Shown here: one piece after another, positions 1 to 49,442 of the stretch | Layout of the letters: each line of letters starts with the position of its first letter | Numbering within the stretch: the stretch's first letter is position 1 | Position numbers and translations under genes: made by a program | The notes under the pieces: generated by a model | Database searches by the model: none | Seen by the model: the letters and a program-made list of their open reading frames with translations, nothing else | Told to the model about the DNA's origin: nothing | IMG/VR virus record: IMGVR_UViG_3300035670_000321 | Span: 1-49,442 of that record | DNA: 49,442 nucleotides | Source of the DNA: a virus | Strand: one strand, 5' to 3'

Positions 1-3
1 GAA

Positions 4-1860
4 TCATACTGCTTCGCCCCAAGAACGTCCAATTTCTACGTCCACTCGGCTGGGGACCGATAAATTAACCGCGCCTTCCATGACGCGCGCCGCTTCCAAG
101 GCCTCGTCCTTGCTCTTGACCGACATCGCCACTTCGTCGTGCACCTGAAGCAGGAGGTTAAAGCCCGCTTTGTGGAGCGCGATCATCGCCGCCTTCGTCT
201 GATCCGCCGCCGAGCCCTGAATCAAACGGTTCAATCCCTTGTAAGTGAACGCTCGCTTCACCTGCCGCCCGTATTCCACCACGGCCTGCTCGTACGGAAG
301 CGCCTTGTTCACGCCCCATTCTCTGGGCTCCCAGAGCGGAAAGCGACACTTGCGGCCTAAGAGGGTACGGATCGCGCCGCCCGAGGCGGGATGGTCAATC
401 CGCTGCATCACCGCGTTCACCGTGCCCTTTAGGTACGGCACCTTCTTATGGAAGACCTCCAAAAGGTCAGAGGCCTCCTCCATGCCCATATCCAGAGACG
501 CAGCGAGTTTGCCCTTCCCCATGCCGTACATCAGCCCCAGACCGATCGTCTTGGCCTGCTTACGCTTGATGCCTGCCATGTCCGCGACCATCTGGTGGAA
601 GTCGGTATCTGGGTCTTGGTGGTACGCCTCGACCATCTTCTCGGCCCCCGGCAGGTCCAAGAGGCTTGCATAGTGGACCAAGAGCCGTGGTTCTTGAGAA
701 CTGAAGTCACAAGAAGCCCACATCTCGCCTTCTTCAGGCAGAAAGAGTGAGCGCACCAACGGGCCGATCACCTCATGCCGAGCCGGGACCTGCTGCAAGT
801 TCGGGTTTGCCATCGACAGGCGTCCTGTGACCGTGCCGCCTTCGTCGGAGCGGAGTTGGTTCACATGCGGATGGATGCGCCCGTCGTGCTTGGAGAAGCT
901 TAAATAGGGCTGGAGGAAGGTGCCGTGGGTCTTGTTCAGTTCTCGGGCCTCCACGATCATCTTGGCAACCGGATGTTCGCAGCTGTCGAGGAAGCTTTTC
1001 GTAAAGGACGGCAGGCCGTTGGCGGTCTTCGGATATGCCACACCAAGGTGGTCAAAGCCCTTGGCAATCGACGCAGCGGCCCAGATGTCCACGGGACTGT
1101 TGCAGGTCTTGCGGATGTCCTTGATCAGTTGGGTTTCGCGGTCTCGGTACTCTGCGATCACCTGCTCTGCCTTGTCCCGATCAAAGCGAATCCCGCGTAG
1201 CGTCAGGTGAATCAGGATGGGCAGAAGCTCCGTTTCGATGTCGAAGATATGCTGGACTTCTTCCCGGATTAGGAGGGGCTTGAAGGTTTGCCAGAGCTTT
1301 AGAGTAAGCGCAGCGTCTTGCTCGGCGTACTCTCCGACGAACATGGCGGGGAGCTTCCAGAGTTCTTTCTTAGCATGTACGCCAAAGTCCCCAGCCGCGT
1401 CTTTGAGACCTTGTTCCGATTTGACTTCTTTGAGGTAGTCGAAGCCAAGCGCATTGAGGCTGTACGAGAAACGGTTTTCGTCGAGAAGCGGGGCGGCGAG
1501 CATCGTATCGATAAGTCGGCCATTGACCGTGAATCCACTGGCAGCCAGCCACCCGGCATCGTAGGCGGCGTTGTGCATGATTTTGTCTGCGGGCGTGGCG
1601 AGGACTTTTCTGATCCATCGTTCGACAATGGTTTTGTCGAGATTGCCACCCCCACCATGAGCCACAGGAAAATAACCAGACCAACCATCCACGGCGACGG
1701 CATACCCCACGATATAACCGTCCCGACGAGGCCAGCCGGGACCCATACTCTCCATGTTCGGATCACATGTTTCCAAATCAATTGCAATCTCCTTCGCATC
1801 CGTTAGGTCAGGAAAATGAGCCGGGGGCACCCATTCGGTCTTCACGGGAAACAGCGGCAT
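4..1860 (-). CDS. polA: Family A DNA polymerase with 3'-5' exonuclease domain
   Basis: Replicative phage DNA polymerase. The N-terminal half carries the proofreading exonuclease motifs: IDLET (Exo I), HNAAYD (Exo II) and YAEQD (Exo III). The C-terminal half carries polymerase motif A (CDFSSQEPR), motif B (RKQAKTIGLGLMYG) and motif C (VHDE). No 5'-3' exonuclease domain is present, as is usual for phage enzymes. I chose the ATG at 1860 (618 aa), 4 bases after the helicase stop; an in-frame TTG at 1890 would add ten residues and overlap the helicase gene, and neither start has a strong Shine-Dalgarno. The motif B residue equivalent to E. coli Pol I Phe762 is Leu (codon 538-540). The gene is last in the replication operon and its stop lies at the window edge. 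Confidence 0.96.
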   Translation of the reverse strand: MPLFPVKTEWVPPAHFPDLTDAKEIAIDLETCDPNMESMGPGWPRRDGYIVGYAVAVDGWSGYFPVAHGGGGNLDKTIVERWIRKVLATPADKIMHNAAYDAGWLAASGFTVNGRLIDTMLAAPLLDENRFSYSLNALGFDYLKEVKSEQGLKDAAGDFGVHAKKELWKLPAMFVGEYAEQDAALTLKLWQTFKPLLIREEVQHIFDIETELLPILIHLTLRGIRFDRDKAEQVIAEYRDRETQLIKDIRKTCNSPVDIWAAASIAKGFDHLGVAYPKTANGLPSFTKSFLDSCEHPVAKMIVEARELNKTHGTFLQPYLSFSKHDGRIHPHVNQLRSDEGGTVTGRLSMANPNLQQVPARHEVIGPLVRSLFLPEEGEMWASCDFSSQEPRLLVHYASLLDLPGAEKMVEAYHQDPDTDFHQMVADMAGIKRKQAKTIGLGLMYGMGKGKLAASLDMGMEEASDLLEVFHKKVPYLKGTVNAVMQRIDHPASGGAIRTLLGRKCRFPLWEPREWGVNKALPYEQAVVEYGRQVKRAFTYKGLNRLIQGSAADQTKAAMIALHKAGFNLLLQVHDEVAMSVKSKDEALEAARVMEGAVNLSVPSRVDVEIGRSWGEAV

Positions 1861-1864
1861 GGTT

Positions 1865-4189
1865 TTATTCAATTCTAAATCCCCTATCAATGGACTTGGG
1901 CCGGATGATGTGCAGCGTCTCTTTGGCGCGGGTCAGCCCCACATACAGCAAGCGGTTCACGTCATCGGCGTTATGGGCGTATTCGTTGGCGAACTTGGGC
2001 GAGAGGTCCGTGAGCAGTAAGACGTGATCCGCCTCCCCGCCTTTCGCGCCGTGGATCGTAGAGAGCTTGATCGGCGCTCTGTCGTTTAGCTTCGCCCCAC
2101 GTCGCAGGATCGAGATGATGTACTGGCGCTGGGCATCCGATATTTTGGTCAGCACCTTGTGCCAGATATCGTTGGTCAAAAGACCAAATGATTCCTGCAA
2201 CTGCGTCAAGGTGTATTCGCGGTTGGGATCGATGTCGCGCAGGGTCTTGAACCCGCGTTTGACGAACTCAGCCCCTAAGAACCGGTAGATCGTTTTGACC
2301 ACGGGCATGGGCATGGCTTTGCCCTTACGCAGCGCTTCCCAGCCGAGTACGGCGGTCAGGATGTTCTCGGAGATGCTCCGTTGTCCGTGGCGCTCGAACA
2401 TCAATCCCTGTGACTTTAACCACTCATGCAAGTCGTTTAGCATGTAGTTGGTGGAGGCAAGGAGTAACCAATCACCTTGTGTGACGTTGACGTGTTCAAA
2501 GGCTTCGTAATAGAAGATGCGGCCCTCTTCGGTGCGAGGGTGCCACTCCTTCTCTTGCCGCGAGCGGATGCGGTTGACCACTTTGTTTGCTAACGCGTGA
2601 ATCTTTGCAGGGACACGGTAGGATTGTTGTAAGACCTTAACATTACCCTCTAAAGAGAGGAATGCTTTAACGTCCGCTCCTGCCCAAGTAAACACACAGT
2701 TATGCGTCAAAACGCCATCTGCAAAGTAATTATGGTGCTTTTCTACGTCAAGAGAATAAACCTCACATGTTTTTATTTTGGCAGCTAGGGAGAAGTTTTC
2801 CCATTGAATTTTTTTACCAGCTATCACACCAATACGCATTGCTGATGGAATCAAGGATGCAGCATGCGCTTCAAATATTTGTGATCCTCCGCGTTTAGCA
2901 CTGATCAGACTTCTTTCATAAAGTGGATATTCGAAAGACACATCGAGTGCTTCAAAGAGTTGCATAGCCGCCGGGTAAGTGGGGATTTCGCTGAATAGTT
3001 TGTCTGTGGCTTTCTGGGAGAGGACGGAAGAAGCACCTGCTTTGAAAACAGTCTGAGGTATGCCAAAAAGATAAGACCAAAGCGTTTCGTAATAAGTACT
3101 TTCCTCTATGGATTCAGTCACGCGCAAAACCCACAGCTTGTCTGCGCGTTCCCCGTGGGCTCTTACCCACGCATGCACACACCCATCCGCCCTAAAAAGT
3201 TGACATTGCCCAATGCGGAAGTTGTTTCCTTTCTGCATCAAATAAACTACGCGCAGGTGTATAACCTCTTTAAGGGGTTTCCAGCGAACGATGCAGTGGT
3301 GATTGTCTGTGTAGCTTGATATATGCCCTGAGGCCGTGGTCACCGTATAAATTTTCCCGGTATACGTGCGACGAGCCTTTTTAAACGAATAACCGTTTTT
3401 ATACCCCGTAACATGAGAACCATTGCGGTCATAGCAAATCAGCCGGTGAATAGCAGGGTCTAAGTTTTTTAACAAAACCTCCCCATCCGTTGTTAGTATT
3501 TTTGTATGCCCCGGCTGGCACTGATCGTCGTCTCCTGCTATGTACACGTTATTGCTCCTTTCAGCTAGGGCATACACCATTTGCCATTGTAGCCTAGAAA
3601 GGTCCTGCGCTTCATCGATGATCACCGTTTCCAGCTTTGGCAGGTAGTCCGGCTCTTGCACGATCTGCTCAAGAAGATCGGTGAAGTCCATTAGGTTGTT
3701 CGAATACTTGTAGTGTCGGTACGCACGTTCGACATATTCGAAGTGAAACCACTCAATCGGAATTCGAGAATTGTTGTAATGCGTTTTTAAATCAACGCCA
3801 CGGATGCGGGCGAGGTTGATTTCGTTAAGTATTGGGTTATCCGTCTGAACGACAAACTCTTCGTCTCCAGTGCTCACACTCATGTCCAGTCCTGCTTGCC
3901 GCGCAAACTCGCGGTAATGCTCTGGCTTCATGATCTCGTTGTTCGATACGCGCAGGCAACGATAGGCGAGGCTATGCAGCGTTCGGAACCACGGGAAGTC
4001 CGTCTCTGCGTTGAGCTCGTTGAATTTGGCGATCGCACGGTCCCGCGCTTCGTTGGCCGCTTTGCGTGTGAACGCGAAGTAGCCAATCGAGCGAGAGGGC
4101 ACCCCGGACTCTAGTTCTTGTTCGACCAAGTTTAGAAGATACGTGGTCTTGCCAGAGCCGGGAGGGCCGAAGATTTTATGAATCTTCAT
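1865..4189 (-). CDS. SF1 (UvrD/Rep-like) DNA helicase containing an intein
   Basis: ATP-dependent DNA helicase, 774 aa as translated and about 500 aa after protein splicing. Visible helicase motifs are Walker A GPPGSGKTT (residues 8-16), Walker B IDEAQD (191-196), motif III GDDDQ (219-223), motif IV QQSYRVP (521-527), motif V with STIHGAKGGEADHV (710-723) and motif VI YVGLTRAKE (749-757). Motif III is split right after the Gln by an intein (residues 224-497), and the sequence resumes with CVFTWAGAD. The gene starts 14 bases inside the preceding 81-aa gene and is followed after 4 bases by the polymerase, so it belongs to the replication operon. Phage relatives act at the fork or in recombination; the precise role here is inferred. 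Confidence 0.93.
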   Translation of the reverse strand: MKIHKIFGPPGSGKTTYLLNLVEQELESGVPSRSIGYFAFTRKAANEARDRAIAKFNELNAETDFPWFRTLHSLAYRCLRVSNNEIMKPEHYREFARQAGLDMSVSTGDEEFVVQTDNPILNEINLARIRGVDLKTHYNNSRIPIEWFHFEYVERAYRHYKYSNNLMDFTDLLEQIVQEPDYLPKLETVIIDEAQDLSRLQWQMVYALAERSNNVYIAGDDDQCQPGHTKILTTDGEVLLKNLDPAIHRLICYDRNGSHVTGYKNGYSFKKARRTYTGKIYTVTTASGHISSYTDNHHCIVRWKPLKEVIHLRVVYLMQKGNNFRIGQCQLFRADGCVHAWVRAHGERADKLWVLRVTESIEESTYYETLWSYLFGIPQTVFKAGASSVLSQKATDKLFSEIPTYPAAMQLFEALDVSFEYPLYERSLISAKRGGSQIFEAHAASLIPSAMRIGVIAGKKIQWENFSLAAKIKTCEVYSLDVEKHHNYFADGVLTHNCVFTWAGADVKAFLSLEGNVKVLQQSYRVPAKIHALANKVVNRIRSRQEKEWHPRTEEGRIFYYEAFEHVNVTQGDWLLLASTNYMLNDLHEWLKSQGLMFERHGQRSISENILTAVLGWEALRKGKAMPMPVVKTIYRFLGAEFVKRGFKTLRDIDPNREYTLTQLQESFGLLTNDIWHKVLTKISDAQRQYIISILRRGAKLNDRAPIKLSTIHGAKGGEADHVLLLTDLSPKFANEYAHNADDVNRLLYVGLTRAKETLHIIRPKSIDRGFRIE
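2699..3520 (-). other. Intein in helicase motif III (274 aa), with a GIY-YIG-like insert
   Basis: The in-frame insert begins with Cys224 (block A, CQPGHTKIL), has a block B-like segment ending TDNHH (near 294-298), and ends with block F/G VYSLDVEKHHNYFADG then VLTHN, followed by Cys498 as the +1 nucleophile. These are the Hint splicing signatures. At 274 aa it is about 130 residues longer than a mini-intein. The extra part (about 310-460) has VVYLMQKGNNFRIG followed by a WVLRV strand and a helix with YYETLWSYLFGIP, which resembles a GIY-YIG fold nuclease rather than LAGLIDADG. That assignment is inference. The insertion point is an ATPase core motif, a typical intein site. Confidence 0.9.
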
Positions 4190-4421
4190 CGTCGGAGTTT
4201 TTCCAGAGGATGATGGGCTGGGTGTCGCCTGCGTACTTGAATACGAACTCGCGTTCGATGTATTCAGCCGCTTCGAGGTCTCCCATGCTGTCTTCGTCCA
4301 TTAGGATCATGACCATGTGCAGGCCGTCGTAGATCAAACGTTCAACCAGTTGATCGCCATGCCATGTAGTGCAGATGCCTAGTTCAGCCGCTTTAAATTT
4401 TTGCAGTTCGAGGATATCCAT
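4176..4421 (-). CDS. Small conserved hypothetical protein, 81 aa
   Basis: I do not recognise a family. The protein is acidic toward the C terminus (ending NSDDEDS) and has no membrane segment or obvious catalytic motif. Its ATG overlaps the primase stop (ATGA, 4419-4423), and its 3' end overlaps the helicase start by 14 bases, so it is translationally coupled between primase and helicase. The position suggests an accessory replication role, but nothing in the sequence proves one. Confidence 0.75.
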   Translation of the reverse strand: MDILELQKFKAAELGICTTWHGDQLVERLIYDGLHMVMILMDEDSMGDLEAAEYIEREFVFKYAGDTQPIILWKNSDDEDS

Positions 4422-5950
4422 CAGAACGGCGCTCCTTTCTGTTGTGGTGTTTCAAACGGTGTCTCTTGACGCGTGAACCGTGGTACGCGCCACGCTCTTA
4501 CTGCTCTGCCTTTCAAGAACAAACTAATTGGCTCGCCCCCGAGGTCACGAATCTTTTGTGCCATGCGTGGAGCGGTCATGCCGTTAAACGCGCTGCGCTT
4601 TAAGTGTGATTCGAGGTCCTTCATGCGAAAGTAAACGCGAGACTCCTCTTCGTCCGTCCAAGGACGGCCCATCAGAATCTCTTCGCGATCCATCGCTTGT
4701 TGCAGGTGCGTGGTGAACTCTTCCAATAACTCTTGGAAGCGGCCCGATTGACTGGTGTCTTCAGGTGCATCTTGGATTTGTTCGAGCTCGACCATCTCGC
4801 GGAGAAGGCCGTTCAAGAAACCTTCCCAATCCTGACGGCGTAGTGTCGGAGGTAGGACGTTTAAACGTTCAACGCAAGCCTTTTGGAACGCGGCTTGATT
4901 GAACAACTGATCAGTGTCTAGTTCAATACGCCTGCCGTTGACATCCAAGAACCACAACGGCGGCTCAGAGTTGTACTTGGTCAGGCTTGACACCTTAGGG
5001 GAGTCAGGGCCGTCAGCACCGATGCCATGTCGGCGGGTGCGGCATAGGCCCGAATTGCAGAAGGAGTTTAAGGGTGCGTCCTTGCACTTGTACTTATAGT
5101 CCTTCTTTTGGATTTGCTTTGTGATCACCAAGAGTTCATTTAAGGGGAGCGGTGGGCCCATGAACTTTTGGTTGTACTCCATCAGCTTGTCTTCCCAGTT
5201 ATTCGGGATGGACTTCTTGAGGTAGATCGCGATGTTAAATAGGCCGTTGTTGCGAGTGCCTTCCGGAAATCCTTGATTGCATAACGTTTGCAAACACGGC
5301 GGCCCGTCTTTGATGGGCGCGTCCGCATTTTTCTTTTCCTCTTCCGGATGAACGAGCGGCACTGACTGTACATGCTGTTCGTAAAGCCCGAAGAACTCAC
5401 TAAGACTGGCAGCCTCGCCAGCATCATTGATCGCGTAACGCAGGGTTTCATCGCCCCCGAAATACGGAAGGTTAAGGAAGTTACCCGTGTCACCGCGCTC
5501 AACAAGGACTTCAGTTTGTTTCGGAAAAATCTCACGACCACTTTCTCCCAGTATGCTTGCACACGTATTGAGGTAACGCTGCATCTCTGCAGCACTGATG
5601 GGTTCTTTTGTAAACAGGAACACATGCGCGCCGCCCGACTTGCTGCGGCAGACAACCAGCGGAAGCTTTAACCGACGAATTTTTTCCACCAGACCTTTAT
5701 GGTCCAGTGGGTACTGATCAATATCAATGCAACCCCATATACAAGTATTGTCAGGACGAATAGGAATAATGCCAAGAGAAGGCTCGTGCCCACGTAGATG
5801 GCGTTCCCAAAGGTCATCGGTGGGCGGGTTTCGTACAACGACGGCCTTACCTTGTTGTTTGCCATTCCCTGCCTCTCGCTCTATTTTGTAGGTTCCATAG
5901 GCAATATTTGACCCCTCAAATATTGACTTGAATTTGGCGATATCAGTCAT
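4421..5950 (-). CDS. Archaeo-eukaryotic-type primase (AEP) with C-terminal Cys-rich region
   Basis: Probable DNA primase or primase-polymerase, 509 aa. The N-terminal 190 residues look like an AEP core: IDID (75-78) for the metal-binding acidic pair, CRSKSGGAH (101-109) for the S-x-H-like nucleotide-binding motif, then TEVLVERGDTGNFLNLPYF. It resembles the AEP domain of TOTE-type systems. A second region (about 215-305) has Cys219, Cys224, Cys289, Cys298 and Cys303 with GTRNN and YKYKC, like a primase C-terminal metal or Fe-S domain. The last 150 residues are helical and of unknown role. A terminator-like hairpin lies just upstream (5960-6002), so expression may depend on read-through or a separate promoter. 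Confidence 0.82.
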   Translation of the reverse strand: MTDIAKFKSIFEGSNIAYGTYKIEREAGNGKQQGKAVVVRNPPTDDLWERHLRGHEPSLGIIPIRPDNTCIWGCIDIDQYPLDHKGLVEKIRRLKLPLVVCRSKSGGAHVFLFTKEPISAAEMQRYLNTCASILGESGREIFPKQTEVLVERGDTGNFLNLPYFGGDETLRYAINDAGEAASLSEFFGLYEQHVQSVPLVHPEEEKKNADAPIKDGPPCLQTLCNQGFPEGTRNNGLFNIAIYLKKSIPNNWEDKLMEYNQKFMGPPLPLNELLVITKQIQKKDYKYKCKDAPLNSFCNSGLCRTRRHGIGADGPDSPKVSSLTKYNSEPPLWFLDVNGRRIELDTDQLFNQAAFQKACVERLNVLPPTLRRQDWEGFLNGLLREMVELEQIQDAPEDTSQSGRFQELLEEFTTHLQQAMDREEILMGRPWTDEEESRVYFRMKDLESHLKRSAFNGMTAPRMAQKIRDLGGEPISLFLKGRAVRAWRVPRFTRQETPFETPQQKGAPF

Positions 5951-5959
5951 TTCTGCTTT

Positions 5960-6002
5960 CTAAAGAGAAAAAAAGAGCCCTACTACCTACGGGTTCGGGC
6001 TC
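5960..6002 (-). terminator. Rho-independent terminator after the 256-aa gene
   Basis: On the minus strand GAGCCC (6002-5997) pairs with GGGCTC (5980-5975), with an inner ACC/GGT pairing, and is followed by seven T and then CTCTTT. It lies between the 256-aa early gene and the primase gene. It would attenuate transcription entering the primase-helicase-polymerase genes from the early promoter. Confidence 0.8.
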
Positions 6003-6008
6003 AAGTAA

Positions 6009-6779
6009 TTAGAAAGGAGCAGCGCCTGCTGGAGCAGCTTGGTCGTCGCTATGAGTAACCTTTACATCACCTGCGTTGATCGAATCAGCGAAGGCCTTCG
6101 CAGTGAGATACAAGTTCTCGTCTTCAATGCTGCTGTTGTGTTCTACTTCCCAGCCAAACCATTGGCCCTTGTCATTGCTTTCCTTGACAGTGGACAGACG
6201 ATAAGTCTGAGAGTACATCGGGGGTGTATAAAGACCGTTTCTGCCCATCAGCTTCACGCTCTGCATCATCGTGTTCCACTTGCGCGACTTCTTCAGTTGC
6301 GTGGACTTCATGACGATCAGTGCAGGATGGGGGACGCCCGCTGCGTCGATCACCATGACATAGTGATTGGCGGTGTTCTCGATGTAGTTGCCGTTATCGA
6401 GATAGTCTTTGTTCTCTCCGGGGACGCGATGCGTTTTGGAGAGGATGTCGCTAGTACTGGGGTAATACGCTATAGGTGCGCCAGAGCCGCTGCCACGCGG
6501 TGCCCACTCAATGTACTGACGTACATAGGCACAGGGGACAACCAGAATACCCTTCTTGCCATCAAAGAGTTCCCCTGTAACGCTGTTATAGATCATACCC
6601 GGCATTGCGCCGTCTACAGAACCAACCTCTGGCGAAGTGTTAGTCAGTAGCCGGAGAAACGGAAGAGCAAAGTCATCCTGATTCATGCCAGCGAAACCGG
6701 ACTGCGCATCCTCTTCAAAACGGTTCGTTAAGACTGTGATAGCGGTGGTCTTGACTTCTGCGACTTCTGCTTTACCCAT
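6009..6779 (-). CDS. Putative ssDNA-binding protein (early, 256 aa)
   Basis: No enzyme motif is visible. The protein is mixed alpha/beta with conserved-looking segments DDFALPFLRLL, GMIYNSVTGELFDG and YIEWAPRGSGSGAP. It ends in a flexible tail with acidic residues and a terminal Phe (DDQAAPAGAAPF), similar in style to SSB or T7 gp2.5 tails that recruit partners. Together with its place between early genes and primase, this makes a single-stranded DNA-binding role plausible but unproven. It is preceded by AAGGAG upstream of the ATG at 6779 and followed by the terminator at 5960-6002. Confidence 0.6.
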   Translation of the reverse strand: MGKAEVAEVKTTAITVLTNRFEEDAQSGFAGMNQDDFALPFLRLLTNTSPEVGSVDGAMPGMIYNSVTGELFDGKKGILVVPCAYVRQYIEWAPRGSGSGAPIAYYPSTSDILSKTHRVPGENKDYLDNGNYIENTANHYVMVIDAAGVPHPALIVMKSTQLKKSRKWNTMMQSVKLMGRNGLYTPPMYSQTYRLSTVKESNDKGQWFGWEVEHNSSIEDENLYLTAKAFADSINAGDVKVTHSDDQAAPAGAAPF

Positions 6780-6806
6780 TATTAATGCTCCTTATTTCGT
6801 TAGTCA

Positions 6807-7358
6807 TTAAGATTTGATTGTCGCGCGTTGGCCTATGTAAGCGCCGAACAACTCAGATGGAAACTCGCGACCCTTCTCCACCTGTTCCTTGACCCATGCT
6901 TTAAGAGTCATGGGCTCAACCTTTTCTGCTTGCTCCACAGGGAAACCTGCGTTGCGCAGCATATCGATTGCTTTGTCTGCCAACCCTGATTCGTTGCGTC
7001 CGAAACGCACCGACACAGTGTTCTTGATAATGTCGTCGTAGCCGTTCTCGCGCAGCCATTGGAATGCTTCTGCACGACGCGCTTCAGTGATTGACGCACT
7101 GTAGAACGCCTTGACCTCGATCGATGAACCGTCTTCCATCTTGAAGCTACGAAGGCCCAACGATGTTAGCGCCTCTGGGATGGCTTCCTCAGTCAGCTTG
7201 CGATGCTGCTCTTTGCGCTGCTTGAGTTCTGTCTCGTAATCCTCGATCTCTTTCTCAAGAGATTTAGCACGACGCGCCATTTGTGCAAGACCTTGCAGAT
7301 CATTGTCTGCGACTTGCAGTGCAGCTGCGTCCTGTTCAAAGATGTTCGTCAAACTCAT
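6807..7358 (-). CDS. Coiled-coil early protein, 183 aa, unknown function
   Basis: Residues about 25-60 form a charged coiled coil (KSLEKEIEDYETELKQRKEQ), followed by an alpha/beta region with DGSSIEVKAFYSASI and AEAFQWLRENGYDDIIK. The C terminus has MTLKAWVKEQVEKGREFP. This pattern recurs in early or replication regions of tailed phages; I know no proven function. A strong AAAGGAG lies upstream of the ATG at 7358. The start lies within the end of the 117-aa gene (23-base overlap). Confidence 0.8.
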   Translation of the reverse strand: MSLTNIFEQDAAALQVADNDLQGLAQMARRAKSLEKEIEDYETELKQRKEQHRKLTEEAIPEALTSLGLRSFKMEDGSSIEVKAFYSASITEARRAEAFQWLRENGYDDIIKNTVSVRFGRNESGLADKAIDMLRNAGFPVEQAEKVEPMTLKAWVKEQVEKGREFPSELFGAYIGQRATIKS

Positions 7359-7689
7359 TTATTTCTCCTTTCTTGAATGCATTATTAAAATCAATTTGGA
7401 TCGGTATGTATCGCCTCTCCCGCTTGTCCCACTTCAAGCATTTAAAGCGTCCGTTGTTGCGTTGTGCTGCAACGACTGCGACGATAGACATGGCGGTGGG
7501 ATCGCCAATGAATAAAAGATAATCGTCATCCGAAAAGGTTTCAAGCACCCGATGCGCCCTGCGTACCGTAGGCGCAACAGAGAAAGCAACCTGTGCGTTC
7601 GGAGGCAAGATCGTAACGATTTCTCCGAAGTCAAGCGCAGACGATATGTTGTGCTGTGCGGTTTCGGAAACAGCATAAACTGTTGGCAC
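7336..7689 (-). CDS. Early hypothetical protein, 117 aa (GTG start)
   Basis: Function unknown. I prefer the GTG at 7689 (protein starting MPTVYAVSE) because AGGAG lies 7 bases upstream; the frame can be extended to a TTG at 7749, but that lies inside the predicted promoter. Segments DDDYLLFIGDPTAMSIVAVVAA and the basic KWDKRERRYIPI are seen in small early phage proteins. It is the first gene of the minus-strand early operon, directly below the promoter at 7720-7749. An ATG four bases before the GTG is in another frame and gives only an 86-codon shadow. Confidence 0.75.
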   Translation of the reverse strand: MPTVYAVSETAQHNISSALDFGEIVTILPPNAQVAFSVAPTVRRAHRVLETFSDDDYLLFIGDPTAMSIVAVVAAQRNNGRFKCLKWDKRERRYIPIQIDFNNAFKKGEINEFDEHL

Positions 7690-7719
7690 TTCATTTCTCC
7701 TTTCTGTGTTCGAGGTTTG

Positions 7720-7729
7720 AGTATATACT
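7720..7729 (+). promoter_or_regulatory. Palindromic AGTATATACT shared by divergent transcription units
   Basis: AGTATATACT is a perfect 10-base palindrome placed between the divergent minus-strand early operon and the plus-strand SNF2 gene. On the minus strand it contains the -10 box. On the plus strand TATACT (7724-7729) is an equally good -10, but no good -35 is visible. It may be a bidirectional -10 element or an operator. Confidence 0.4.
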
Positions 7730-7749
7730 TGGCTTTCGGGAATTTGCAA
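7720..7749 (-). promoter_or_regulatory. Sigma70-like early promoter (minus strand)
   Basis: On the minus strand TTGCAA (7749-7744) and TATACT (7725-7720) are separated by 18 bases, a good match to a host sigma70 promoter. Transcription would begin near 7713 and lead into the 117-aa, 183-aa and 256-aa genes. Confidence 0.65.
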
Positions 7750-7773
7750 GTCCCTTTAGAAAGGAGAATTTTG

Positions 7774-9225
7774 ATGGACGAATTTTTGCAGCGGTATCCT
7801 TATAAGAACAAGCCCTTCTTGCATCAAGAGGCGTATTTGACACGCTTTTGGGAGAAGCGAGTGGCCGCTCTCTTTTCCGAGATGGGCACGGGCAAGTCTT
7901 TCATGTTGATCAACAACATGGCAATGTTGTATGACCAAGGGCAGATTAATGCCGCGTTGATCATCGCACCGAAGGGGGTTTATCGGAACTGGATGGACAC
8001 TGAGATACCCAAACACATGCCGGATCATGTGGTTTACCGAACGGTGTTATGGAGTGCCTCCCCCAAGAAAGCAGAAAGCCAAGCCCTAGAAAACTTGTTC
8101 GAGATCACCGAAGACTTCAAGATTTTGATCATGAACGTTGAGGCCCTTTCCACTGAGAAAGGGGTCAGATTCGCAAGTAGGTACTTACTTGCACATGAGG
8201 CGTTCATGGCGATCGATGAATCGACCACGATCAAAACGCATACGGCGGCACGGGCAAAGAATGCGACGAAGATTGGCAAGCAGGCCAAGTTCAAGCGCAT
8301 CATGACCGGCTCTCCGGTGACGAAGAATCCGTTGGACCTATTCCAGCAGTGCGTGTTCCTTGATCCGCGATGCTTGGGGCATGACAGTTTCTACACGTTT
8401 CAGGCGCGCTATGCGGTGATGCAGGAGCGGCATCTGGCAACGCATAGCTTCAAGCAGATTCTGGGCTTTCGGCATTTGGAGGAGCTACGGGAGAAGCTTG
8501 ACCGCTTTAGCTTTCGCGTGACGAAGGAAGAGTGCTTGGACCTACCGGACAAGCTGTACACCAAGCGCGAGGTGGACTTAACTGAAGAGCAGGCCAAGGC
8601 GTACAAAGAGATGCGGCTGATGGCGTTGGCGATGTTCAAAGAGGGGGATGTGTCCACGGTGAACGCCTTGACGCAGATTATGCGACTGCATCAGATCGTC
8701 TGCGGGCACGTGAAGCTGGATAACGGGGACGTGTTGGAGTTGCCAAACAACCGGATCAAGGAGCTCTTGAGTATTGTCGAGGAGTCCGACGGCAAGATGA
8801 TCATCTGGGCCAACTATCGGCATGACATTGAGGCGATCAAGCTGGCCCTGTCCTCGGTCTACGGGATGAACTCGGCGGCGGCGTACTACGGGGAGACGGA
8901 GACCGACAAGCGGCAGGAGATCGTCAACGAATTCCAAGACCCGAACAGCCCACTGCGGTTCTTCATCGGCAACCCGACCACCGGCGGCTACGGCCTGACC
9001 TTAACGGCGGCAAATCTGGTGGTGTACTACAGCAATTCCTTTGACCTTGAGAAGCGGCTCCAGTCAGAAGACCGGGCGCACCGGATCGGCCAGACCAAGA
9101 ACGTGACCTACATCGACCTGATCTGCCCCGGCACGGTGGACGAGAAGATCGTTAAATCCCTGCGCGACAAGATTAATATTGCCACCCAAGTCATGGGAGA
9201 GGAGCTCAAAGCATGGCTAATTTGA
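7774..9225 (+). CDS. SNF2-like SF2 DNA helicase/translocase
   Basis: DNA-dependent ATPase of the SNF2/DEAD group, 483 aa. Motif I is EMGTGKS (36-42), motif II is IDES (147-150), motif III is TGSPVTKNPLD (178-188), and the second RecA lobe has GGYGLTLTAAN (404-414) and SEDRAHRIGQ (431-440, motif VI). I start it at ATG 7774 with AAAGGAG seven bases upstream; the longer frame from 7552 is an artefact running through the divergent promoter and the opposite early gene. It lies on the opposite strand to the rest of the replication genes and overlaps the nuclease gene by 13 bases, suggesting the two proteins act together in DNA repair, recombination or replication. Confidence 0.95.
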   Translation: MDEFLQRYPYKNKPFLHQEAYLTRFWEKRVAALFSEMGTGKSFMLINNMAMLYDQGQINAALIIAPKGVYRNWMDTEIPKHMPDHVVYRTVLWSASPKKAESQALENLFEITEDFKILIMNVEALSTEKGVRFASRYLLAHEAFMAIDESTTIKTHTAARAKNATKIGKQAKFKRIMTGSPVTKNPLDLFQQCVFLDPRCLGHDSFYTFQARYAVMQERHLATHSFKQILGFRHLEELREKLDRFSFRVTKEECLDLPDKLYTKREVDLTEEQAKAYKEMRLMALAMFKEGDVSTVNALTQIMRLHQIVCGHVKLDNGDVLELPNNRIKELLSIVEESDGKMIIWANYRHDIEAIKLALSSVYGMNSAAAYYGETETDKRQEIVNEFQDPNSPLRFFIGNPTTGGYGLTLTAANLVVYYSNSFDLEKRLQSEDRAHRIGQTKNVTYIDLICPGTVDEKIVKSLRDKINIATQVMGEELKAWLI

Positions 9226-9899
9226 TACCCGTCAAGAATCTGTACACCTACGAGCGGCTAGAACGTATCGATTCGCCGCAAGGACGCACTTATCGCCGGG
9301 GCGATGACGTGCCGGTGCACAGCGTGACCGCCATTCTTGACAAGACGAAAAACAAAGCGACGCTGGACGCGTGGGTGGCGCGAGTAGGGGCGGCAGAAGC
9401 GGAGCGAATCAAGACAGAAGCCGCTCATGTCGGGACCGCTATGCATTTCGCCATTGAAAGATTCCTAGAGGGAAGTGCGCTGCCCCCGGCGGAGGATTGG
9501 TTGCAGGTGCGGGGCTATAAGATGGGCTATCGCTTGATCCATGATCACTTCGACGCGCTGGACGAGGTATGGGGCTCCGAGGTGCCGCTGTACTACCCCG
9601 GCAAGTACGCGGGGACGACTGACTTGGTGGGCGTGTTCCGTGGGAAACCAGCCATCGTGGACTTCAAACAGAGCTTGAAGCCCAAGCGATATGAATGGAT
9701 CACGGACTACTTCCATCAGTTGTCGGCCTACGCGATGGCGCACGACATCCTGCACGGCACGAACATCAACTTCGGCGTGGTGTTAGTCGCAGTACAGGAT
9801 GGATCGACGCAGGAATTCACGACCACGGGCCGTGACTTCGAGCGTCAGAAAGAAGAGTGGATGGCGCGGCTAGAAAAGTTCTTGGCGACGCTTACCTAA
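9213..9899 (+). CDS. PD-(D/E)XK nuclease (RecB/Cas4-like exonuclease)
   Basis: Predicted 5'-3' exonuclease or recombination nuclease, 228 aa. Core residues are visible: His78 in GTAMHFAIERF, Asp137 in YAGTTDLVG, and Asp150-Phe-Lys152 in AIVDFKQS, the D-x-K metal site; a downstream FHQLSAYAMA helix fits the QxxxY motif of the RecB family. The ATG at 9213 lies inside the end of the SNF2-like helicase gene, so the two are probably coupled and functionally paired. The stop converges with the minus-strand 77-aa gene (8-base tail overlap), with no obvious terminator between them. Confidence 0.88.
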   Translation: MANLIPVKNLYTYERLERIDSPQGRTYRRGDDVPVHSVTAILDKTKNKATLDAWVARVGAAEAERIKTEAAHVGTAMHFAIERFLEGSALPPAEDWLQVRGYKMGYRLIHDHFDALDEVWGSEVPLYYPGKYAGTTDLVGVFRGKPAIVDFKQSLKPKRYEWITDYFHQLSAYAMAHDILHGTNINFGVVLVAVQDGSTQEFTTTGRDFERQKEEWMARLEKFLATLT

Positions 9900-10125
9900 A
9901 CCGGGCGGTCTTGGCGGCAATGCGTTTTGGCTGCGCGACGAATTGCTTGCCAGCTTTCTTGCCTGCTCGCTTTGCCTTCGTTGTAGCTGCGTACTCTGCG
10001 GGAGTCAATGCTTTGATCGCCTTCTCCGGCAGATAACGCTCGCCGGTAATCGACGAGGGTTTGCCGCTCTTGGTTTTCCAACGTTGTTTACCCCAAGCCT
10101 TCAGACTTAGCTGTGGCTTTTTCAT
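9892..10125 (-). CDS. Small basic protein, 77 aa (DUF5872-like)
   Basis: Strongly basic, with a K-W-x-T-K-SGKPS pattern, GERYLPEKAIKAL, a PAEYAATTKAKRAGKKAGKQF helix and a Lys/Arg-rich tail. From memory this matches the DUF5872 type of small proteins found in phages and large viruses; the name is unverified. Function is unknown, and nucleic-acid binding would fit the charge. It is the last gene of the long minus-strand late region and converges with the plus-strand nuclease. Confidence 0.78.
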   Translation of the reverse strand: MKKPQLSLKAWGKQRWKTKSGKPSSITGERYLPEKAIKALTPAEYAATTKAKRAGKKAGKQFVAQPKRIAAKTARFR

Positions 10126-10310
10126 TTATAGCTCCCACCCGCTTCCTTATATTTCTTTGCCAGAAGCTGGGCCTTGCGCGCGGACCATTGGCCCGCTGCA
10201 GTGCCCTGCACGTTTGATCCTTTGATTTGTTCGAACAGGCGCTTACGCAAAGAGGGCTTTGTGTAGTTGCCCGCCTGATTCACCTTCGACTTCGTCGGTT
10301 TGGTTGCCAT
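10122..10310 (-). CDS. Small basic protein, 62 aa
   Basis: Basic protein beginning MATKPTKSKVNQAGNYTKP and containing QWSARKAQLLAKKYKEAGG. I use the ATG at 10310, which has AGGAG five bases upstream; a GTG at 10316 is in frame but overlaps that spacing. It overlaps the next gene start by four bases. Similar short proteins occur beside the preceding family in phages. No function is known; DNA or RNA binding is a guess from charge. Confidence 0.75.
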   Translation of the reverse strand: MATKPTKSKVNQAGNYTKPSLRKRLFEQIKGSNVQGTAAGQWSARKAQLLAKKYKEAGGSYK

Positions 10311-10318
10311 GAGCACTC

Positions 10319-13300
10319 CTATCGTAGCGTTGCGTCAAACGGGAAAAGACGTTGCAACATCTCGCGACTTGATCCACCGCCCGCCGCAGGCGCGCCACCA
10401 CCTAACTGAGGAGGACCTCCGCCACCAATATTTAACCCCGGAACCCCCCGTGTGGAGGCGGTTGCGGGTTGGCGACGTGGTGCAAAACTACGCACAGGCT
10501 GTGGCGCTTGGACCGTGGGCTCTGGGCCGGGTTCAGTAAACCGTTCGTAGTTCAAGCCTGCGGCGGTCAGATAGGCATGCATCTGACGCGCGAGCATCAA
10601 CTTCTCACCTTCTGACTGACCGCGACGTAGGAGCAGCGCCATCATCTGTGGGTCTTTCGTGGCCTCTTCGATGATCCCTCGCACCAACAGCATCGGAGAC
10701 TTATCGAAGATTTGGCGCATATACTTCGAGCCTGCTGAAGCCGCAATCAGCGATCCGGGTCCACTACCTGACACACTAGTACCAATGCGCGAGCCGACCA
10801 CACGCAATGCCAGTTCGGTTGCTGCGTCTGCGCCCTGCATGACGCCTTCCATAAGCTGACGATCGCCCAGCGATTGCTCGACACGTATCATCGGATCGAT
10901 GATGCGCCTGAGGTTCTTGCCTTCCGAGAGGGTCATCACACCCTGCGAGCGCAGGATGTTGTAAATCGAAGGTTGTCCTTGGGCAATGGGACTGAAAAAC
11001 GCATCCTTGAACGCCTGCGCGTTAAAGCCCCTGTCGCCTCCGGCCTTGGTAAACGCATAATCGTAGAGACTCGACTTCAGCCCCGCTGCGGCATCCGGCC
11101 CACCCGCTTTTGCCAGCTTGACGATGTTTGAGAGACTGCGAACAGGGAACTTACTGTTCAAGGCATCCGCGATCGCCATGGACGGCGACTCACGCTTTAG
11201 CACTTGCGCAAAGGCTGTCTGATTTCTCAGGCTCTTGTCCAATACGCTGTTAGCACTTGCCGTTGCCTTAAACGCGTTTTCTGCTTTAACCGCATCGGAT
11301 AGATCATCCGTGATCTGCAATCTGTCCAGCAGCGGTCTGCGCTTTTCAATGAAACGGCTTAGGCGAGTAGCGCTTACGCGGCCCGTATTCGGGTCAATCG
11401 TCTCTGCTGCAGCCAGACGCAGAATACGCTGCTGTGCGTCTCGAATCGATACCACACGAGAACTGGACAGATCGGCTAAGGGCTTCAAGGACAGCGCTTC
11501 TGCGCTATCTCTGCCAAATCGTGCGACGGCATCGGTGTACTCTTTGCGAAGCATGCCTACTGCGTCTTCGATGTCGGCCATCCGCATCGCAGCCAAGTCG
11601 TTGTTCGCGCCGAAAGCCCGCTGGACAAGCACTTCTGGTGGATAAGCAAGGGCACCCGTGCCTTTTTTACTGAGCATCTCCCCGGCAAAGCTGCGAGTGA
11701 AGTAGTCATTCAGCGTTCTTGAAAAGCTGCGCGCTTCGTCCAACGCAGGAGATTTGACCTGATCCAAGTCCTTCATCATGCTGTTCGCAATGTTGCCGAA
11801 GAACCGCGCGTCAGCGTTTTCTCCTTTGACCGCAGCATCACGCGCAAGGTCTAGAAGGTTGGAGCGCATATTGACCAGTTCGCCCAGTTGGACATCGCGC
11901 CCTTTTGGCAAAAAGCGATCGGGGACAATCCCTGTATTGGCAAACTCTTCCGTCTGCCTGCCTAATTTGTAGCGAGCGACATCCGCCTCTGTCACTCCCA
12001 TCTGCCCCATCACTTTTTTGACGAGGGGAGGCACGGTGCCTTTATAGACAGAATCTGCAATAGTCAGCGTTTCGTTCAGGAAGTCGCGAACGGTATTGGT
12101 GGGAACAACTGAGGGCAACGTTACTCGCGTTACCTCGCGGGTACGCATGAGCGGTCTACCCGCTTCATCCACCATCTTGCCGACCTGAACACGCTCAGTC
12201 ACTGTCTGAGTCGTGGGCCGTGACAAGTCCGCCACGGCACGTGTCCACAACGTGCGCTCATGACCCCGTGCATCGGACAAGGCATCCTGCGTCGCTTGAC
12301 GCACAATCTCGCCAATCTGTTGACGGGCCTCGGGCGTGTCTTTGCTAATGCGTTGAATCTTCTGTGCAGCGTTTAAGAGCGCAACGCTCTGCCGGTTTTC
12401 CAGCATGGCGTTGAAGGCTTCTTCACGTAACTGTGCAGCAGCACGAAGTGCTTGTGGGCTCCCGACCTGTTCTAGGTTCTTTGCCAACAGCGTGTAAGCC
12501 TGTAGCGTCTTTAGTCCTTGGTCCGCGATCTCTCCGCCATACTTGGCGTTCTCTCGCGCTAGGGTATTTTCCAAGATACTGAGCGCACGAACACCCGTCT
12601 TTTGCCCAGCCGTTGGCTGTGCACCTCTTGGGACGTTCGCCTCAAGCGAGCGGATGACCTTGTCAACGTCCTCGCCTGCGTCTTCGAGGATCGAGCGTAG
12701 CTTGTTGGCTGCTCGGCTCTGCCGTGCGTCTTTTGAAAAGGATGCCGCGATGTTGCCCATCAGGTCCTTGGCAGAACCCATGTGGATGAACAGCCGAGAA
12801 GGGGCGAGCACACCGCCGACAATCTCAGAGGCCAAACGTGTGCCGGGTTCCCCCGGCGCATAGGCTTCAGCCATACCGCCACCAACCCCAGCACCTGCGC
12901 CAGAGATCGCCTCTGCTGCAAGGAAAGATTTTGGGTAAGCCTGAGCAGTTCTGCCCATGGCCGCTGTCACATCTGTCAGGAAACGCGAAGCACGTGCTGC
13001 GCCTTCCATGCCGAACTTTGCTGCTGTGGGCTCCAGTATGCGGATAGCCTCAGAAACGCGTTGTGCCTGCGTGACAGGAATATTGAACGCGATGGGTGCT
13101 AACGCAATCGTATCGCCCCACGTCTTACCGCCTTCGCGGTACGGCACAAGGTCTTGACGCGCTACGCCGGGATAGCGAATGTCAAACTCATTACCTATAA
13201 GCGCGCCTATGCCTACGCCAGCCACCGTGGCACCGGCGATACCTAGAGGGGCGTATGGCCCCATCAAAGGCGCTAATCCGGTGCCTGCACGAAAGCCAAC

Positions 13301-13579
13301 CATGCCGCCTGTGACAGAAGGCGCGGTGCGCGACACGCCCTCTAATAGACCGTAGCCCACTTCGGTGGCTTTCTCGCCGACCGTGGGCTCCCCTGCTTCA
13401 GACAATGCCTCGACTGTCTCGGGCATCCCAGTGACCGGATTAATCGCACCCTCTGCCGCGCCAGTGCTTGGCACGGCAACACCCGGAGGCGGTTTGCCTG
13501 TCAACAACTCAGACGCTCGACCCCCTCCAGCAGGAGAAGACAGTGCTTCTAACTGCTGTTTCAAGGTATCTTCGGCCAT
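10319..13579 (-). CDS. Large putative internal virion/ejection protein, 1086 aa
   Basis: No catalytic domain recognised. The N-terminal 130 residues are Gly/Pro-rich, with INPVTGMPE (46-54) and a hydrophobic Gly/Ala-rich stretch (about 90-130) that could insert in a membrane. Most of the rest is long helix, and the C terminus is Pro/Gly-rich (GGGGPPQLGGGAPAAGGG). Size, helical content and position at the end of the late region, beside three more large proteins of similar style, suggest a podovirus internal core or DNA-ejection protein. Its ATG overlaps the stop of the 657-aa gene by one base (TAATG). Confidence 0.72.
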   Translation of the reverse strand: MAEDTLKQQLEALSSPAGGGRASELLTGKPPPGVAVPSTGAAEGAINPVTGMPETVEALSEAGEPTVGEKATEVGYGLLEGVSRTAPSVTGGMVGFRAGTGLAPLMGPYAPLGIAGATVAGVGIGALIGNEFDIRYPGVARQDLVPYREGGKTWGDTIALAPIAFNIPVTQAQRVSEAIRILEPTAAKFGMEGAARASRFLTDVTAAMGRTAQAYPKSFLAAEAISGAGAGVGGGMAEAYAPGEPGTRLASEIVGGVLAPSRLFIHMGSAKDLMGNIAASFSKDARQSRAANKLRSILEDAGEDVDKVIRSLEANVPRGAQPTAGQKTGVRALSILENTLARENAKYGGEIADQGLKTLQAYTLLAKNLEQVGSPQALRAAAQLREEAFNAMLENRQSVALLNAAQKIQRISKDTPEARQQIGEIVRQATQDALSDARGHERTLWTRAVADLSRPTTQTVTERVQVGKMVDEAGRPLMRTREVTRVTLPSVVPTNTVRDFLNETLTIADSVYKGTVPPLVKKVMGQMGVTEADVARYKLGRQTEEFANTGIVPDRFLPKGRDVQLGELVNMRSNLLDLARDAAVKGENADARFFGNIANSMMKDLDQVKSPALDEARSFSRTLNDYFTRSFAGEMLSKKGTGALAYPPEVLVQRAFGANNDLAAMRMADIEDAVGMLRKEYTDAVARFGRDSAEALSLKPLADLSSSRVVSIRDAQQRILRLAAAETIDPNTGRVSATRLSRFIEKRRPLLDRLQITDDLSDAVKAENAFKATASANSVLDKSLRNQTAFAQVLKRESPSMAIADALNSKFPVRSLSNIVKLAKAGGPDAAAGLKSSLYDYAFTKAGGDRGFNAQAFKDAFFSPIAQGQPSIYNILRSQGVMTLSEGKNLRRIIDPMIRVEQSLGDRQLMEGVMQGADAATELALRVVGSRIGTSVSGSGPGSLIAASAGSKYMRQIFDKSPMLLVRGIIEEATKDPQMMALLLRRGQSEGEKLMLARQMHAYLTAAGLNYERFTEPGPEPTVQAPQPVRSFAPRRQPATASTRGVPGLNIGGGGPPQLGGGAPAAGGGSSREMLQRLFPFDATLR

Positions 13580-15549
13580 TATTCCGCTCCTTTTGTCACG
13601 CGAACTTCGCTACCATTCCACAAGAAGGGAGTGCCCGGAGGATTTTTCCTCGTGAAGTCCTGCAACGCCTTGATCGTATAAATCTTCTGCGGAATACCCA
13701 GCTTTGGTAAGAAGTTTTTAAGCGTGGTCACAATCTGTGCATGCGCTTTTCGCTGTTCGACAGGCAGATTTTCGTTTGTTGCGTTTAGTCGCGCATCTGT
13801 TAGACGTGCTGTCAGGTATTTGTCAATACCGATCAGTTTATTACGCAGCTTCTCTGGGTCGTCGAAGAACCGAGGCTCAATGTTTAATTCGGTCTCAATC
13901 GCCTCACGCTCTCGTTGTGCAAAAACGGGGCTGTTTTGCAAGCTCTTTACAAGCTCACGGAATTCGCCCATGTATTGAGCACGTGCCTGCGTTACGTCCT
14001 TGCCTACGCCACCCAGTCCGGGAACGCTTGAAATAACGTCCTTAACCGTAGCAACAGGTCCGGTCAGCACAGGCGTTAATTGCCACAGCGTTTTCGCAGC
14101 AGTGGGTTTAACGGCGGGCGTTACATCAGAAGGCGCTTCGCTTACGGGCGCTCCGGGTACTCCGGGTTCCACGGGCGCTGCAGTGCCTCCCTCTGGCGCA
14201 GGAGCCTTCTTGCCAGTGGTTGGAACAGGAATATCCTTCCGTGCTCGAATCGAATTCGTTACGAAGTCGGGGATAGGCGGAACACGCGATTGAACATTCC
14301 CGGTAAACGGATCAGTGAAATACGTGGGTTCCGAGATGATCGAATACGAACTCAAGAATCGACGGTCGTTCTCTGGCGTCAACTTACCCGCAGCAAAGTC
14401 AGGCGCGAACCGCGTGACAAAATTCCACGCAGCGCCTTTTACCCCAGTGCCAAAACCTTGTCCCTTGGCAGTTGCTTTGATGATGTCTGCCGACAGCTTG
14501 CGCTGCGAGTCGATCAACCTGAAGTTGTACTCGCGGATCAATGCAACGTCCTTCTCACCGGCTTGTAGGGCAAGCGCCTTGATCTCACGCTGTGCTTTTG
14601 CAAGCTCACCCGCACGTGCGCCAATCATGGCAGGCACGTTTCGCATACCTGCCGCGATACGCCCGACAGGAGATACTGCACCTCTAATGGGGCGCCCTTC
14701 CGCGTCAACACCGGCAGCAACGTTTAACGCCCCTTGTGCAATGTCAAACAACATCTGCGATTGCACAGTGTTCTTGTCCACGCCTAAAAGACGCTCATAC
14801 GTAGGCAGACGCGCTGCCATCGCACTTTCGATGGACGGCGTTGGCGTAGGCTGCGCGCTCATCAGATTCATCACATCTTCTTGCGCTTTTGCCACGATCT
14901 CAGGAGGGTAGTAGGCTTGCTGCCCACTTAGATCAACGGGGGTCACGCCCTCCTCACCGGACCCTCCTTGAAAATGTTGAACAATCCCGCCCTCTTTCAT
15001 TGCAATGGGCGCTTGTTGTTCAGCCGCAGCAGGCAACGATGCAACGCCGCCCGGTGGCATCGGTCCCGGGGCAGGCATTGGTGGCGTGGTCTGTGGTCCT
15101 TGAGCCATGGCCGCTAAATCGGCAACCCCGCCCGCAGGTGCAGCCATCGGCGCGCCGGGCATCGGCATCGGTGGGGCAGGCATCATGCCTCCCGGAGGGG
15201 GTGCCGCCATCTGGGATTGCTGTGCCAGCACCGGCTGCAGCAGTGCCAAGACTTCGGTTGGCGTCTCGGCAGCGGCACGGTAGCCGACTAAGTCAGCCAG
15301 TTCCTCGACCCGTGCGTCTACCGAGCGCATGTCGCCCCGCAGATTGTTCATCAGGATTTCTGGCGAGTCTGGACGGCGATCCAGCATTTTTGCCATATCG
15401 CTATCGCCCTCTTCCTCGTAGTCATCCTCTTCCATGCCGTTGATGGCGTCCATGAAGCCCTGCATGATGCCGACGTTGTCGGCCTCCTCAGGCGGGACAG
15501 GAGCCCCCTTCTTCTTGAACATCGGCCTGTCAAGTACTTTAGATTTCAT
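13579..15549 (-). CDS. Putative internal virion/structural protein, 656 aa
   Basis: Begins MKSKVLDRPMFKKKG when the second of two consecutive ATGs is used; AGGAG lies five bases before it, while the first ATG (15552) is too close. Residues about 115-180 are a Met/Pro/Ala-rich linker, followed by MKEGGIVQHFQGG, a glycine motif that recurs in neighbours. The middle (about 255-380) is helical and the C-terminal 200 residues are mixed. No enzyme motif is seen. It lies between the 410-aa and 1086-aa genes, all on one transcript, and is probably a virion-internal or ejection component. Confidence 0.7.
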   Translation of the reverse strand: MKSKVLDRPMFKKKGAPVPPEEADNVGIMQGFMDAINGMEEDDYEEEGDSDMAKMLDRRPDSPEILMNNLRGDMRSVDARVEELADLVGYRAAAETPTEVLALLQPVLAQQSQMAAPPPGGMMPAPPMPMPGAPMAAPAGGVADLAAMAQGPQTTPPMPAPGPMPPGGVASLPAAAEQQAPIAMKEGGIVQHFQGGSGEEGVTPVDLSGQQAYYPPEIVAKAQEDVMNLMSAQPTPTPSIESAMAARLPTYERLLGVDKNTVQSQMLFDIAQGALNVAAGVDAEGRPIRGAVSPVGRIAAGMRNVPAMIGARAGELAKAQREIKALALQAGEKDVALIREYNFRLIDSQRKLSADIIKATAKGQGFGTGVKGAAWNFVTRFAPDFAAGKLTPENDRRFLSSYSIISEPTYFTDPFTGNVQSRVPPIPDFVTNSIRARKDIPVPTTGKKAPAPEGGTAAPVEPGVPGAPVSEAPSDVTPAVKPTAAKTLWQLTPVLTGPVATVKDVISSVPGLGGVGKDVTQARAQYMGEFRELVKSLQNSPVFAQREREAIETELNIEPRFFDDPEKLRNKLIGIDKYLTARLTDARLNATNENLPVEQRKAHAQIVTTLKNFLPKLGIPQKIYTIKALQDFTRKNPPGTPFLWNGSEVRVTKGAE

Positions 15550-15557
15550 CATCGCTC

Positions 15558-16790
15558 CTAAAACAAGCCTGCTTTCTTAGTCCCTGCGACGCTGGAAAGG
15601 GCAGCAACGCCGGTGCCCAATGCAGACATCAATGGGCTTGGCGTAGGTGCCGACGCGGCAGTAATCGAGGTTTGACCGCTCGGGGTCTTCGACAAAATGT
15701 CGGATTGGAAGGCCAACTGCTGGTACGGCATCATCGCCTCCTGCAACTTTGTTGCGCGTAGCGCATCGAGTCGAGCCTGCTGCAATGCCTGCTCCTGTGC
15801 GCCCACCTGCGAGAGCAGTGCGATGTCTGCTTGGCTGAGTTGCTGGCCCAGCGCACCCAGTTGTGCCTGCTGTCCTGCCATCGCACCCAACTGCTGACCG
15901 GCTGCGCCCAATGCCGCGCCCTGTTGCAAGCCAAACTGGCCCTGCTGTAGGCCCAGTTGACCGATGCCTTGGGCAAGCTGACCGTAAATGTTGGCCTGAC
16001 CACCCAAGATATTGGCCTGTTGTGAGGCGATTTGGGAGGGCAGAAGGCTCATCTGACCCAACGCCTGACCGCCTGCAAGTTGGCGCTGCTGTTGCGCTTC
16101 AAACGCCTGCTGTGCGGCCTGCTGCGCTTGCAGATAATTCTGCGAATAGTCTTGCAAGATGCGCTGGCCCATCACGTCCATCAGATTACGGGCCGTCTCT
16201 GCGCGTTGCACACCCTCGCGAGTACCGCCAAACGCGCCCGCACGAACAGCCTGTGCCGCCTGACCTTGCATGGCAATGTCGGCTTGGCGTTGCATCTCTT
16301 GTAGCGCGTTGGCTGTGACCTGCTGCTGGTACGGATTCATGTACGCGGTGGCCTGTCCGGGTTGGTACGCGGTTGTCGCGCCCGGAATCATCGCCGCACC
16401 ATACGCTGCTGTAGGTAGGCCCTGACCGGCTGTCTCAGCCAATCTGCCGATGTCGCCTGCCACGCCAGCGCCTGCTTGATAGGCACCGTAGGCGGCTTGC
16501 ATCTGCGGTTGGACATTCAAGGCACCGATGCCGCGCGCCGCTTCTTGCGTCAAGGTTTGCCCTGCCGTCAGCCCTTTGCTGGCCTCGGTCAGGTAAGGCG
16601 CGTAAGCCCCTACGCCCTGTTCCGCGAGCCGTGCAGCTTGAATCTGGCCTGCCCCAAGCCCGGCAACTTCGTAGCCGGGGATGGTGAAGGGTTTTGCGAC
16701 GAGTTCTTCACCGGTTTTGACCAGCGCTAATCGCGCCTTCTCAATCTCCGGCGCTTCTTGGATTGTCTGTACGCTATATTCAGTTGCCAT
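15558..16790 (-). CDS. Gln/Ala-rich putative virion protein, 410 aa
   Basis: A highly helical Gln/Ala/Gly-rich protein. It contains YMNPYQQQVTANALQEM then GAFGGTREGVQRAE, a pair of segments frequent in large structural or ejection proteins of environmental short-tailed phages. Residues about 230-340 are almost wholly Gln/Ala/Leu/Gly. No signal peptide or catalytic motif is visible; the C terminus (TGVAALSSVAGTKKAGLF) is mildly hydrophobic. It sits four bases downstream of the 680-aa gene stop. Internal virion protein is the best guess. Confidence 0.7.
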   Translation of the reverse strand: MATEYSVQTIQEAPEIEKARLALVKTGEELVAKPFTIPGYEVAGLGAGQIQAARLAEQGVGAYAPYLTEASKGLTAGQTLTQEAARGIGALNVQPQMQAAYGAYQAGAGVAGDIGRLAETAGQGLPTAAYGAAMIPGATTAYQPGQATAYMNPYQQQVTANALQEMQRQADIAMQGQAAQAVRAGAFGGTREGVQRAETARNLMDVMGQRILQDYSQNYLQAQQAAQQAFEAQQQRQLAGGQALGQMSLLPSQIASQQANILGGQANIYGQLAQGIGQLGLQQGQFGLQQGAALGAAGQQLGAMAGQQAQLGALGQQLSQADIALLSQVGAQEQALQQARLDALRATKLQEAMMPYQQLAFQSDILSKTPSGQTSITAASAPTPSPLMSALGTGVAALSSVAGTKKAGLF

Positions 16791-16793
16791 GTT

Positions 16794-18836
16794 TTAGGCC
16801 CTCTTTTCCAGTGCCTTCATTAAGGCATACATCCGTTTTGCGCCCTTGCGCCGTGAGCCTTTGCCCATGCCCCGGACTGCTTTGGCGGTGAACACGAATT
16901 CGCCGTCAGAGAGCATCGCCGGGATGGAATCCGACGTGCCTGTGCCGGGGCCGTCGATCGGTCCGGTCTTGCGTGGGTATTTCGTTGAACCCTGCGCCAA
17001 GCTCGCAATACCCCCTGCCGCCATGCGATAAGGCTGGCCGGTGGAGGCCGAGATCGTGCGAATTTGCGGTGTCAAAAGGTATGGATTGCGCTTGTACAGT
17101 TCAGTGCCGCTGACTGGAATCTCGGGCTTTGGCGGGGGTTTGACATCAAAGCCCCCTGCCAAATAGGTTGCGCCGATACCGGCTGCTGCCAGCGGACCGT
17201 AGGTCGCCAACATGCCGGGTAGATTCGATTCATAAACCTTGTTAAAGACTGCGCCTTTGACCGCTTCAGAAGTGCCTGCAGGCAGTGCGTTGACCGCTTT
17301 CGTGGCCTCGGTCATCGCCTTTTCCGCACCTGCTTTTTCTATGTTGCTGGGCGATAAATACTCATCATAAAGCCCTTTAATACCTTCGCCTGCCTTCGTT
17401 GCCGCTTGCCGTATCTCACCCTGCTTCAAGAGGTCCATCACGCCGCCGGAGGTCGAAGCCGTATCTGCCGGAAGATTGGCAGTCAACTTTTGTACGAGCG
17501 GATCAGGCTTGACCGCCCCCAGTGGCGGATTCATCAGGTAATTAGTTGGTGCGGGTGCAGGTGCAGGAGGCGCAGGCGAAACAGCCGGAGGCGAACCGCG
17601 TGAAATCACGTCAAACTTAGACGGCCCCACGGCAGGACCAGCAACCGCTTGTCCCGTTGGTGAAGTTACTTGAATTGACGGCTGAGGAACCGCTGCAGTC
17701 CTACCACTGATTGCGTCAAGCTTCAGTTCATCCAAGCTCTGTACAGCCGATTCAATGGCAGGCGGAGGAGGTGCGGCTGCTGCCGCTTCGTCCACCCCGC
17801 CAGCAACCGCTTTTGCCGCGTCCGCCGCCGGTCTAGTCCCCAACTTCTCAGTGAAGCCTTTCCAAGACTCCGAGATGGTCGTAGGACCTGTGTAAGTGCC
17901 CGCTTTGAAGGCCCCTGCGCCGCCGCTAACACCGGAAAACGCACCAGCGGTCAGACCGCCAATCGCACCCGTCTTCAAGGCGTCTTTAATGCTGCCACCG
18001 GCAAGTAAGGTCGAGCCTGCACCACCAATAAAGCCGCTAATTGCCGCAACGCCTGCGGCAGACGTAACACCTAGTAGACCCGCCGCTGCGGGGCCTAAGA
18101 AGAAGCCCAGCGCGACCGATGTCACCATCCGACCGACAGTACTGCTGGCAAAGCTCTTAACTGCTTTACCGATGCCTGTGAGAACGCCTGAAACCGCTTT
18201 GCCGACTGACCTAAATGCCCCGCCAATTGCTTTGGCAAGACCGCCAAGAAAGAACTCAGGCAATCCAGTAACCGGGTTGATCGTGCCTGCGCCACCTGCG
18301 CGCTGAAGCATCCTCGCCTCGCGCGGCGTGATGTGCGCCAGCATCGTGTCGCCGTTGCGGCCCAAGCTGGCAATCCCGGCAGAGATCGGATTTTGGACAA
18401 AACCACCGGCTGCAAATCCTTGGATAACAGGCTCTGATACCTGATCCAGCGCCATGTCCAGCGCCATCAGGTAATTAGGGTCAAACTCTGGCGGCAAGAG
18501 GTCTTCTGGCACCCCCTCTGCGATCAACTGCTGACGATTTTCCGCATACTTGGCAGGTTCCTGCAAAAGTGAACTCACCATCTCCTTCATCAAGTCGATC
18601 AATTCCTGCGGCAAGCGCATGCCCTGTAGCATGCTGCGCAGTTGTGCAATCGCCTGCGGGTCCATCTGCTCCGCAGCGTTGAACATCTCTTGATTGAACT
18701 CTTGGGGCGAGACGGAATTACGCAGTTGCGTTAGCGTTGCTTCGTCTTCAGGAGTGAGGTAACTCTGAGGGGGTTGCGCCATACCGCCCATCTCCGGCGG
18801 CAGGCTCATAACGCCTCCCTGCATCGCTTCAGCCAT
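16794..18836 (-). CDS. Putative DNA-ejection/internal virion protein, 680 aa
   Basis: Residues 1-140 are acidic and helical. Then come GFAAGGFVQNP (140-150), INPVTGLPEFF (186-196) and a glycine-zipper-like hydrophobic region (about 235-305), which could form a membrane channel. A Pro/Ala-rich linker follows, and the C terminus holds MAAGGIASL and a DGPGTGTSDSIPAMLSDGEF segment before a basic KGSRRKGAKRMYALMKAL tail, a combination common in environmental phage virion proteins. It has GGAAAGGA-type ribosome binding sequence (GGAAAGGAC, 18849-18841) four bases upstream of the start, inside a potential hairpin. Delivery of DNA through the host envelope is inferred, not shown. Confidence 0.72.
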   Translation of the reverse strand: MAEAMQGGVMSLPPEMGGMAQPPQSYLTPEDEATLTQLRNSVSPQEFNQEMFNAAEQMDPQAIAQLRSMLQGMRLPQELIDLMKEMVSSLLQEPAKYAENRQQLIAEGVPEDLLPPEFDPNYLMALDMALDQVSEPVIQGFAAGGFVQNPISAGIASLGRNGDTMLAHITPREARMLQRAGGAGTINPVTGLPEFFLGGLAKAIGGAFRSVGKAVSGVLTGIGKAVKSFASSTVGRMVTSVALGFFLGPAAAGLLGVTSAAGVAAISGFIGGAGSTLLAGGSIKDALKTGAIGGLTAGAFSGVSGGAGAFKAGTYTGPTTISESWKGFTEKLGTRPAADAAKAVAGGVDEAAAAAPPPPAIESAVQSLDELKLDAISGRTAAVPQPSIQVTSPTGQAVAGPAVGPSKFDVISRGSPPAVSPAPPAPAPAPTNYLMNPPLGAVKPDPLVQKLTANLPADTASTSGGVMDLLKQGEIRQAATKAGEGIKGLYDEYLSPSNIEKAGAEKAMTEATKAVNALPAGTSEAVKGAVFNKVYESNLPGMLATYGPLAAAGIGATYLAGGFDVKPPPKPEIPVSGTELYKRNPYLLTPQIRTISASTGQPYRMAAGGIASLAQGSTKYPRKTGPIDGPGTGTSDSIPAMLSDGEFVFTAKAVRGMGKGSRRKGAKRMYALMKALEKRA

Positions 18837-18840
18837 GATA

Positions 18841-18895
18841 GTCCTTTCCAGATTGGCAATAGACCCTCAGGCGGGGTCGCGCGCCGGGAAAGGAC
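18841..18895 (-). promoter_or_regulatory. Leader hairpin that could sequester the SD of the 680-aa gene
   Basis: A perfect 9-base inverted repeat, GTCCTTTCC (minus strand 18895-18887) and GGAAAGGAC (18849-18841), encloses a 37-base loop that holds a smaller GACCC/GGGTC hairpin (18878-18874 with 18866-18862). The 3' arm is the Shine-Dalgarno of the gene starting at 18836. No T-run follows, so it is not a terminator. Translational control is inferred. Confidence 0.5.
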
Positions 18896-18926
18896 GCGAA
18901 ATTGCCAGTAATTATGTGGTAATTCA

Positions 18927-19259
18927 TTAGTTTCTGTCCATCTCAAGATAGCTCAAATAGAAATGAACTGTCGCTACGGACGATTCAATTTTGAGCACAT
19001 CTGTGGCTTCCAATACGAGCGGCACCCCTGAGAAAACGTCCATCGTGGCATTTGTCGGCAGGCTGTAGCCCTTTAAAACAAAGTATTCCGTTGCTTCGCC
19101 CAGTGCATACACAGAGACGGTAACCGTGGCATTGCTTGCATTGCCATTAGTAATTCGTAAGGACGACACGACCGCCGTATTGGCATCCGGCACCGTATAC
19201 AGCGTCGTTTCCGTCGTTGCACTCGGGATCGAATACTTCCTAAAGTACTTGTTTGCCAT
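18927..19259 (-). CDS. Small beta-rich structural protein, 110 aa
   Basis: Beta-strand-rich sequence with no enzyme motif: TTLYTVPDANTAVVSSLRI, then a strand pattern TVTVSVYAL and a C-terminal VHFYLSYLEM. Such short proteins near tail genes are often decoration or tail-tip components, but I cannot name it. It lies two bases after the 237-aa gene and is followed by a 90-base stretch containing the leader hairpin of the 680-aa gene. Confidence 0.75.
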   Translation of the reverse strand: MANKYFRKYSIPSATTETTLYTVPDANTAVVSSLRITNGNASNATVTVSVYALGEATEYFVLKGYSLPTNATMDVFSGVPLVLEATDVLKIESSVATVHFYLSYLEMDRN

Positions 19260-19260
19260 C

Positions 19261-19974
19261 TCAGCCTGCCGATACGAAATTAATCGTCAAAATTACCGAA
19301 GGAATCGCTGGTCGCGTCGGACTCGTTCCCGCTGCATAATGTTCTAAATACACATCAAGGCTATCGGACCACCACGCCAATTCAAGATAGTTGTTGATGG
19401 GATCAGTTACAGTGAAGATGCCTGTTACGGCAGGGACAATGTGCGCCCAGACCTCAGCACTTTTTCGTACGGGCACATCAAACCGAGTGTTACTTGAGGG
19501 GAAATTTGTTCCGGTGTCCTTGGCCCATACTTCGAATTCCGCTGCCGTGTTGCCTCGATTAGTGGCCTGAAGCGTAAAAGTCACTAAGTATTGCCCTGCA
19601 CACGGCACATAAATCTTCGTGTTATCCACCACTCGGATACCGTTAGATACGGCAGGGCTGTCGTAGCTGATCAGATTTTCACTGGTAATACCCGCATTTG
19701 ACTGATCACTCTCTGAGATAAGCATGGCATATGGCAGCAAAATGCCATTGGATAGCTGAAAGCCACGAATCCCGCCTGCAAATCCGCCGCCCGCACCACC
19801 TGTTCCGCCAAACCAACTTTGTGCAGAGGCGATATTTTCATCCGACGTAGATGTATACGTAGAATTTAACTGCAAAACAATCTGTTCCAGCGAGCGAACA
19901 AGCTGGTTAAACTGCTCCGGGCTGTAGGCCAGTGTCGCAGCGTTAGGCAGACGAACGTTATTGATCTTACTCAT
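19261..19974 (-). CDS. Beta-rich virion protein, 237 aa (jelly-roll-like C terminus)
   Basis: The N-terminal 60 residues are helical, with YSPEQFNQLVRSLEQIVLQL, then a Gly-rich hinge (GGTGGAGGGFAGG). The C-terminal 150 residues are beta-rich, with IYVPCAGQYLVTFTLQA and YLELAWWSDSLDVYLEHYA, reminiscent of C1q/TNF-like jelly rolls used in phage fibres and spikes. That comparison is by pattern only. The start overlaps the nozzle gene stop by four bases (ATGA), linking it to the tail module. Confidence 0.72.
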   Translation of the reverse strand: MSKINNVRLPNAATLAYSPEQFNQLVRSLEQIVLQLNSTYTSTSDENIASAQSWFGGTGGAGGGFAGGIRGFQLSNGILLPYAMLISESDQSNAGITSENLISYDSPAVSNGIRVVDNTKIYVPCAGQYLVTFTLQATNRGNTAAEFEVWAKDTGTNFPSSNTRFDVPVRKSAEVWAHIVPAVTGIFTVTDPINNYLELAWWSDSLDVYLEHYAAGTSPTRPAIPSVILTINFVSAG

Positions 19975-21833
19975 CTCAATCCATCCGGCTGTATGTCAAC
20001 ACGTAACGTGCCGTACCGCCAGTTGTCATCCACCTCGTCACTCTCAATCCGCAGACTAATCTGCCGCCCACGCGCGCGCGTGTCTACCTTTTCCGTGTTC
20101 GGCGCGATTACATAGGGGTCCAAGGAGCTAGGAACCGCCGTTGACTGCGGATAGGCGCGCAACAATAAATGCACCGTTAAATCGCCCACCTGATTCTTAA
20201 AGTCAGGGATGAAGCGGCGCATGTACATCATATTGTCGCCGTCGCCAATGTCAAAGTAACCCGACTTGATGTACGACGTGATCGGGTCGCCATCGCCGTT
20301 CACGCCGTCTTCTTGGAAGTAAACACGTGCGCGTCCTGCGGTCAAACCATAGATGGTAGAGATCGTCGCAGCAGTGCTCGTGGGCAGGTAGGTTGTGGCA
20401 ATCGGCTTTTGATAAGTGCCAATATCCACCCATGCCGTGCGAGGCATCGTGCCCACGGACCAGACATTCTCAAGATAATTGAAGGTGACAAAGCGGTTGA
20501 TGTAGTCCGAATCTGCCGAGCAGTACCACCACGTTACTTCATTAAACTGCGAGTTAACGCCGACGTGGAACTTCTCTCTTTGTACAAAATTAACGTCCTT
20601 GAACACGTAGTCTTGTACTGTGCAGGGGAGCTTTTTAACCGTACCGTCGAAGACGTAAAACGCTTCTGTTCCCATCCAAAACGCCACGCCATTGACGTCC
20701 GCTGCTGCGTGAGGCGCGGCACATCCGCAGTTGGCTCCTAGCTGTTGAAAGCCAAACGTATAAGGAGGCCCAACGTACTGCATACCGTGTAAAGAGGTAT
20801 CAGTAAAGATAAGAATCTGACCGCGTGAACGAACCGCCGTGATGATCGAGCTACCATCCGTCAACCGTTGACCGCCCGCCGTGTTCGTCGCGCTCTCCGT
20901 AAACGTGTTGATGTCCTCTTGGTTAGAAAACCGCACAAACATCGGGTCCTGCGTGGCAGGCGATCCAATGGTGCTCTCCGTGCCAAAGCATACTAAGTGC
21001 CTATCCGGCGTAGACACCAACGCGTATTTACTCTTGGTAGGCGCGCCAGAAATAGCGGTTGCGCGAGAAGTGGGAGCAGAAGTGTCGAAGAGGTAAATGC
21101 CGCCATCTACCAGTTGGCAGATAACGTCCTCCCCGAAATTATCAAACTGCCAGACGCGCGAGATTAAGCTTAGTGCAGACGAAGCAGGACGTGGTGTTCC
21201 CCATGTAGAAGCCCCCCACGTACCTGTGCCCCAGCCAAAATCAAAATAGCTGACGTCGATGCCAATGTTAATTTGATAGGCTCCTACAACCGAAGCGCCT
21301 CCGTCACCCGAATCCCCGGCAGAGGCCGTCACACCTACTTGAATCGTGTAGGTATTAGCACTGAGAACCTGTTGTATCTCAAACTCTGCGTTTAGATAGG
21401 TCGCGGTGACGTTACCGCCTAACGAAACTGCGCCACTGAAAGTGACAAAGTCCCCCGTGATCGCGCCATGGGAAGCATCTGTAACGGTGACGATGTCGCT
21501 GCCTGCGGTAGCCGCAAACGTGACATCTCCTGCGGAAGTTGTCGCACGAATCGGCGTGACATCTGACCAGTTCCCACCATAGAACGAATACAGCTTACGG
21601 GTCGTTCCAACCATGACATGCGGAGACCCCGCTAAATCATTCCATGTGAAAACCTCACTGGATAAACCGACTAGGTAAGCTTGGTTCTCAGAAAAAGGCG
21701 TCCAGCCCCCCAGTTTTTCCGGTAGCCCATAGCGAAAGCGGATGTAATCGCCATCGATCCATCCGCCCTCTGCGCCGTATTCAGTATTTTGTTTATCGAT
21801 ACCCGGCTTTAGCGCTAGTCTGAAGTAGGCCAT
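19971..21833 (-). CDS. Tail nozzle/DNA stabilization protein (P22 gp10-like)
   Basis: A 620-aa beta-propeller-type tail hub. Recognisable features are the N-terminal EGGWIDGDYIRFRYGLPEKLGGW segment pattern (GGWxxGDxIRFRxGxPEKLGGW), ANCGCAAPHAAADVNGVAFWMG, and the closing strand region with SYIKSGYFDIGDGDNMMYMRR. These occur in packaged-DNA stabilization (gp10-like) proteins that close the portal channel. A Gly/Trp motif GWGTGTWGASTWG (200-212) resembles one in the 243-aa repeat protein. The ATG is four bases from the end of the Rz gene. Confidence 0.85.
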   Translation of the reverse strand: MAYFRLALKPGIDKQNTEYGAEGGWIDGDYIRFRYGLPEKLGGWTPFSENQAYLVGLSSEVFTWNDLAGSPHVMVGTTRKLYSFYGGNWSDVTPIRATTSAGDVTFAATAGSDIVTVTDASHGAITGDFVTFSGAVSLGGNVTATYLNAEFEIQQVLSANTYTIQVGVTASAGDSGDGGASVVGAYQINIGIDVSYFDFGWGTGTWGASTWGTPRPASSALSLISRVWQFDNFGEDVICQLVDGGIYLFDTSAPTSRATAISGAPTKSKYALVSTPDRHLVCFGTESTIGSPATQDPMFVRFSNQEDINTFTESATNTAGGQRLTDGSSIITAVRSRGQILIFTDTSLHGMQYVGPPYTFGFQQLGANCGCAAPHAAADVNGVAFWMGTEAFYVFDGTVKKLPCTVQDYVFKDVNFVQREKFHVGVNSQFNEVTWWYCSADSDYINRFVTFNYLENVWSVGTMPRTAWVDIGTYQKPIATTYLPTSTAATISTIYGLTAGRARVYFQEDGVNGDGDPITSYIKSGYFDIGDGDNMMYMRRFIPDFKNQVGDLTVHLLLRAYPQSTAVPSSLDPYVIAPNTEKVDTRARGRQISLRIESDEVDDNWRYGTLRVDIQPDGLR

Positions 21834-21836
21834 TTC

Positions 21837-22295
21837 TCACCTTATTGCTTGGTATTGTTTGTAGCACTGCTGGAGGGCGGCTCGGAGTTCGTCGGCTTCT
21901 CTAGCGATCCTGACAAGAAACTCCCCATCCTCTCGGTAAAGGTTCTTTCCGGTACAGGCACCTGATCCAGCACTGGCGGCACTGGACACGGAATCTGCAT
22001 CGGCGGGGCGGGTCTGACGCTCGCGCAAGCTGTTAGCAAGAGCGGTAGCGCGAGCATTAATATTCCTGACCTCAGCATCCTTTTCCCTCCGCAACTTGTC
22101 CGCACTGGCTTGCAATGCCTGTTCGCGCTGACGTGCTTCCTCCTGCCCCTTGGCATAGGCCGCGTACTGCTCGGTTTTCTCCTTGTCCCACTCTTGCTGG
22201 ACCTCGGCTTTACCGGCAGAATTGCCTTTATAATACCCGCCCCCAGCCGCTGCGCCAACAGCTAAGACGAAGGCGAGTATCAGCCACGGATTCAT
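21837..22295 (-). CDS. Rz: Rz-like inner-membrane spanin, 152 aa
   Basis: An N-terminal transmembrane segment (WLILAFVLAVGAAAGGGYY, about 3-21) is followed by a long periplasmic coiled coil (about 30-95) and a C-terminal helix. This is the layout of i-spanins that fuse inner and outer membranes at the end of lysis. A second frame within the gene encodes a proline-rich lipoprotein (Rz1), the hallmark of the two-component spanin. The start overlaps the stop of the 62-aa secreted protein (ATGA). The presence of spanins implies a Gram-negative host. Confidence 0.9.
   Translation of the reverse strand: MNPWLILAFVLAVGAAAGGGYYKGNSAGKAEVQQEWDKEKTEQYAAYAKGQEEARQREQALQASADKLRREKDAEVRNINARATALANSLRERQTRPADADSVSSAASAGSGACTGKNLYREDGEFLVRIAREADELRAALQQCYKQYQAIR
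21842..22078 (-). CDS. Rz1: Rz1-like outer-membrane spanin lipoprotein, nested in Rz
   Basis: A 78-aa protein in a different frame, wholly inside the Rz gene. It has a lipoprotein signal (MLRSGILMLALPLLLTAC) with lipobox LTAC and Cys18 as the lipidated residue, then a proline-rich stretch (PAPPMQIPCPVPP) typical of Rz1. GGAGGG lies six bases before the ATG at 22078. The frame is open further upstream (to 22258), but the upstream part lacks sense as a protein and the signal peptide fixes the start. It ends five bases before the Rz stop. Confidence 0.88.
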   Translation of the reverse strand: MLRSGILMLALPLLLTACASVRPAPPMQIPCPVPPVLDQVPVPERTFTERMGSFLSGSLEKPTNSEPPSSSATNNTKQ

Positions 22296-22480
22296 TTTGG
22301 CGGCACCTTGGTCCCGTCCAGTTTCTTATGAACCTTGACCTCCCGGCAAACCTGCTTCTCTTTGCCAGTTTTGTCCTTCTCAGCGTGACACACCTTCTTC
22401 GTTTCAGCAGCATGAATTTGAAAAACAAGCGCTGCGCTTGCTAAAACAGTAACAAGCATTCTTAGGCCAAGTAGTTTCAT
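22292..22480 (-). CDS. Small secreted protein of the lysis region, 62 aa
   Basis: A cleavable signal peptide is visible (LVTVLASAALVFQIHA, with AHA-type cleavage near residue 24), leaving a short, very basic mature part with two Cys (VCHAEKDKTGKEKQVC). I do not know its function; periplasmic location inside the lysis cassette suggests an accessory role in lysis or superinfection control. It overlaps both neighbours by ATGA junctions (holin-like gene before, Rz after). Confidence 0.75.
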   Translation of the reverse strand: MKLLGLRMLVTVLASAALVFQIHAAETKKVCHAEKDKTGKEKQVCREVKVHKKLDGTKVPPK

Positions 22481-22950
22481 GTGATCTCCGGATGAGGGGG
22501 TTGAACAGGCGCAGGCTTACCGCCGTAACCTGTAGCTACTGGCGGGGCAGAACTAATTGGGTCAATCGTTGGTTCCATGCGGGCTATGGGCGCTTGTGGC
22601 GCTGCGGGTGCCTTGGGTGGTGGCGGCGTTGGCTTGTCCTCACGCTCCTCTTTAGTAGAGAGGTTAGGCGGGATAAACTGTGGCAGTGCATCCTTGCCCT
22701 TGACCGCCAACAGTGTTGCCAAACTACCAAGTATGTATTTGGACATATCGGACAAAATCAGGAAGAACTGTTTGTCCGCAGGGGCCATCCCCGTCATCGG
22801 CTGTGTTACAAAAACGACACTATAAAGTGATACCCCGACCATAATGATGACGGTGCAGCAGAACGTGACCGCAATGCAAAACTTAATTACCGCATCGTGC
22901 TGTTCCTGACTGAGGGCAAGAAACTGACTGATCAATTTTAGGGGATTCAT
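22477..22950 (-). CDS. Putative holin, 157 aa with two membrane segments
   Basis: Two hydrophobic segments (about 22-48 and 62-84) are followed by a long Pro/Ala-rich hydrophilic tail ending QPPHPEIT. This layout, plus location between endolysin and spanin genes, suggests a holin that opens the inner membrane for the endolysin. The tail of about 70 residues is longer than in most small holins. The start lies 68 bases inside the 80-aa lipoprotein gene, in another frame. Confidence 0.65.
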   Translation of the reverse strand: MNPLKLISQFLALSQEQHDAVIKFCIAVTFCCTVIIMVGVSLYSVVFVTQPMTGMAPADKQFFLILSDMSKYILGSLATLLAVKGKDALPQFIPPNLSTKEEREDKPTPPPPKAPAAPQAPIARMEPTIDPISSAPPVATGYGGKPAPVQPPHPEIT

Positions 22951-23125
22951 CCTTAATTTCCTCTGGCTTTGTTAACTGATCCGGACAAGTTCCAGTGCTA
23001 CTACAGTAGGGCCGTTTGCATTCTTTCTTTTCCCAATTATCGGGGTCTTGACAAGGATACCTAAACCGGTCACATCCGTTAAGCCATCCGAGTATCAGAA
23101 CCAAACATATTAAGCGCCATCTCAT
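22883..23125 (-). CDS. Small Cys-rich lipoprotein, 80 aa
   Basis: The N terminus is a lipoprotein signal (LICLVLILGWLNGC, lipobox LNGC, Cys18). The mature part has several Cys (YPCQDPDNWEKKECKRP, CSSTGTC) and is acidic at its end. It overlaps the endolysin gene by 47 bases and the holin-like gene by 68 bases in different frames, so the lysis cassette is highly compressed. Similar small lipoproteins occur near phage lysis genes; the role is unknown, possibly outer-membrane action or lysis timing. Confidence 0.7.
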   Translation of the reverse strand: MRWRLICLVLILGWLNGCDRFRYPCQDPDNWEKKECKRPYCSSTGTCPDQLTKPEEIKDESPKIDQSVSCPQSGTARCGN

Positions 23126-23732
23126 AGTGATGCTCCCTATCTGCTAATCCAATGAACCCGCCGTTGATGCGCTTGGTCATCGCCCGGATGTCCCCCGCGT
23201 CAGCCAGCGCATTTAGTTTGTTCGTCTCCCAGAACCAACAAGCCGATTGCGCTGCACCTTCAAACGTCTCAAGGTACTCTGCCGCTTGTTCGGGCGTGAT
23301 CTCAAGTGAAGCTGCAAACCAAAAATAGTTGTCCTTGCCGGTCAGCTGCAAAATCCCGCGTCCGCGAAATTTCCAGCCCTCTAGGCTGTTCTCGTTGTCG
23401 TTGCCCATGCGATTGGCATAAACACGGCTCGCAATCTTCTGCGGATTGCGCTCGTATTGCTTGGCGGTTGCCATATCAGGGAAATACTTCGGGAAGACGC
23501 GCATCAGGCCAGAGGCGCTGTAGTTTAGGTTCTCCGTGACAAAGACGAACCCGCCGGACTCATGCGCACATTGCGCCAAAAACGCAGCAATACGCTTTGG
23601 GGTATTGATCTCGTACTCTTGCAAAAGTGATTTGCCACGTAGCTCGGTCTGTGGACCAAACAACGTGTCATACCACTGCTGTTGGTACTTGCTGTTGGGG
23701 GCAAACTTCTTAAACTGCGCAAGGGTAATCAT
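23079..23732 (-). CDS. Endolysin, glycoside hydrolase family 19-like
   Basis: A peptidoglycan hydrolase related to GH19 chitinases, 217 aa, about the usual length for a catalytic domain alone. The catalytic Glu is in FLAQCAHESGGF (Glu58), and the substrate-binding KFRGRGILQLTGKDNY segment (about 121-136) is well kept. There is no clear signal peptide, so export would depend on the neighbouring holin. The start overlaps the stop of the 101-aa membrane protein (ATGA). Confidence 0.93.
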   Translation of the reverse strand: MITLAQFKKFAPNSKYQQQWYDTLFGPQTELRGKSLLQEYEINTPKRIAAFLAQCAHESGGFVFVTENLNYSASGLMRVFPKYFPDMATAKQYERNPQKIASRVYANRMGNDNENSLEGWKFRGRGILQLTGKDNYFWFAASLEITPEQAAEYLETFEGAAQSACWFWETNKLNALADAGDIRAMTKRINGGFIGLADREHHYEMALNMFGSDTRMA

Positions 23733-24034
23733 TTCCCATACATCCTTTCAATCTGTATTTCCTTGCGGAGTTCCTTCATCTTTCTGATCTCGTGCACCGC
23801 TGCCTGCGTCGCGTGGTACATGTCGTAATACATAAACGCCAAGACAGGCATGATGATGAAGAACATTAATAAGACAGCCATCACCACCACAATCAATGAC
23901 CAAGGGACGTTTTCATCATCGCGCTTTTTGTTGTCAGCCACATCAGCCCCACTGCCCACGCTACTACGAAAACCACGGCTGAAATCCACGTTAGTTTTGC
24001 CCTGATTTCCGCTATTCTTTTTCTGCGTCGCCAT
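23729..24034 (-). CDS. Single-pass membrane protein, 101 aa
   Basis: A polar 40-residue N terminus is followed by one strong transmembrane helix (SLIVVVMAVLLMFFIIMPVLAFMYY, given here only by position about 46-70) and a charged helical tail (HEIRKMKELRKEIQIERM). No family name is known to me. It overlaps the 228-aa gene by 142 bases in another frame and runs into the endolysin start. Location suggests a role in lysis or virion membrane interaction. Confidence 0.75.
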   Translation of the reverse strand: MATQKKNSGNQGKTNVDFSRGFRSSVGSGADVADNKKRDDENVPWSLIVVVMAVLLMFFIIMPVLAFMYYDMYHATQAAVHEIRKMKELRKEIQIERMYGK

Positions 24035-24579
24035 CTTGCGATTTGTATCAGTCTAAGTTCCTCGGCATGTGCTGCATCTTGTTCTTTGACGATGGTCTGC
24101 CACATGTCTTCGAACTTGCTCCAAAGTGAGCCCAATTCCGGCGGAGCCCTATACACCATGGTTTCGCGTATCTCAGCCAACATCGCATCTAGTCTCGTCG
24201 TTATGATAATGCGCCGCAGTGCCCGTCTACCAATACTCTCGTCACCTTTGTATACCTTGCTGCCTTCCATCTGTTCTGCCAGTAACGCCTTACTCAACGC
24301 ATCATAGCTATCCATCAATACACCTAACTGATCTCCAATTTGGGTGTAAACATCGTTGGGATCGGACTTCGCTATCTCCTGCACCCGCTGCACTTCGGCG
24401 TGGTACTGCTGCTTCTGCACCGGCGTCGGATCAACAATCTTGTTGTACTGCTCTTTTAGGTCATCCAGCACGTCTTTGACGTCACCCGCTGCGCCCTTGA
24501 TCTCTTTGTAAAGCTGGCATCCTTTCTTTACAGCCGCGACAGCAGCATTGGCAGCGGCTAAAAGCGTTAATGGGTCCAC
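23893..24579 (-). CDS. Helical membrane-anchored protein, 228 aa (GTG start)
   Basis: Starts with GTG at 24579 (MDPLTLLAAANAAVAAVKKG), giving an N-terminal helix, a long coiled-coil-like middle (about 30-180) with MVYRAPPELGSLWSKFEDMW, a basic RWRRRKRIAEIRAKL patch and one C-terminal transmembrane helix (about 196-216). The last 142 bases overlap the 101-aa membrane gene in another frame. No clear SD precedes the GTG. Role unknown; the pair may be membrane partners. Confidence 0.75.
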   Translation of the reverse strand: MDPLTLLAAANAAVAAVKKGCQLYKEIKGAAGDVKDVLDDLKEQYNKIVDPTPVQKQQYHAEVQRVQEIAKSDPNDVYTQIGDQLGVLMDSYDALSKALLAEQMEGSKVYKGDESIGRRALRRIIITTRLDAMLAEIRETMVYRAPPELGSLWSKFEDMWQTIVKEQDAAHAEELRLIQIARWRRRKRIAEIRAKLTWISAVVFVVAWAVGLMWLTTKSAMMKTSLGH

Positions 24580-24587
24580 AGTACATG

Positions 24588-24615
24588 TCTATGCGTTAAA
24601 GACCTTTTACGTCAA
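24588..24615 (-). promoter_or_regulatory. Possible promoter for the lysis cassette
   Basis: TTGACG (24615-24610) and CATAGA (24593-24588) lie 16 bases apart on the minus strand in the only gap (24580-24617) upstream of the lysis genes. The -35 is good and the -10 weak. Transcription would start close to the GTG at 24579. Confidence 0.3.
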
Positions 24616-24617
24616 TA

Positions 24618-25397
24618 TCATAATGTAAGTGCTTCATTATCAAAAGTTTTTTCCAATTTAGACAAAGCAGCTTTCGTGTATTTTTGATACTTATTTGCTA
24701 AGTTTTGAGGCATCGGTATTTCTTTAATAACGGCGCTGTATTTGTTGGCAAACGTCTCAGCTATTTCCAAAAAGCTAAGTGTCTTACCCGTGCCAAAGTT
24801 CCATACCCCAGACTCATTGATTTCAAAAAACCGCTTGTGTAGGCGAATGATCTCTTCCACATGGATAAAGTCTCGCCGGTAACTTCCGCTGTTTTCAAAT
24901 ACAGTAATCACACCAGATTTAGCCTGCTGCTCAAATTTATGGAAAGGCGACGCTTGATTCCCCTTATGGTCTTCATGAGGCCCATAAACATTAAAGTACC
25001 TAAACAATTGAACTGGTGCCTTTACATCTAACCCTCTAACGTACTCCTCAATCAACAGCTTGGATTTGGCATACAAGTTCGCTGGTTTGCAGACATCGCC
25101 TTCTCGGAAAGTTGTGTTATCAATCCCATACACAGAAGCCGAACTCGCAATCTGCAAAGGAATTCCAAAGGTTTGGCAGCGGTCAATAAGAACCTTAGAA
25201 AACTCGCAGTTGTAGTAACTCAATGCCTCCCAGTCATCGCACGTAGTGTCAGATATAGCGCCTAAGTGGATAACCCTGTCCACACCCTCTAAGCTGTACC
25301 CATCGTCGCGCTCACACAAAGACAAGTCATGGTCTTCCAAAGCCTTGACCATGTTTTGACCAATGAATCCTTTGTGGCCTGTTATCAGAATACGCAC
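24618..25397 (-). CDS. hldD: ADP-glyceromanno-heptose 6-epimerase-like protein
   Basis: NAD(P)-dependent short-chain epimerase, 259 aa (bacterial HldD is about 310). The cofactor loop is GHKGFIG (7-13) and the catalytic YxxxK is YAKSK (109-113) with SSASVYG upstream. The segment RYFNVYGPHEDHKGNQASP closely follows the HldD signature. It would convert ADP-D-glycero- to ADP-L-glycero-manno-heptose. It starts with GTG behind GAGGA, overlapping the kinase stop by 13 bases. It is shorter than usual at the C terminus. Lower GC by eye than flanking structural genes suggests later acquisition. Confidence 0.85.
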   Translation of the reverse strand: MRILITGHKGFIGQNMVKALEDHDLSLCERDDGYSLEGVDRVIHLGAISDTTCDDWEALSYYNCEFSKVLIDRCQTFGIPLQIASSASVYGIDNTTFREGDVCKPANLYAKSKLLIEEYVRGLDVKAPVQLFRYFNVYGPHEDHKGNQASPFHKFEQQAKSGVITVFENSGSYRRDFIHVEEIIRLHKRFFEINESGVWNFGTGKTLSFLEIAETFANKYSAVIKEIPMPQNLANKYQKYTKAALSKLEKTFDNEALTL

Positions 25398-26122
25398 TCA
25401 ACATCCTCTTTAGTCAAAGCGTAAACGCCTAAATGACAACAAGCTATCCCAGCGCATTTATTTGCCATCTCTAAAGCCTGCTTCATGTCTCTCGTCTTGA
25501 AATGGGTATAAGCAAATGCCGCCAAAAATGTATCTCCAGCGCCGCAGACATCAATGACATCCGACTTTGATGCGGCATACCGCAAACCCATGTGCAAACA
25601 GCCATGCTGCCCATTCGTGACAATCAAGTTCTCAAAATCTGGGCTAGACTCCAACGATAGAAACTCAACGCTGTTAATCTTTATGTAAATGTCTTTGAAC
25701 TTTGAGAGAGACTTTTTCTTGGTGTCGAGGTAGATTAAGCCATCAAATTTTTGTCGTATCTGGTGAATGTCTTCGTAAGACAAAAAGCCCTTGTCGTAGT
25801 CAGAAATAACAATAAAGTCGTAGGCTGAGTAGTCGTTATGCCTGAGCGATTGTGGTTTTACATCCTCATCCACTCGCATCAGCATCCGACCAGACTTACC
25901 ATCTACGTATCTAATCTTTTTAGATAATTGTTCAGATGGGATATTTGTTTCAACCTTTACGTCAAACGCCGCCAAGTTAGCAGCGACGTTATAGGCCATG
26001 CCCAACCGAGACTCGGAGTGCGTAAAGTTCAATAGCGGAACTGGAGCCTCTGGGTTTACCCTGTTGATTGAGCCATAGCGGTACTCATCAATACACCCAT
26101 CGCCAATCACCAACGCTTTCAT
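25385..26122 (-). CDS. hldE1: D-glycero-manno-heptose-7-phosphate kinase-like (HldE N-domain)
   Basis: PfkB-family sugar kinase, 245 aa; the N terminus (VIGDGCIDEYRYG then NPEAPVPLL) matches the kinase half of HldE/RfaE. The catalytic anion-hole motif is CGAGDTF (193-199). It is about 70 residues shorter than the bacterial kinase domain, mainly in the middle, and the usual GGAAN substrate motif reads GMAYN, so activity is uncertain. The start overlaps the cupin stop (ATGA). The partner adenylyltransferase is a separate gene upstream. Confidence 0.82.
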   Translation of the reverse strand: MKALVIGDGCIDEYRYGSINRVNPEAPVPLLNFTHSESRLGMAYNVAANLAAFDVKVETNIPSEQLSKKIRYVDGKSGRMLMRVDEDVKPQSLRHNDYSAYDFIVISDYDKGFLSYEDIHQIRQKFDGLIYLDTKKKSLSKFKDIYIKINSVEFLSLESSPDFENLIVTNGQHGCLHMGLRYAASKSDVIDVCGAGDTFLAAFAYTHFKTRDMKQALEMANKCAGIACCHLGVYALTKEDVECVF

Positions 26123-26481
26123 AGCTGGCTATCCCCCGGCAAGACCCTGTAGTTATCCTCAACCGAATCCGCTGTAGATGCCTCAATAATCTTGCCCTCT
26201 TCTAAGCAAAACAATTGGTGTGGCACCATAGGATGATTTCGCCAGACGTCTCCAGCGTTTAGGATGATTTCTTCATGCTTGGCGTTTTTGGTATCAATAA
26301 CAACTAATCGAAACGTGCCATTTAACACATACCAAGTCTCATCTTTAACCTTGTGCATGTGCATTGAGAACTTTGCGCCTTCTTTAAAGTGCAAAATCTT
26401 TGCGGCGTACCCGTAGGTACTAGCCCATATCTCTTCATGCCCCCAGCCTTTTTGCACTATTTCTTTTTTAGCTTTTTCCAT
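26119..26481 (-). CDS. Cupin-fold protein (sugar-phosphate isomerase-like)
   Basis: Single-domain cupin of 120 aa. Metal ligand candidates are in SMHMHKVKDETWYVLNG (two His and one Glu, about 39-49) and VPHQLF (His near 88). It resembles the cupin part of mannose-6-phosphate isomerases and sugar-nucleotide proteins. Lying between the adenylyltransferase and kinase genes, it may act on the same heptose or a precursor, but the reaction is not readable from the sequence. The start overlaps the adenylyltransferase stop by 14 bases. Confidence 0.82.
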   Translation of the reverse strand: MEKAKKEIVQKGWGHEEIWASTYGYAAKILHFKEGAKFSMHMHKVKDETWYVLNGTFRLVVIDTKNAKHEEIILNAGDVWRNHPMVPHQLFCLEEGKIIEASTADSVEDNYRVLPGDSQL

Positions 26482-26857
26482 TTTGCAAAATTCCTGTTGT
26501 TGAGTATCCGCTTAAAAATGGGACTATTACAACTTTAGAAATCCCATATCCGACTACGTCTCTCTCTTCGTAGTCCCCTCCCTTTGTAATGATGTCTGGC
26601 TTAATTTGCTCTATTAGGCGCAGTGGCGTGTCTTCTTCAAAAACCTCAACTTGGTCTACAAAACGCAGTGCCTTCAGCACGGCGACTCGGTCATCAACCG
26701 TGTTAAACGGTCTTTCTTTACCCTTTAGCCGCCGTACCGAACTGTCGGAATTCACCCCGACAATTAGCCTATCCCCAAGCTGTCTTGATGCTTTTAAATA
26801 CTCCACATGCCCACGATGCAAGATGTCAAAACATCCGTTTGTGAACACGATGGTCAT
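26468..26857 (-). CDS. hldE2: Heptose-1-phosphate adenylyltransferase-like (HldE C-domain)
   Basis: Cytidylyltransferase-fold nucleotidyltransferase, 129 aa. Motif NGCFDILHRGH (7-17) gives the HxGH nucleotide-binding site; KGGDY and a GYSTTGIL end match the adenylyltransferase half of HldE/RfaE. It would join AMP to heptose-1-phosphate to make ADP-heptose. Encoded apart from the kinase, in reversed order relative to the bacterial fusion. Its ATG overlaps the stop of the GT/methyltransferase gene (ATGA). Confidence 0.88.
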   Translation of the reverse strand: MTIVFTNGCFDILHRGHVEYLKASRQLGDRLIVGVNSDSSVRRLKGKERPFNTVDDRVAVLKALRFVDQVEVFEEDTPLRLIEQIKPDIITKGGDYEERDVVGYGISKVVIVPFLSGYSTTGILQNGKS

Positions 26858-28209
26858 GGCTTATTTATTGTCACCACAAGGTCTAACCCCGGCTCATCTA
26901 ATACATAGTCCGTAAGCCCAAGCTCTTGCAGGAGACTGCCCATAGACTTGGCGGTAAACCCTGTCTTGTGCCGCATCATTTCCTTGCCATCAGCCACTGA
27001 TGCTCGATGCCCATATAGAATATCCAACGCACTGATCGGGCCTTCACCGCTCATGTACAAAGTATCTAGCAGATCACCATCAGCAATCTTTGCCGCCAGC
27101 ATTTTTAAGTTGGGGACAATGATCCTAATCTTGCCGCCGGGCTTAGTAATCCTCAGCATATCTTTGATGCAAGTCTTTACCAGATGATAGTCAACGTGCT
27201 CTATGCAGTGAGAGGCGTAGATAGCATTTACAGAAGCATCTTCAATTGACCGAAGGTCTGTAATGTCTGCAACAATGTCTGGGTTAGACTGCTTATCCAA
27301 GTCGAGCCGGTACTCATGCAGGTGCTTTAAGTCATCAGCGTATGGAACGTCTTGAACAGAAGACATCCCAGACCCAATATTCAAAACAGAATCTAGGGCT
27401 TTATTGATATTTGCCTTGTCTGATTTGTTGTACTTATCCCACCACGCACGCCAGTCAATGAACGGATCGTACTCCGTGCTGTATTGCATGTGCAAAGCCA
27501 AAGAAGGCATGGGAACGAATAGGTAGTACCCCCTGCTTCTGAACAACTGGTTGATAGACTCATCTTCCATCACGCCAGACACTTCCGACTTACCCATCTT
27601 CTCAAACAAATGCCACTCAGTTTTGATGACAGATAGATGAGTCATGAAGCACGAGGCCGTCATGATTTGAGTGCGCCAATGCCGGTCAGACGATCTAACG
27701 ATGTGGCTACGAACGACCACATTCTCTGGCATGTATTTATAAGGATCGTTGAAGGGGTAGATGGAGACAGGACGACCCATGTTATTGCTAAACTCCACCG
27801 ATGCTTTCAGCATCTTATGGATAGCTGTTTCGTCGTAAAGGTAATCGTCTTGGGCAAAATATACCCACTCTTTACCGTGATCTCTTCCATGCTCATAGCA
27901 ACGCAGAATAGACGGCATGATGCCGTATGTTTCTAAATGCTCAAGCTGTACGGGGAAATTTGCTCTCTCCAAATTGGCTTTTAGGTAGCCAACTGACTCT
28001 TCATCAGAATGATCGTCAAATACTTGTAGTTCTATTTCTAAGTTTGGCACCGTAGACTTTGCGTGGTTCATCGTGTCGATAAGAGAGGCAACACATCGTC
28101 GTGTCACCTCCGGCTTATCTTCACCACAATACCGCTTCATCTCGTGCATTTTGAGATAGTGCTGGCTATCTCCTTTTGAATGTGTTTGCAGCACGACAAG
28201 AAGGTGCAT
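26854..28209 (-). CDS. Glycosyltransferase (GT-A) and SAM methyltransferase fusion
   Basis: Two domains. The N-terminal 260 residues look like a GT2-type glycosyltransferase, with ELQVFDDHSD and a DxD-like AQDDYLYD metal motif. The C-terminal 170 residues are a class I methyltransferase: VLNIGSG for SAM binding, IYASHCIEHV and MLRITKPGGKIRIIVPN. I start it at ATG 28209 (451 aa) with GGAG five bases upstream; a GTG at 28215 is also in frame. It probably adds and methylates a sugar on a surface glycan or on a virion protein. The acceptor is unknown. Confidence 0.85.
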   Translation of the reverse strand: MHLLVVLQTHSKGDSQHYLKMHEMKRYCGEDKPEVTRRCVASLIDTMNHAKSTVPNLEIELQVFDDHSDEESVGYLKANLERANFPVQLEHLETYGIMPSILRCYEHGRDHGKEWVYFAQDDYLYDETAIHKMLKASVEFSNNMGRPVSIYPFNDPYKYMPENVVVRSHIVRSSDRHWRTQIMTASCFMTHLSVIKTEWHLFEKMGKSEVSGVMEDESINQLFRSRGYYLFVPMPSLALHMQYSTEYDPFIDWRAWWDKYNKSDKANINKALDSVLNIGSGMSSVQDVPYADDLKHLHEYRLDLDKQSNPDIVADITDLRSIEDASVNAIYASHCIEHVDYHLVKTCIKDMLRITKPGGKIRIIVPNLKMLAAKIADGDLLDTLYMSGEGPISALDILYGHRASVADGKEMMRHKTGFTAKSMGSLLQELGLTDYVLDEPGLDLVVTINKP

Positions 28210-28211
28210 TG

Positions 28212-28607
28212 TCACTCCATAGGTTCAGTAGGCCATACTCGTGAATTGTCCAAAGTGGTAACGTCAGTGTATGCAGACCAAGCCTGCTTGTACTCAGCCC
28301 AAGCGTCTACGTTGTTACCTTCAGCGATCTTTGTGTCTGACAGAGCTATCGCCTCTGAAGCCATGCGTTTAATTTGCGACAACTCTTCATTGATCTCGTC
28401 TTGGGTTTTAGGGCGATAGTCTTTTACCTCTACCACCTGATCCCCTCGAACCTCATGATGAGACCCAACAAACAGATCGTATGCCGTGTTGTCAGTGTCC
28501 TCTAAAAAGTGAGGCAACCAAGTATTGTCAGGCGGGGTGTTGTTATTCCACGCACGAGGGCCATCAACCACAGCCCCATTTTCAACTTTGCACCAAGAAT
28601 TTCTCAT
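28212..28607 (-). CDS. Putative tail-fibre assembly/chaperone-like protein, 131 aa
   Basis: Begins MRNSWCKVENGAVVDGPRAW, like small phage proteins in which an N-terminal beta region (VENGxVVxGP) precedes a helical C-terminal half; such genes often lie behind tail fibre genes. Here the helix spans about 68-115. It has no catalytic motif. Location next to the RCC1-repeat protein and glycosyltransferases fits an assembly role, but this is a guess. Confidence 0.6.
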   Translation of the reverse strand: MRNSWCKVENGAVVDGPRAWNNNTPPDNTWLPHFLEDTDNTAYDLFVGSHHEVRGDQVVEVKDYRPKTQDEINEELSQIKRMASEAIALSDTKIAEGNNVDAWAEYKQAWSAYTDVTTLDNSRVWPTEPME

Positions 28608-28616
28608 AACAGCTCC

Positions 28617-29630
28617 TTATGCGGCTTGTTTTAGTTGCAACCTTTCCTCTAATGCCTGCCTTACCGCAAGCAATGGAGGCTCCCAATCACCATAGGTCTT
28701 CTGCCTAAATAAGCGGACTGAATCATACCAAGGTGATGTATCGCCGGGCAATGCCCAGCAGTAATATGGGAGCGCAGGCACGATTACCCAAGTCTCAACC
28801 CCCAACGCCGCTGCACAGTGAGCTACCGACGTACAAGACGTAATTACCAAATCCAAGCTAGATAAGATGCTGGCGGTTGCCCTCCAGTCTACAAGCTGAT
28901 CTTTTAAGTCGCCAAAGGGGAGGAACTCTTTTGTGTCGTGATCCCGCTGTAGCGCATAAAAGGTTGCACCCGGAATAGTGTGCAAATTGATTAACATCTC
29001 AGGGTCGAACCTGCGGTGCTGCTCGTGCTCAAACTGAGGATTGCCAGACCACTTGATGCCCACTTTTAACGTGCCCGGACGCTCATACATATCGCGCTTG
29101 GGTGCCGTCAAATAGGGCTTGCCTTGCATGTCTTCGTATTCGTATCCAATGGCGTATCCAGCAGACATACCGGGCACCCAGTAATCGTAATAGACTAGGT
29201 TTTGTTCAGCCGCTGCCGTGGATACGGTAGTAAATCCATTGTCAGAAAAGAACCCCATCAAACTTGGATGGCAGGAAACAATCGTTCTTGCGCCAAGCTC
29301 TTCAAAATCTCTAGCAAATCTGACGTTCATGATTTCGTCGCCATGACCGCCCTCAGACCTGAACAATAAGGTCTTACCCTGCAAATCCTCGCCTGCCCAT
29401 ATTTTCCCTGACAGCGCAGGTGACCCAAACACATTGATGAACCGCCCGGCATTCATGCCGTTGAAACCTTGCCGCAGCTTACCGTGCCGCATGTCATGCC
29501 AACCAAGGTTGAATATGATGCGAGGGTCGTTGGGGTGCTCTTTCAGCTTCTCCCGCAACAGGTTTTCGGCTATGTCTGGATGGCCTTGAATTGCTGCCTC
29601 TAAAGCAAGATCGGTGGTTTCTGTTGTCAT
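28617..29630 (-). CDS. TPR + heptosyltransferase-like (GT9-type) glycosyltransferase
   Basis: Residues about 5-65 form a TPR-like helical pair (DIAENLLREKLKEHPNDP). The rest has the pattern of GT9/heptosyltransferase-fold enzymes: LLFRSEGGHGDEI (88-100), VGIKWSGNPQ (190-199), DLVITSCTSVAHCAAALG (260-277), and a C-terminal PWYDSVRLFRQ. In this family the last motif group binds the nucleotide of the sugar donor. Start ATG 29630 overlaps the RCC1-repeat gene stop by four bases (ATGA), so the two are coupled. The donor is plausibly the ADP-heptose made by the neighbouring genes. Confidence 0.82.
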   Translation of the reverse strand: MTTETTDLALEAAIQGHPDIAENLLREKLKEHPNDPRIIFNLGWHDMRHGKLRQGFNGMNAGRFINVFGSPALSGKIWAGEDLQGKTLLFRSEGGHGDEIMNVRFARDFEELGARTIVSCHPSLMGFFSDNGFTTVSTAAAEQNLVYYDYWVPGMSAGYAIGYEYEDMQGKPYLTAPKRDMYERPGTLKVGIKWSGNPQFEHEQHRRFDPEMLINLHTIPGATFYALQRDHDTKEFLPFGDLKDQLVDWRATASILSSLDLVITSCTSVAHCAAALGVETWVIVPALPYYCWALPGDTSPWYDSVRLFRQKTYGDWEPPLLAVRQALEERLQLKQAA

Positions 29631-32600
29631 ACGGTAGAGAATGCTCCAGTAAATGAGTTACCCGGCCCTTTGATACCACCCGCCCACGTAGTTAAAGTTC
29701 CCGTCTGCACTGGAGAGGATTTACTGGAATTTGTGCCATCCCCAAGTTGCCCACTGGTGCCAAGACCCCATGCCCAAATAGTTCCGTCATTTTTTATGGC
29801 ATAGGATGTAGTGGATGTAGCCCAAACATCTACCCAGCTAGTTAGTGTTCCAATTTGCACTGGGCTAGACCTAGATGCTGTACTTCCGTTTCCAATTTGC
29901 CCAGAAGAGCCAAGCCCCCATGCCCATAATGTACCGTCAGTTTTAACCGCAACCGTATGTGAGTTACCAAGCGCAATATTGCTCCAATTCGTTAACGTAC
30001 CAACCTGAACAGGAACAGATTGTGCAGCCGTTGAACCATTTCCAAGTCGGCCTCCCACTCCATTACCCCACATCCATAGGGTATTGTTTGTACGCAACGC
30101 ACCCATAAATCCATCATTGGCATTGTAGGAAGCCTCTATATACCTCCAGTCAGTTAGCGTGCCGACTTGAGTAGGAGAAAGCCTTGTAAAAGTATCTCCT
30201 AAACCTAACTGCCCATCTTGGTTTAAACCCCATGTCCATAAAGTACCGTCATCTTTGAGATTACCCGATACCCAATTGGTTAGCGTGCCAATTTGCACTG
30301 GAGATGAAATTGATGTTGAATAAATATACGCAGGAGGTGTACTGTAGTTATTACTCGGCCCCGCATAGCCATAACCCCACGAGGCAATCGTGTTATCCGT
30401 TTTCTGTGCAACACCAACACCTATGTTTTGAAAAGAAGTATCACCAGATGCCGACCCTCCAAGTAAACCCGAATATCCCGTGCCTATTTGAACAGGGGAG
30501 GATTTATCTACGGTGGTGCCATCGCCAAGTTGGTAATATTTACCTACTGCCCATAAAGTGTTGTCTGTTTTTACAAAATAAGAGTTTTGGTATGCACCAA
30601 AAGCATAAGCCCAATCAGTAAGCGTCCCAACTTGAACAGGGGATGACCTAGAGGTCGTGTCATTAAGCCCTAATTGACCATCTGAATTTCTTCCCCAAGC
30701 CCACAAAGTACCATCTGTTTTGATGGCATTAATCGCACCGGCAGCATCACTTGCTAGTTTTATCTTAGACCAATTTGATAGCGTTCCAATTTGGACTGGG
30801 CTACTTCTATCTGTCGTATCTCCTAAACCTAAAACACCATTAGTATTCATCCCCCAAGACCACAAAGTATTGTCGTCTTTAATAGCAAAAGAAGAACCAT
30901 CAGAGCCGGATGCGCCGCCCGATGCCGCAAGTTTGTCCCAGTTAGTTAATGTGCCAACCTGACGCAGACGATAATTACTTACAGTATCTCCCTGTCCTAG
31001 TTGCCCGTACTGATTTCCGCCAGCCGACCATAGCGATTTATCGTTTTTACGAAGCAATGAGTGCCGCTGACCTGCCGAAATGTCTGCCCAAGTATTATCC
31101 GTGCCAACTTGAAGTGGAACAGGAGCAAAAAATCCACCTGAAAGGCCAAGACCGGGATATGGGCCACCAGCGGTACTAACAACATTATCCCCACAACCCC
31201 ATACTTCACCAGAAGTATTTAGGAAAAAACTTCTAAGGTTAGATGCGACAGCCTGCGTCCAATTGGTGAGCGTTCCAATTTGAACTGGCGAAGACCGTGC
31301 TACTGTGCTTCCAGTTCCTAATTGTCCATAACTACCACCTCCCCAAGACCAAATGGTTCCATCTGTTTTTACTGCAACCGCGTGACTTGTTCCCAAGTAC
31401 GCCCTTGACCAATTTGTCAGAGTGCCAATTTGAACAGGTGAAGATTTACTCGTTGCAGTGCCATCACCTAGCTGACCACTACCGTTATACCCCCAAGCCC
31501 ACAATGTTCCATCATTTTTGACTGCAAGCGCACTATATCCACCGTTAGAAACGGTAGCCCACGTTGTAAGGGTTCCAATTTGAACTGGAGATGATCTATT
31601 AGTTGAAGTGTTATCTCCAATCTGCCCGTAATTATTGCTACCCCAAGCCCATAACGTACCATCGGTTTTTATAGCAAAAGTAGTCCAGTCTTCAGTAGCA
31701 AAAACTTGACTCCAATTATTTAATGTTCCAATTTGAACGGGGGATGATCTATTAGTGGTAGTCCCATCTCCTAATTGTCCAAGATTATTTGCTCCAGTAG
31801 CCCAAAGCTGACCACTTCTAATAAAATAACTTGTCGTTCTTCCGCCAGCTATTTTTGAGTAATCTGAAAGCGTTCCAACTTGTACAGGGAATGATCTTGA
31901 GTCTGTGTCGTTAAGTCCTAGTTGACCGGAATTGTTATATCCCCAAGCCCATAACGTGTTGTCTGACCCAATTGCGAGAGAATGGTAGTTTCCACTAGAC
32001 GTTTGTGACCATGTTAATGTACCAATCATTTTTGGGGCAGTGACTTTTGTAAGAGTTCCGTCACCACATTCGTATTCTGAATTTCTACCCCAAGCAAACA
32101 TGTAGTTGTTTATGGAAAGGGCAAGCGCATTGAAGTATGAAACTCCTTCTGGCAAACTTCCAAAAGTAATAGGGATTAAAACTGGAGAGGAGAACGATAC
32201 AGTGTTTGCAAGGTTTGTAACCTCTGGGCCTTGAACCAAACCAGCCTCAATACCCCATGACCACAAAGTCCCATCCGTTTTTATCGCAAGCCCAAATTGA
32301 CTACCCGCAGACACCTTTGACCAATCAGTCTGAGTGCCTATTTGAACGGGTGAGCTTCTCCATACGGTTGTGCCATCACCAACTTCGTAATAGTTATTGT
32401 TGCCACACGCATACAAAGCGCCATTCGAAATGAAGTAGGCAGCAGTGCCATAACTAAAATCGGAGTATTGCCTGTCTGTAAAAGGGGTTGGGAAGTATAA
32501 ATATTGGTCTGCCGTTCCCCAAGTGCTATTGCCTAAGTTTCCTTGATTGTTGTAGCCCCATGTCCACAACGTACCGTCTGATTTAATTGCTCCGGGTGTA

Positions 32601-34021
32601 GACTGACCAAACTTTGTAGTTGACGCCCAAGTCGTTAGCGTTCCAACTTGAGTTGGCAAAGACTCATTATTTGTTGTGCCATTACCCAGTTGACCTGCAT
32701 TATTCAATCCCCAAGTCCATAACTTACCGTCTGTAGAAACAGCGGTCATTTGATTGTCAGTACGCTGAACATCGGCATACTTTGTTGTTAGTGTTGCTAC
32801 GGGCAGAGGAGTATTGTTACTAGAAGCGCCAATTTGCCCACTAGCCGTATTAACAAATGCTGACCAGTTGTAATTATCACTTGTTACAAATAGTGAAGAA
32901 GCTGTTCCCACTGAAATTTTTGTATAATCAGACCGAGTCCCAAGTTGAGTAGGACTACTACGGTTTGCGCTATCACTTAAACCGAGTTGACCAGACCCAT
33001 TTCTCCCCCAAACCCAAACTGTTCCATCTGACCTTCTGGCAGAACAAGATTCTGCATTGATGTCAATTTCAACCCAAGTATTCAAAGTGCCAATTTGCAC
33101 TGGCGACGATCTGTTTGTTGTTGTGCCGTCACCAATCTGCCCATAAATATTTGATCCACAAGACCAAAGCGTCCCATCTGTTTTTATAGCCAACCAAGAC
33201 AGAGAACCAGCAGAAATGACGCTCCAATCCGATAGCGCCCCAATCTGCACTGGAGAGGATTTGTTCGTGGCTGTACCGTCCCCGAGTTGCCCACTAGTGT
33301 TTATTCCCCAGCCCCACAAATTCCCCGTATTTGAAATAGCATGAGCAAAACTATTCCCCGCAGAGGCTGTGCTCCATGTTGCTAGTGTTCCTACTTGAAT
33401 GGGAGATGATACATTTGGAGTAGTTGTTCCATTTCCAAGAGCGCCACTTGATGCTGCTCCCCAAACCCATAAAGTACCATCTGTTTTGACAGCCGCCGCA
33501 TTACCCAACGCCATCCCAACAATACTCCAATCAGTAAGCGTCCCAATCTGAACTGGAGAGGATTTGTTAATACTGGTTCCATCTCCTAATCTACCGCTAC
33601 CGTTTGCGCCCCACGCCCACAAACTGTTATCTGTTTTAATTGCCAAAACTGATTGTGTAGCAACCTCTATTTGATCCCAATCAGTAAGCGTTCCAATTTG
33701 AACTGGAGAGGATTTTGCAGTAGTAGTTCCATCCCCAAGTTGACCTACGCTATTTGGCCCCCATGCCCATAGCTGCCCAGAAGAATCAACCGCTACGACA
33801 TGACTATTAGCTCCGACCTCAACAAAAGTTTTGTTTATAGCAACCGCCACAGGTGAGCTACGAGCAACTGCGCTTCCCGAAATCAAACCAATACCTAAAT
33901 TCCCAGCCGAGCTATTTTGTCCCCACACATATAAATAATTACCAGCTAACGACGCAGCGGTAACCTTAAACTGACCCCACGCACGCGAGGTCATTGCAGC
34001 CAAACGCGAGACAATAGGCAT
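29627..34021 (-). CDS. Giant RCC1-repeat beta-propeller protein, putative receptor-binding/adhesin
   Basis: A 1464-aa protein made almost wholly of RCC1-type blades of about 50 residues: W-x-W-G-x-N-x-x-G-Q-L-G-D-G-T then SSPVQIGTL, then an AIKTDGTL strand. I count about 28 blades from residue 31 to the end. The N-terminal 30 residues (MPIVSRLAAMTSRAWGQFKV) may attach it to the virion. No catalytic domain. It sits between fibre-like genes and the glycosyltransferase genes and is AT-richer than many flanking genes. Receptor binding or host-surface adhesion is inferred from size, repeat type and place. Confidence 0.86.
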   Translation of the reverse strand: MPIVSRLAAMTSRAWGQFKVTAASLAGNYLYVWGQNSSAGNLGIGLISGSAVARSSPVAVAINKTFVEVGANSHVVAVDSSGQLWAWGPNSVGQLGDGTTTAKSSPVQIGTLTDWDQIEVATQSVLAIKTDNSLWAWGANGSGRLGDGTSINKSSPVQIGTLTDWSIVGMALGNAAAVKTDGTLWVWGAASSGALGNGTTTPNVSSPIQVGTLATWSTASAGNSFAHAISNTGNLWGWGINTSGQLGDGTATNKSSPVQIGALSDWSVISAGSLSWLAIKTDGTLWSCGSNIYGQIGDGTTTNRSSPVQIGTLNTWVEIDINAESCSARRSDGTVWVWGRNGSGQLGLSDSANRSSPTQLGTRSDYTKISVGTASSLFVTSDNYNWSAFVNTASGQIGASSNNTPLPVATLTTKYADVQRTDNQMTAVSTDGKLWTWGLNNAGQLGNGTTNNESLPTQVGTLTTWASTTKFGQSTPGAIKSDGTLWTWGYNNQGNLGNSTWGTADQYLYFPTPFTDRQYSDFSYGTAAYFISNGALYACGNNNYYEVGDGTTVWRSSPVQIGTQTDWSKVSAGSQFGLAIKTDGTLWSWGIEAGLVQGPEVTNLANTVSFSSPVLIPITFGSLPEGVSYFNALALSINNYMFAWGRNSEYECGDGTLTKVTAPKMIGTLTWSQTSSGNYHSLAIGSDNTLWAWGYNNSGQLGLNDTDSRSFPVQVGTLSDYSKIAGGRTTSYFIRSGQLWATGANNLGQLGDGTTTNRSSPVQIGTLNNWSQVFATEDWTTFAIKTDGTLWAWGSNNYGQIGDNTSTNRSSPVQIGTLTTWATVSNGGYSALAVKNDGTLWAWGYNGSGQLGDGTATSKSSPVQIGTLTNWSRAYLGTSHAVAVKTDGTIWSWGGGSYGQLGTGSTVARSSPVQIGTLTNWTQAVASNLRSFFLNTSGEVWGCGDNVVSTAGGPYPGLGLSGGFFAPVPLQVGTDNTWADISAGQRHSLLRKNDKSLWSAGGNQYGQLGQGDTVSNYRLRQVGTLTNWDKLAASGGASGSDGSSFAIKDDNTLWSWGMNTNGVLGLGDTTDRSSPVQIGTLSNWSKIKLASDAAGAINAIKTDGTLWAWGRNSDGQLGLNDTTSRSSPVQVGTLTDWAYAFGAYQNSYFVKTDNTLWAVGKYYQLGDGTTVDKSSPVQIGTGYSGLLGGSASGDTSFQNIGVGVAQKTDNTIASWGYGYAGPSNNYSTPPAYIYSTSISSPVQIGTLTNWVSGNLKDDGTLWTWGLNQDGQLGLGDTFTRLSPTQVGTLTDWRYIEASYNANDGFMGALRTNNTLWMWGNGVGGRLGNGSTAAQSVPVQVGTLTNWSNIALGNSHTVAVKTDGTLWAWGLGSSGQIGNGSTASRSSPVQIGTLTSWVDVWATSTTSYAIKNDGTIWAWGLGTSGQLGDGTNSSKSSPVQTGTLTTWAGGIKGPGNSFTGAFSTV
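29630..33931 (-). repeat. About 28 tandem RCC1 blade repeats (~150-160 bp units)
   Basis: In-frame protein repeats within the 1464-aa gene. Blade signature: aromatic-x-W-G, GQLGDGT, SSPVQIGTL. Blades 10, 12, 19, 23 and 24 depart in length or sequence; blades 2-6, 15-18 and 26-28 are most regular. DNA similarity between units is clear but not identical. Confidence 0.85.
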
Positions 34022-34030
34022 TATTTCCTC

Positions 34031-35377
34031 TTACGCAAACTTAGTTTGAGAAGCAAATACAGTAAACGTGGCAGCGCCCGTCTTTACGATAGAGTAAACG
34101 TAGGCATCTATGCTTGAAGCATTACCACTTGTTGGGGCTGTCCCACCTTGCCATTTAGGGGTAACTGCGTTGCCATCAATTTGAACCGCATTGTTGTAAT
34201 ACGGCGTAGCCCCCTGCGTCACCAGAAAAGCCAATGTGATGCTTTCACCAGTTGACATCGCAGAATCTAATGATGTGCCGCTACTTGCTCTAAAGTTTAC
34301 CGTCCAGTTTGCGGCAGCATCAGTCGTATAGTAAATGATTGATTGGGTAGTGACATCATAGTTAATCGTTCCAGTCGCCCCAGTAGCAGATACCGTAATA
34401 GCTTCAAGTGCGTTTAGAAACTTTGACGACAGGGTACTGGATGCGCCCGAGAAAGTTTGTAACGCTGTGAATGTTTGAGGCGACCCAATTGTCGCTATGG
34501 TATCTGTGACGTTTGGCAGGGTTAGCGTTCTACTTGCAGTTAAAGTAGTGGGCTGTAATGTCACGCGATACGAAGAACTACCACCAGCTCGACCTGCCAG
34601 AATCAATCCGTCTTGCGTCGATGTGCCTGTTCCAATAGTTTGACCGGTATTGTTGTAGAACGTATTCGCACCAGTAAAGGCGTTATTGTTTGCTAAGACA
34701 GCATCACCACCCGATCCTGTCGCAGAAATCGTAATCGACCCTGAACCATTAGTGATTGTTACACCAGAGCCTGCGGTCAACGTGGACTTAGCTAGGGTGT
34801 TACCCGTGCTGTTACCAATTAAAAGCTGCCCGTCGGTGTATGTGGTTTGCCCGGTGCCACCGTTTACTACCGGCAACGTGCCTGTTACGTTCGAAGCAAG
34901 ATTTACAAACGTCGTCGAAGTTGTTCCTGTACCACCAGAAGTGATCGGCAACGCAGTGCCCAGTGTCAGAGAAGACGCATAGGTCGTCACATCAACCACG
35001 TTGGTTGCGTCATTGAACACCACCATTGTCTTGCCCGCAGGGACCGCGATACCGGTGCCCGTAGAGTTTTTAACAGTGACAGCGTCTGCCAATCCATTGC
35101 TGACGATGTACTGCTTCTCAATCGCCGGTACGATCAGATTTCTTGCGCCGCCCGAAGTACCCGTCAGATTTAAACGCAAAGCACGAGCGTTCTGTGCAGC
35201 ATTAGTATCAGTAAGCGTTAACGTGACATCAGCACTCGCAAACGTAATATCAACACTACCAGTGATCGCCTGTTCTATCGCAGTGCCTAAGTTGGTATTG
35301 GTCGTAGTGCCCCAAGTGCCTGACTGCTCTCCTGTGGCAATCAGTTCAAACTTTAAATCACTATATGTACTTGCCAT
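34031..35377 (-). CDS. Tail-fibre-like protein, 448 aa
   Basis: The N terminus (DLKFELIATGEQSGTWG) is the common phage fibre/appendage head sequence. The middle holds Thr/Gly-rich segments with repeated GGTGxTxxxT (TSGGTGTTSTTF, NGGTGQTTYTDG) and ends in beta-rich domains. No enzymatic spike domain is seen. It precedes the RCC1-repeat gene by nine bases, so it may be a stalk or adaptor for it. Confidence 0.75.
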   Translation of the reverse strand: MASTYSDLKFELIATGEQSGTWGTTTNTNLGTAIEQAITGSVDITFASADVTLTLTDTNAAQNARALRLNLTGTSGGARNLIVPAIEKQYIVSNGLADAVTVKNSTGTGIAVPAGKTMVVFNDATNVVDVTTYASSLTLGTALPITSGGTGTTSTTFVNLASNVTGTLPVVNGGTGQTTYTDGQLLIGNSTGNTLAKSTLTAGSGVTITNGSGSITISATGSGGDAVLANNNAFTGANTFYNNTGQTIGTGTSTQDGLILAGRAGGSSSYRVTLQPTTLTASRTLTLPNVTDTIATIGSPQTFTALQTFSGASSTLSSKFLNALEAITVSATGATGTINYDVTTQSIIYYTTDAAANWTVNFRASSGTSLDSAMSTGESITLAFLVTQGATPYYNNAVQIDGNAVTPKWQGGTAPTSGNASSIDAYVYSIVKTGAATFTVFASQTKFA

Positions 35378-35389
35378 TTTTTACCCCTA

Positions 35390-36121
35390 TTAAGCCGCGT
35401 CCACTTCTACCCAAGTAATGCTCTGCGCATCATTGACCGCAACCCAATTTATGGTTTGAGAATCATCTACAACCGTCCAACCGCGTATTAGAACCGTCCC
35501 TACCGCGCCCGTGCCCTGAACGCCTGTAACTAACTTGCTATCATCAATCTCAATCGAGACAACGCCAAGCTGTCCTATTCCCGATACGCCCGTAACTAGA
35601 ACCGCATCGTCAGTCTCTGTGGTTACCGTGCCAATCGCACCTATGCCACTTACGCCAGTAACACTAACATTAGCGTCAAACTGCAGCGTAACAACACCAA
35701 CAAAACTGTCTCCCGCTACCCCAGTTATCGTGACATTACTGTCAATCTGCAGTGCGACCGGCTCAACCGCACCCGTACCACTGATACCACTAACCGTAAA
35801 GAGCACATTGGGTACAGTATCCCCTACCGCTCCAGTTCCTTCAACACCAGAAACCGTATACGACTGGAACGTGTAAATACCAACCGTACCTACCGCACCT
35901 GTTGCTTCAACACCGTTCGGGACAACGACGTCGTCAACCTGTACAACGAAACCACCGATTAAACCCGTTCCATCAACACCCGTCGGTACAATCGATATAG
36001 CAAAGCTGACTGTGCCTACAGCACCGGTGCCAGAGACACCGGTTACCGCTAGCTCATCAAGATCAAGGCCCCAAGAGCCACGGCTCCACGGGCCCGAACC
36101 CCATCCGACATAGTCAGCCAC
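35390..36121 (-). CDS. Short-repeat Gly/Val-rich virion protein, 243 aa
   Basis: The N terminus is a Gly/Trp motif (GWGSGPWSRGSWG). Then nine near-identical units of 20-22 residues (VTGVSGTGAVGTV) run from about residue 25 to 210, a beta-solenoid-like pattern. The C terminus has two matching WVAV/WVEV strands. No family name is known to me. Gene position among structural genes suggests a fibre or head/tail decoration. Confidence 0.75.
   Translation of the reverse strand: MADYVGWGSGPWSRGSWGLDLDELAVTGVSGTGAVGTVSFAISIVPTGVDGTGLIGGFVVQVDDVVVPNGVEATGAVGTVGIYTFQSYTVSGVEGTGAVGDTVPNVLFTVSGISGTGAVEPVALQIDSNVTITGVAGDSFVGVVTLQFDANVSVTGVSGIGAIGTVTTETDDAVLVTGVSGIGQLGVVSIEIDDSKLVTGVQGTGAVGTVLIRGWTVVDDSQTINWVAVNDAQSITWVEVDAA
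35492..36049 (-). repeat. Nine ~22-aa (66-bp) tandem repeats, VTGVSGTGAVGTV type
   Basis: The TGV/SGV/NGV cores lie at residues 27, 47, 69, 91, 111, 133, 155, 177 and 199, so the period is 20 or 22 residues. The consensus is VTGVSGTGAVGTV with more variable 8-9 residue spacers rich in D, V and I. Confidence 0.85.
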
Positions 36122-36133
36122 ATCGTCTTCCTA

Positions 36134-36595
36134 TTAAGCAATCCGAATAATTGCCGTTGCCGCAGCCGCTGCGGGGAATTGAATCTGAAAGTCCCCTGAA
36201 CTTACCTGCTGATCGCCACCAAAATCCAACACCGCACATGCTGGATCGCCGGTAGCCGTGTCGTTATAAATGATCGCGCCAGAAGTTGTGAACGTCGCAG
36301 CCGACCAAGTCGTGTTGTCAAAATCACAGACCGCTGTGGTGCCATCCGCCACAGGCGTAACAGACGTTAGCGTGTTACCCCCGGTCGTGTAGCCATTGCC
36401 GTTGGCAAGCTCATCCGAATTACCCGTCAAATCGGTGTAGCTGGTCGTCGCCGCACCATAAGTGCCTGTGACCGACGCGGTAGCCTTGCCTAAAGCGATC
36501 TTAAAAGTATTGCCCGTAGACGCCGTAAAGTTATGCACAGCCTTCAAGATTTCTACCTTGAAAGACGTTGGCATTGCTGTTGTAAATCCTGCCAT
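36134..36595 (-). CDS. Structural protein, 153 aa
   Basis: A Thr/Ala-rich, beta-rich protein starting MAGFTTAMPTSFKVEILK and ending FQIQFPAAAAATAIIRIA. There is no catalytic motif. Similar proteins of about 150 residues occur among virion genes of environmental phages, possibly as head or tail decorations. It lies one base from the 95-aa gene and 12 bases before the repeat protein. Confidence 0.72.
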   Translation of the reverse strand: MAGFTTAMPTSFKVEILKAVHNFTASTGNTFKIALGKATASVTGTYGAATTSYTDLTGNSDELANGNGYTTGGNTLTSVTPVADGTTAVCDFDNTTWSAATFTTSGAIIYNDTATGDPACAVLDFGGDQQVSSGDFQIQFPAAAAATAIIRIA

Positions 36596-36596
36596 G

Positions 36597-36884
36597 TCAG
36601 TTCTCCAAGAGTTTTACCAATTCGGGATGCCCCGCCTCGCGTAAACGATTTGCAAGGGTTGTGTTATGCGAAGTTACCGCTTGACGCATGTATCGTACAA
36701 GTACCGCACGAATCTGAGTACGGAAAGCCTCCGCCTGATCACGTATGACCGGATGCGAACCCTCTCCGATATAAACAATCTTCTCCAAAGCCATTTCCGC
36801 TACTTCCTCCGGGGTAAACCCCCGCCCGGAAACAGAAACCGCCTTTATTTCGCCGAGTAAAACGCCTCCGCCTGCACTCATCAT
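36597..36884 (-). CDS. Small conserved protein, 95 aa
   Basis: Mostly helical, with FTPEEVAEMALEKIVYI and a C-terminal helix NRLREAGHPELVKLLE. No family is recognised. Two ATGs in a row are possible starts (36884 or 36881); I use the first, which overlaps the adaptor stop as ATGA. Its place beside the head-tail adaptors suggests a virion assembly role. Confidence 0.7.
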   Translation of the reverse strand: MMSAGGGVLLGEIKAVSVSGRGFTPEEVAEMALEKIVYIGEGSHPVIRDQAEAFRTQIRAVLVRYMRQAVTSHNTTLANRLREAGHPELVKLLEN

Positions 36885-37540
36885 GGTCCCGGTGACTCCG
36901 ATTTAACCCTCAAACGAACCATACCGTCTCTGTACTCGTCACGACGACGGCGACCCTGCTGCTCAATGCCCAGACCCTGCAATGCTTGCTTGTAGCTGTT
37001 GTCGAAATAGGCCAACATGTCAGGAGGCCCCTTCGTGTAGCTGTACGCCTGTATCAAACACGCATACAAAAGCGCCTCAGGCGCATTAATGCTCACCCAA
37101 GTTTCCGTATTGGTTGATGACAACTGCGCGGGACGGTAGATGTATCCAAGCTCAACCGTAAAGCTCGCATTGGGCGTAGGTGCGACATAGAAAGTGTTCT
37201 GATCCCACACCGAGTAATACTTGGGCGTCCCCGTATCCGAGCCATCCGCCCAGTATTCCTTCATAAACGAAGTGTCGCGGAAGCCTAGAAAAATCTGCTC
37301 ACCACTCGCGTTCGTTATCATCATGTAACGGTGCGTCAACAGATCAGTAGGCGCAGTCAAAAACTTATTACCCGACGTCATCGATCCAGTAACCTCTTTC
37401 TTAAAGACATCCAAGTCAATGTCCCTAAGAATGCGGTTCTCAGCCATGGTGATAAACGTATTAATCACCGAGTTCGTGAAGACGTTGCTTCCGACCTCCG
37501 TGTAATTTCGTATGTTAGTAACCAGTTCGTCGTAAGTCAT
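36881..37540 (-). CDS. Head-tail adaptor-like protein, 219 aa
   Basis: The N terminus (MTYDELVTNIRNYTEVG) leads to FTNSVINTFITMAENRILRDID and a core with GTPKYYSVWDQNTFYVAPTP. This is the pattern of adaptor or tail-tubular-A-type proteins in short-tailed phages, which dock below the portal. The C-terminal tail is basic (QQGRRRRDEYRDG). It lies two bases after the 119-aa gene. Confidence 0.75.
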   Translation of the reverse strand: MTYDELVTNIRNYTEVGSNVFTNSVINTFITMAENRILRDIDLDVFKKEVTGSMTSGNKFLTAPTDLLTHRYMMITNASGEQIFLGFRDTSFMKEYWADGSDTGTPKYYSVWDQNTFYVAPTPNASFTVELGYIYRPAQLSSTNTETWVSINAPEALLYACLIQAYSYTKGPPDMLAYFDNSYKQALQGLGIEQQGRRRRDEYRDGMVRLRVKSESPGP

Positions 37541-37542
37541 GG

Positions 37543-37902
37543 CTAAGTAATCACAATCGTCACATTCCCCACCGCTCCATATCCAACAGGAGGGGCCTGC
37601 AATGGGTACGGTCGCATGTCCGTGATATTCTGCGCCGCAAACACACTGCCCCTGCTCTGAAACGCTGAATCAGCAGGCATTCCAACAAACACCGTCGTAG
37701 GTTCAATCCGATCGGGCCTCGGCTCCTGCAGTGCTATCGCGTCACCCTTGTAACGCAAAGGGTCTAACTGCGGCTCCTTCGGCTCATAATCATCCGGGCA
37801 AACCTTAAACCCACGCCAGTTCTTCTTTAATACGTTGTATGGATAACGCTGACCACAGTAGTCGCATAATCCAAACGAAAATTTTCCTGTTGCAAACGCC
37901 AC
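37543..37902 (-). CDS. Zinc-ribbon-like structural protein, 119 aa
   Basis: The N-terminal half carries CDYCGQRYPY and a later CPDDYEPKEP, a possible metal site made of three Cys. The rest is Pro-rich without clear structure. Function unknown. It sits between the two head-tail adaptor genes, with one base separating it from the P22 gp4-like gene, so a role in connector assembly is likely. Confidence 0.7.
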   Translation of the reverse strand: MAFATGKFSFGLCDYCGQRYPYNVLKKNWRGFKVCPDDYEPKEPQLDPLRYKGDAIALQEPRPDRIEPTTVFVGMPADSAFQSRGSVFAAQNITDMRPYPLQAPPVGYGAVGNVTIVIT

Positions 37903-37903
37903 A

Positions 37904-38569
37904 CTACGCCCCTAGCTCCGGAACGAAGTAAGCACTTGCTATATCCCTATCCTCTGCAGCCGCACGAGCAAACTCTTCTTCGTACAACTGTTTCATCATC
38001 ACCGTGCGCTCCGGCGCATATTTCAACGACAAGTAGTACGCCAACCCCGCTGCCAAACAAGGCAAGAACCGGAAGTTAACGTCGGAAGTGTTCGTGTACG
38101 CCCCCGCATCCTGAATCCTGCGAATGCGGTAATACCGCAGCTGGTAAGGCTGGTTTGGTGTGGGATACAAAAACACCTTGGGGACGTTTGTACGCTGAAC
38201 GTAATACTGCGCAGGCTGCGCTTGCGTCGTCTTGTCCGGGACGTTCAAGTACTCGGCCCGGCTGATGCGTTCAATGATGATATCTGTAGCAGGACTTTGT
38301 CCTGTTAAACGTATAACGGCAGACAGAACGTTTACCGTATCTGTAGGCAAGGAGATTTCGGTATCTCCTTGCACCAGATTGTACGTAGCTAAATCAATGG
38401 TCCACAGGTTCAACCCACGATTCGCCCAATCCAAAAACATCAAATTTAAAGAACGACGAGCAGTAGAAAGCTGTTTGCCGTTGGTCATTTGCATGCCCAA
38501 CCGCTCAAACGCTTCCTCAATCAATTCTTCGATTTGGAGGTCGAATACTGTTGTACCTGAGGTAGTCAT
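37904..38569 (-). CDS. P22 gp4-like tail accessory factor (connector protein)
   Basis: A 221-aa protein with features of gp4-type head completion proteins: an N-terminal helix (IEELIEEAFERLGM), LNLMFLDWANRGLNLW, then VNVLSAVIRL, and VFLYPTPNQPYQLRYYRIRR, ending in a helix rich in Arg/Glu. In P22 the homologue binds beneath the portal and carries the nozzle gp10, which matches the gp10-like gene elsewhere in this window. Confidence 0.8.
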   Translation of the reverse strand: MTTSGTTVFDLQIEELIEEAFERLGMQMTNGKQLSTARRSLNLMFLDWANRGLNLWTIDLATYNLVQGDTEISLPTDTVNVLSAVIRLTGQSPATDIIIERISRAEYLNVPDKTTQAQPAQYYVQRTNVPKVFLYPTPNQPYQLRYYRIRRIQDAGAYTNTSDVNFRFLPCLAAGLAYYLSLKYAPERTVMMKQLYEEEFARAAAEDRDIASAYFVPELGA

Positions 38570-38782
38570 TTAGCACATACCGCCTTTTTTATAGCCCTTG
38601 ACCATGCCGCCACCCATCATCTTCTTGCCCATTGCCATCTTCTTGTGCTGATTAACGGCACCGCCGTTTTTCATCATCACAGGGCCAGTTTTGTTGCTGG
38701 TTTTTGACATCATCTTGTTGCGAGGACCGCTCTCCACGCAGCCGCCACCTTTAGTAGCAGCACCCATTCCACGTCCAGCCAT
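38570..38782 (-). CDS. Small Met/Lys/Gly-rich protein, 70 aa
   Basis: Composed mainly of Met, Lys and Gly: MMKNGGAVNQHKKMAMGKKMM, given here only as its main feature, plus a final KKGGMC. I choose the ATG at 38782 with AAAGGA eight bases upstream; a GTG at 38788 is in frame but too close. Strong positive charge suggests nucleic-acid or capsid contact; no known family function. Confidence 0.7.
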   Translation of the reverse strand: MAGRGMGAATKGGGCVESGPRNKMMSKTSNKTGPVMMKNGGAVNQHKKMAMGKKMMGGGMVKGYKKGGMC

Positions 38783-38784
38783 GA

Positions 38785-38982
38785 TCACATTCCTTTCTTA
38801 GCTTTACCGCCCTTTTTCATACCCATGGCGATGACACCGCCATAGCCCGTTTTGCCGCTCTTCATCGCACGACCTTTTGCATCCGCGCCTTTTTTCTTCA
38901 TCGCGCGACCTGCCATATCCGAGTTCTTCATCAAAGAACCATCAGGCATTTTGTGCATCCCCTTCGGTACAGACTTTTTCAT
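38785..38982 (-). CDS. Small Lys/Met/Gly-rich protein, 65 aa
   Basis: Begins MKKSVPKGMHKMPDGSLMK and contains MAGRAMKKKGADAKGRAMK, ending GGKAKKGM. Very basic with no predicted membrane segment. It overlaps the 70-aa gene only at its stop region. Proteins of this composition cluster among structural genes of many environmental phages, with no proven function. Confidence 0.72.
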   Translation of the reverse strand: MKKSVPKGMHKMPDGSLMKNSDMAGRAMKKKGADAKGRAMKSGKTGYGGVIAMGMKKGGKAKKGM

Positions 38983-39015
38983 GTCTTCGCCTCTCTTTTG
39001 GGTTTGATTACTGAC

Positions 39016-39252
39016 CTATCTACGCTCGATTAATCGATCGATCTTTTCTTCGATACGATTGAATCGCTGGTCAATATGCTCAGTGATCTTCTCGACCTCG
39101 GCTTTAGTCACCGAGTCACGAGCGATCTCTTCGCGTGTGCGATTCAAAAGAATCGTAACTCTTGCAAGCTCACTAAACTTCTCGTGCATCATATACCCCA
39201 AGATGCCAATCAAAATAGTAAGTCCCGCGCTCCATATTTCCGCCAATTGCAC
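39016..39252 (-). CDS. Membrane-anchored coiled-coil protein, 78 aa (GTG start)
   Basis: An N-terminal transmembrane helix (about 5-23, WSAGLTILIGILGYMM) is followed by a charged coiled coil to the C terminus. GTG at 39252 has GAGGAG six bases upstream. The layout resembles small phage membrane proteins such as spanin- or holin-associated factors, but it lies in the structural region rather than the lysis cassette. Role unknown. Confidence 0.75.
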   Translation of the reverse strand: MQLAEIWSAGLTILIGILGYMMHEKFSELARVTILLNRTREEIARDSVTKAEVEKITEHIDQRFNRIEEKIDRLIERR

Positions 39253-39262
39253 CGCAAACTCC

Positions 39263-39556
39263 TCAACATTTCCACCGACGACGCGCTTGACGTATTCGGC
39301 TATTTGGGTCTTTAGCTGCCTCTGGATACATTTTCATCTGCCCAGCAGAACGCGCACAAAACGATTTACGGCGCTTCGCGCGCGCACCTGACGGATTACT
39401 TTCAGTCACAGCAGTCTGAAGTTTGCTACCCGGATTAGCGCGGCGATACGCTGCAACGCCTTGCTTAGTCATGCCCGCTCCGGCCTTAGTAGGCCGAAAG
39501 TTGCCTGACTTCACCGAGGTGGCAATCCCCATCCCTTTGGACTTCTTAGTCGCCAT
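39263..39556 (-). CDS. Small basic protein, 97 aa (DUF6321-like)
   Basis: A Lys/Arg-rich protein with TKQGVAAYRRANPGSKLQTAV and AKRRKSFCARSAGQMKMYP and a closing NSRIRQARRRWKC. From memory this is the DUF6321 type of phage protein; unverified. Two Cys and many basic residues suggest nucleic-acid binding or a virion part, but no function is known. It lies two bases before the 101-aa gene stop and ten bases upstream of the 78-aa gene. Confidence 0.78.
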   Translation of the reverse strand: MATKKSKGMGIATSVKSGNFRPTKAGAGMTKQGVAAYRRANPGSKLQTAVTESNPSGARAKRRKSFCARSAGQMKMYPEAAKDPNSRIRQARRRWKC

Positions 39557-39558
39557 AA

Positions 39559-39864
39559 TCAGGCCGCTGCTCCGCCTACAAAAAGCAAAGTAACGCTTTT
39601 TACTTCAGCATCTGCAAAATCAATGTAGACACCATCGGTAAAAAGAATGCCATCGTCCGGGAAGATCAAATCAACCGCTCCCGCTGCTGCGGGGGTATTG
39701 ATCGTAATCAACGCCGTGCCGCCGCTTGTGCTGCCATTCTTCAGCGCAAAGGACGATGCCGTGCCACTGCATGTGTAATACACACCCTGTACACGCGTCC
39801 TGCCACCAATAGCATCGTCAGAAGTGGTCTTCGTTACCGCCGAAATATCACTTGCAAAACTCAT
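39559..39864 (-). CDS. Small beta-rich structural protein, 101 aa
   Basis: Contains VQGVYYTCSGTASSFALKNG and ends VKSVTLLFVGGAAA, a strand-rich pattern seen in phage decoration proteins. Start overlaps the 56-aa gene stop (ATGA). No known function beyond probable virion association. Confidence 0.72.
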   Translation of the reverse strand: MSFASDISAVTKTTSDDAIGGRTRVQGVYYTCSGTASSFALKNGSTSGGTALITINTPAAAGAVDLIFPDDGILFTDGVYIDFADAEVKSVTLLFVGGAAA

Positions 39865-40031
39865 TGCTGTAGTCCTTCCGTATTCTCTGACTCTGGTAAA
39901 TCCAGCCGTGCGATCAAGGAGTTCAACACATCAATTGCAGCTTGCGCTGCAACGGCCACGTCATGCGCGTGATTCCGTTGCTTCTCCATGTTCGCAATTT
40001 CCGCCAGCAGATACTCTTTAGTGATATCCAT
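39861..40031 (-). CDS. Small helical protein, 56 aa
   Basis: A short gene, easily missed by length cut-offs, starting MDITKEYLLAEIANMEKQ and ending ENTEGLQQ, and predicted to be a helical hairpin. It is tightly packed between neighbours: TAATG with the 191-aa gene stop and ATGA with the 101-aa gene start. The arrangement and an acidic, amphipathic composition support translation. Function unknown. Confidence 0.72.
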   Translation of the reverse strand: MDITKEYLLAEIANMEKQRNHAHDVAVAAQAAIDVLNSLIARLDLPESENTEGLQQ

Positions 40032-40606
40032 TAAGCAGCGCTCGATACCATCAGATAATAGGTATTACCCGAAGCATCTTTAATAGGAATCACATGCGAA
40101 ACAGCCGCTGCGGATTCCCCTGCAACCATAGCATCAGGGAATACAGCGAAAGTGTCGATAGTGCCACTGCCGCTGTTGGTCATCCGGAGATACGAAGCGT
40201 TGGTCCAAGTGCCGCCAGTAGCAAAATCAGAATCCAATTGCAGAGCAGCAATGGTGCCACCGGGGTTGGTCGAAGTACCGCCCAGAGTGACGCGAAGGGC
40301 ATTGCCTGCGCCTGAAACCGTGCCGCTACCATTGATGGACAAAGAAATATGCGCACCGTTGACAGTACCGCCAGTTGCTGCATTTGCAGCAGTCACACGC
40401 GTGAATGCACGGAGTGTTTCGCCCGAACCGGTCGAAGTGATGTCCAGACGGCTGTAGTTTAGACGGGTGTCACCAGTCGTTGCCGAACTTGTAACGTACG
40501 AGCTCGACACATTACCAGCGGTGGTGACTGTAACAGGGGAAGTAGCGGAGCCCGAAATAAAACCGTTGTCAGATGCAACTGGGCCCGAGAACGTAGTTCT
40601 TGCCAT
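40031..40606 (-). CDS. Beta-rich virion protein, 191 aa
   Basis: Ser/Thr/Gly-rich, strand-forming sequence (TRLNYSRLDITSTGSGETLR, INGSGTVSGAGNALRV). The N terminus (MARTTFSGPVASDNGF) and C terminus (VIPIKDASGNTYYLMVSS) occur in phage capsid-associated proteins. It is the first gene downstream of the capsid-gene terminator and may be a capsid decoration or head-fibre protein. Confidence 0.72.
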   Translation of the reverse strand: MARTTFSGPVASDNGFISGSATSPVTVTTAGNVSSSYVTSSATTGDTRLNYSRLDITSTGSGETLRAFTRVTAANAATGGTVNGAHISLSINGSGTVSGAGNALRVTLGGTSTNPGGTIAALQLDSDFATGGTWTNASYLRMTNSGSGTIDTFAVFPDAMVAGESAAAVSHVIPIKDASGNTYYLMVSSAA

Positions 40607-40633
40607 TTTGATATCCTCACATGCGAGATTTGT

Positions 40634-40678
40634 GGCATATCTGTCTGCATGTCGTCAGCCGGGACTGTCAGATATGCC
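40634..40678. promoter_or_regulatory. Inverted repeat GGCATATCTG in the capsid-downstream gap
   Basis: GGCATATCTG (40634-40643) and CAGATATGCC (40669-40678) are a perfect 10-base inverted repeat with a 25-base loop. It lies between the capsid-gene terminator and the 191-aa gene. No T-run follows on the minus strand, so it is more likely an operator, processing stem or structured leader than a terminator. Confidence 0.45.
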
Positions 40679-40717
40679 GGATAACCCCGGAATAATGCCA
40701 ATATACACGACTGGCTG

Positions 40718-40749
40718 TAAAAGAAAAGGGGAGCCGAAGCTCCCCTTTT
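40718..40749 (-). terminator. Strong terminator after the major capsid gene
   Basis: On the minus strand GGGGAGC (40745-40739) and GCTCCCC (40734-40728) flank a UUCG tetraloop, with A/T pairs extending the stem and a TTTTCTTTT tract after it. It starts a few bases after the capsid stop at 40754 and is the clearest terminator in the late region. The stem would also work in the other direction. Confidence 0.92.
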
Positions 40750-40753
40750 TCTC

Positions 40754-41662
40754 TTAGGCCGCGCCGGGCGAGCCGAAGATACCGCGCCAGTCAGAGAAGC
40801 CGAAGCTGTAACGCTCACGCGCCTTGTAGCGCATGTTGCCAGTCTCGAAATCACCTTCAAAGGCGGTCTTCATGGTTACACGTTCAAACATCTTCATGCC
40901 GTTCGGGGCGTCGGTCTTGATGAACCAAGCGTCCGGATCGGTCAGGTAGTGGTTGACAGTGTAGCCCTGCGGAATCATGCCCATGTTCTTGATGGCATTG
41001 ATATCGTTGTCGGCAGTGCCAACACGCAGGGTGGACTTCATGATGCGATCTGCGGTGAACTGAAGCTCTTTCGGGATGATCAGCTTCAGACCCTGAATCG
41101 CGATCTTCAGGTTGCGTTCATCAACCAGCGACTGGATATCGATGATGGCCTGTTCCAGAGAAGTCTCGGAAAGGTCAGCAGGAGTTGCCAGTTCGTTTTT
41201 CTGGTTAGGACCGCCAATGATCGGGTGATCTGTCGAGCAAAGCGCGACGCCGTCGCCACCGATAGAGGTGGTGAAAGCACCGTTCAGGACAGAAGCAGCC
41301 TTGATCTGCTTGGTGGTAGCCATGGAACGAGCCAGAGCCATTGTGTAACGACGAGCCAGACGGTCGTACAGGTTATCTTCAACCGCTTCTTCCGTCAGAG
41401 AGAACGCCAGAGCGATCGTCTCGTGGGTGTAGCGAGCAGTAAAGACTTCCTGCGCGGTGTCGTAAGCCAAGCCAGCGCCTTCGGTTTTGACCGGAGCCTC
41501 ACCGAAGCCGGACAGCATGACTTCCTCTTCAAATGCACGATCTGACGACTCAATGTCGTAGATTTGTGTGTGCTCTTGTTCGTAGTTCTTGTACTCAAGA
41601 CCGAACAGGGCGTTTAGACCCGGCTCAAGTTCTTTTACAAGTTGTGCGCGTGTAATCGCCAT
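40754..41662 (-). CDS. Major capsid protein
   Basis: A 302-aa capsid protein, probably HK97 fold. The sequence has a long helix-rich N terminus (LVKELEPGLNALFGLEYKNYE), a central segment ALARSMATTKQIKAASVLNG, and LKLIIPKELQF then STLRVG, with a strand-rich end (YKARERYSFGFSDWRGIFG). It is encoded after scaffold and two small capsid genes, and followed by a strong terminator, as expected for a highly expressed gene. Similar sequences are annotated as major heads in Mu-like gpT-type capsids; that comparison is unverified. Confidence 0.87.
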   Translation of the reverse strand: MAITRAQLVKELEPGLNALFGLEYKNYEQEHTQIYDIESSDRAFEEEVMLSGFGEAPVKTEGAGLAYDTAQEVFTARYTHETIALAFSLTEEAVEDNLYDRLARRYTMALARSMATTKQIKAASVLNGAFTTSIGGDGVALCSTDHPIIGGPNQKNELATPADLSETSLEQAIIDIQSLVDERNLKIAIQGLKLIIPKELQFTADRIMKSTLRVGTADNDINAIKNMGMIPQGYTVNHYLTDPDAWFIKTDAPNGMKMFERVTMKTAFEGDFETGNMRYKARERYSFGFSDWRGIFGSPGAA

Positions 41663-41675
41663 GATTTAGCTCCTA

Positions 41676-42260
41676 TTAGGGTGCGGTGTTGGCAACACCC
41701 GCGCTGCCATACAGATGCGCGTTGATCTTCACAACGACTTGGGTGTAGTTCTCGCCCAGAGCGTTGCCCGGAGTGTCGTATTTGCCGACAATCTTCAGAA
41801 CACCAGTTGAAGTGTTTGCAACGGATGACGAATCCAGTTCGGTTGCCGACAGACCGGTAATAGAGCTACCAGCGGTGTAAGCAATACCGGCATTCAGGCC
41901 AATGTCAGCCTGAACAATGTCTTCGTCCGCCTGAATCACAAACAGCTGGCTAGGATCGTCAACTACATCGGCTTGAATCGTGCCGGTAGTAATGTTGACG
42001 GAACCCGGATAGTAGTTTTTCCAAGTTGGTTTGCCAGTCGTCGGATCGACGTAGTAGCAACCATTGAAAACACCTACCGCAGCGGTGTGCGATGCAGCGT
42101 CAAATTTAACAATATAGCCACTAGCCAGAGTGACTAGGTCGCCTTGATAGATCGCGCCAGATTGGTTGTCTGCAATGTTGTAGCCATACTGCTTTTGACC
42201 ACCAGTTGCGGACAGGTTACCAAGAGGACGCAGACCATAGGCTTTATCTACGTTTGCCAT
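41676..42260 (-). CDS. Capsid-associated/decoration protein, 194 aa
   Basis: Starts MANVDKAYGLRPLGNLSATG and is beta-rich with SGAIYQGDLVTLASGYIVKF. The last third has YTQVVVKINAHLYG. It sits 13 bases upstream of the capsid gene. Proteins of this style are commonly decoration or minor capsid proteins. Function is inferred from place. Confidence 0.75.
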   Translation of the reverse strand: MANVDKAYGLRPLGNLSATGGQKQYGYNIADNQSGAIYQGDLVTLASGYIVKFDAASHTAAVGVFNGCYYVDPTTGKPTWKNYYPGSVNITTGTIQADVVDDPSQLFVIQADEDIVQADIGLNAGIAYTAGSSITGLSATELDSSSVANTSTGVLKIVGKYDTPGNALGENYTQVVVKINAHLYGSAGVANTAP

Positions 42261-42281
42261 TTGTCTATTCCTTAAAAAAGT

Positions 42282-42764
42282 TTACTCATCAGCCTTCGGG
42301 CTACCAAAGACCGTTCGTGACTGACGTGACGGCTTGTTGATGCGCATGCTGTCGTGAGCATTCGCCTTCATCAAGTCGTTATCAACAGCCTGCAATTGGT
42401 CACGGGTGCGCGAGGTGTAATACGCATTGCGTTCTGCCACCGTCTCTTCAGGAATACGAGCAAGCAAGAGTCCACCCACGCCAAGAACACCAGCATGGCG
42501 AGAACCTTCCATTGGAGTACCGAGAAAGTCCGGATATTCATCGGAGCGAACCAATTCATACCCTTCGCGCAGGCGGGAAGCCACGTTGATACGATCATCG
42601 TACCCGTTTGCCTCTGCTCTGATCCAACGATGCTTGTAACCCGGAGGCGCAGCAGGCGCATCCAATTTAGAAGGAGGGGCCCACGGTTTACGGCGCGCAG
42701 TTGCAGAGCGGCTATCAGCCTCACGCGACTTGCGATTTAAAGAAGGCACGTCAAGTTTGTCCAT
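42282..42764 (-). CDS. Capsid-module hypothetical protein, 160 aa
   Basis: Contains PPGYKHRWIRAEANGYDDRI, then REGYELVRSDEYPDF, and a C-terminal basic helix. No enzyme motif. It is encoded between scaffold (4 bases away) and the decoration protein. It could be a minor capsid or assembly factor. Confidence 0.7.
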   Translation of the reverse strand: MDKLDVPSLNRKSREADSRSATARRKPWAPPSKLDAPAAPPGYKHRWIRAEANGYDDRINVASRLREGYELVRSDEYPDFLGTPMEGSRHAGVLGVGGLLLARIPEETVAERNAYYTSRTRDQLQAVDNDLMKANAHDSMRINKPSRQSRTVFGSPKADE

Positions 42765-42768
42765 GGTA

Positions 42769-43734
42769 TTACTCCTTTACATATTTGGCGTATTCCTCAA
42801 GCGGAACACCCAATTTCTTTGCCATCGCTACCTGACTTGGGGTCAGTTTGACGGAACGGCGCGCATTGTTAACCCCCGACGAACGGGTTGCAGGAGCGAC
42901 GGAGTGCGCGGCCCGTGCTCTCTGAGTATTCTGCTGTGGCGCAGCAGCCCTGTTTCCACCTTGGAACTTGTGAGGAAACGCTTCGCGTATACGCCTGTCC
43001 AGTTCATCATAATACTCATCGCTTTGGGGGTCAAATCTTTCATCAACCACCAACTGACGATGGAGCCCCCACACCGCATGGGTCATGGGAACATCTGAAC
43101 CAAACCAAGGGTTACGCTCGGCCCACTCTTCCGCCTTTGGATCGGGCTCCTTCTGGGCCTGCTGCACCGGTGGCTGCTGTTGTACCACCTGTTGCTGCTG
43201 GGCTTGCCAAGCGGCCATCTCCTGTTGCTGCTTGCGCTGCGCCGCCATCTCCTGAATCTGGCGCTGGTCCAACATAATGGCGGTTAGCCGCTCCTGCGCC
43301 TCCGACTCAGTGTCAAAGTCGCCCTCTTCACGCGCTTGACGGATAACTTGCTTCAACGCGGCAATCTGCGTCGTAATCCGACCGTTTGCCTCCTGAAGCC
43401 GCTCCGTATCCGTCTGGCGGAACTGCTGCTCCAATTGGGTCATCCGGCCCTGTACCCCGCGAGCGTATTCAATAGCCGCCTGCTCACGACGCTCAGTCTC
43501 CCGTAGTCGTGCAGTTAGCTTTTCGATACGCTTACGGACGTTGCTGCTGTACTCGTCGAGGTCCTTCGCCTGCTGACGCTGCTCTTGTACGGGTTCCGGC
43601 GCAGGTTGCTCAATCTCTACCTCTGGCGGCTCCGGCGCGTCCAACAGCTTCGCATCGGTGCCGTCTTCATTCATCTCCACCACCGCAGGCTCTTCGCCTT
43701 CGCCGATGTTGAACTCAAGTTGTTCAGTTGACAT
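42769..43734 (-). CDS. Scaffolding protein
   Basis: 321 aa with an acidic Pro-rich N terminus, a long Gln/Arg/Glu coiled coil (about 55-190), and a short basic C-terminal helix (KLTPSQVAMAKKLGVPLEEYA), the usual capsid-binding end of phage scaffolds. It lies between the GroES-like gene and the capsid genes, the common order for head assembly. No protease is seen in the window. Confidence 0.85.
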   Translation of the reverse strand: MSTEQLEFNIGEGEEPAVVEMNEDGTDAKLLDAPEPPEVEIEQPAPEPVQEQRQQAKDLDEYSSNVRKRIEKLTARLRETERREQAAIEYARGVQGRMTQLEQQFRQTDTERLQEANGRITTQIAALKQVIRQAREEGDFDTESEAQERLTAIMLDQRQIQEMAAQRKQQQEMAAWQAQQQQVVQQQPPVQQAQKEPDPKAEEWAERNPWFGSDVPMTHAVWGLHRQLVVDERFDPQSDEYYDELDRRIREAFPHKFQGGNRAAAPQQNTQRARAAHSVAPATRSSGVNNARRSVKLTPSQVAMAKKLGVPLEEYAKYVKE

Positions 43735-43744
43735 CGCTCTCTCC

Positions 43745-44215
43745 TTAGGTCAGATGCAAAATATCTTCAGGATCACTCACAATCCCTAAGACTTCATCGT
43801 CATTGATGAAACGGATTTCCCCACCGTCGATCGGGATGCGCGAACCCGCATACCGGCCAAAAATGATCCAGTCACCGGGCTGACACCACGGTCCTGTTGG
43901 GAACTTTTCCTGATCGCAGTAGGCCAAAGGACCTGCTTCCAGCACATACCCACAGGTTGTGCCCAGCTGGGTCTTCTTCTGCGTCTCGTCCGCTAAGGCA
44001 ATGCCGCCCTTGGACACACGAGCGCCGCGATACGGGAGAATGGATAGCCGCCACCCCGTAGGATGCGGCAGATGATCACGAACCGAACCGTCAAGCTTGT
44101 CCTCTTGCAGCTTGCCCTCGTCGTTGAACACGTCATCAATGGTCGGCCCCTTGTTTTGGGCCTCCTCTAGCCATTTCCGCTCAAGCGCTGTCAACTTTTC
44201 TTCTACCGCTTCCAT
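43745..44215 (-). CDS. GroES-like co-chaperonin
   Basis: The C-terminal two thirds follow the Cpn10 fold: GWRLSILPYRGARVSKGGIALAD (given only as the segment 54-76), then GYVLEAGPLAY, QPGDWIIFGRYAG (112-124) and IPIDGGEIRFINDDEVLGIV. A stretch GGIALAD corresponds to the mobile loop that binds GroEL. An extra 50-residue N terminus is unusual. The gene lies next to scaffold and capsid, so it may redirect the host chaperonin for capsid folding, as T4 gp31 does. Confidence 0.83.
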   Translation of the reverse strand: MEAVEEKLTALERKWLEEAQNKGPTIDDVFNDEGKLQEDKLDGSVRDHLPHPTGWRLSILPYRGARVSKGGIALADETQKKTQLGTTCGYVLEAGPLAYCDQEKFPTGPWCQPGDWIIFGRYAGSRIPIDGGEIRFINDDEVLGIVSDPEDILHLT

Positions 44216-44233
44216 CCAAGCCTCCTTCTCTGG

Positions 44234-44422
44234 TTAAAAGTCATCGTTATGCTTCTTGAGACGCTCTTTGATCGCCTCTTCCAGCAAATTCAACCCCTCC
44301 AGACGGCCCATCAGGAAACGATATCGTTCCATGTTGGCTACTGAACCATTTAACACCATGGCCTCAGTGTCCGACCTCAACGTTCTAAGGTCTTTCAGAA
44401 CTGCTTCCGCAAATTCCAGCAT
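44234..44422 (-). CDS. Small helical protein, 62 aa
   Basis: Helical throughout, from MLEFAEAVLKDLRTLRSDTE to EEAIKERLKKHNDDF. I use the ATG at 44422 with GGAG seven bases before it; a TTG six bases upstream is also in frame. No family recognised. It sits 18 bases before the GroES-like gene and after a hairpin. Confidence 0.7.
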   Translation of the reverse strand: MLEFAEAVLKDLRTLRSDTEAMVLNGSVANMERYRFLMGRLEGLNLLEEAIKERLKKHNDDF

Positions 44423-44440
44423 GGTCAATCTCCATGAGAG

Positions 44441-44463
44441 CAGACGGTTTCAGCTACCGTCTG
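44441..44463. promoter_or_regulatory. Intergenic hairpin CAGACGGT/ACCGTCTG
   Basis: Perfect 8-base inverted repeat (44441-44448 and 44456-44463) with a 7-base loop, between the 86-aa and 62-aa genes. No T-run follows on the minus strand, so it is not a canonical terminator; an RNA-processing or stabilising stem is possible. Confidence 0.5.
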
Positions 44464-44476
44464 GAAAGCTTGAAAA

Positions 44477-44737
44477 TCAGTAAATCTTGACGGGGTTATT
44501 GCCGTCTTTCTTCTTCACAACCATCGCAGGACCCTGAACACCCTTCATCGCCCCGCCTTTTGCCATCTTTTTCGACTTACCCGCCGTCGTCAAAGCAATC
44601 GCAACCGCCTGTTTGACCGCCGCCTTCTTACCCTTAGGCTTACTGGTGCCAATCGACCCAGTTTTCTTGAATTTCGTTACCATCTCGCCAATATTGCCAG
44701 AAATTGTCTTCTGGCTCGATCCTTTTTTAAGAGGCAT
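44477..44737 (-). CDS. Small basic protein, 86 aa (DUF6496-like)
   Basis: Begins MPLKKGSSQKTISGNIGEMV and has a Lys-rich centre with KQAVAIALTTAGKSKK and MAKGGAMKG. From memory this matches DUF6496-type proteins of phages and bacteria (unverified). Overlaps the end of the portal gene by 11 bases. Highly basic and lacking any enzyme motif; function unknown. Confidence 0.78.
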   Translation of the reverse strand: MPLKKGSSQKTISGNIGEMVTKFKKTGSIGTSKPKGKKAAVKQAVAIALTTAGKSKKMAKGGAMKGVQGPAMVVKKKDGNNPVKIY

Positions 44738-47093
44738 TTCGTGCTCCTTGCTGTTGGTTGATCTGGTTCAAACGCTCCCGCGCAACATCCGCACGTAACA
44801 TCGCAATATTCTCCTGCGACGCCACCCGTGCCATGTTCGCGCGCTGCACTTCCGCTGCCTTTTGCTGCTCTACCTGCAGTTTTTGCGCATCCAACTGCAA
44901 TCTCGCCTGATCCGTCTGCGCGCGCTGCTGAATCTCGGCTTCTTTCAACTGCACCACAGGATCAGGTCCCTCACCCATCAACTGCGATTGAATCTGGCGC
45001 AACTCCATCATGCCTTTTGCCACTTCCAACGCAATCATGCCCTCCTTCTGAATCGGGGACACCATCTTGTCAGGGTCCGCGCCGTACTCAGAGAACAACT
45101 GCGCCTCGACGATCTCCTCCGCCTTCCTGCGCACATGATCCAAAATATGCTTTTGCAAGGTCATCGCGGCCTGCGGGTTCGCCTGCAACATCGGAGACAG
45201 CCCCATGATCAAATGCGACAAGATATGCGCGTCGTGCTGCTGCCCAGAGAAGGCTTTTAGCTCCATCTGGTCCAGCACATCGGCGTTTTCCTGCGCCGGG
45301 TCCTTCGGCATCTGCGTATTCTGCGGCCTCAAGATACCGTCAATGTCTCTCACGTTCATGGCCGAGTACACACGGTAGTATGCCTCGTACATGTTGTGCA
45401 TCATCGGGGCGCTCTGCGCCAACTGAAGCTGCGTTTGCGCCAAAGTGATCCGCTGCGCGACCGAAAAGATGTTCGGGTCCGCAACAGGAAGAACCGCAAC
45501 CAGTTCATTGAAGTCCTTTTTCTTGATCTTGCGCGATGCGCCGGGAACCTCATACGGATATTCGTCCGGCAGGTACTTCGCAAAGCCCTTTGCCAGTAAC
45601 TGGAACTCCACCTTCTGCGAATAATGCAGTCGCTTGTGGATCGCCGACATAATCGTCGATCCCTTCTCCAGCAACGCGATGGTCGTGCCCACCGCTGCCA
45701 TCTGATTGCCTTCGCCTACCTGCATATCGGCGATCGATGCCAGCCGTTTGCCCGCTTCGACCACAAAACCTAACAACGCAAACAGCGTCTGACTCGGCTC
45801 CTTATACGGCAGCGGCAATAACGACGACGTCAACTCCGCGCCACCCGCATCAATGTCACGCCACTCGCCCGGCTGAATCGGATTATCCTGATCCGCGATC
45901 CTCGCGCCCTTGGCTTTGAAGCCCGCAGGCAAATTCGAGAGCGTCCCCGCGTCCAAAAGCTGTCGCAACGCCATCGTCGCGCTCTTCGACAAGCCGCCAA
46001 TCAGATGAACAAAGCCTAAACCGTACGCGCCCAAGCCCTCGACCAGCACGTAATGCACAAAAGTCGGTATGCGCTTCTTGTATTCGTCGTTTTCTTCCCA
46101 ATTCCGACGCACACCGATCACGCGACCGGTCACTTCGTCGATCGTCACCAAAAATGGCAGCTTAATTCCCGTCGGTTCGCCGTCTTCGTCCAAGTCCTCG
46201 AAGCCCGGAACGTCGTAATCGACGTGCATTTCCAGCAAAAAGACCTCTTCAGCCTCTTCCGACGGCGTCAAACCCGTCTGTTTGTCCACCGCCTGCGTAA
46301 TATCGCTCGATGTCGGGTCAAAAGCGTCCGGCGAAACGTTCAAATCGAGGTATTCACCCGCGATCACACGCTTTCTGAACTCGTTTGCAGGCATCGCAAC
46401 ACGGTGTGTAATGCGTGTGCACTGGCTCATGACGCTTGAGCCGTAGTACGGGATGTACAACTCGTCAGCCAAGACCAGCTTTGACACCATCCGACCGATC
46501 TGACGGTCGTAATACACCTTCTTGAACACCGATCCACCATAGCCAAGGTAGAAAAGTGCCTGATCAAACTCCGGTGTGTACTCATCCATCACCGTTGTGA
46601 TCTGATAATTCATGAAATCTTGCACACGCGCGGCCTGCTGCGCCTTGTCCAAGGTCTCCTTACCCACAATTTGCGTCCGAACAGGGCCGCTCGACGGCAT
46701 CAACTCCTTCATCGCCTGTGCTTGGAACTGCACAATCGCCTCAGTCAACATCGGATGCACTGATCCTGCCGCGCCACGGAAGGGCTTGGTCCGCTCTTCA
46801 AGCTTCAAGCCCAGTAAATCCAAGCCCTTGGAGTACATCGTCTCCCAATCCGAGCGCGAAGACTTGTCGGCCTCGAACAAGGCCTGCAAGTCCTTCGCCA
46901 TCACAGACAACTCTTCCTCAGGAATCACCTCAGCAAGGTTGCTGTAGAAGTCCACTTCGCGGGACTCCTCTTCGCCCATCTCAATCGTAGCGCCACCATC
47001 CTCTTCAAGGATGATCTCTATCTCAGGCATGCCTGCCGCTTCAATGTCCACGGACAAGGGCTTTTCGTTTTCCCCGAGCTTATCTATTGGCAT
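44727..47093 (-). CDS. Portal protein
   Basis: A 788-aa portal, large as in P22-like phages. Features include FRGAAGSVHPMLTEAIVQFQ (near 104-123), a central YGSSVMSQCTRITHRVAM, LVEGLGAYGLGFVHLIGG and a Gln/Ala-rich helical C terminus (about 700-788), which forms the barrel/crown in large portals. It is transcribed first of the identifiable head genes and is followed by the DUF6496-like and scaffold genes. No terminase gene is visible in the window. Confidence 0.9.
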   Translation of the reverse strand: MPIDKLGENEKPLSVDIEAAGMPEIEIILEEDGGATIEMGEEESREVDFYSNLAEVIPEEELSVMAKDLQALFEADKSSRSDWETMYSKGLDLLGLKLEERTKPFRGAAGSVHPMLTEAIVQFQAQAMKELMPSSGPVRTQIVGKETLDKAQQAARVQDFMNYQITTVMDEYTPEFDQALFYLGYGGSVFKKVYYDRQIGRMVSKLVLADELYIPYYGSSVMSQCTRITHRVAMPANEFRKRVIAGEYLDLNVSPDAFDPTSSDITQAVDKQTGLTPSEEAEEVFLLEMHVDYDVPGFEDLDEDGEPTGIKLPFLVTIDEVTGRVIGVRRNWEENDEYKKRIPTFVHYVLVEGLGAYGLGFVHLIGGLSKSATMALRQLLDAGTLSNLPAGFKAKGARIADQDNPIQPGEWRDIDAGGAELTSSLLPLPYKEPSQTLFALLGFVVEAGKRLASIADMQVGEGNQMAAVGTTIALLEKGSTIMSAIHKRLHYSQKVEFQLLAKGFAKYLPDEYPYEVPGASRKIKKKDFNELVAVLPVADPNIFSVAQRITLAQTQLQLAQSAPMMHNMYEAYYRVYSAMNVRDIDGILRPQNTQMPKDPAQENADVLDQMELKAFSGQQHDAHILSHLIMGLSPMLQANPQAAMTLQKHILDHVRRKAEEIVEAQLFSEYGADPDKMVSPIQKEGMIALEVAKGMMELRQIQSQLMGEGPDPVVQLKEAEIQQRAQTDQARLQLDAQKLQVEQQKAAEVQRANMARVASQENIAMLRADVARERLNQINQQQGARNAS

Positions 47094-47102
47094 GACTGTT
47101 CC

Positions 47103-49442
47103 TTAAATATATTTACGCTTACCGGGAGCTTTTTTGTCCACTCTGCCGCCCTTGGCAAACTCGTCTACCGAACCTTTGATCGCGGACTCAGGCAGAACAT
47201 ACTCCGCCCAGTCATCCGGTCCGTTTTCTTCACGAATTAAGTAACCCGGCTCATACGGCGTTCTTTGCGCTTTACCTGTTTCCGGATCACGAATGGCTTT
47301 CAAGGTCTTAGGATCACGCACAATCATGTCACCGTACAGACGCTTGGACTTGATCAGGTAAGGCGGTTTATTCTTCTTTGCAGAATCCTCAGTAAAGACG
47401 CGTTGACCCGGCTTGTACTTAAACTCCATCTCGTCCATTTGTTGCTTCATCTGTGCAGCACGAGCACGGACGCTGTCGCCTAACGAAGTGTGCATGTCCT
47501 GTAGCGTAGTCAACTTTTTACCAGCGACCTGCGACTCTTTCGCGCCCATCTTTGTCAAGGCCTGTGCTGCCTTTCGAACGATGCCGCCACCTGCAAAGCC
47601 CTGAGTGCCTTCTTTGTAGCTCTTGTACTGGTTGTACAAGTCGCCCCAGTTAACCGTCACTTGGTCTTCTTCTTTCAGGCTATTCCCTGAACGGTTGGTT
47701 ACGTACTTAGTCGAGCCTATCTTTTCTGGGCCCAGTGTGTCAAACAACTGGAACACGGCGTTTTTCTCTTCTTGCGTTGGCTCGCTATTAAACTTAGATC
47801 GAATCTCTTTAATAAACAAACCGTCTTTGTCCGTAAACTTCGCTTCCACCGTTACCTGTGGAATACCCTTCTGGTTACGCAACGAGAAGACCCGTGCAAG
47901 ACCCGAGTTAAACGCATCCCTGCCGCCTAAGTTGTAGCTATCACTGGTCTTGTAACCACCAATTGAATGTCGCATCGCTGCTCCCTCTAACTCCACCGCG
48001 TCAGGCGACAGGACACGCACCCACTGCTGATTTTTGTCTATCTCATAGACGGGCTTGGTTCCATCAAAATAAATTTCTTTGGGAACCGTTTTACCGTCCC
48101 TTGCCTTTTCCAAGACCAACCCACGATCCCGCTTGATACGCATGTTTTGCGATCCCTTGACCACTGCCTCAGGGAACGTCATGCGCTCAAGGTCACTTAC
48201 AGGAATCGATGCAATTGCTTCTGATAGATTACGCGGGTTTAAAAAGTCCATGCTCGGCGTATGCGTGACGTCGTAGATAGGCTCTTCCTTGGTGGCCGCG
48301 TATAACAGGGGTTGAAAATCCTTGCCTGTCCCGCGCATGTAAGCTTCTCTTGCTTCCGGAGGGAGCTCCTCCATCCCCTTCAATAATTTCCCCAGCTTGT
48401 TTCTAGCCTCCGCATAAGTGGTTTCAGCCATCTGCTGGGCAGTGTTCACTGCTGGATAGTTTGGGTTTATTAAATCCTCTGGCACCCCTTGCTCAAGCAA
48501 TTTTGCACGTTGCGCTGCATTTATGCGATTTGCCAAAGTGTATGTGGGCTCTGTCGCGCCCGCTGGAGAATAAAGCTGTACTCCTAGCTGTGTGGCCTCA
48601 TCATAAACACGTTCAAGGTCTTTAACTGCCTTTGGGTTGCCCGCGCGCGCAGCGTCCAACAAGTAGTCCCTAAAGCGTTCGTCATCCGAACCGTACAGCG
48701 GCATACGGCCTTCAGACACGGCTAGACGCAAGGGATCGTCCGCCGTACCAAATGTCGAAGTAAAATACTTACGTCCTTTGGTTCGAATAAAGTCCGCTAC
48801 GGATTTAGCATCCCGACCTGCCAAAGTCTCCGATTGGGATAGTCCTTTGACCAGTCTGTCTATGTAGGTATCCAAACCAGAACCCATCTCAGGGGGATAG
48901 AATGTCCCGCCCTTGGGCTTGACCGCATACATCGGGCCTGCGCCTGTCCTTGCTGCGGTCTTTTCAACCATCCCTGCTGCTACCGGACCCAGTTCTTCAA
49001 AGGCACGGCGCGCGCCAGTCTTCACACCTTTAGCCGTCTTACTGATCGTGCCCGCTGGAACAGGCAACGGCAGGTAAGTGCCTACCTCTTCAAAGCCCTT
49101 ACCTTCCTTCGTCGGCGTAGTCATGCGCTTGGGCATGTAATCCCGCAAGACCTCTTCCGTCGTCGCGAACTTCCTCGTCTTGTCGCTCTCGCGGAAGATC
49201 GACTCGATGTCCCCCACTGATCCGGGGATCGCGGCTACTGAACCGCGTACTGCGGACTCCAAATTCGATACACCCTCACCCATGACATTGCGCAGCATCC
49301 GCGCCGAATCCGTCATGAACGTGTCCACACCCTTCTTGGACTTCAAGCCCCTCATGGTGTCCTTCGTGATCCCGCCTTCGCCGATGGCGATCTCGCCGTA
49401 CTCGGGGGAGCCGTCGGCACGGTGCACAGGACCACCTTGCGC
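47103..49442 (-). CDS. Large putative virion-associated protein, 5' end beyond window
   Basis: The frame is open to the right edge (bases 49442-49428 read AQGGP), so the start lies outside; the first in-window start codon is a GTG at 49427. At least 779 codons are visible. The protein is helical and charged, with no catalytic motif recognised. FAGGGIV (611-617 of the GTG-started frame) and FAKGGRV near the C terminus match a motif in other putative ejection proteins. Last 60 residues are basic and charged. It is encoded just upstream of portal, a place often taken by terminase; I see no terminase ATPase or nuclease motif. Confidence 0.7.
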   Translation of the reverse strand, partial: AQGGPVHRADGSPEYGEIAIGEGGITKDTMRGLKSKKGVDTFMTDSARMLRNVMGEGVSNLESAVRGSVAAIPGSVGDIESIFRESDKTRKFATTEEVLRDYMPKRMTTPTKEGKGFEEVGTYLPLPVPAGTISKTAKGVKTGARRAFEELGPVAAGMVEKTAARTGAGPMYAVKPKGGTFYPPEMGSGLDTYIDRLVKGLSQSETLAGRDAKSVADFIRTKGRKYFTSTFGTADDPLRLAVSEGRMPLYGSDDERFRDYLLDAARAGNPKAVKDLERVYDEATQLGVQLYSPAGATEPTYTLANRINAAQRAKLLEQGVPEDLINPNYPAVNTAQQMAETTYAEARNKLGKLLKGMEELPPEAREAYMRGTGKDFQPLLYAATKEEPIYDVTHTPSMDFLNPRNLSEAIASIPVSDLERMTFPEAVVKGSQNMRIKRDRGLVLEKARDGKTVPKEIYFDGTKPVYEIDKNQQWVRVLSPDAVELEGAAMRHSIGGYKTSDSYNLGGRDAFNSGLARVFSLRNQKGIPQVTVEAKFTDKDGLFIKEIRSKFNSEPTQEEKNAVFQLFDTLGPEKIGSTKYVTNRSGNSLKEEDQVTVNWGDLYNQYKSYKEGTQGFAGGGIVRKAAQALTKMGAKESQVAGKKLTTLQDMHTSLGDSVRARAAQMKQQMDEMEFKYKPGQRVFTEDSAKKNKPPYLIKSKRLYGDMIVRDPKTLKAIRDPETGKAQRTPYEPGYLIREENGPDDWAEYVLPESAIKGSVDEFAKGGRVDKKAPGKRKYI

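Follow-up and report, generated by a model that had tools for sequence, protein, structure and literature searches.

The window analysed here, a stretch of viral DNA of 49,442 nucleotides, contains a UvrD/Rep-like helicase gene which is interrupted in motif III by what is quite probably a mobile class 1 intein, bearing a nuclease of the GIY-YIG fold and homing into intein-free helicase genes. The evidence comprises the intein itself and its empty counterparts, the predicted fold and conserved residues of the insert between its two splicing halves, the distribution of that insert among other inteins, and an exchanged tract of DNA centred on the insertion site.

A class 1 intein in motif III of the helicase

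The open reading frame at 1865-4189 encodes a UvrD/Rep-type helicase on the basis of matches to PF00580 (Pfam, E 3e-25) and to the DNA helicase family phrog_1967 (PHROG, E 9e-80). The gene order around it is primase, small ORF, helicase and DNA polymerase I, which is identical to that of phage DSL-LC04. At 10319-15552 of the window, a pair of long ORFs, of 1086 and 657 aa, adjoins tape-measure-like and ejection-like proteins; a PHROG search with these two ORFs gave no match. The precursor and its parts are as follows:

1865..4189, minus strand: UvrD/Rep-like SF1 helicase precursor, 774 aa (PF00580, PF13361, phrog_1967)
3521..4189, minus strand: N-extein, aa 1-223, with C-terminal GDDDQ (alignment with intein-free DSL-LC04)
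2699..3520, minus strand: intein, 274 aa (C1 to HN), helicase residues 224-497 (motifs, intein_Cterm, model)
3266..3520, minus strand: Hint N-half, intein aa 1-85, with block A CQPGHTKILT and block B TDNH (alignment, model)
2699..2878, minus strand: Hint C-half, intein aa 215-274, with blocks F and G (HN) (intein_Cterm, model)
2696..2698, minus strand: +1 Cys codon (Ala in every intein-free allele seen)
1868..2698, minus strand: C-extein, beginning CVFTWAGAD (alignment with intein-free DSL-LC04)

The segment from 3520 to 2699 on the minus strand is an intein in this helicase, and the coordinates and motif III location given for it in the initial annotation hold exactly, with intein-free alleles running contiguously through the same point. 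The insertion point lies after GDDDQ of motif III and before Cys+1; the intein-free homologue of DSL-LC04 reads GDDDQ directly followed by AVYTW at this position, and once the intein is removed in silico the sequence reads as in more than 80 intein-free alleles, which continue through this point without a break. The same annotation had described the Hint blocks as intact, with Cys1, a terminal HN and a +1 Cys, and indeed all class 1 residues are present, namely C1, T71-H74 of block B (TDNH), H273, N274 and C+1, while block F (VYSLDVEKHHNYFADG) is a clear match. NCBIfam intein_Cterm scores 28.7 bits, above its cut-off of 15.6; Pfam Intein_splicing scores 28.2 bits, short of its cut-off of 35.8, and NCBIfam intein_Nterm is slightly short of its own. 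An AlphaFold2 model of the whole intein, with 28 relatives in the alignment, reaches a pLDDT of 94.8 and superposes on solved inteins and a hedgehog domain with Z of 15.2-20.1 over 121-139 residues.

Because the splicing residues are intact and the empty site is exact, we infer that protein splicing would join the two exteins. Within this helicase group the +1 Cys is limited to intein-bearing alleles, the intein-free ones having Ala; therefore the element must bring its own +1 Cys codon in order to splice.

Predicted fold of the insert

Blocks B and F are separated by an insert of 129 aa (intein aa 86-214), of which the parts and principal residues are:

3032..3265, minus strand: GIY-YIG-like nuclease core, intein aa 86-163, with Tyr93, Arg102 (FRIG), Arg120, Glu124 and Glu145 (alignment, models, profile comparison)
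2879..3031, minus strand: fast-diverging two-helix tail, intein aa 164-214 (31-41% identity versus 65-78% for the core)
3242..3244, minus strand: Tyr93 codon, at the position of the GIY tyrosine (alignment, UvrC alignment)
3161..3163, minus strand: Arg120 codon, putative catalytic Arg (Arg in 27/28)
3149..3151, minus strand: Glu124 codon, at Arg+4 (Glu in 28/28)
3086..3088, minus strand: Glu145 codon, putative metal ligand (Glu in 28/28)

Single-sequence and profile searches of the insert against Pfam, NCBIfam, PHROGs and PDB sequences returned no family. The HMMs of PF01541 (GIY-YIG) and PF10544 (T5orf172) gave no match at E<10 in any of 28 relatives, LAGLIDADG gave none in the insert by motif or by HMM at E<10, and the HNH, Vsr/EDxHD and PD-(D/E)xK families likewise failed to match it. 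The initial annotation had called the insert GIY-YIG-like rather than LAGLIDADG and had named the HMM comparison with GIY-YIG, T5orf172 and LAGLIDADG as its check; that comparison was silent on all three, and the GIY-YIG assignment is made via fold and profile because no sequence HMM matches.

Modelled alone with the 28 relatives, the insert attains a pLDDT of 93.9 and shows the topology β-β-α-β-α followed by two helices. β-β-α-β-α is the known element order of GIY-YIG nucleases. A Foldseek search of the PDB with this model gave no significant match (best E 1.1). VIA superposition of the Foldseek PDB candidates placed GIY-YIG proteins in all of the top ten positions, led by the UPF0213 protein BH0048 (Z 4.8, rmsd 4.3, 80 residues), with Slx1 at Z 3.9-4.4, UvrC at 3.7-4.0 and unrelated folds at 3.0 or lower; values below 5 are modest alone, and the weight lies in a single superfamily filling the top ranks. 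Among the predicted viral proteins of BFVD, the first three neighbours are inteins of the same family (E 1e-10 to 2e-8), after which intron endonucleases and proteins of Hef/Seg, T5orf172 or GIY-YIG type make up most of the named rows. Further, hhalign aligns the insert profile to the UvrC GIY-YIG domains with 79% probability, collinearly over VYLM, RIG and EA..E, and to UvrC and YhbQ combined with 58%, above every decoy (maximum 15% for 60 shuffled profiles, below 1% for reversed ones). The same comparison was negative against T5orf172 alone and YhbQ alone, and likewise failed between YhbQ and UvrC, two true GIY-YIG families, with such small profiles.

On these models the insert very probably has the GIY-YIG fold, and its nuclease appears by fold to be a distinct lineage, outside PF01541 and PF10544 as defined. 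Its fold, residues and conservation led us to reject readings of it as a LAGLIDADG, an HNH or a decayed insert.

Putative active-site residues

The segment VVYLMQKGNNFRIG (intein aa 91-104) is followed by the Arg120 helix, a Trp-bearing strand (aa 128-135) and the Glu145 helix, and the layout originally described for the insert is thereby borne out on both alignment and model. Y93, R120 and E145 occupy, in the models and the alignment, the elements expected for a GIY-YIG domain, i.e., the GIY motif, helix 1 and the next helix. Alignment A3 comprises 28 non-redundant inteins, all of which have Glu124, Trp130 and Glu145, while 27 of them have Arg120, none of these positions being fixed by the search pattern (see below). 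The catalytic Arg and Glu, whose absence from a structural model had been named beforehand, along with another fold, as the result that would speak against the assignment, are hence in place.

The likeness to the superfamily's name motif was found to be partial, extending to the GIY Tyr, the Arg and the Glu but not to the second Tyr. The YIG position reads [FW]R[IV]G, with Arg102 replacing that Tyr in 28/28 inteins, although the search pattern prescribed this position; tblastn-found relatives have the Arg too. I-TevI, UvrC, Eco29kI and Hpy188I have a YIG with the second Tyr and a His or Tyr at Arg+4, the latter position being Glu124 in 28/28 of the inteins. The YIG Tyr is not universal in the superfamily, since T5orf172 sequences also lack it and have KIG there. 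Additionally, the core alignment shows no invariant Asn, with a GIP region where the C-terminal active-site Asn would be expected. With the YIG Tyr and the Arg+4 His/Tyr replaced, and no equivalent of the C-terminal Asn identified, the domain may cut differently or only weakly. The search pattern itself included Tyr93, Leu-Met, Lys-Gly and Arg102-x-Gly104, so that their invariance in the loci it retrieved is in part built in; the relatives found by tblastn (phi92, KP13-16, RYC and the plasmid loci L186 and L187) retain YLM and RxG, and KG not always.

Relatives and hosts of the insert domain

A tblastn search with the insert recovered relatives from SPO1-like and phi92-like phage inteins and from a methyltransferase intein of Streptococcus phages. 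The degenerate DNA pattern YLM-x-KG-xx-[FW]R[IV]G detected 44 viral contigs, every one of which (44/44) encodes the insert domain, and the non-redundant cases that were read over their full length all have it within an intein; the motif layout of the insert is thus not due to chance. A few further copies reside on bacterial contigs and plasmids, and those read are within inteins (7/7). Among the pattern- and tblastn-found relatives no free-standing copy was encountered. A search for related loci by exact peptides of the whole window intein gave no match, these peptides being unique.

The host proteins are helicases (SPO1, phi92), methyltransferases, a portal protein and an exonuclease. The same intein type was observed after HEP in N6/N4 DNA methyltransferases at five loci (L037, L041, L043, L004 and L186), mostly of phages or prophages but including a Providencia plasmid, with ParB_N also present in L037, L041 and L043. 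It also occurs in a Mu-like portal protein (L047, 3506-4357) and in a PD-(D/E)xK exonuclease (L052, 6523-7392), and the hosts therefore extend beyond helicases and methyltransferases.

Some of these genes show more elaborate arrangements. The helicase gene of Klebsiella phage KP13-16 (L007, 1858-5454) appears to carry two inteins, the first in the Walker A region with the LAGLIDADG-like motifs LGVLIGDGYL and LRGLMDTDGS, and the second in motif III with the GIY-YIG-like insert. At L018 (8049-10694, minus strand) a second intein-like C-terminus, VYSLDVDKYGTYVSNDIVTHNC, precedes the GIY-YIG-type intein by about 20 residues within one ORF. The helicase inteins of phi92 (L005) and KP13-16 have about 70 extra residues past the nuclease core (phi92: GRYRVRKYFNSYREAL), which resemble a small additional DNA-binding domain.

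Intein-free alleles and a tract of exchanged DNA

Intein-free homologues, a search for which had been proposed at the outset, proved to be common. The window C-extein retrieved seven helicases, 83-93% identical and all intein-free (7/7), and the DSL-LC04 helicase retrieved 80 contiguous intein-free relatives; the latter search peptide spanned the insertion site, which favours empty alleles, and a few loci are common to both searches. At the site, the intein-free alleles read GDDDQ and then A.

The window allele is about 86% identical to its closest empty allele, L184 (median of 150-nt segments), whereas the 150-nt segment at the site shows 61%, despite the conserved motif. The apparent co-conversion tract has two arms:

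3521..3630, minus strand: upstream arm, ~110 nt (informative sites, identity)
2639..2698, minus strand: downstream arm, ~60 nt (informative sites, identity)

Informative sites were those at which the intein-bearing L022 and L023 agree and differ from two close empty alleles. Inside -110..+60 the window matches the intein-bearers at 21/27 such sites, versus 25/191 outside (Fisher 1e-11, 0/217 circular shifts), the bounds having been set after viewing the data; with fixed bounds of ±60 the match is 16/21 (Fisher 1e-8, 7/217 circular shifts). For the tract segment, the two nearest of 86 sequences to the window are the intein-bearing L023 and L022. L184 remains 81-82% identical to its intein-free kin in this segment, just as in the rest of the helicase gene. 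The window allele, by contrast, falls to rank 80/86 relative to L184, and it is therefore the window that is the recombinant, or recipient.

Patchy presence at a fixed site and flank co-conversion, the two signs by which a homing endonuclease is recognised, are both found here. The common empty alleles and the tract favour homing of the intein, as had been suggested for the insert. Judged from the alignments, the tract of about 170 nt is apparently the mark of a past homing event, in which the window was the recipient and the intein came in from another phage lineage. Between the inteins of the window, L022 and L023, identity is 65-78% in the nuclease core, 50-67% in the Hint halves and 31-41% in the helical tail. 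By this measure the nuclease is not decaying, and the variable tail is a possible target-recognition region.

Alternative explanations and proposed mechanism

The insert might have the GIY-YIG fold with its nuclease lost or never present, aiding splicing or folding, in which case the intein would have moved by ordinary phage recombination. The replaced YIG Tyr and Arg+4 His/Tyr are in keeping with this, and ordinary recombination could yield a short flank exchange. Nevertheless, we regard it as unlikely: Arg120, Glu124, Trp130 and Glu145 are conserved, independently of the pattern, across inteins of unrelated genes, the core is the most conserved part of the insert and roughly equals or exceeds the splicing halves in conservation, and the exchanged tract has the insertion site at its centre. 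That the insert instead has some other fold merely resembling GIY-YIG (a LAGLIDADG remnant, HNH, Vsr/EDxHD or PD-(D/E)xK) could draw on the failure of every GIY-YIG family HMM and on VIA Z values of just 3.7-4.8, but those other families are equally without a match, and the β-β-α-β-α topology of the model, the confinement of the top ten superpositions to GIY-YIG proteins, the many similar viral-model neighbours and a profile score beating all decoys render it very improbable.

A different history would have the intein ancestral in the helicase of this phage group, with the empty lineages having lost it via recombination with empty donors. Its presence at the same site in many related helicases across phages would fit such a history, which is nonetheless quite improbable in view of the behaviour of L184, which at the site stays as close to its intein-free kin as given above while the window allele ranks so low relative to it. 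Loss by the empty alleles was rejected, the tract segment marking the window as the recombinant.

Under the favoured reading, that of a homing intein with a GIY-YIG-fold nuclease, the helicase would be made as a precursor from which the Hint domain would excise the intein, joining Gln223 to Cys498. The nuclease, using Tyr93, Arg120, Glu145 and a metal ion, would cut intein-free helicase genes at or near the GDDDQ codons, with the variable helical tail guiding it to the target. Repair off the intein-bearing copy would then bring in the intein together with its +1 Cys codon and, from the donor's flanks, about 110 + 60 nt. The recombination footprint is seen in the window; the DNA cut is an inference.

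Relation to known systems and implications

Inteins at the helicase motif III site are already known, the SPO1 helicase intein being annotated in the database; the novelty would lie in a homing intein whose GIY-YIG-like nuclease belongs to no curated family. The helicase intein of the Bacillus phages SPO1 and CampHawk (gp34.33, 275 aa) occupies the same motif III site with the same architecture, as does that of phi92-like coliphages (347 aa, with the ~70 additional residues). They share the nuclease core with the window intein at ~34-37% identity, and the records read annotate them as inteins only, without a nuclease type. Relative to the GIY-YIG superfamily (I-TevI, Seg, the UvrC N-domain, Slx1, UPF0213/YhbQ and T5orf172), the window insert shares the predicted fold, the GIY Tyr, the Arg and the Glu, but differs in having [FW]R[IV]G rather than YIG and a Glu at the Arg+4 position, in matching no Pfam family and in its intein-only occurrence. 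LAGLIDADG (PI-SceI type) and HNH inteins resemble the window intein in carrying a nuclease between Hint blocks B and F and in their homing lifestyle, whereas their nuclease fold is unrelated.

The usual intein nuclease is of the LAGLIDADG type (PMC7765530, PMC5050341, PMC8772380). A 2006 survey of the superfamily recorded GIY-YIG domains in group I introns and free-standing ORFs, and none in inteins (PMC1564403); the description of such nucleases as rare in inteins, with which the insert was first introduced, was in this respect an understatement. The split class 3 phage intein AceL NrdHF has an associated putative GIY-YIG homing endonuclease, whose ORF stands on its own between the two parts of a fractured gene (PMC7891396), whereas that of the window is fused in frame within a continuous class 1 intein. 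No published GIY-YIG domain fused inside an intein was found in the openly accessible literature.

The GIY-YIG/intein fusion is present even in the textbook phage SPO1 and comes with a natural homing record; given this record and the paired intein-free alleles, nuclease and splicing are directly testable. Being compact, with a nuclease of ~78 aa in the core plus a short tail and an intein of 274 aa overall, the system would rank among the smaller intein-borne homing systems. Its nuclease lineage, seen only within inteins, would use Arg for the YIG tyrosine and Glu for the Arg+4 His/Tyr, and these unusual residues bear on the mechanism of DNA cutting by GIY-YIG enzymes. On balance, we lean slightly toward the broader view that an intein-only GIY-YIG lineage with altered active-site chemistry, spread together with the Hint domain as one mobile unit across unrelated phage genes, may constitute a major unrecognised type of intein homing endonuclease.
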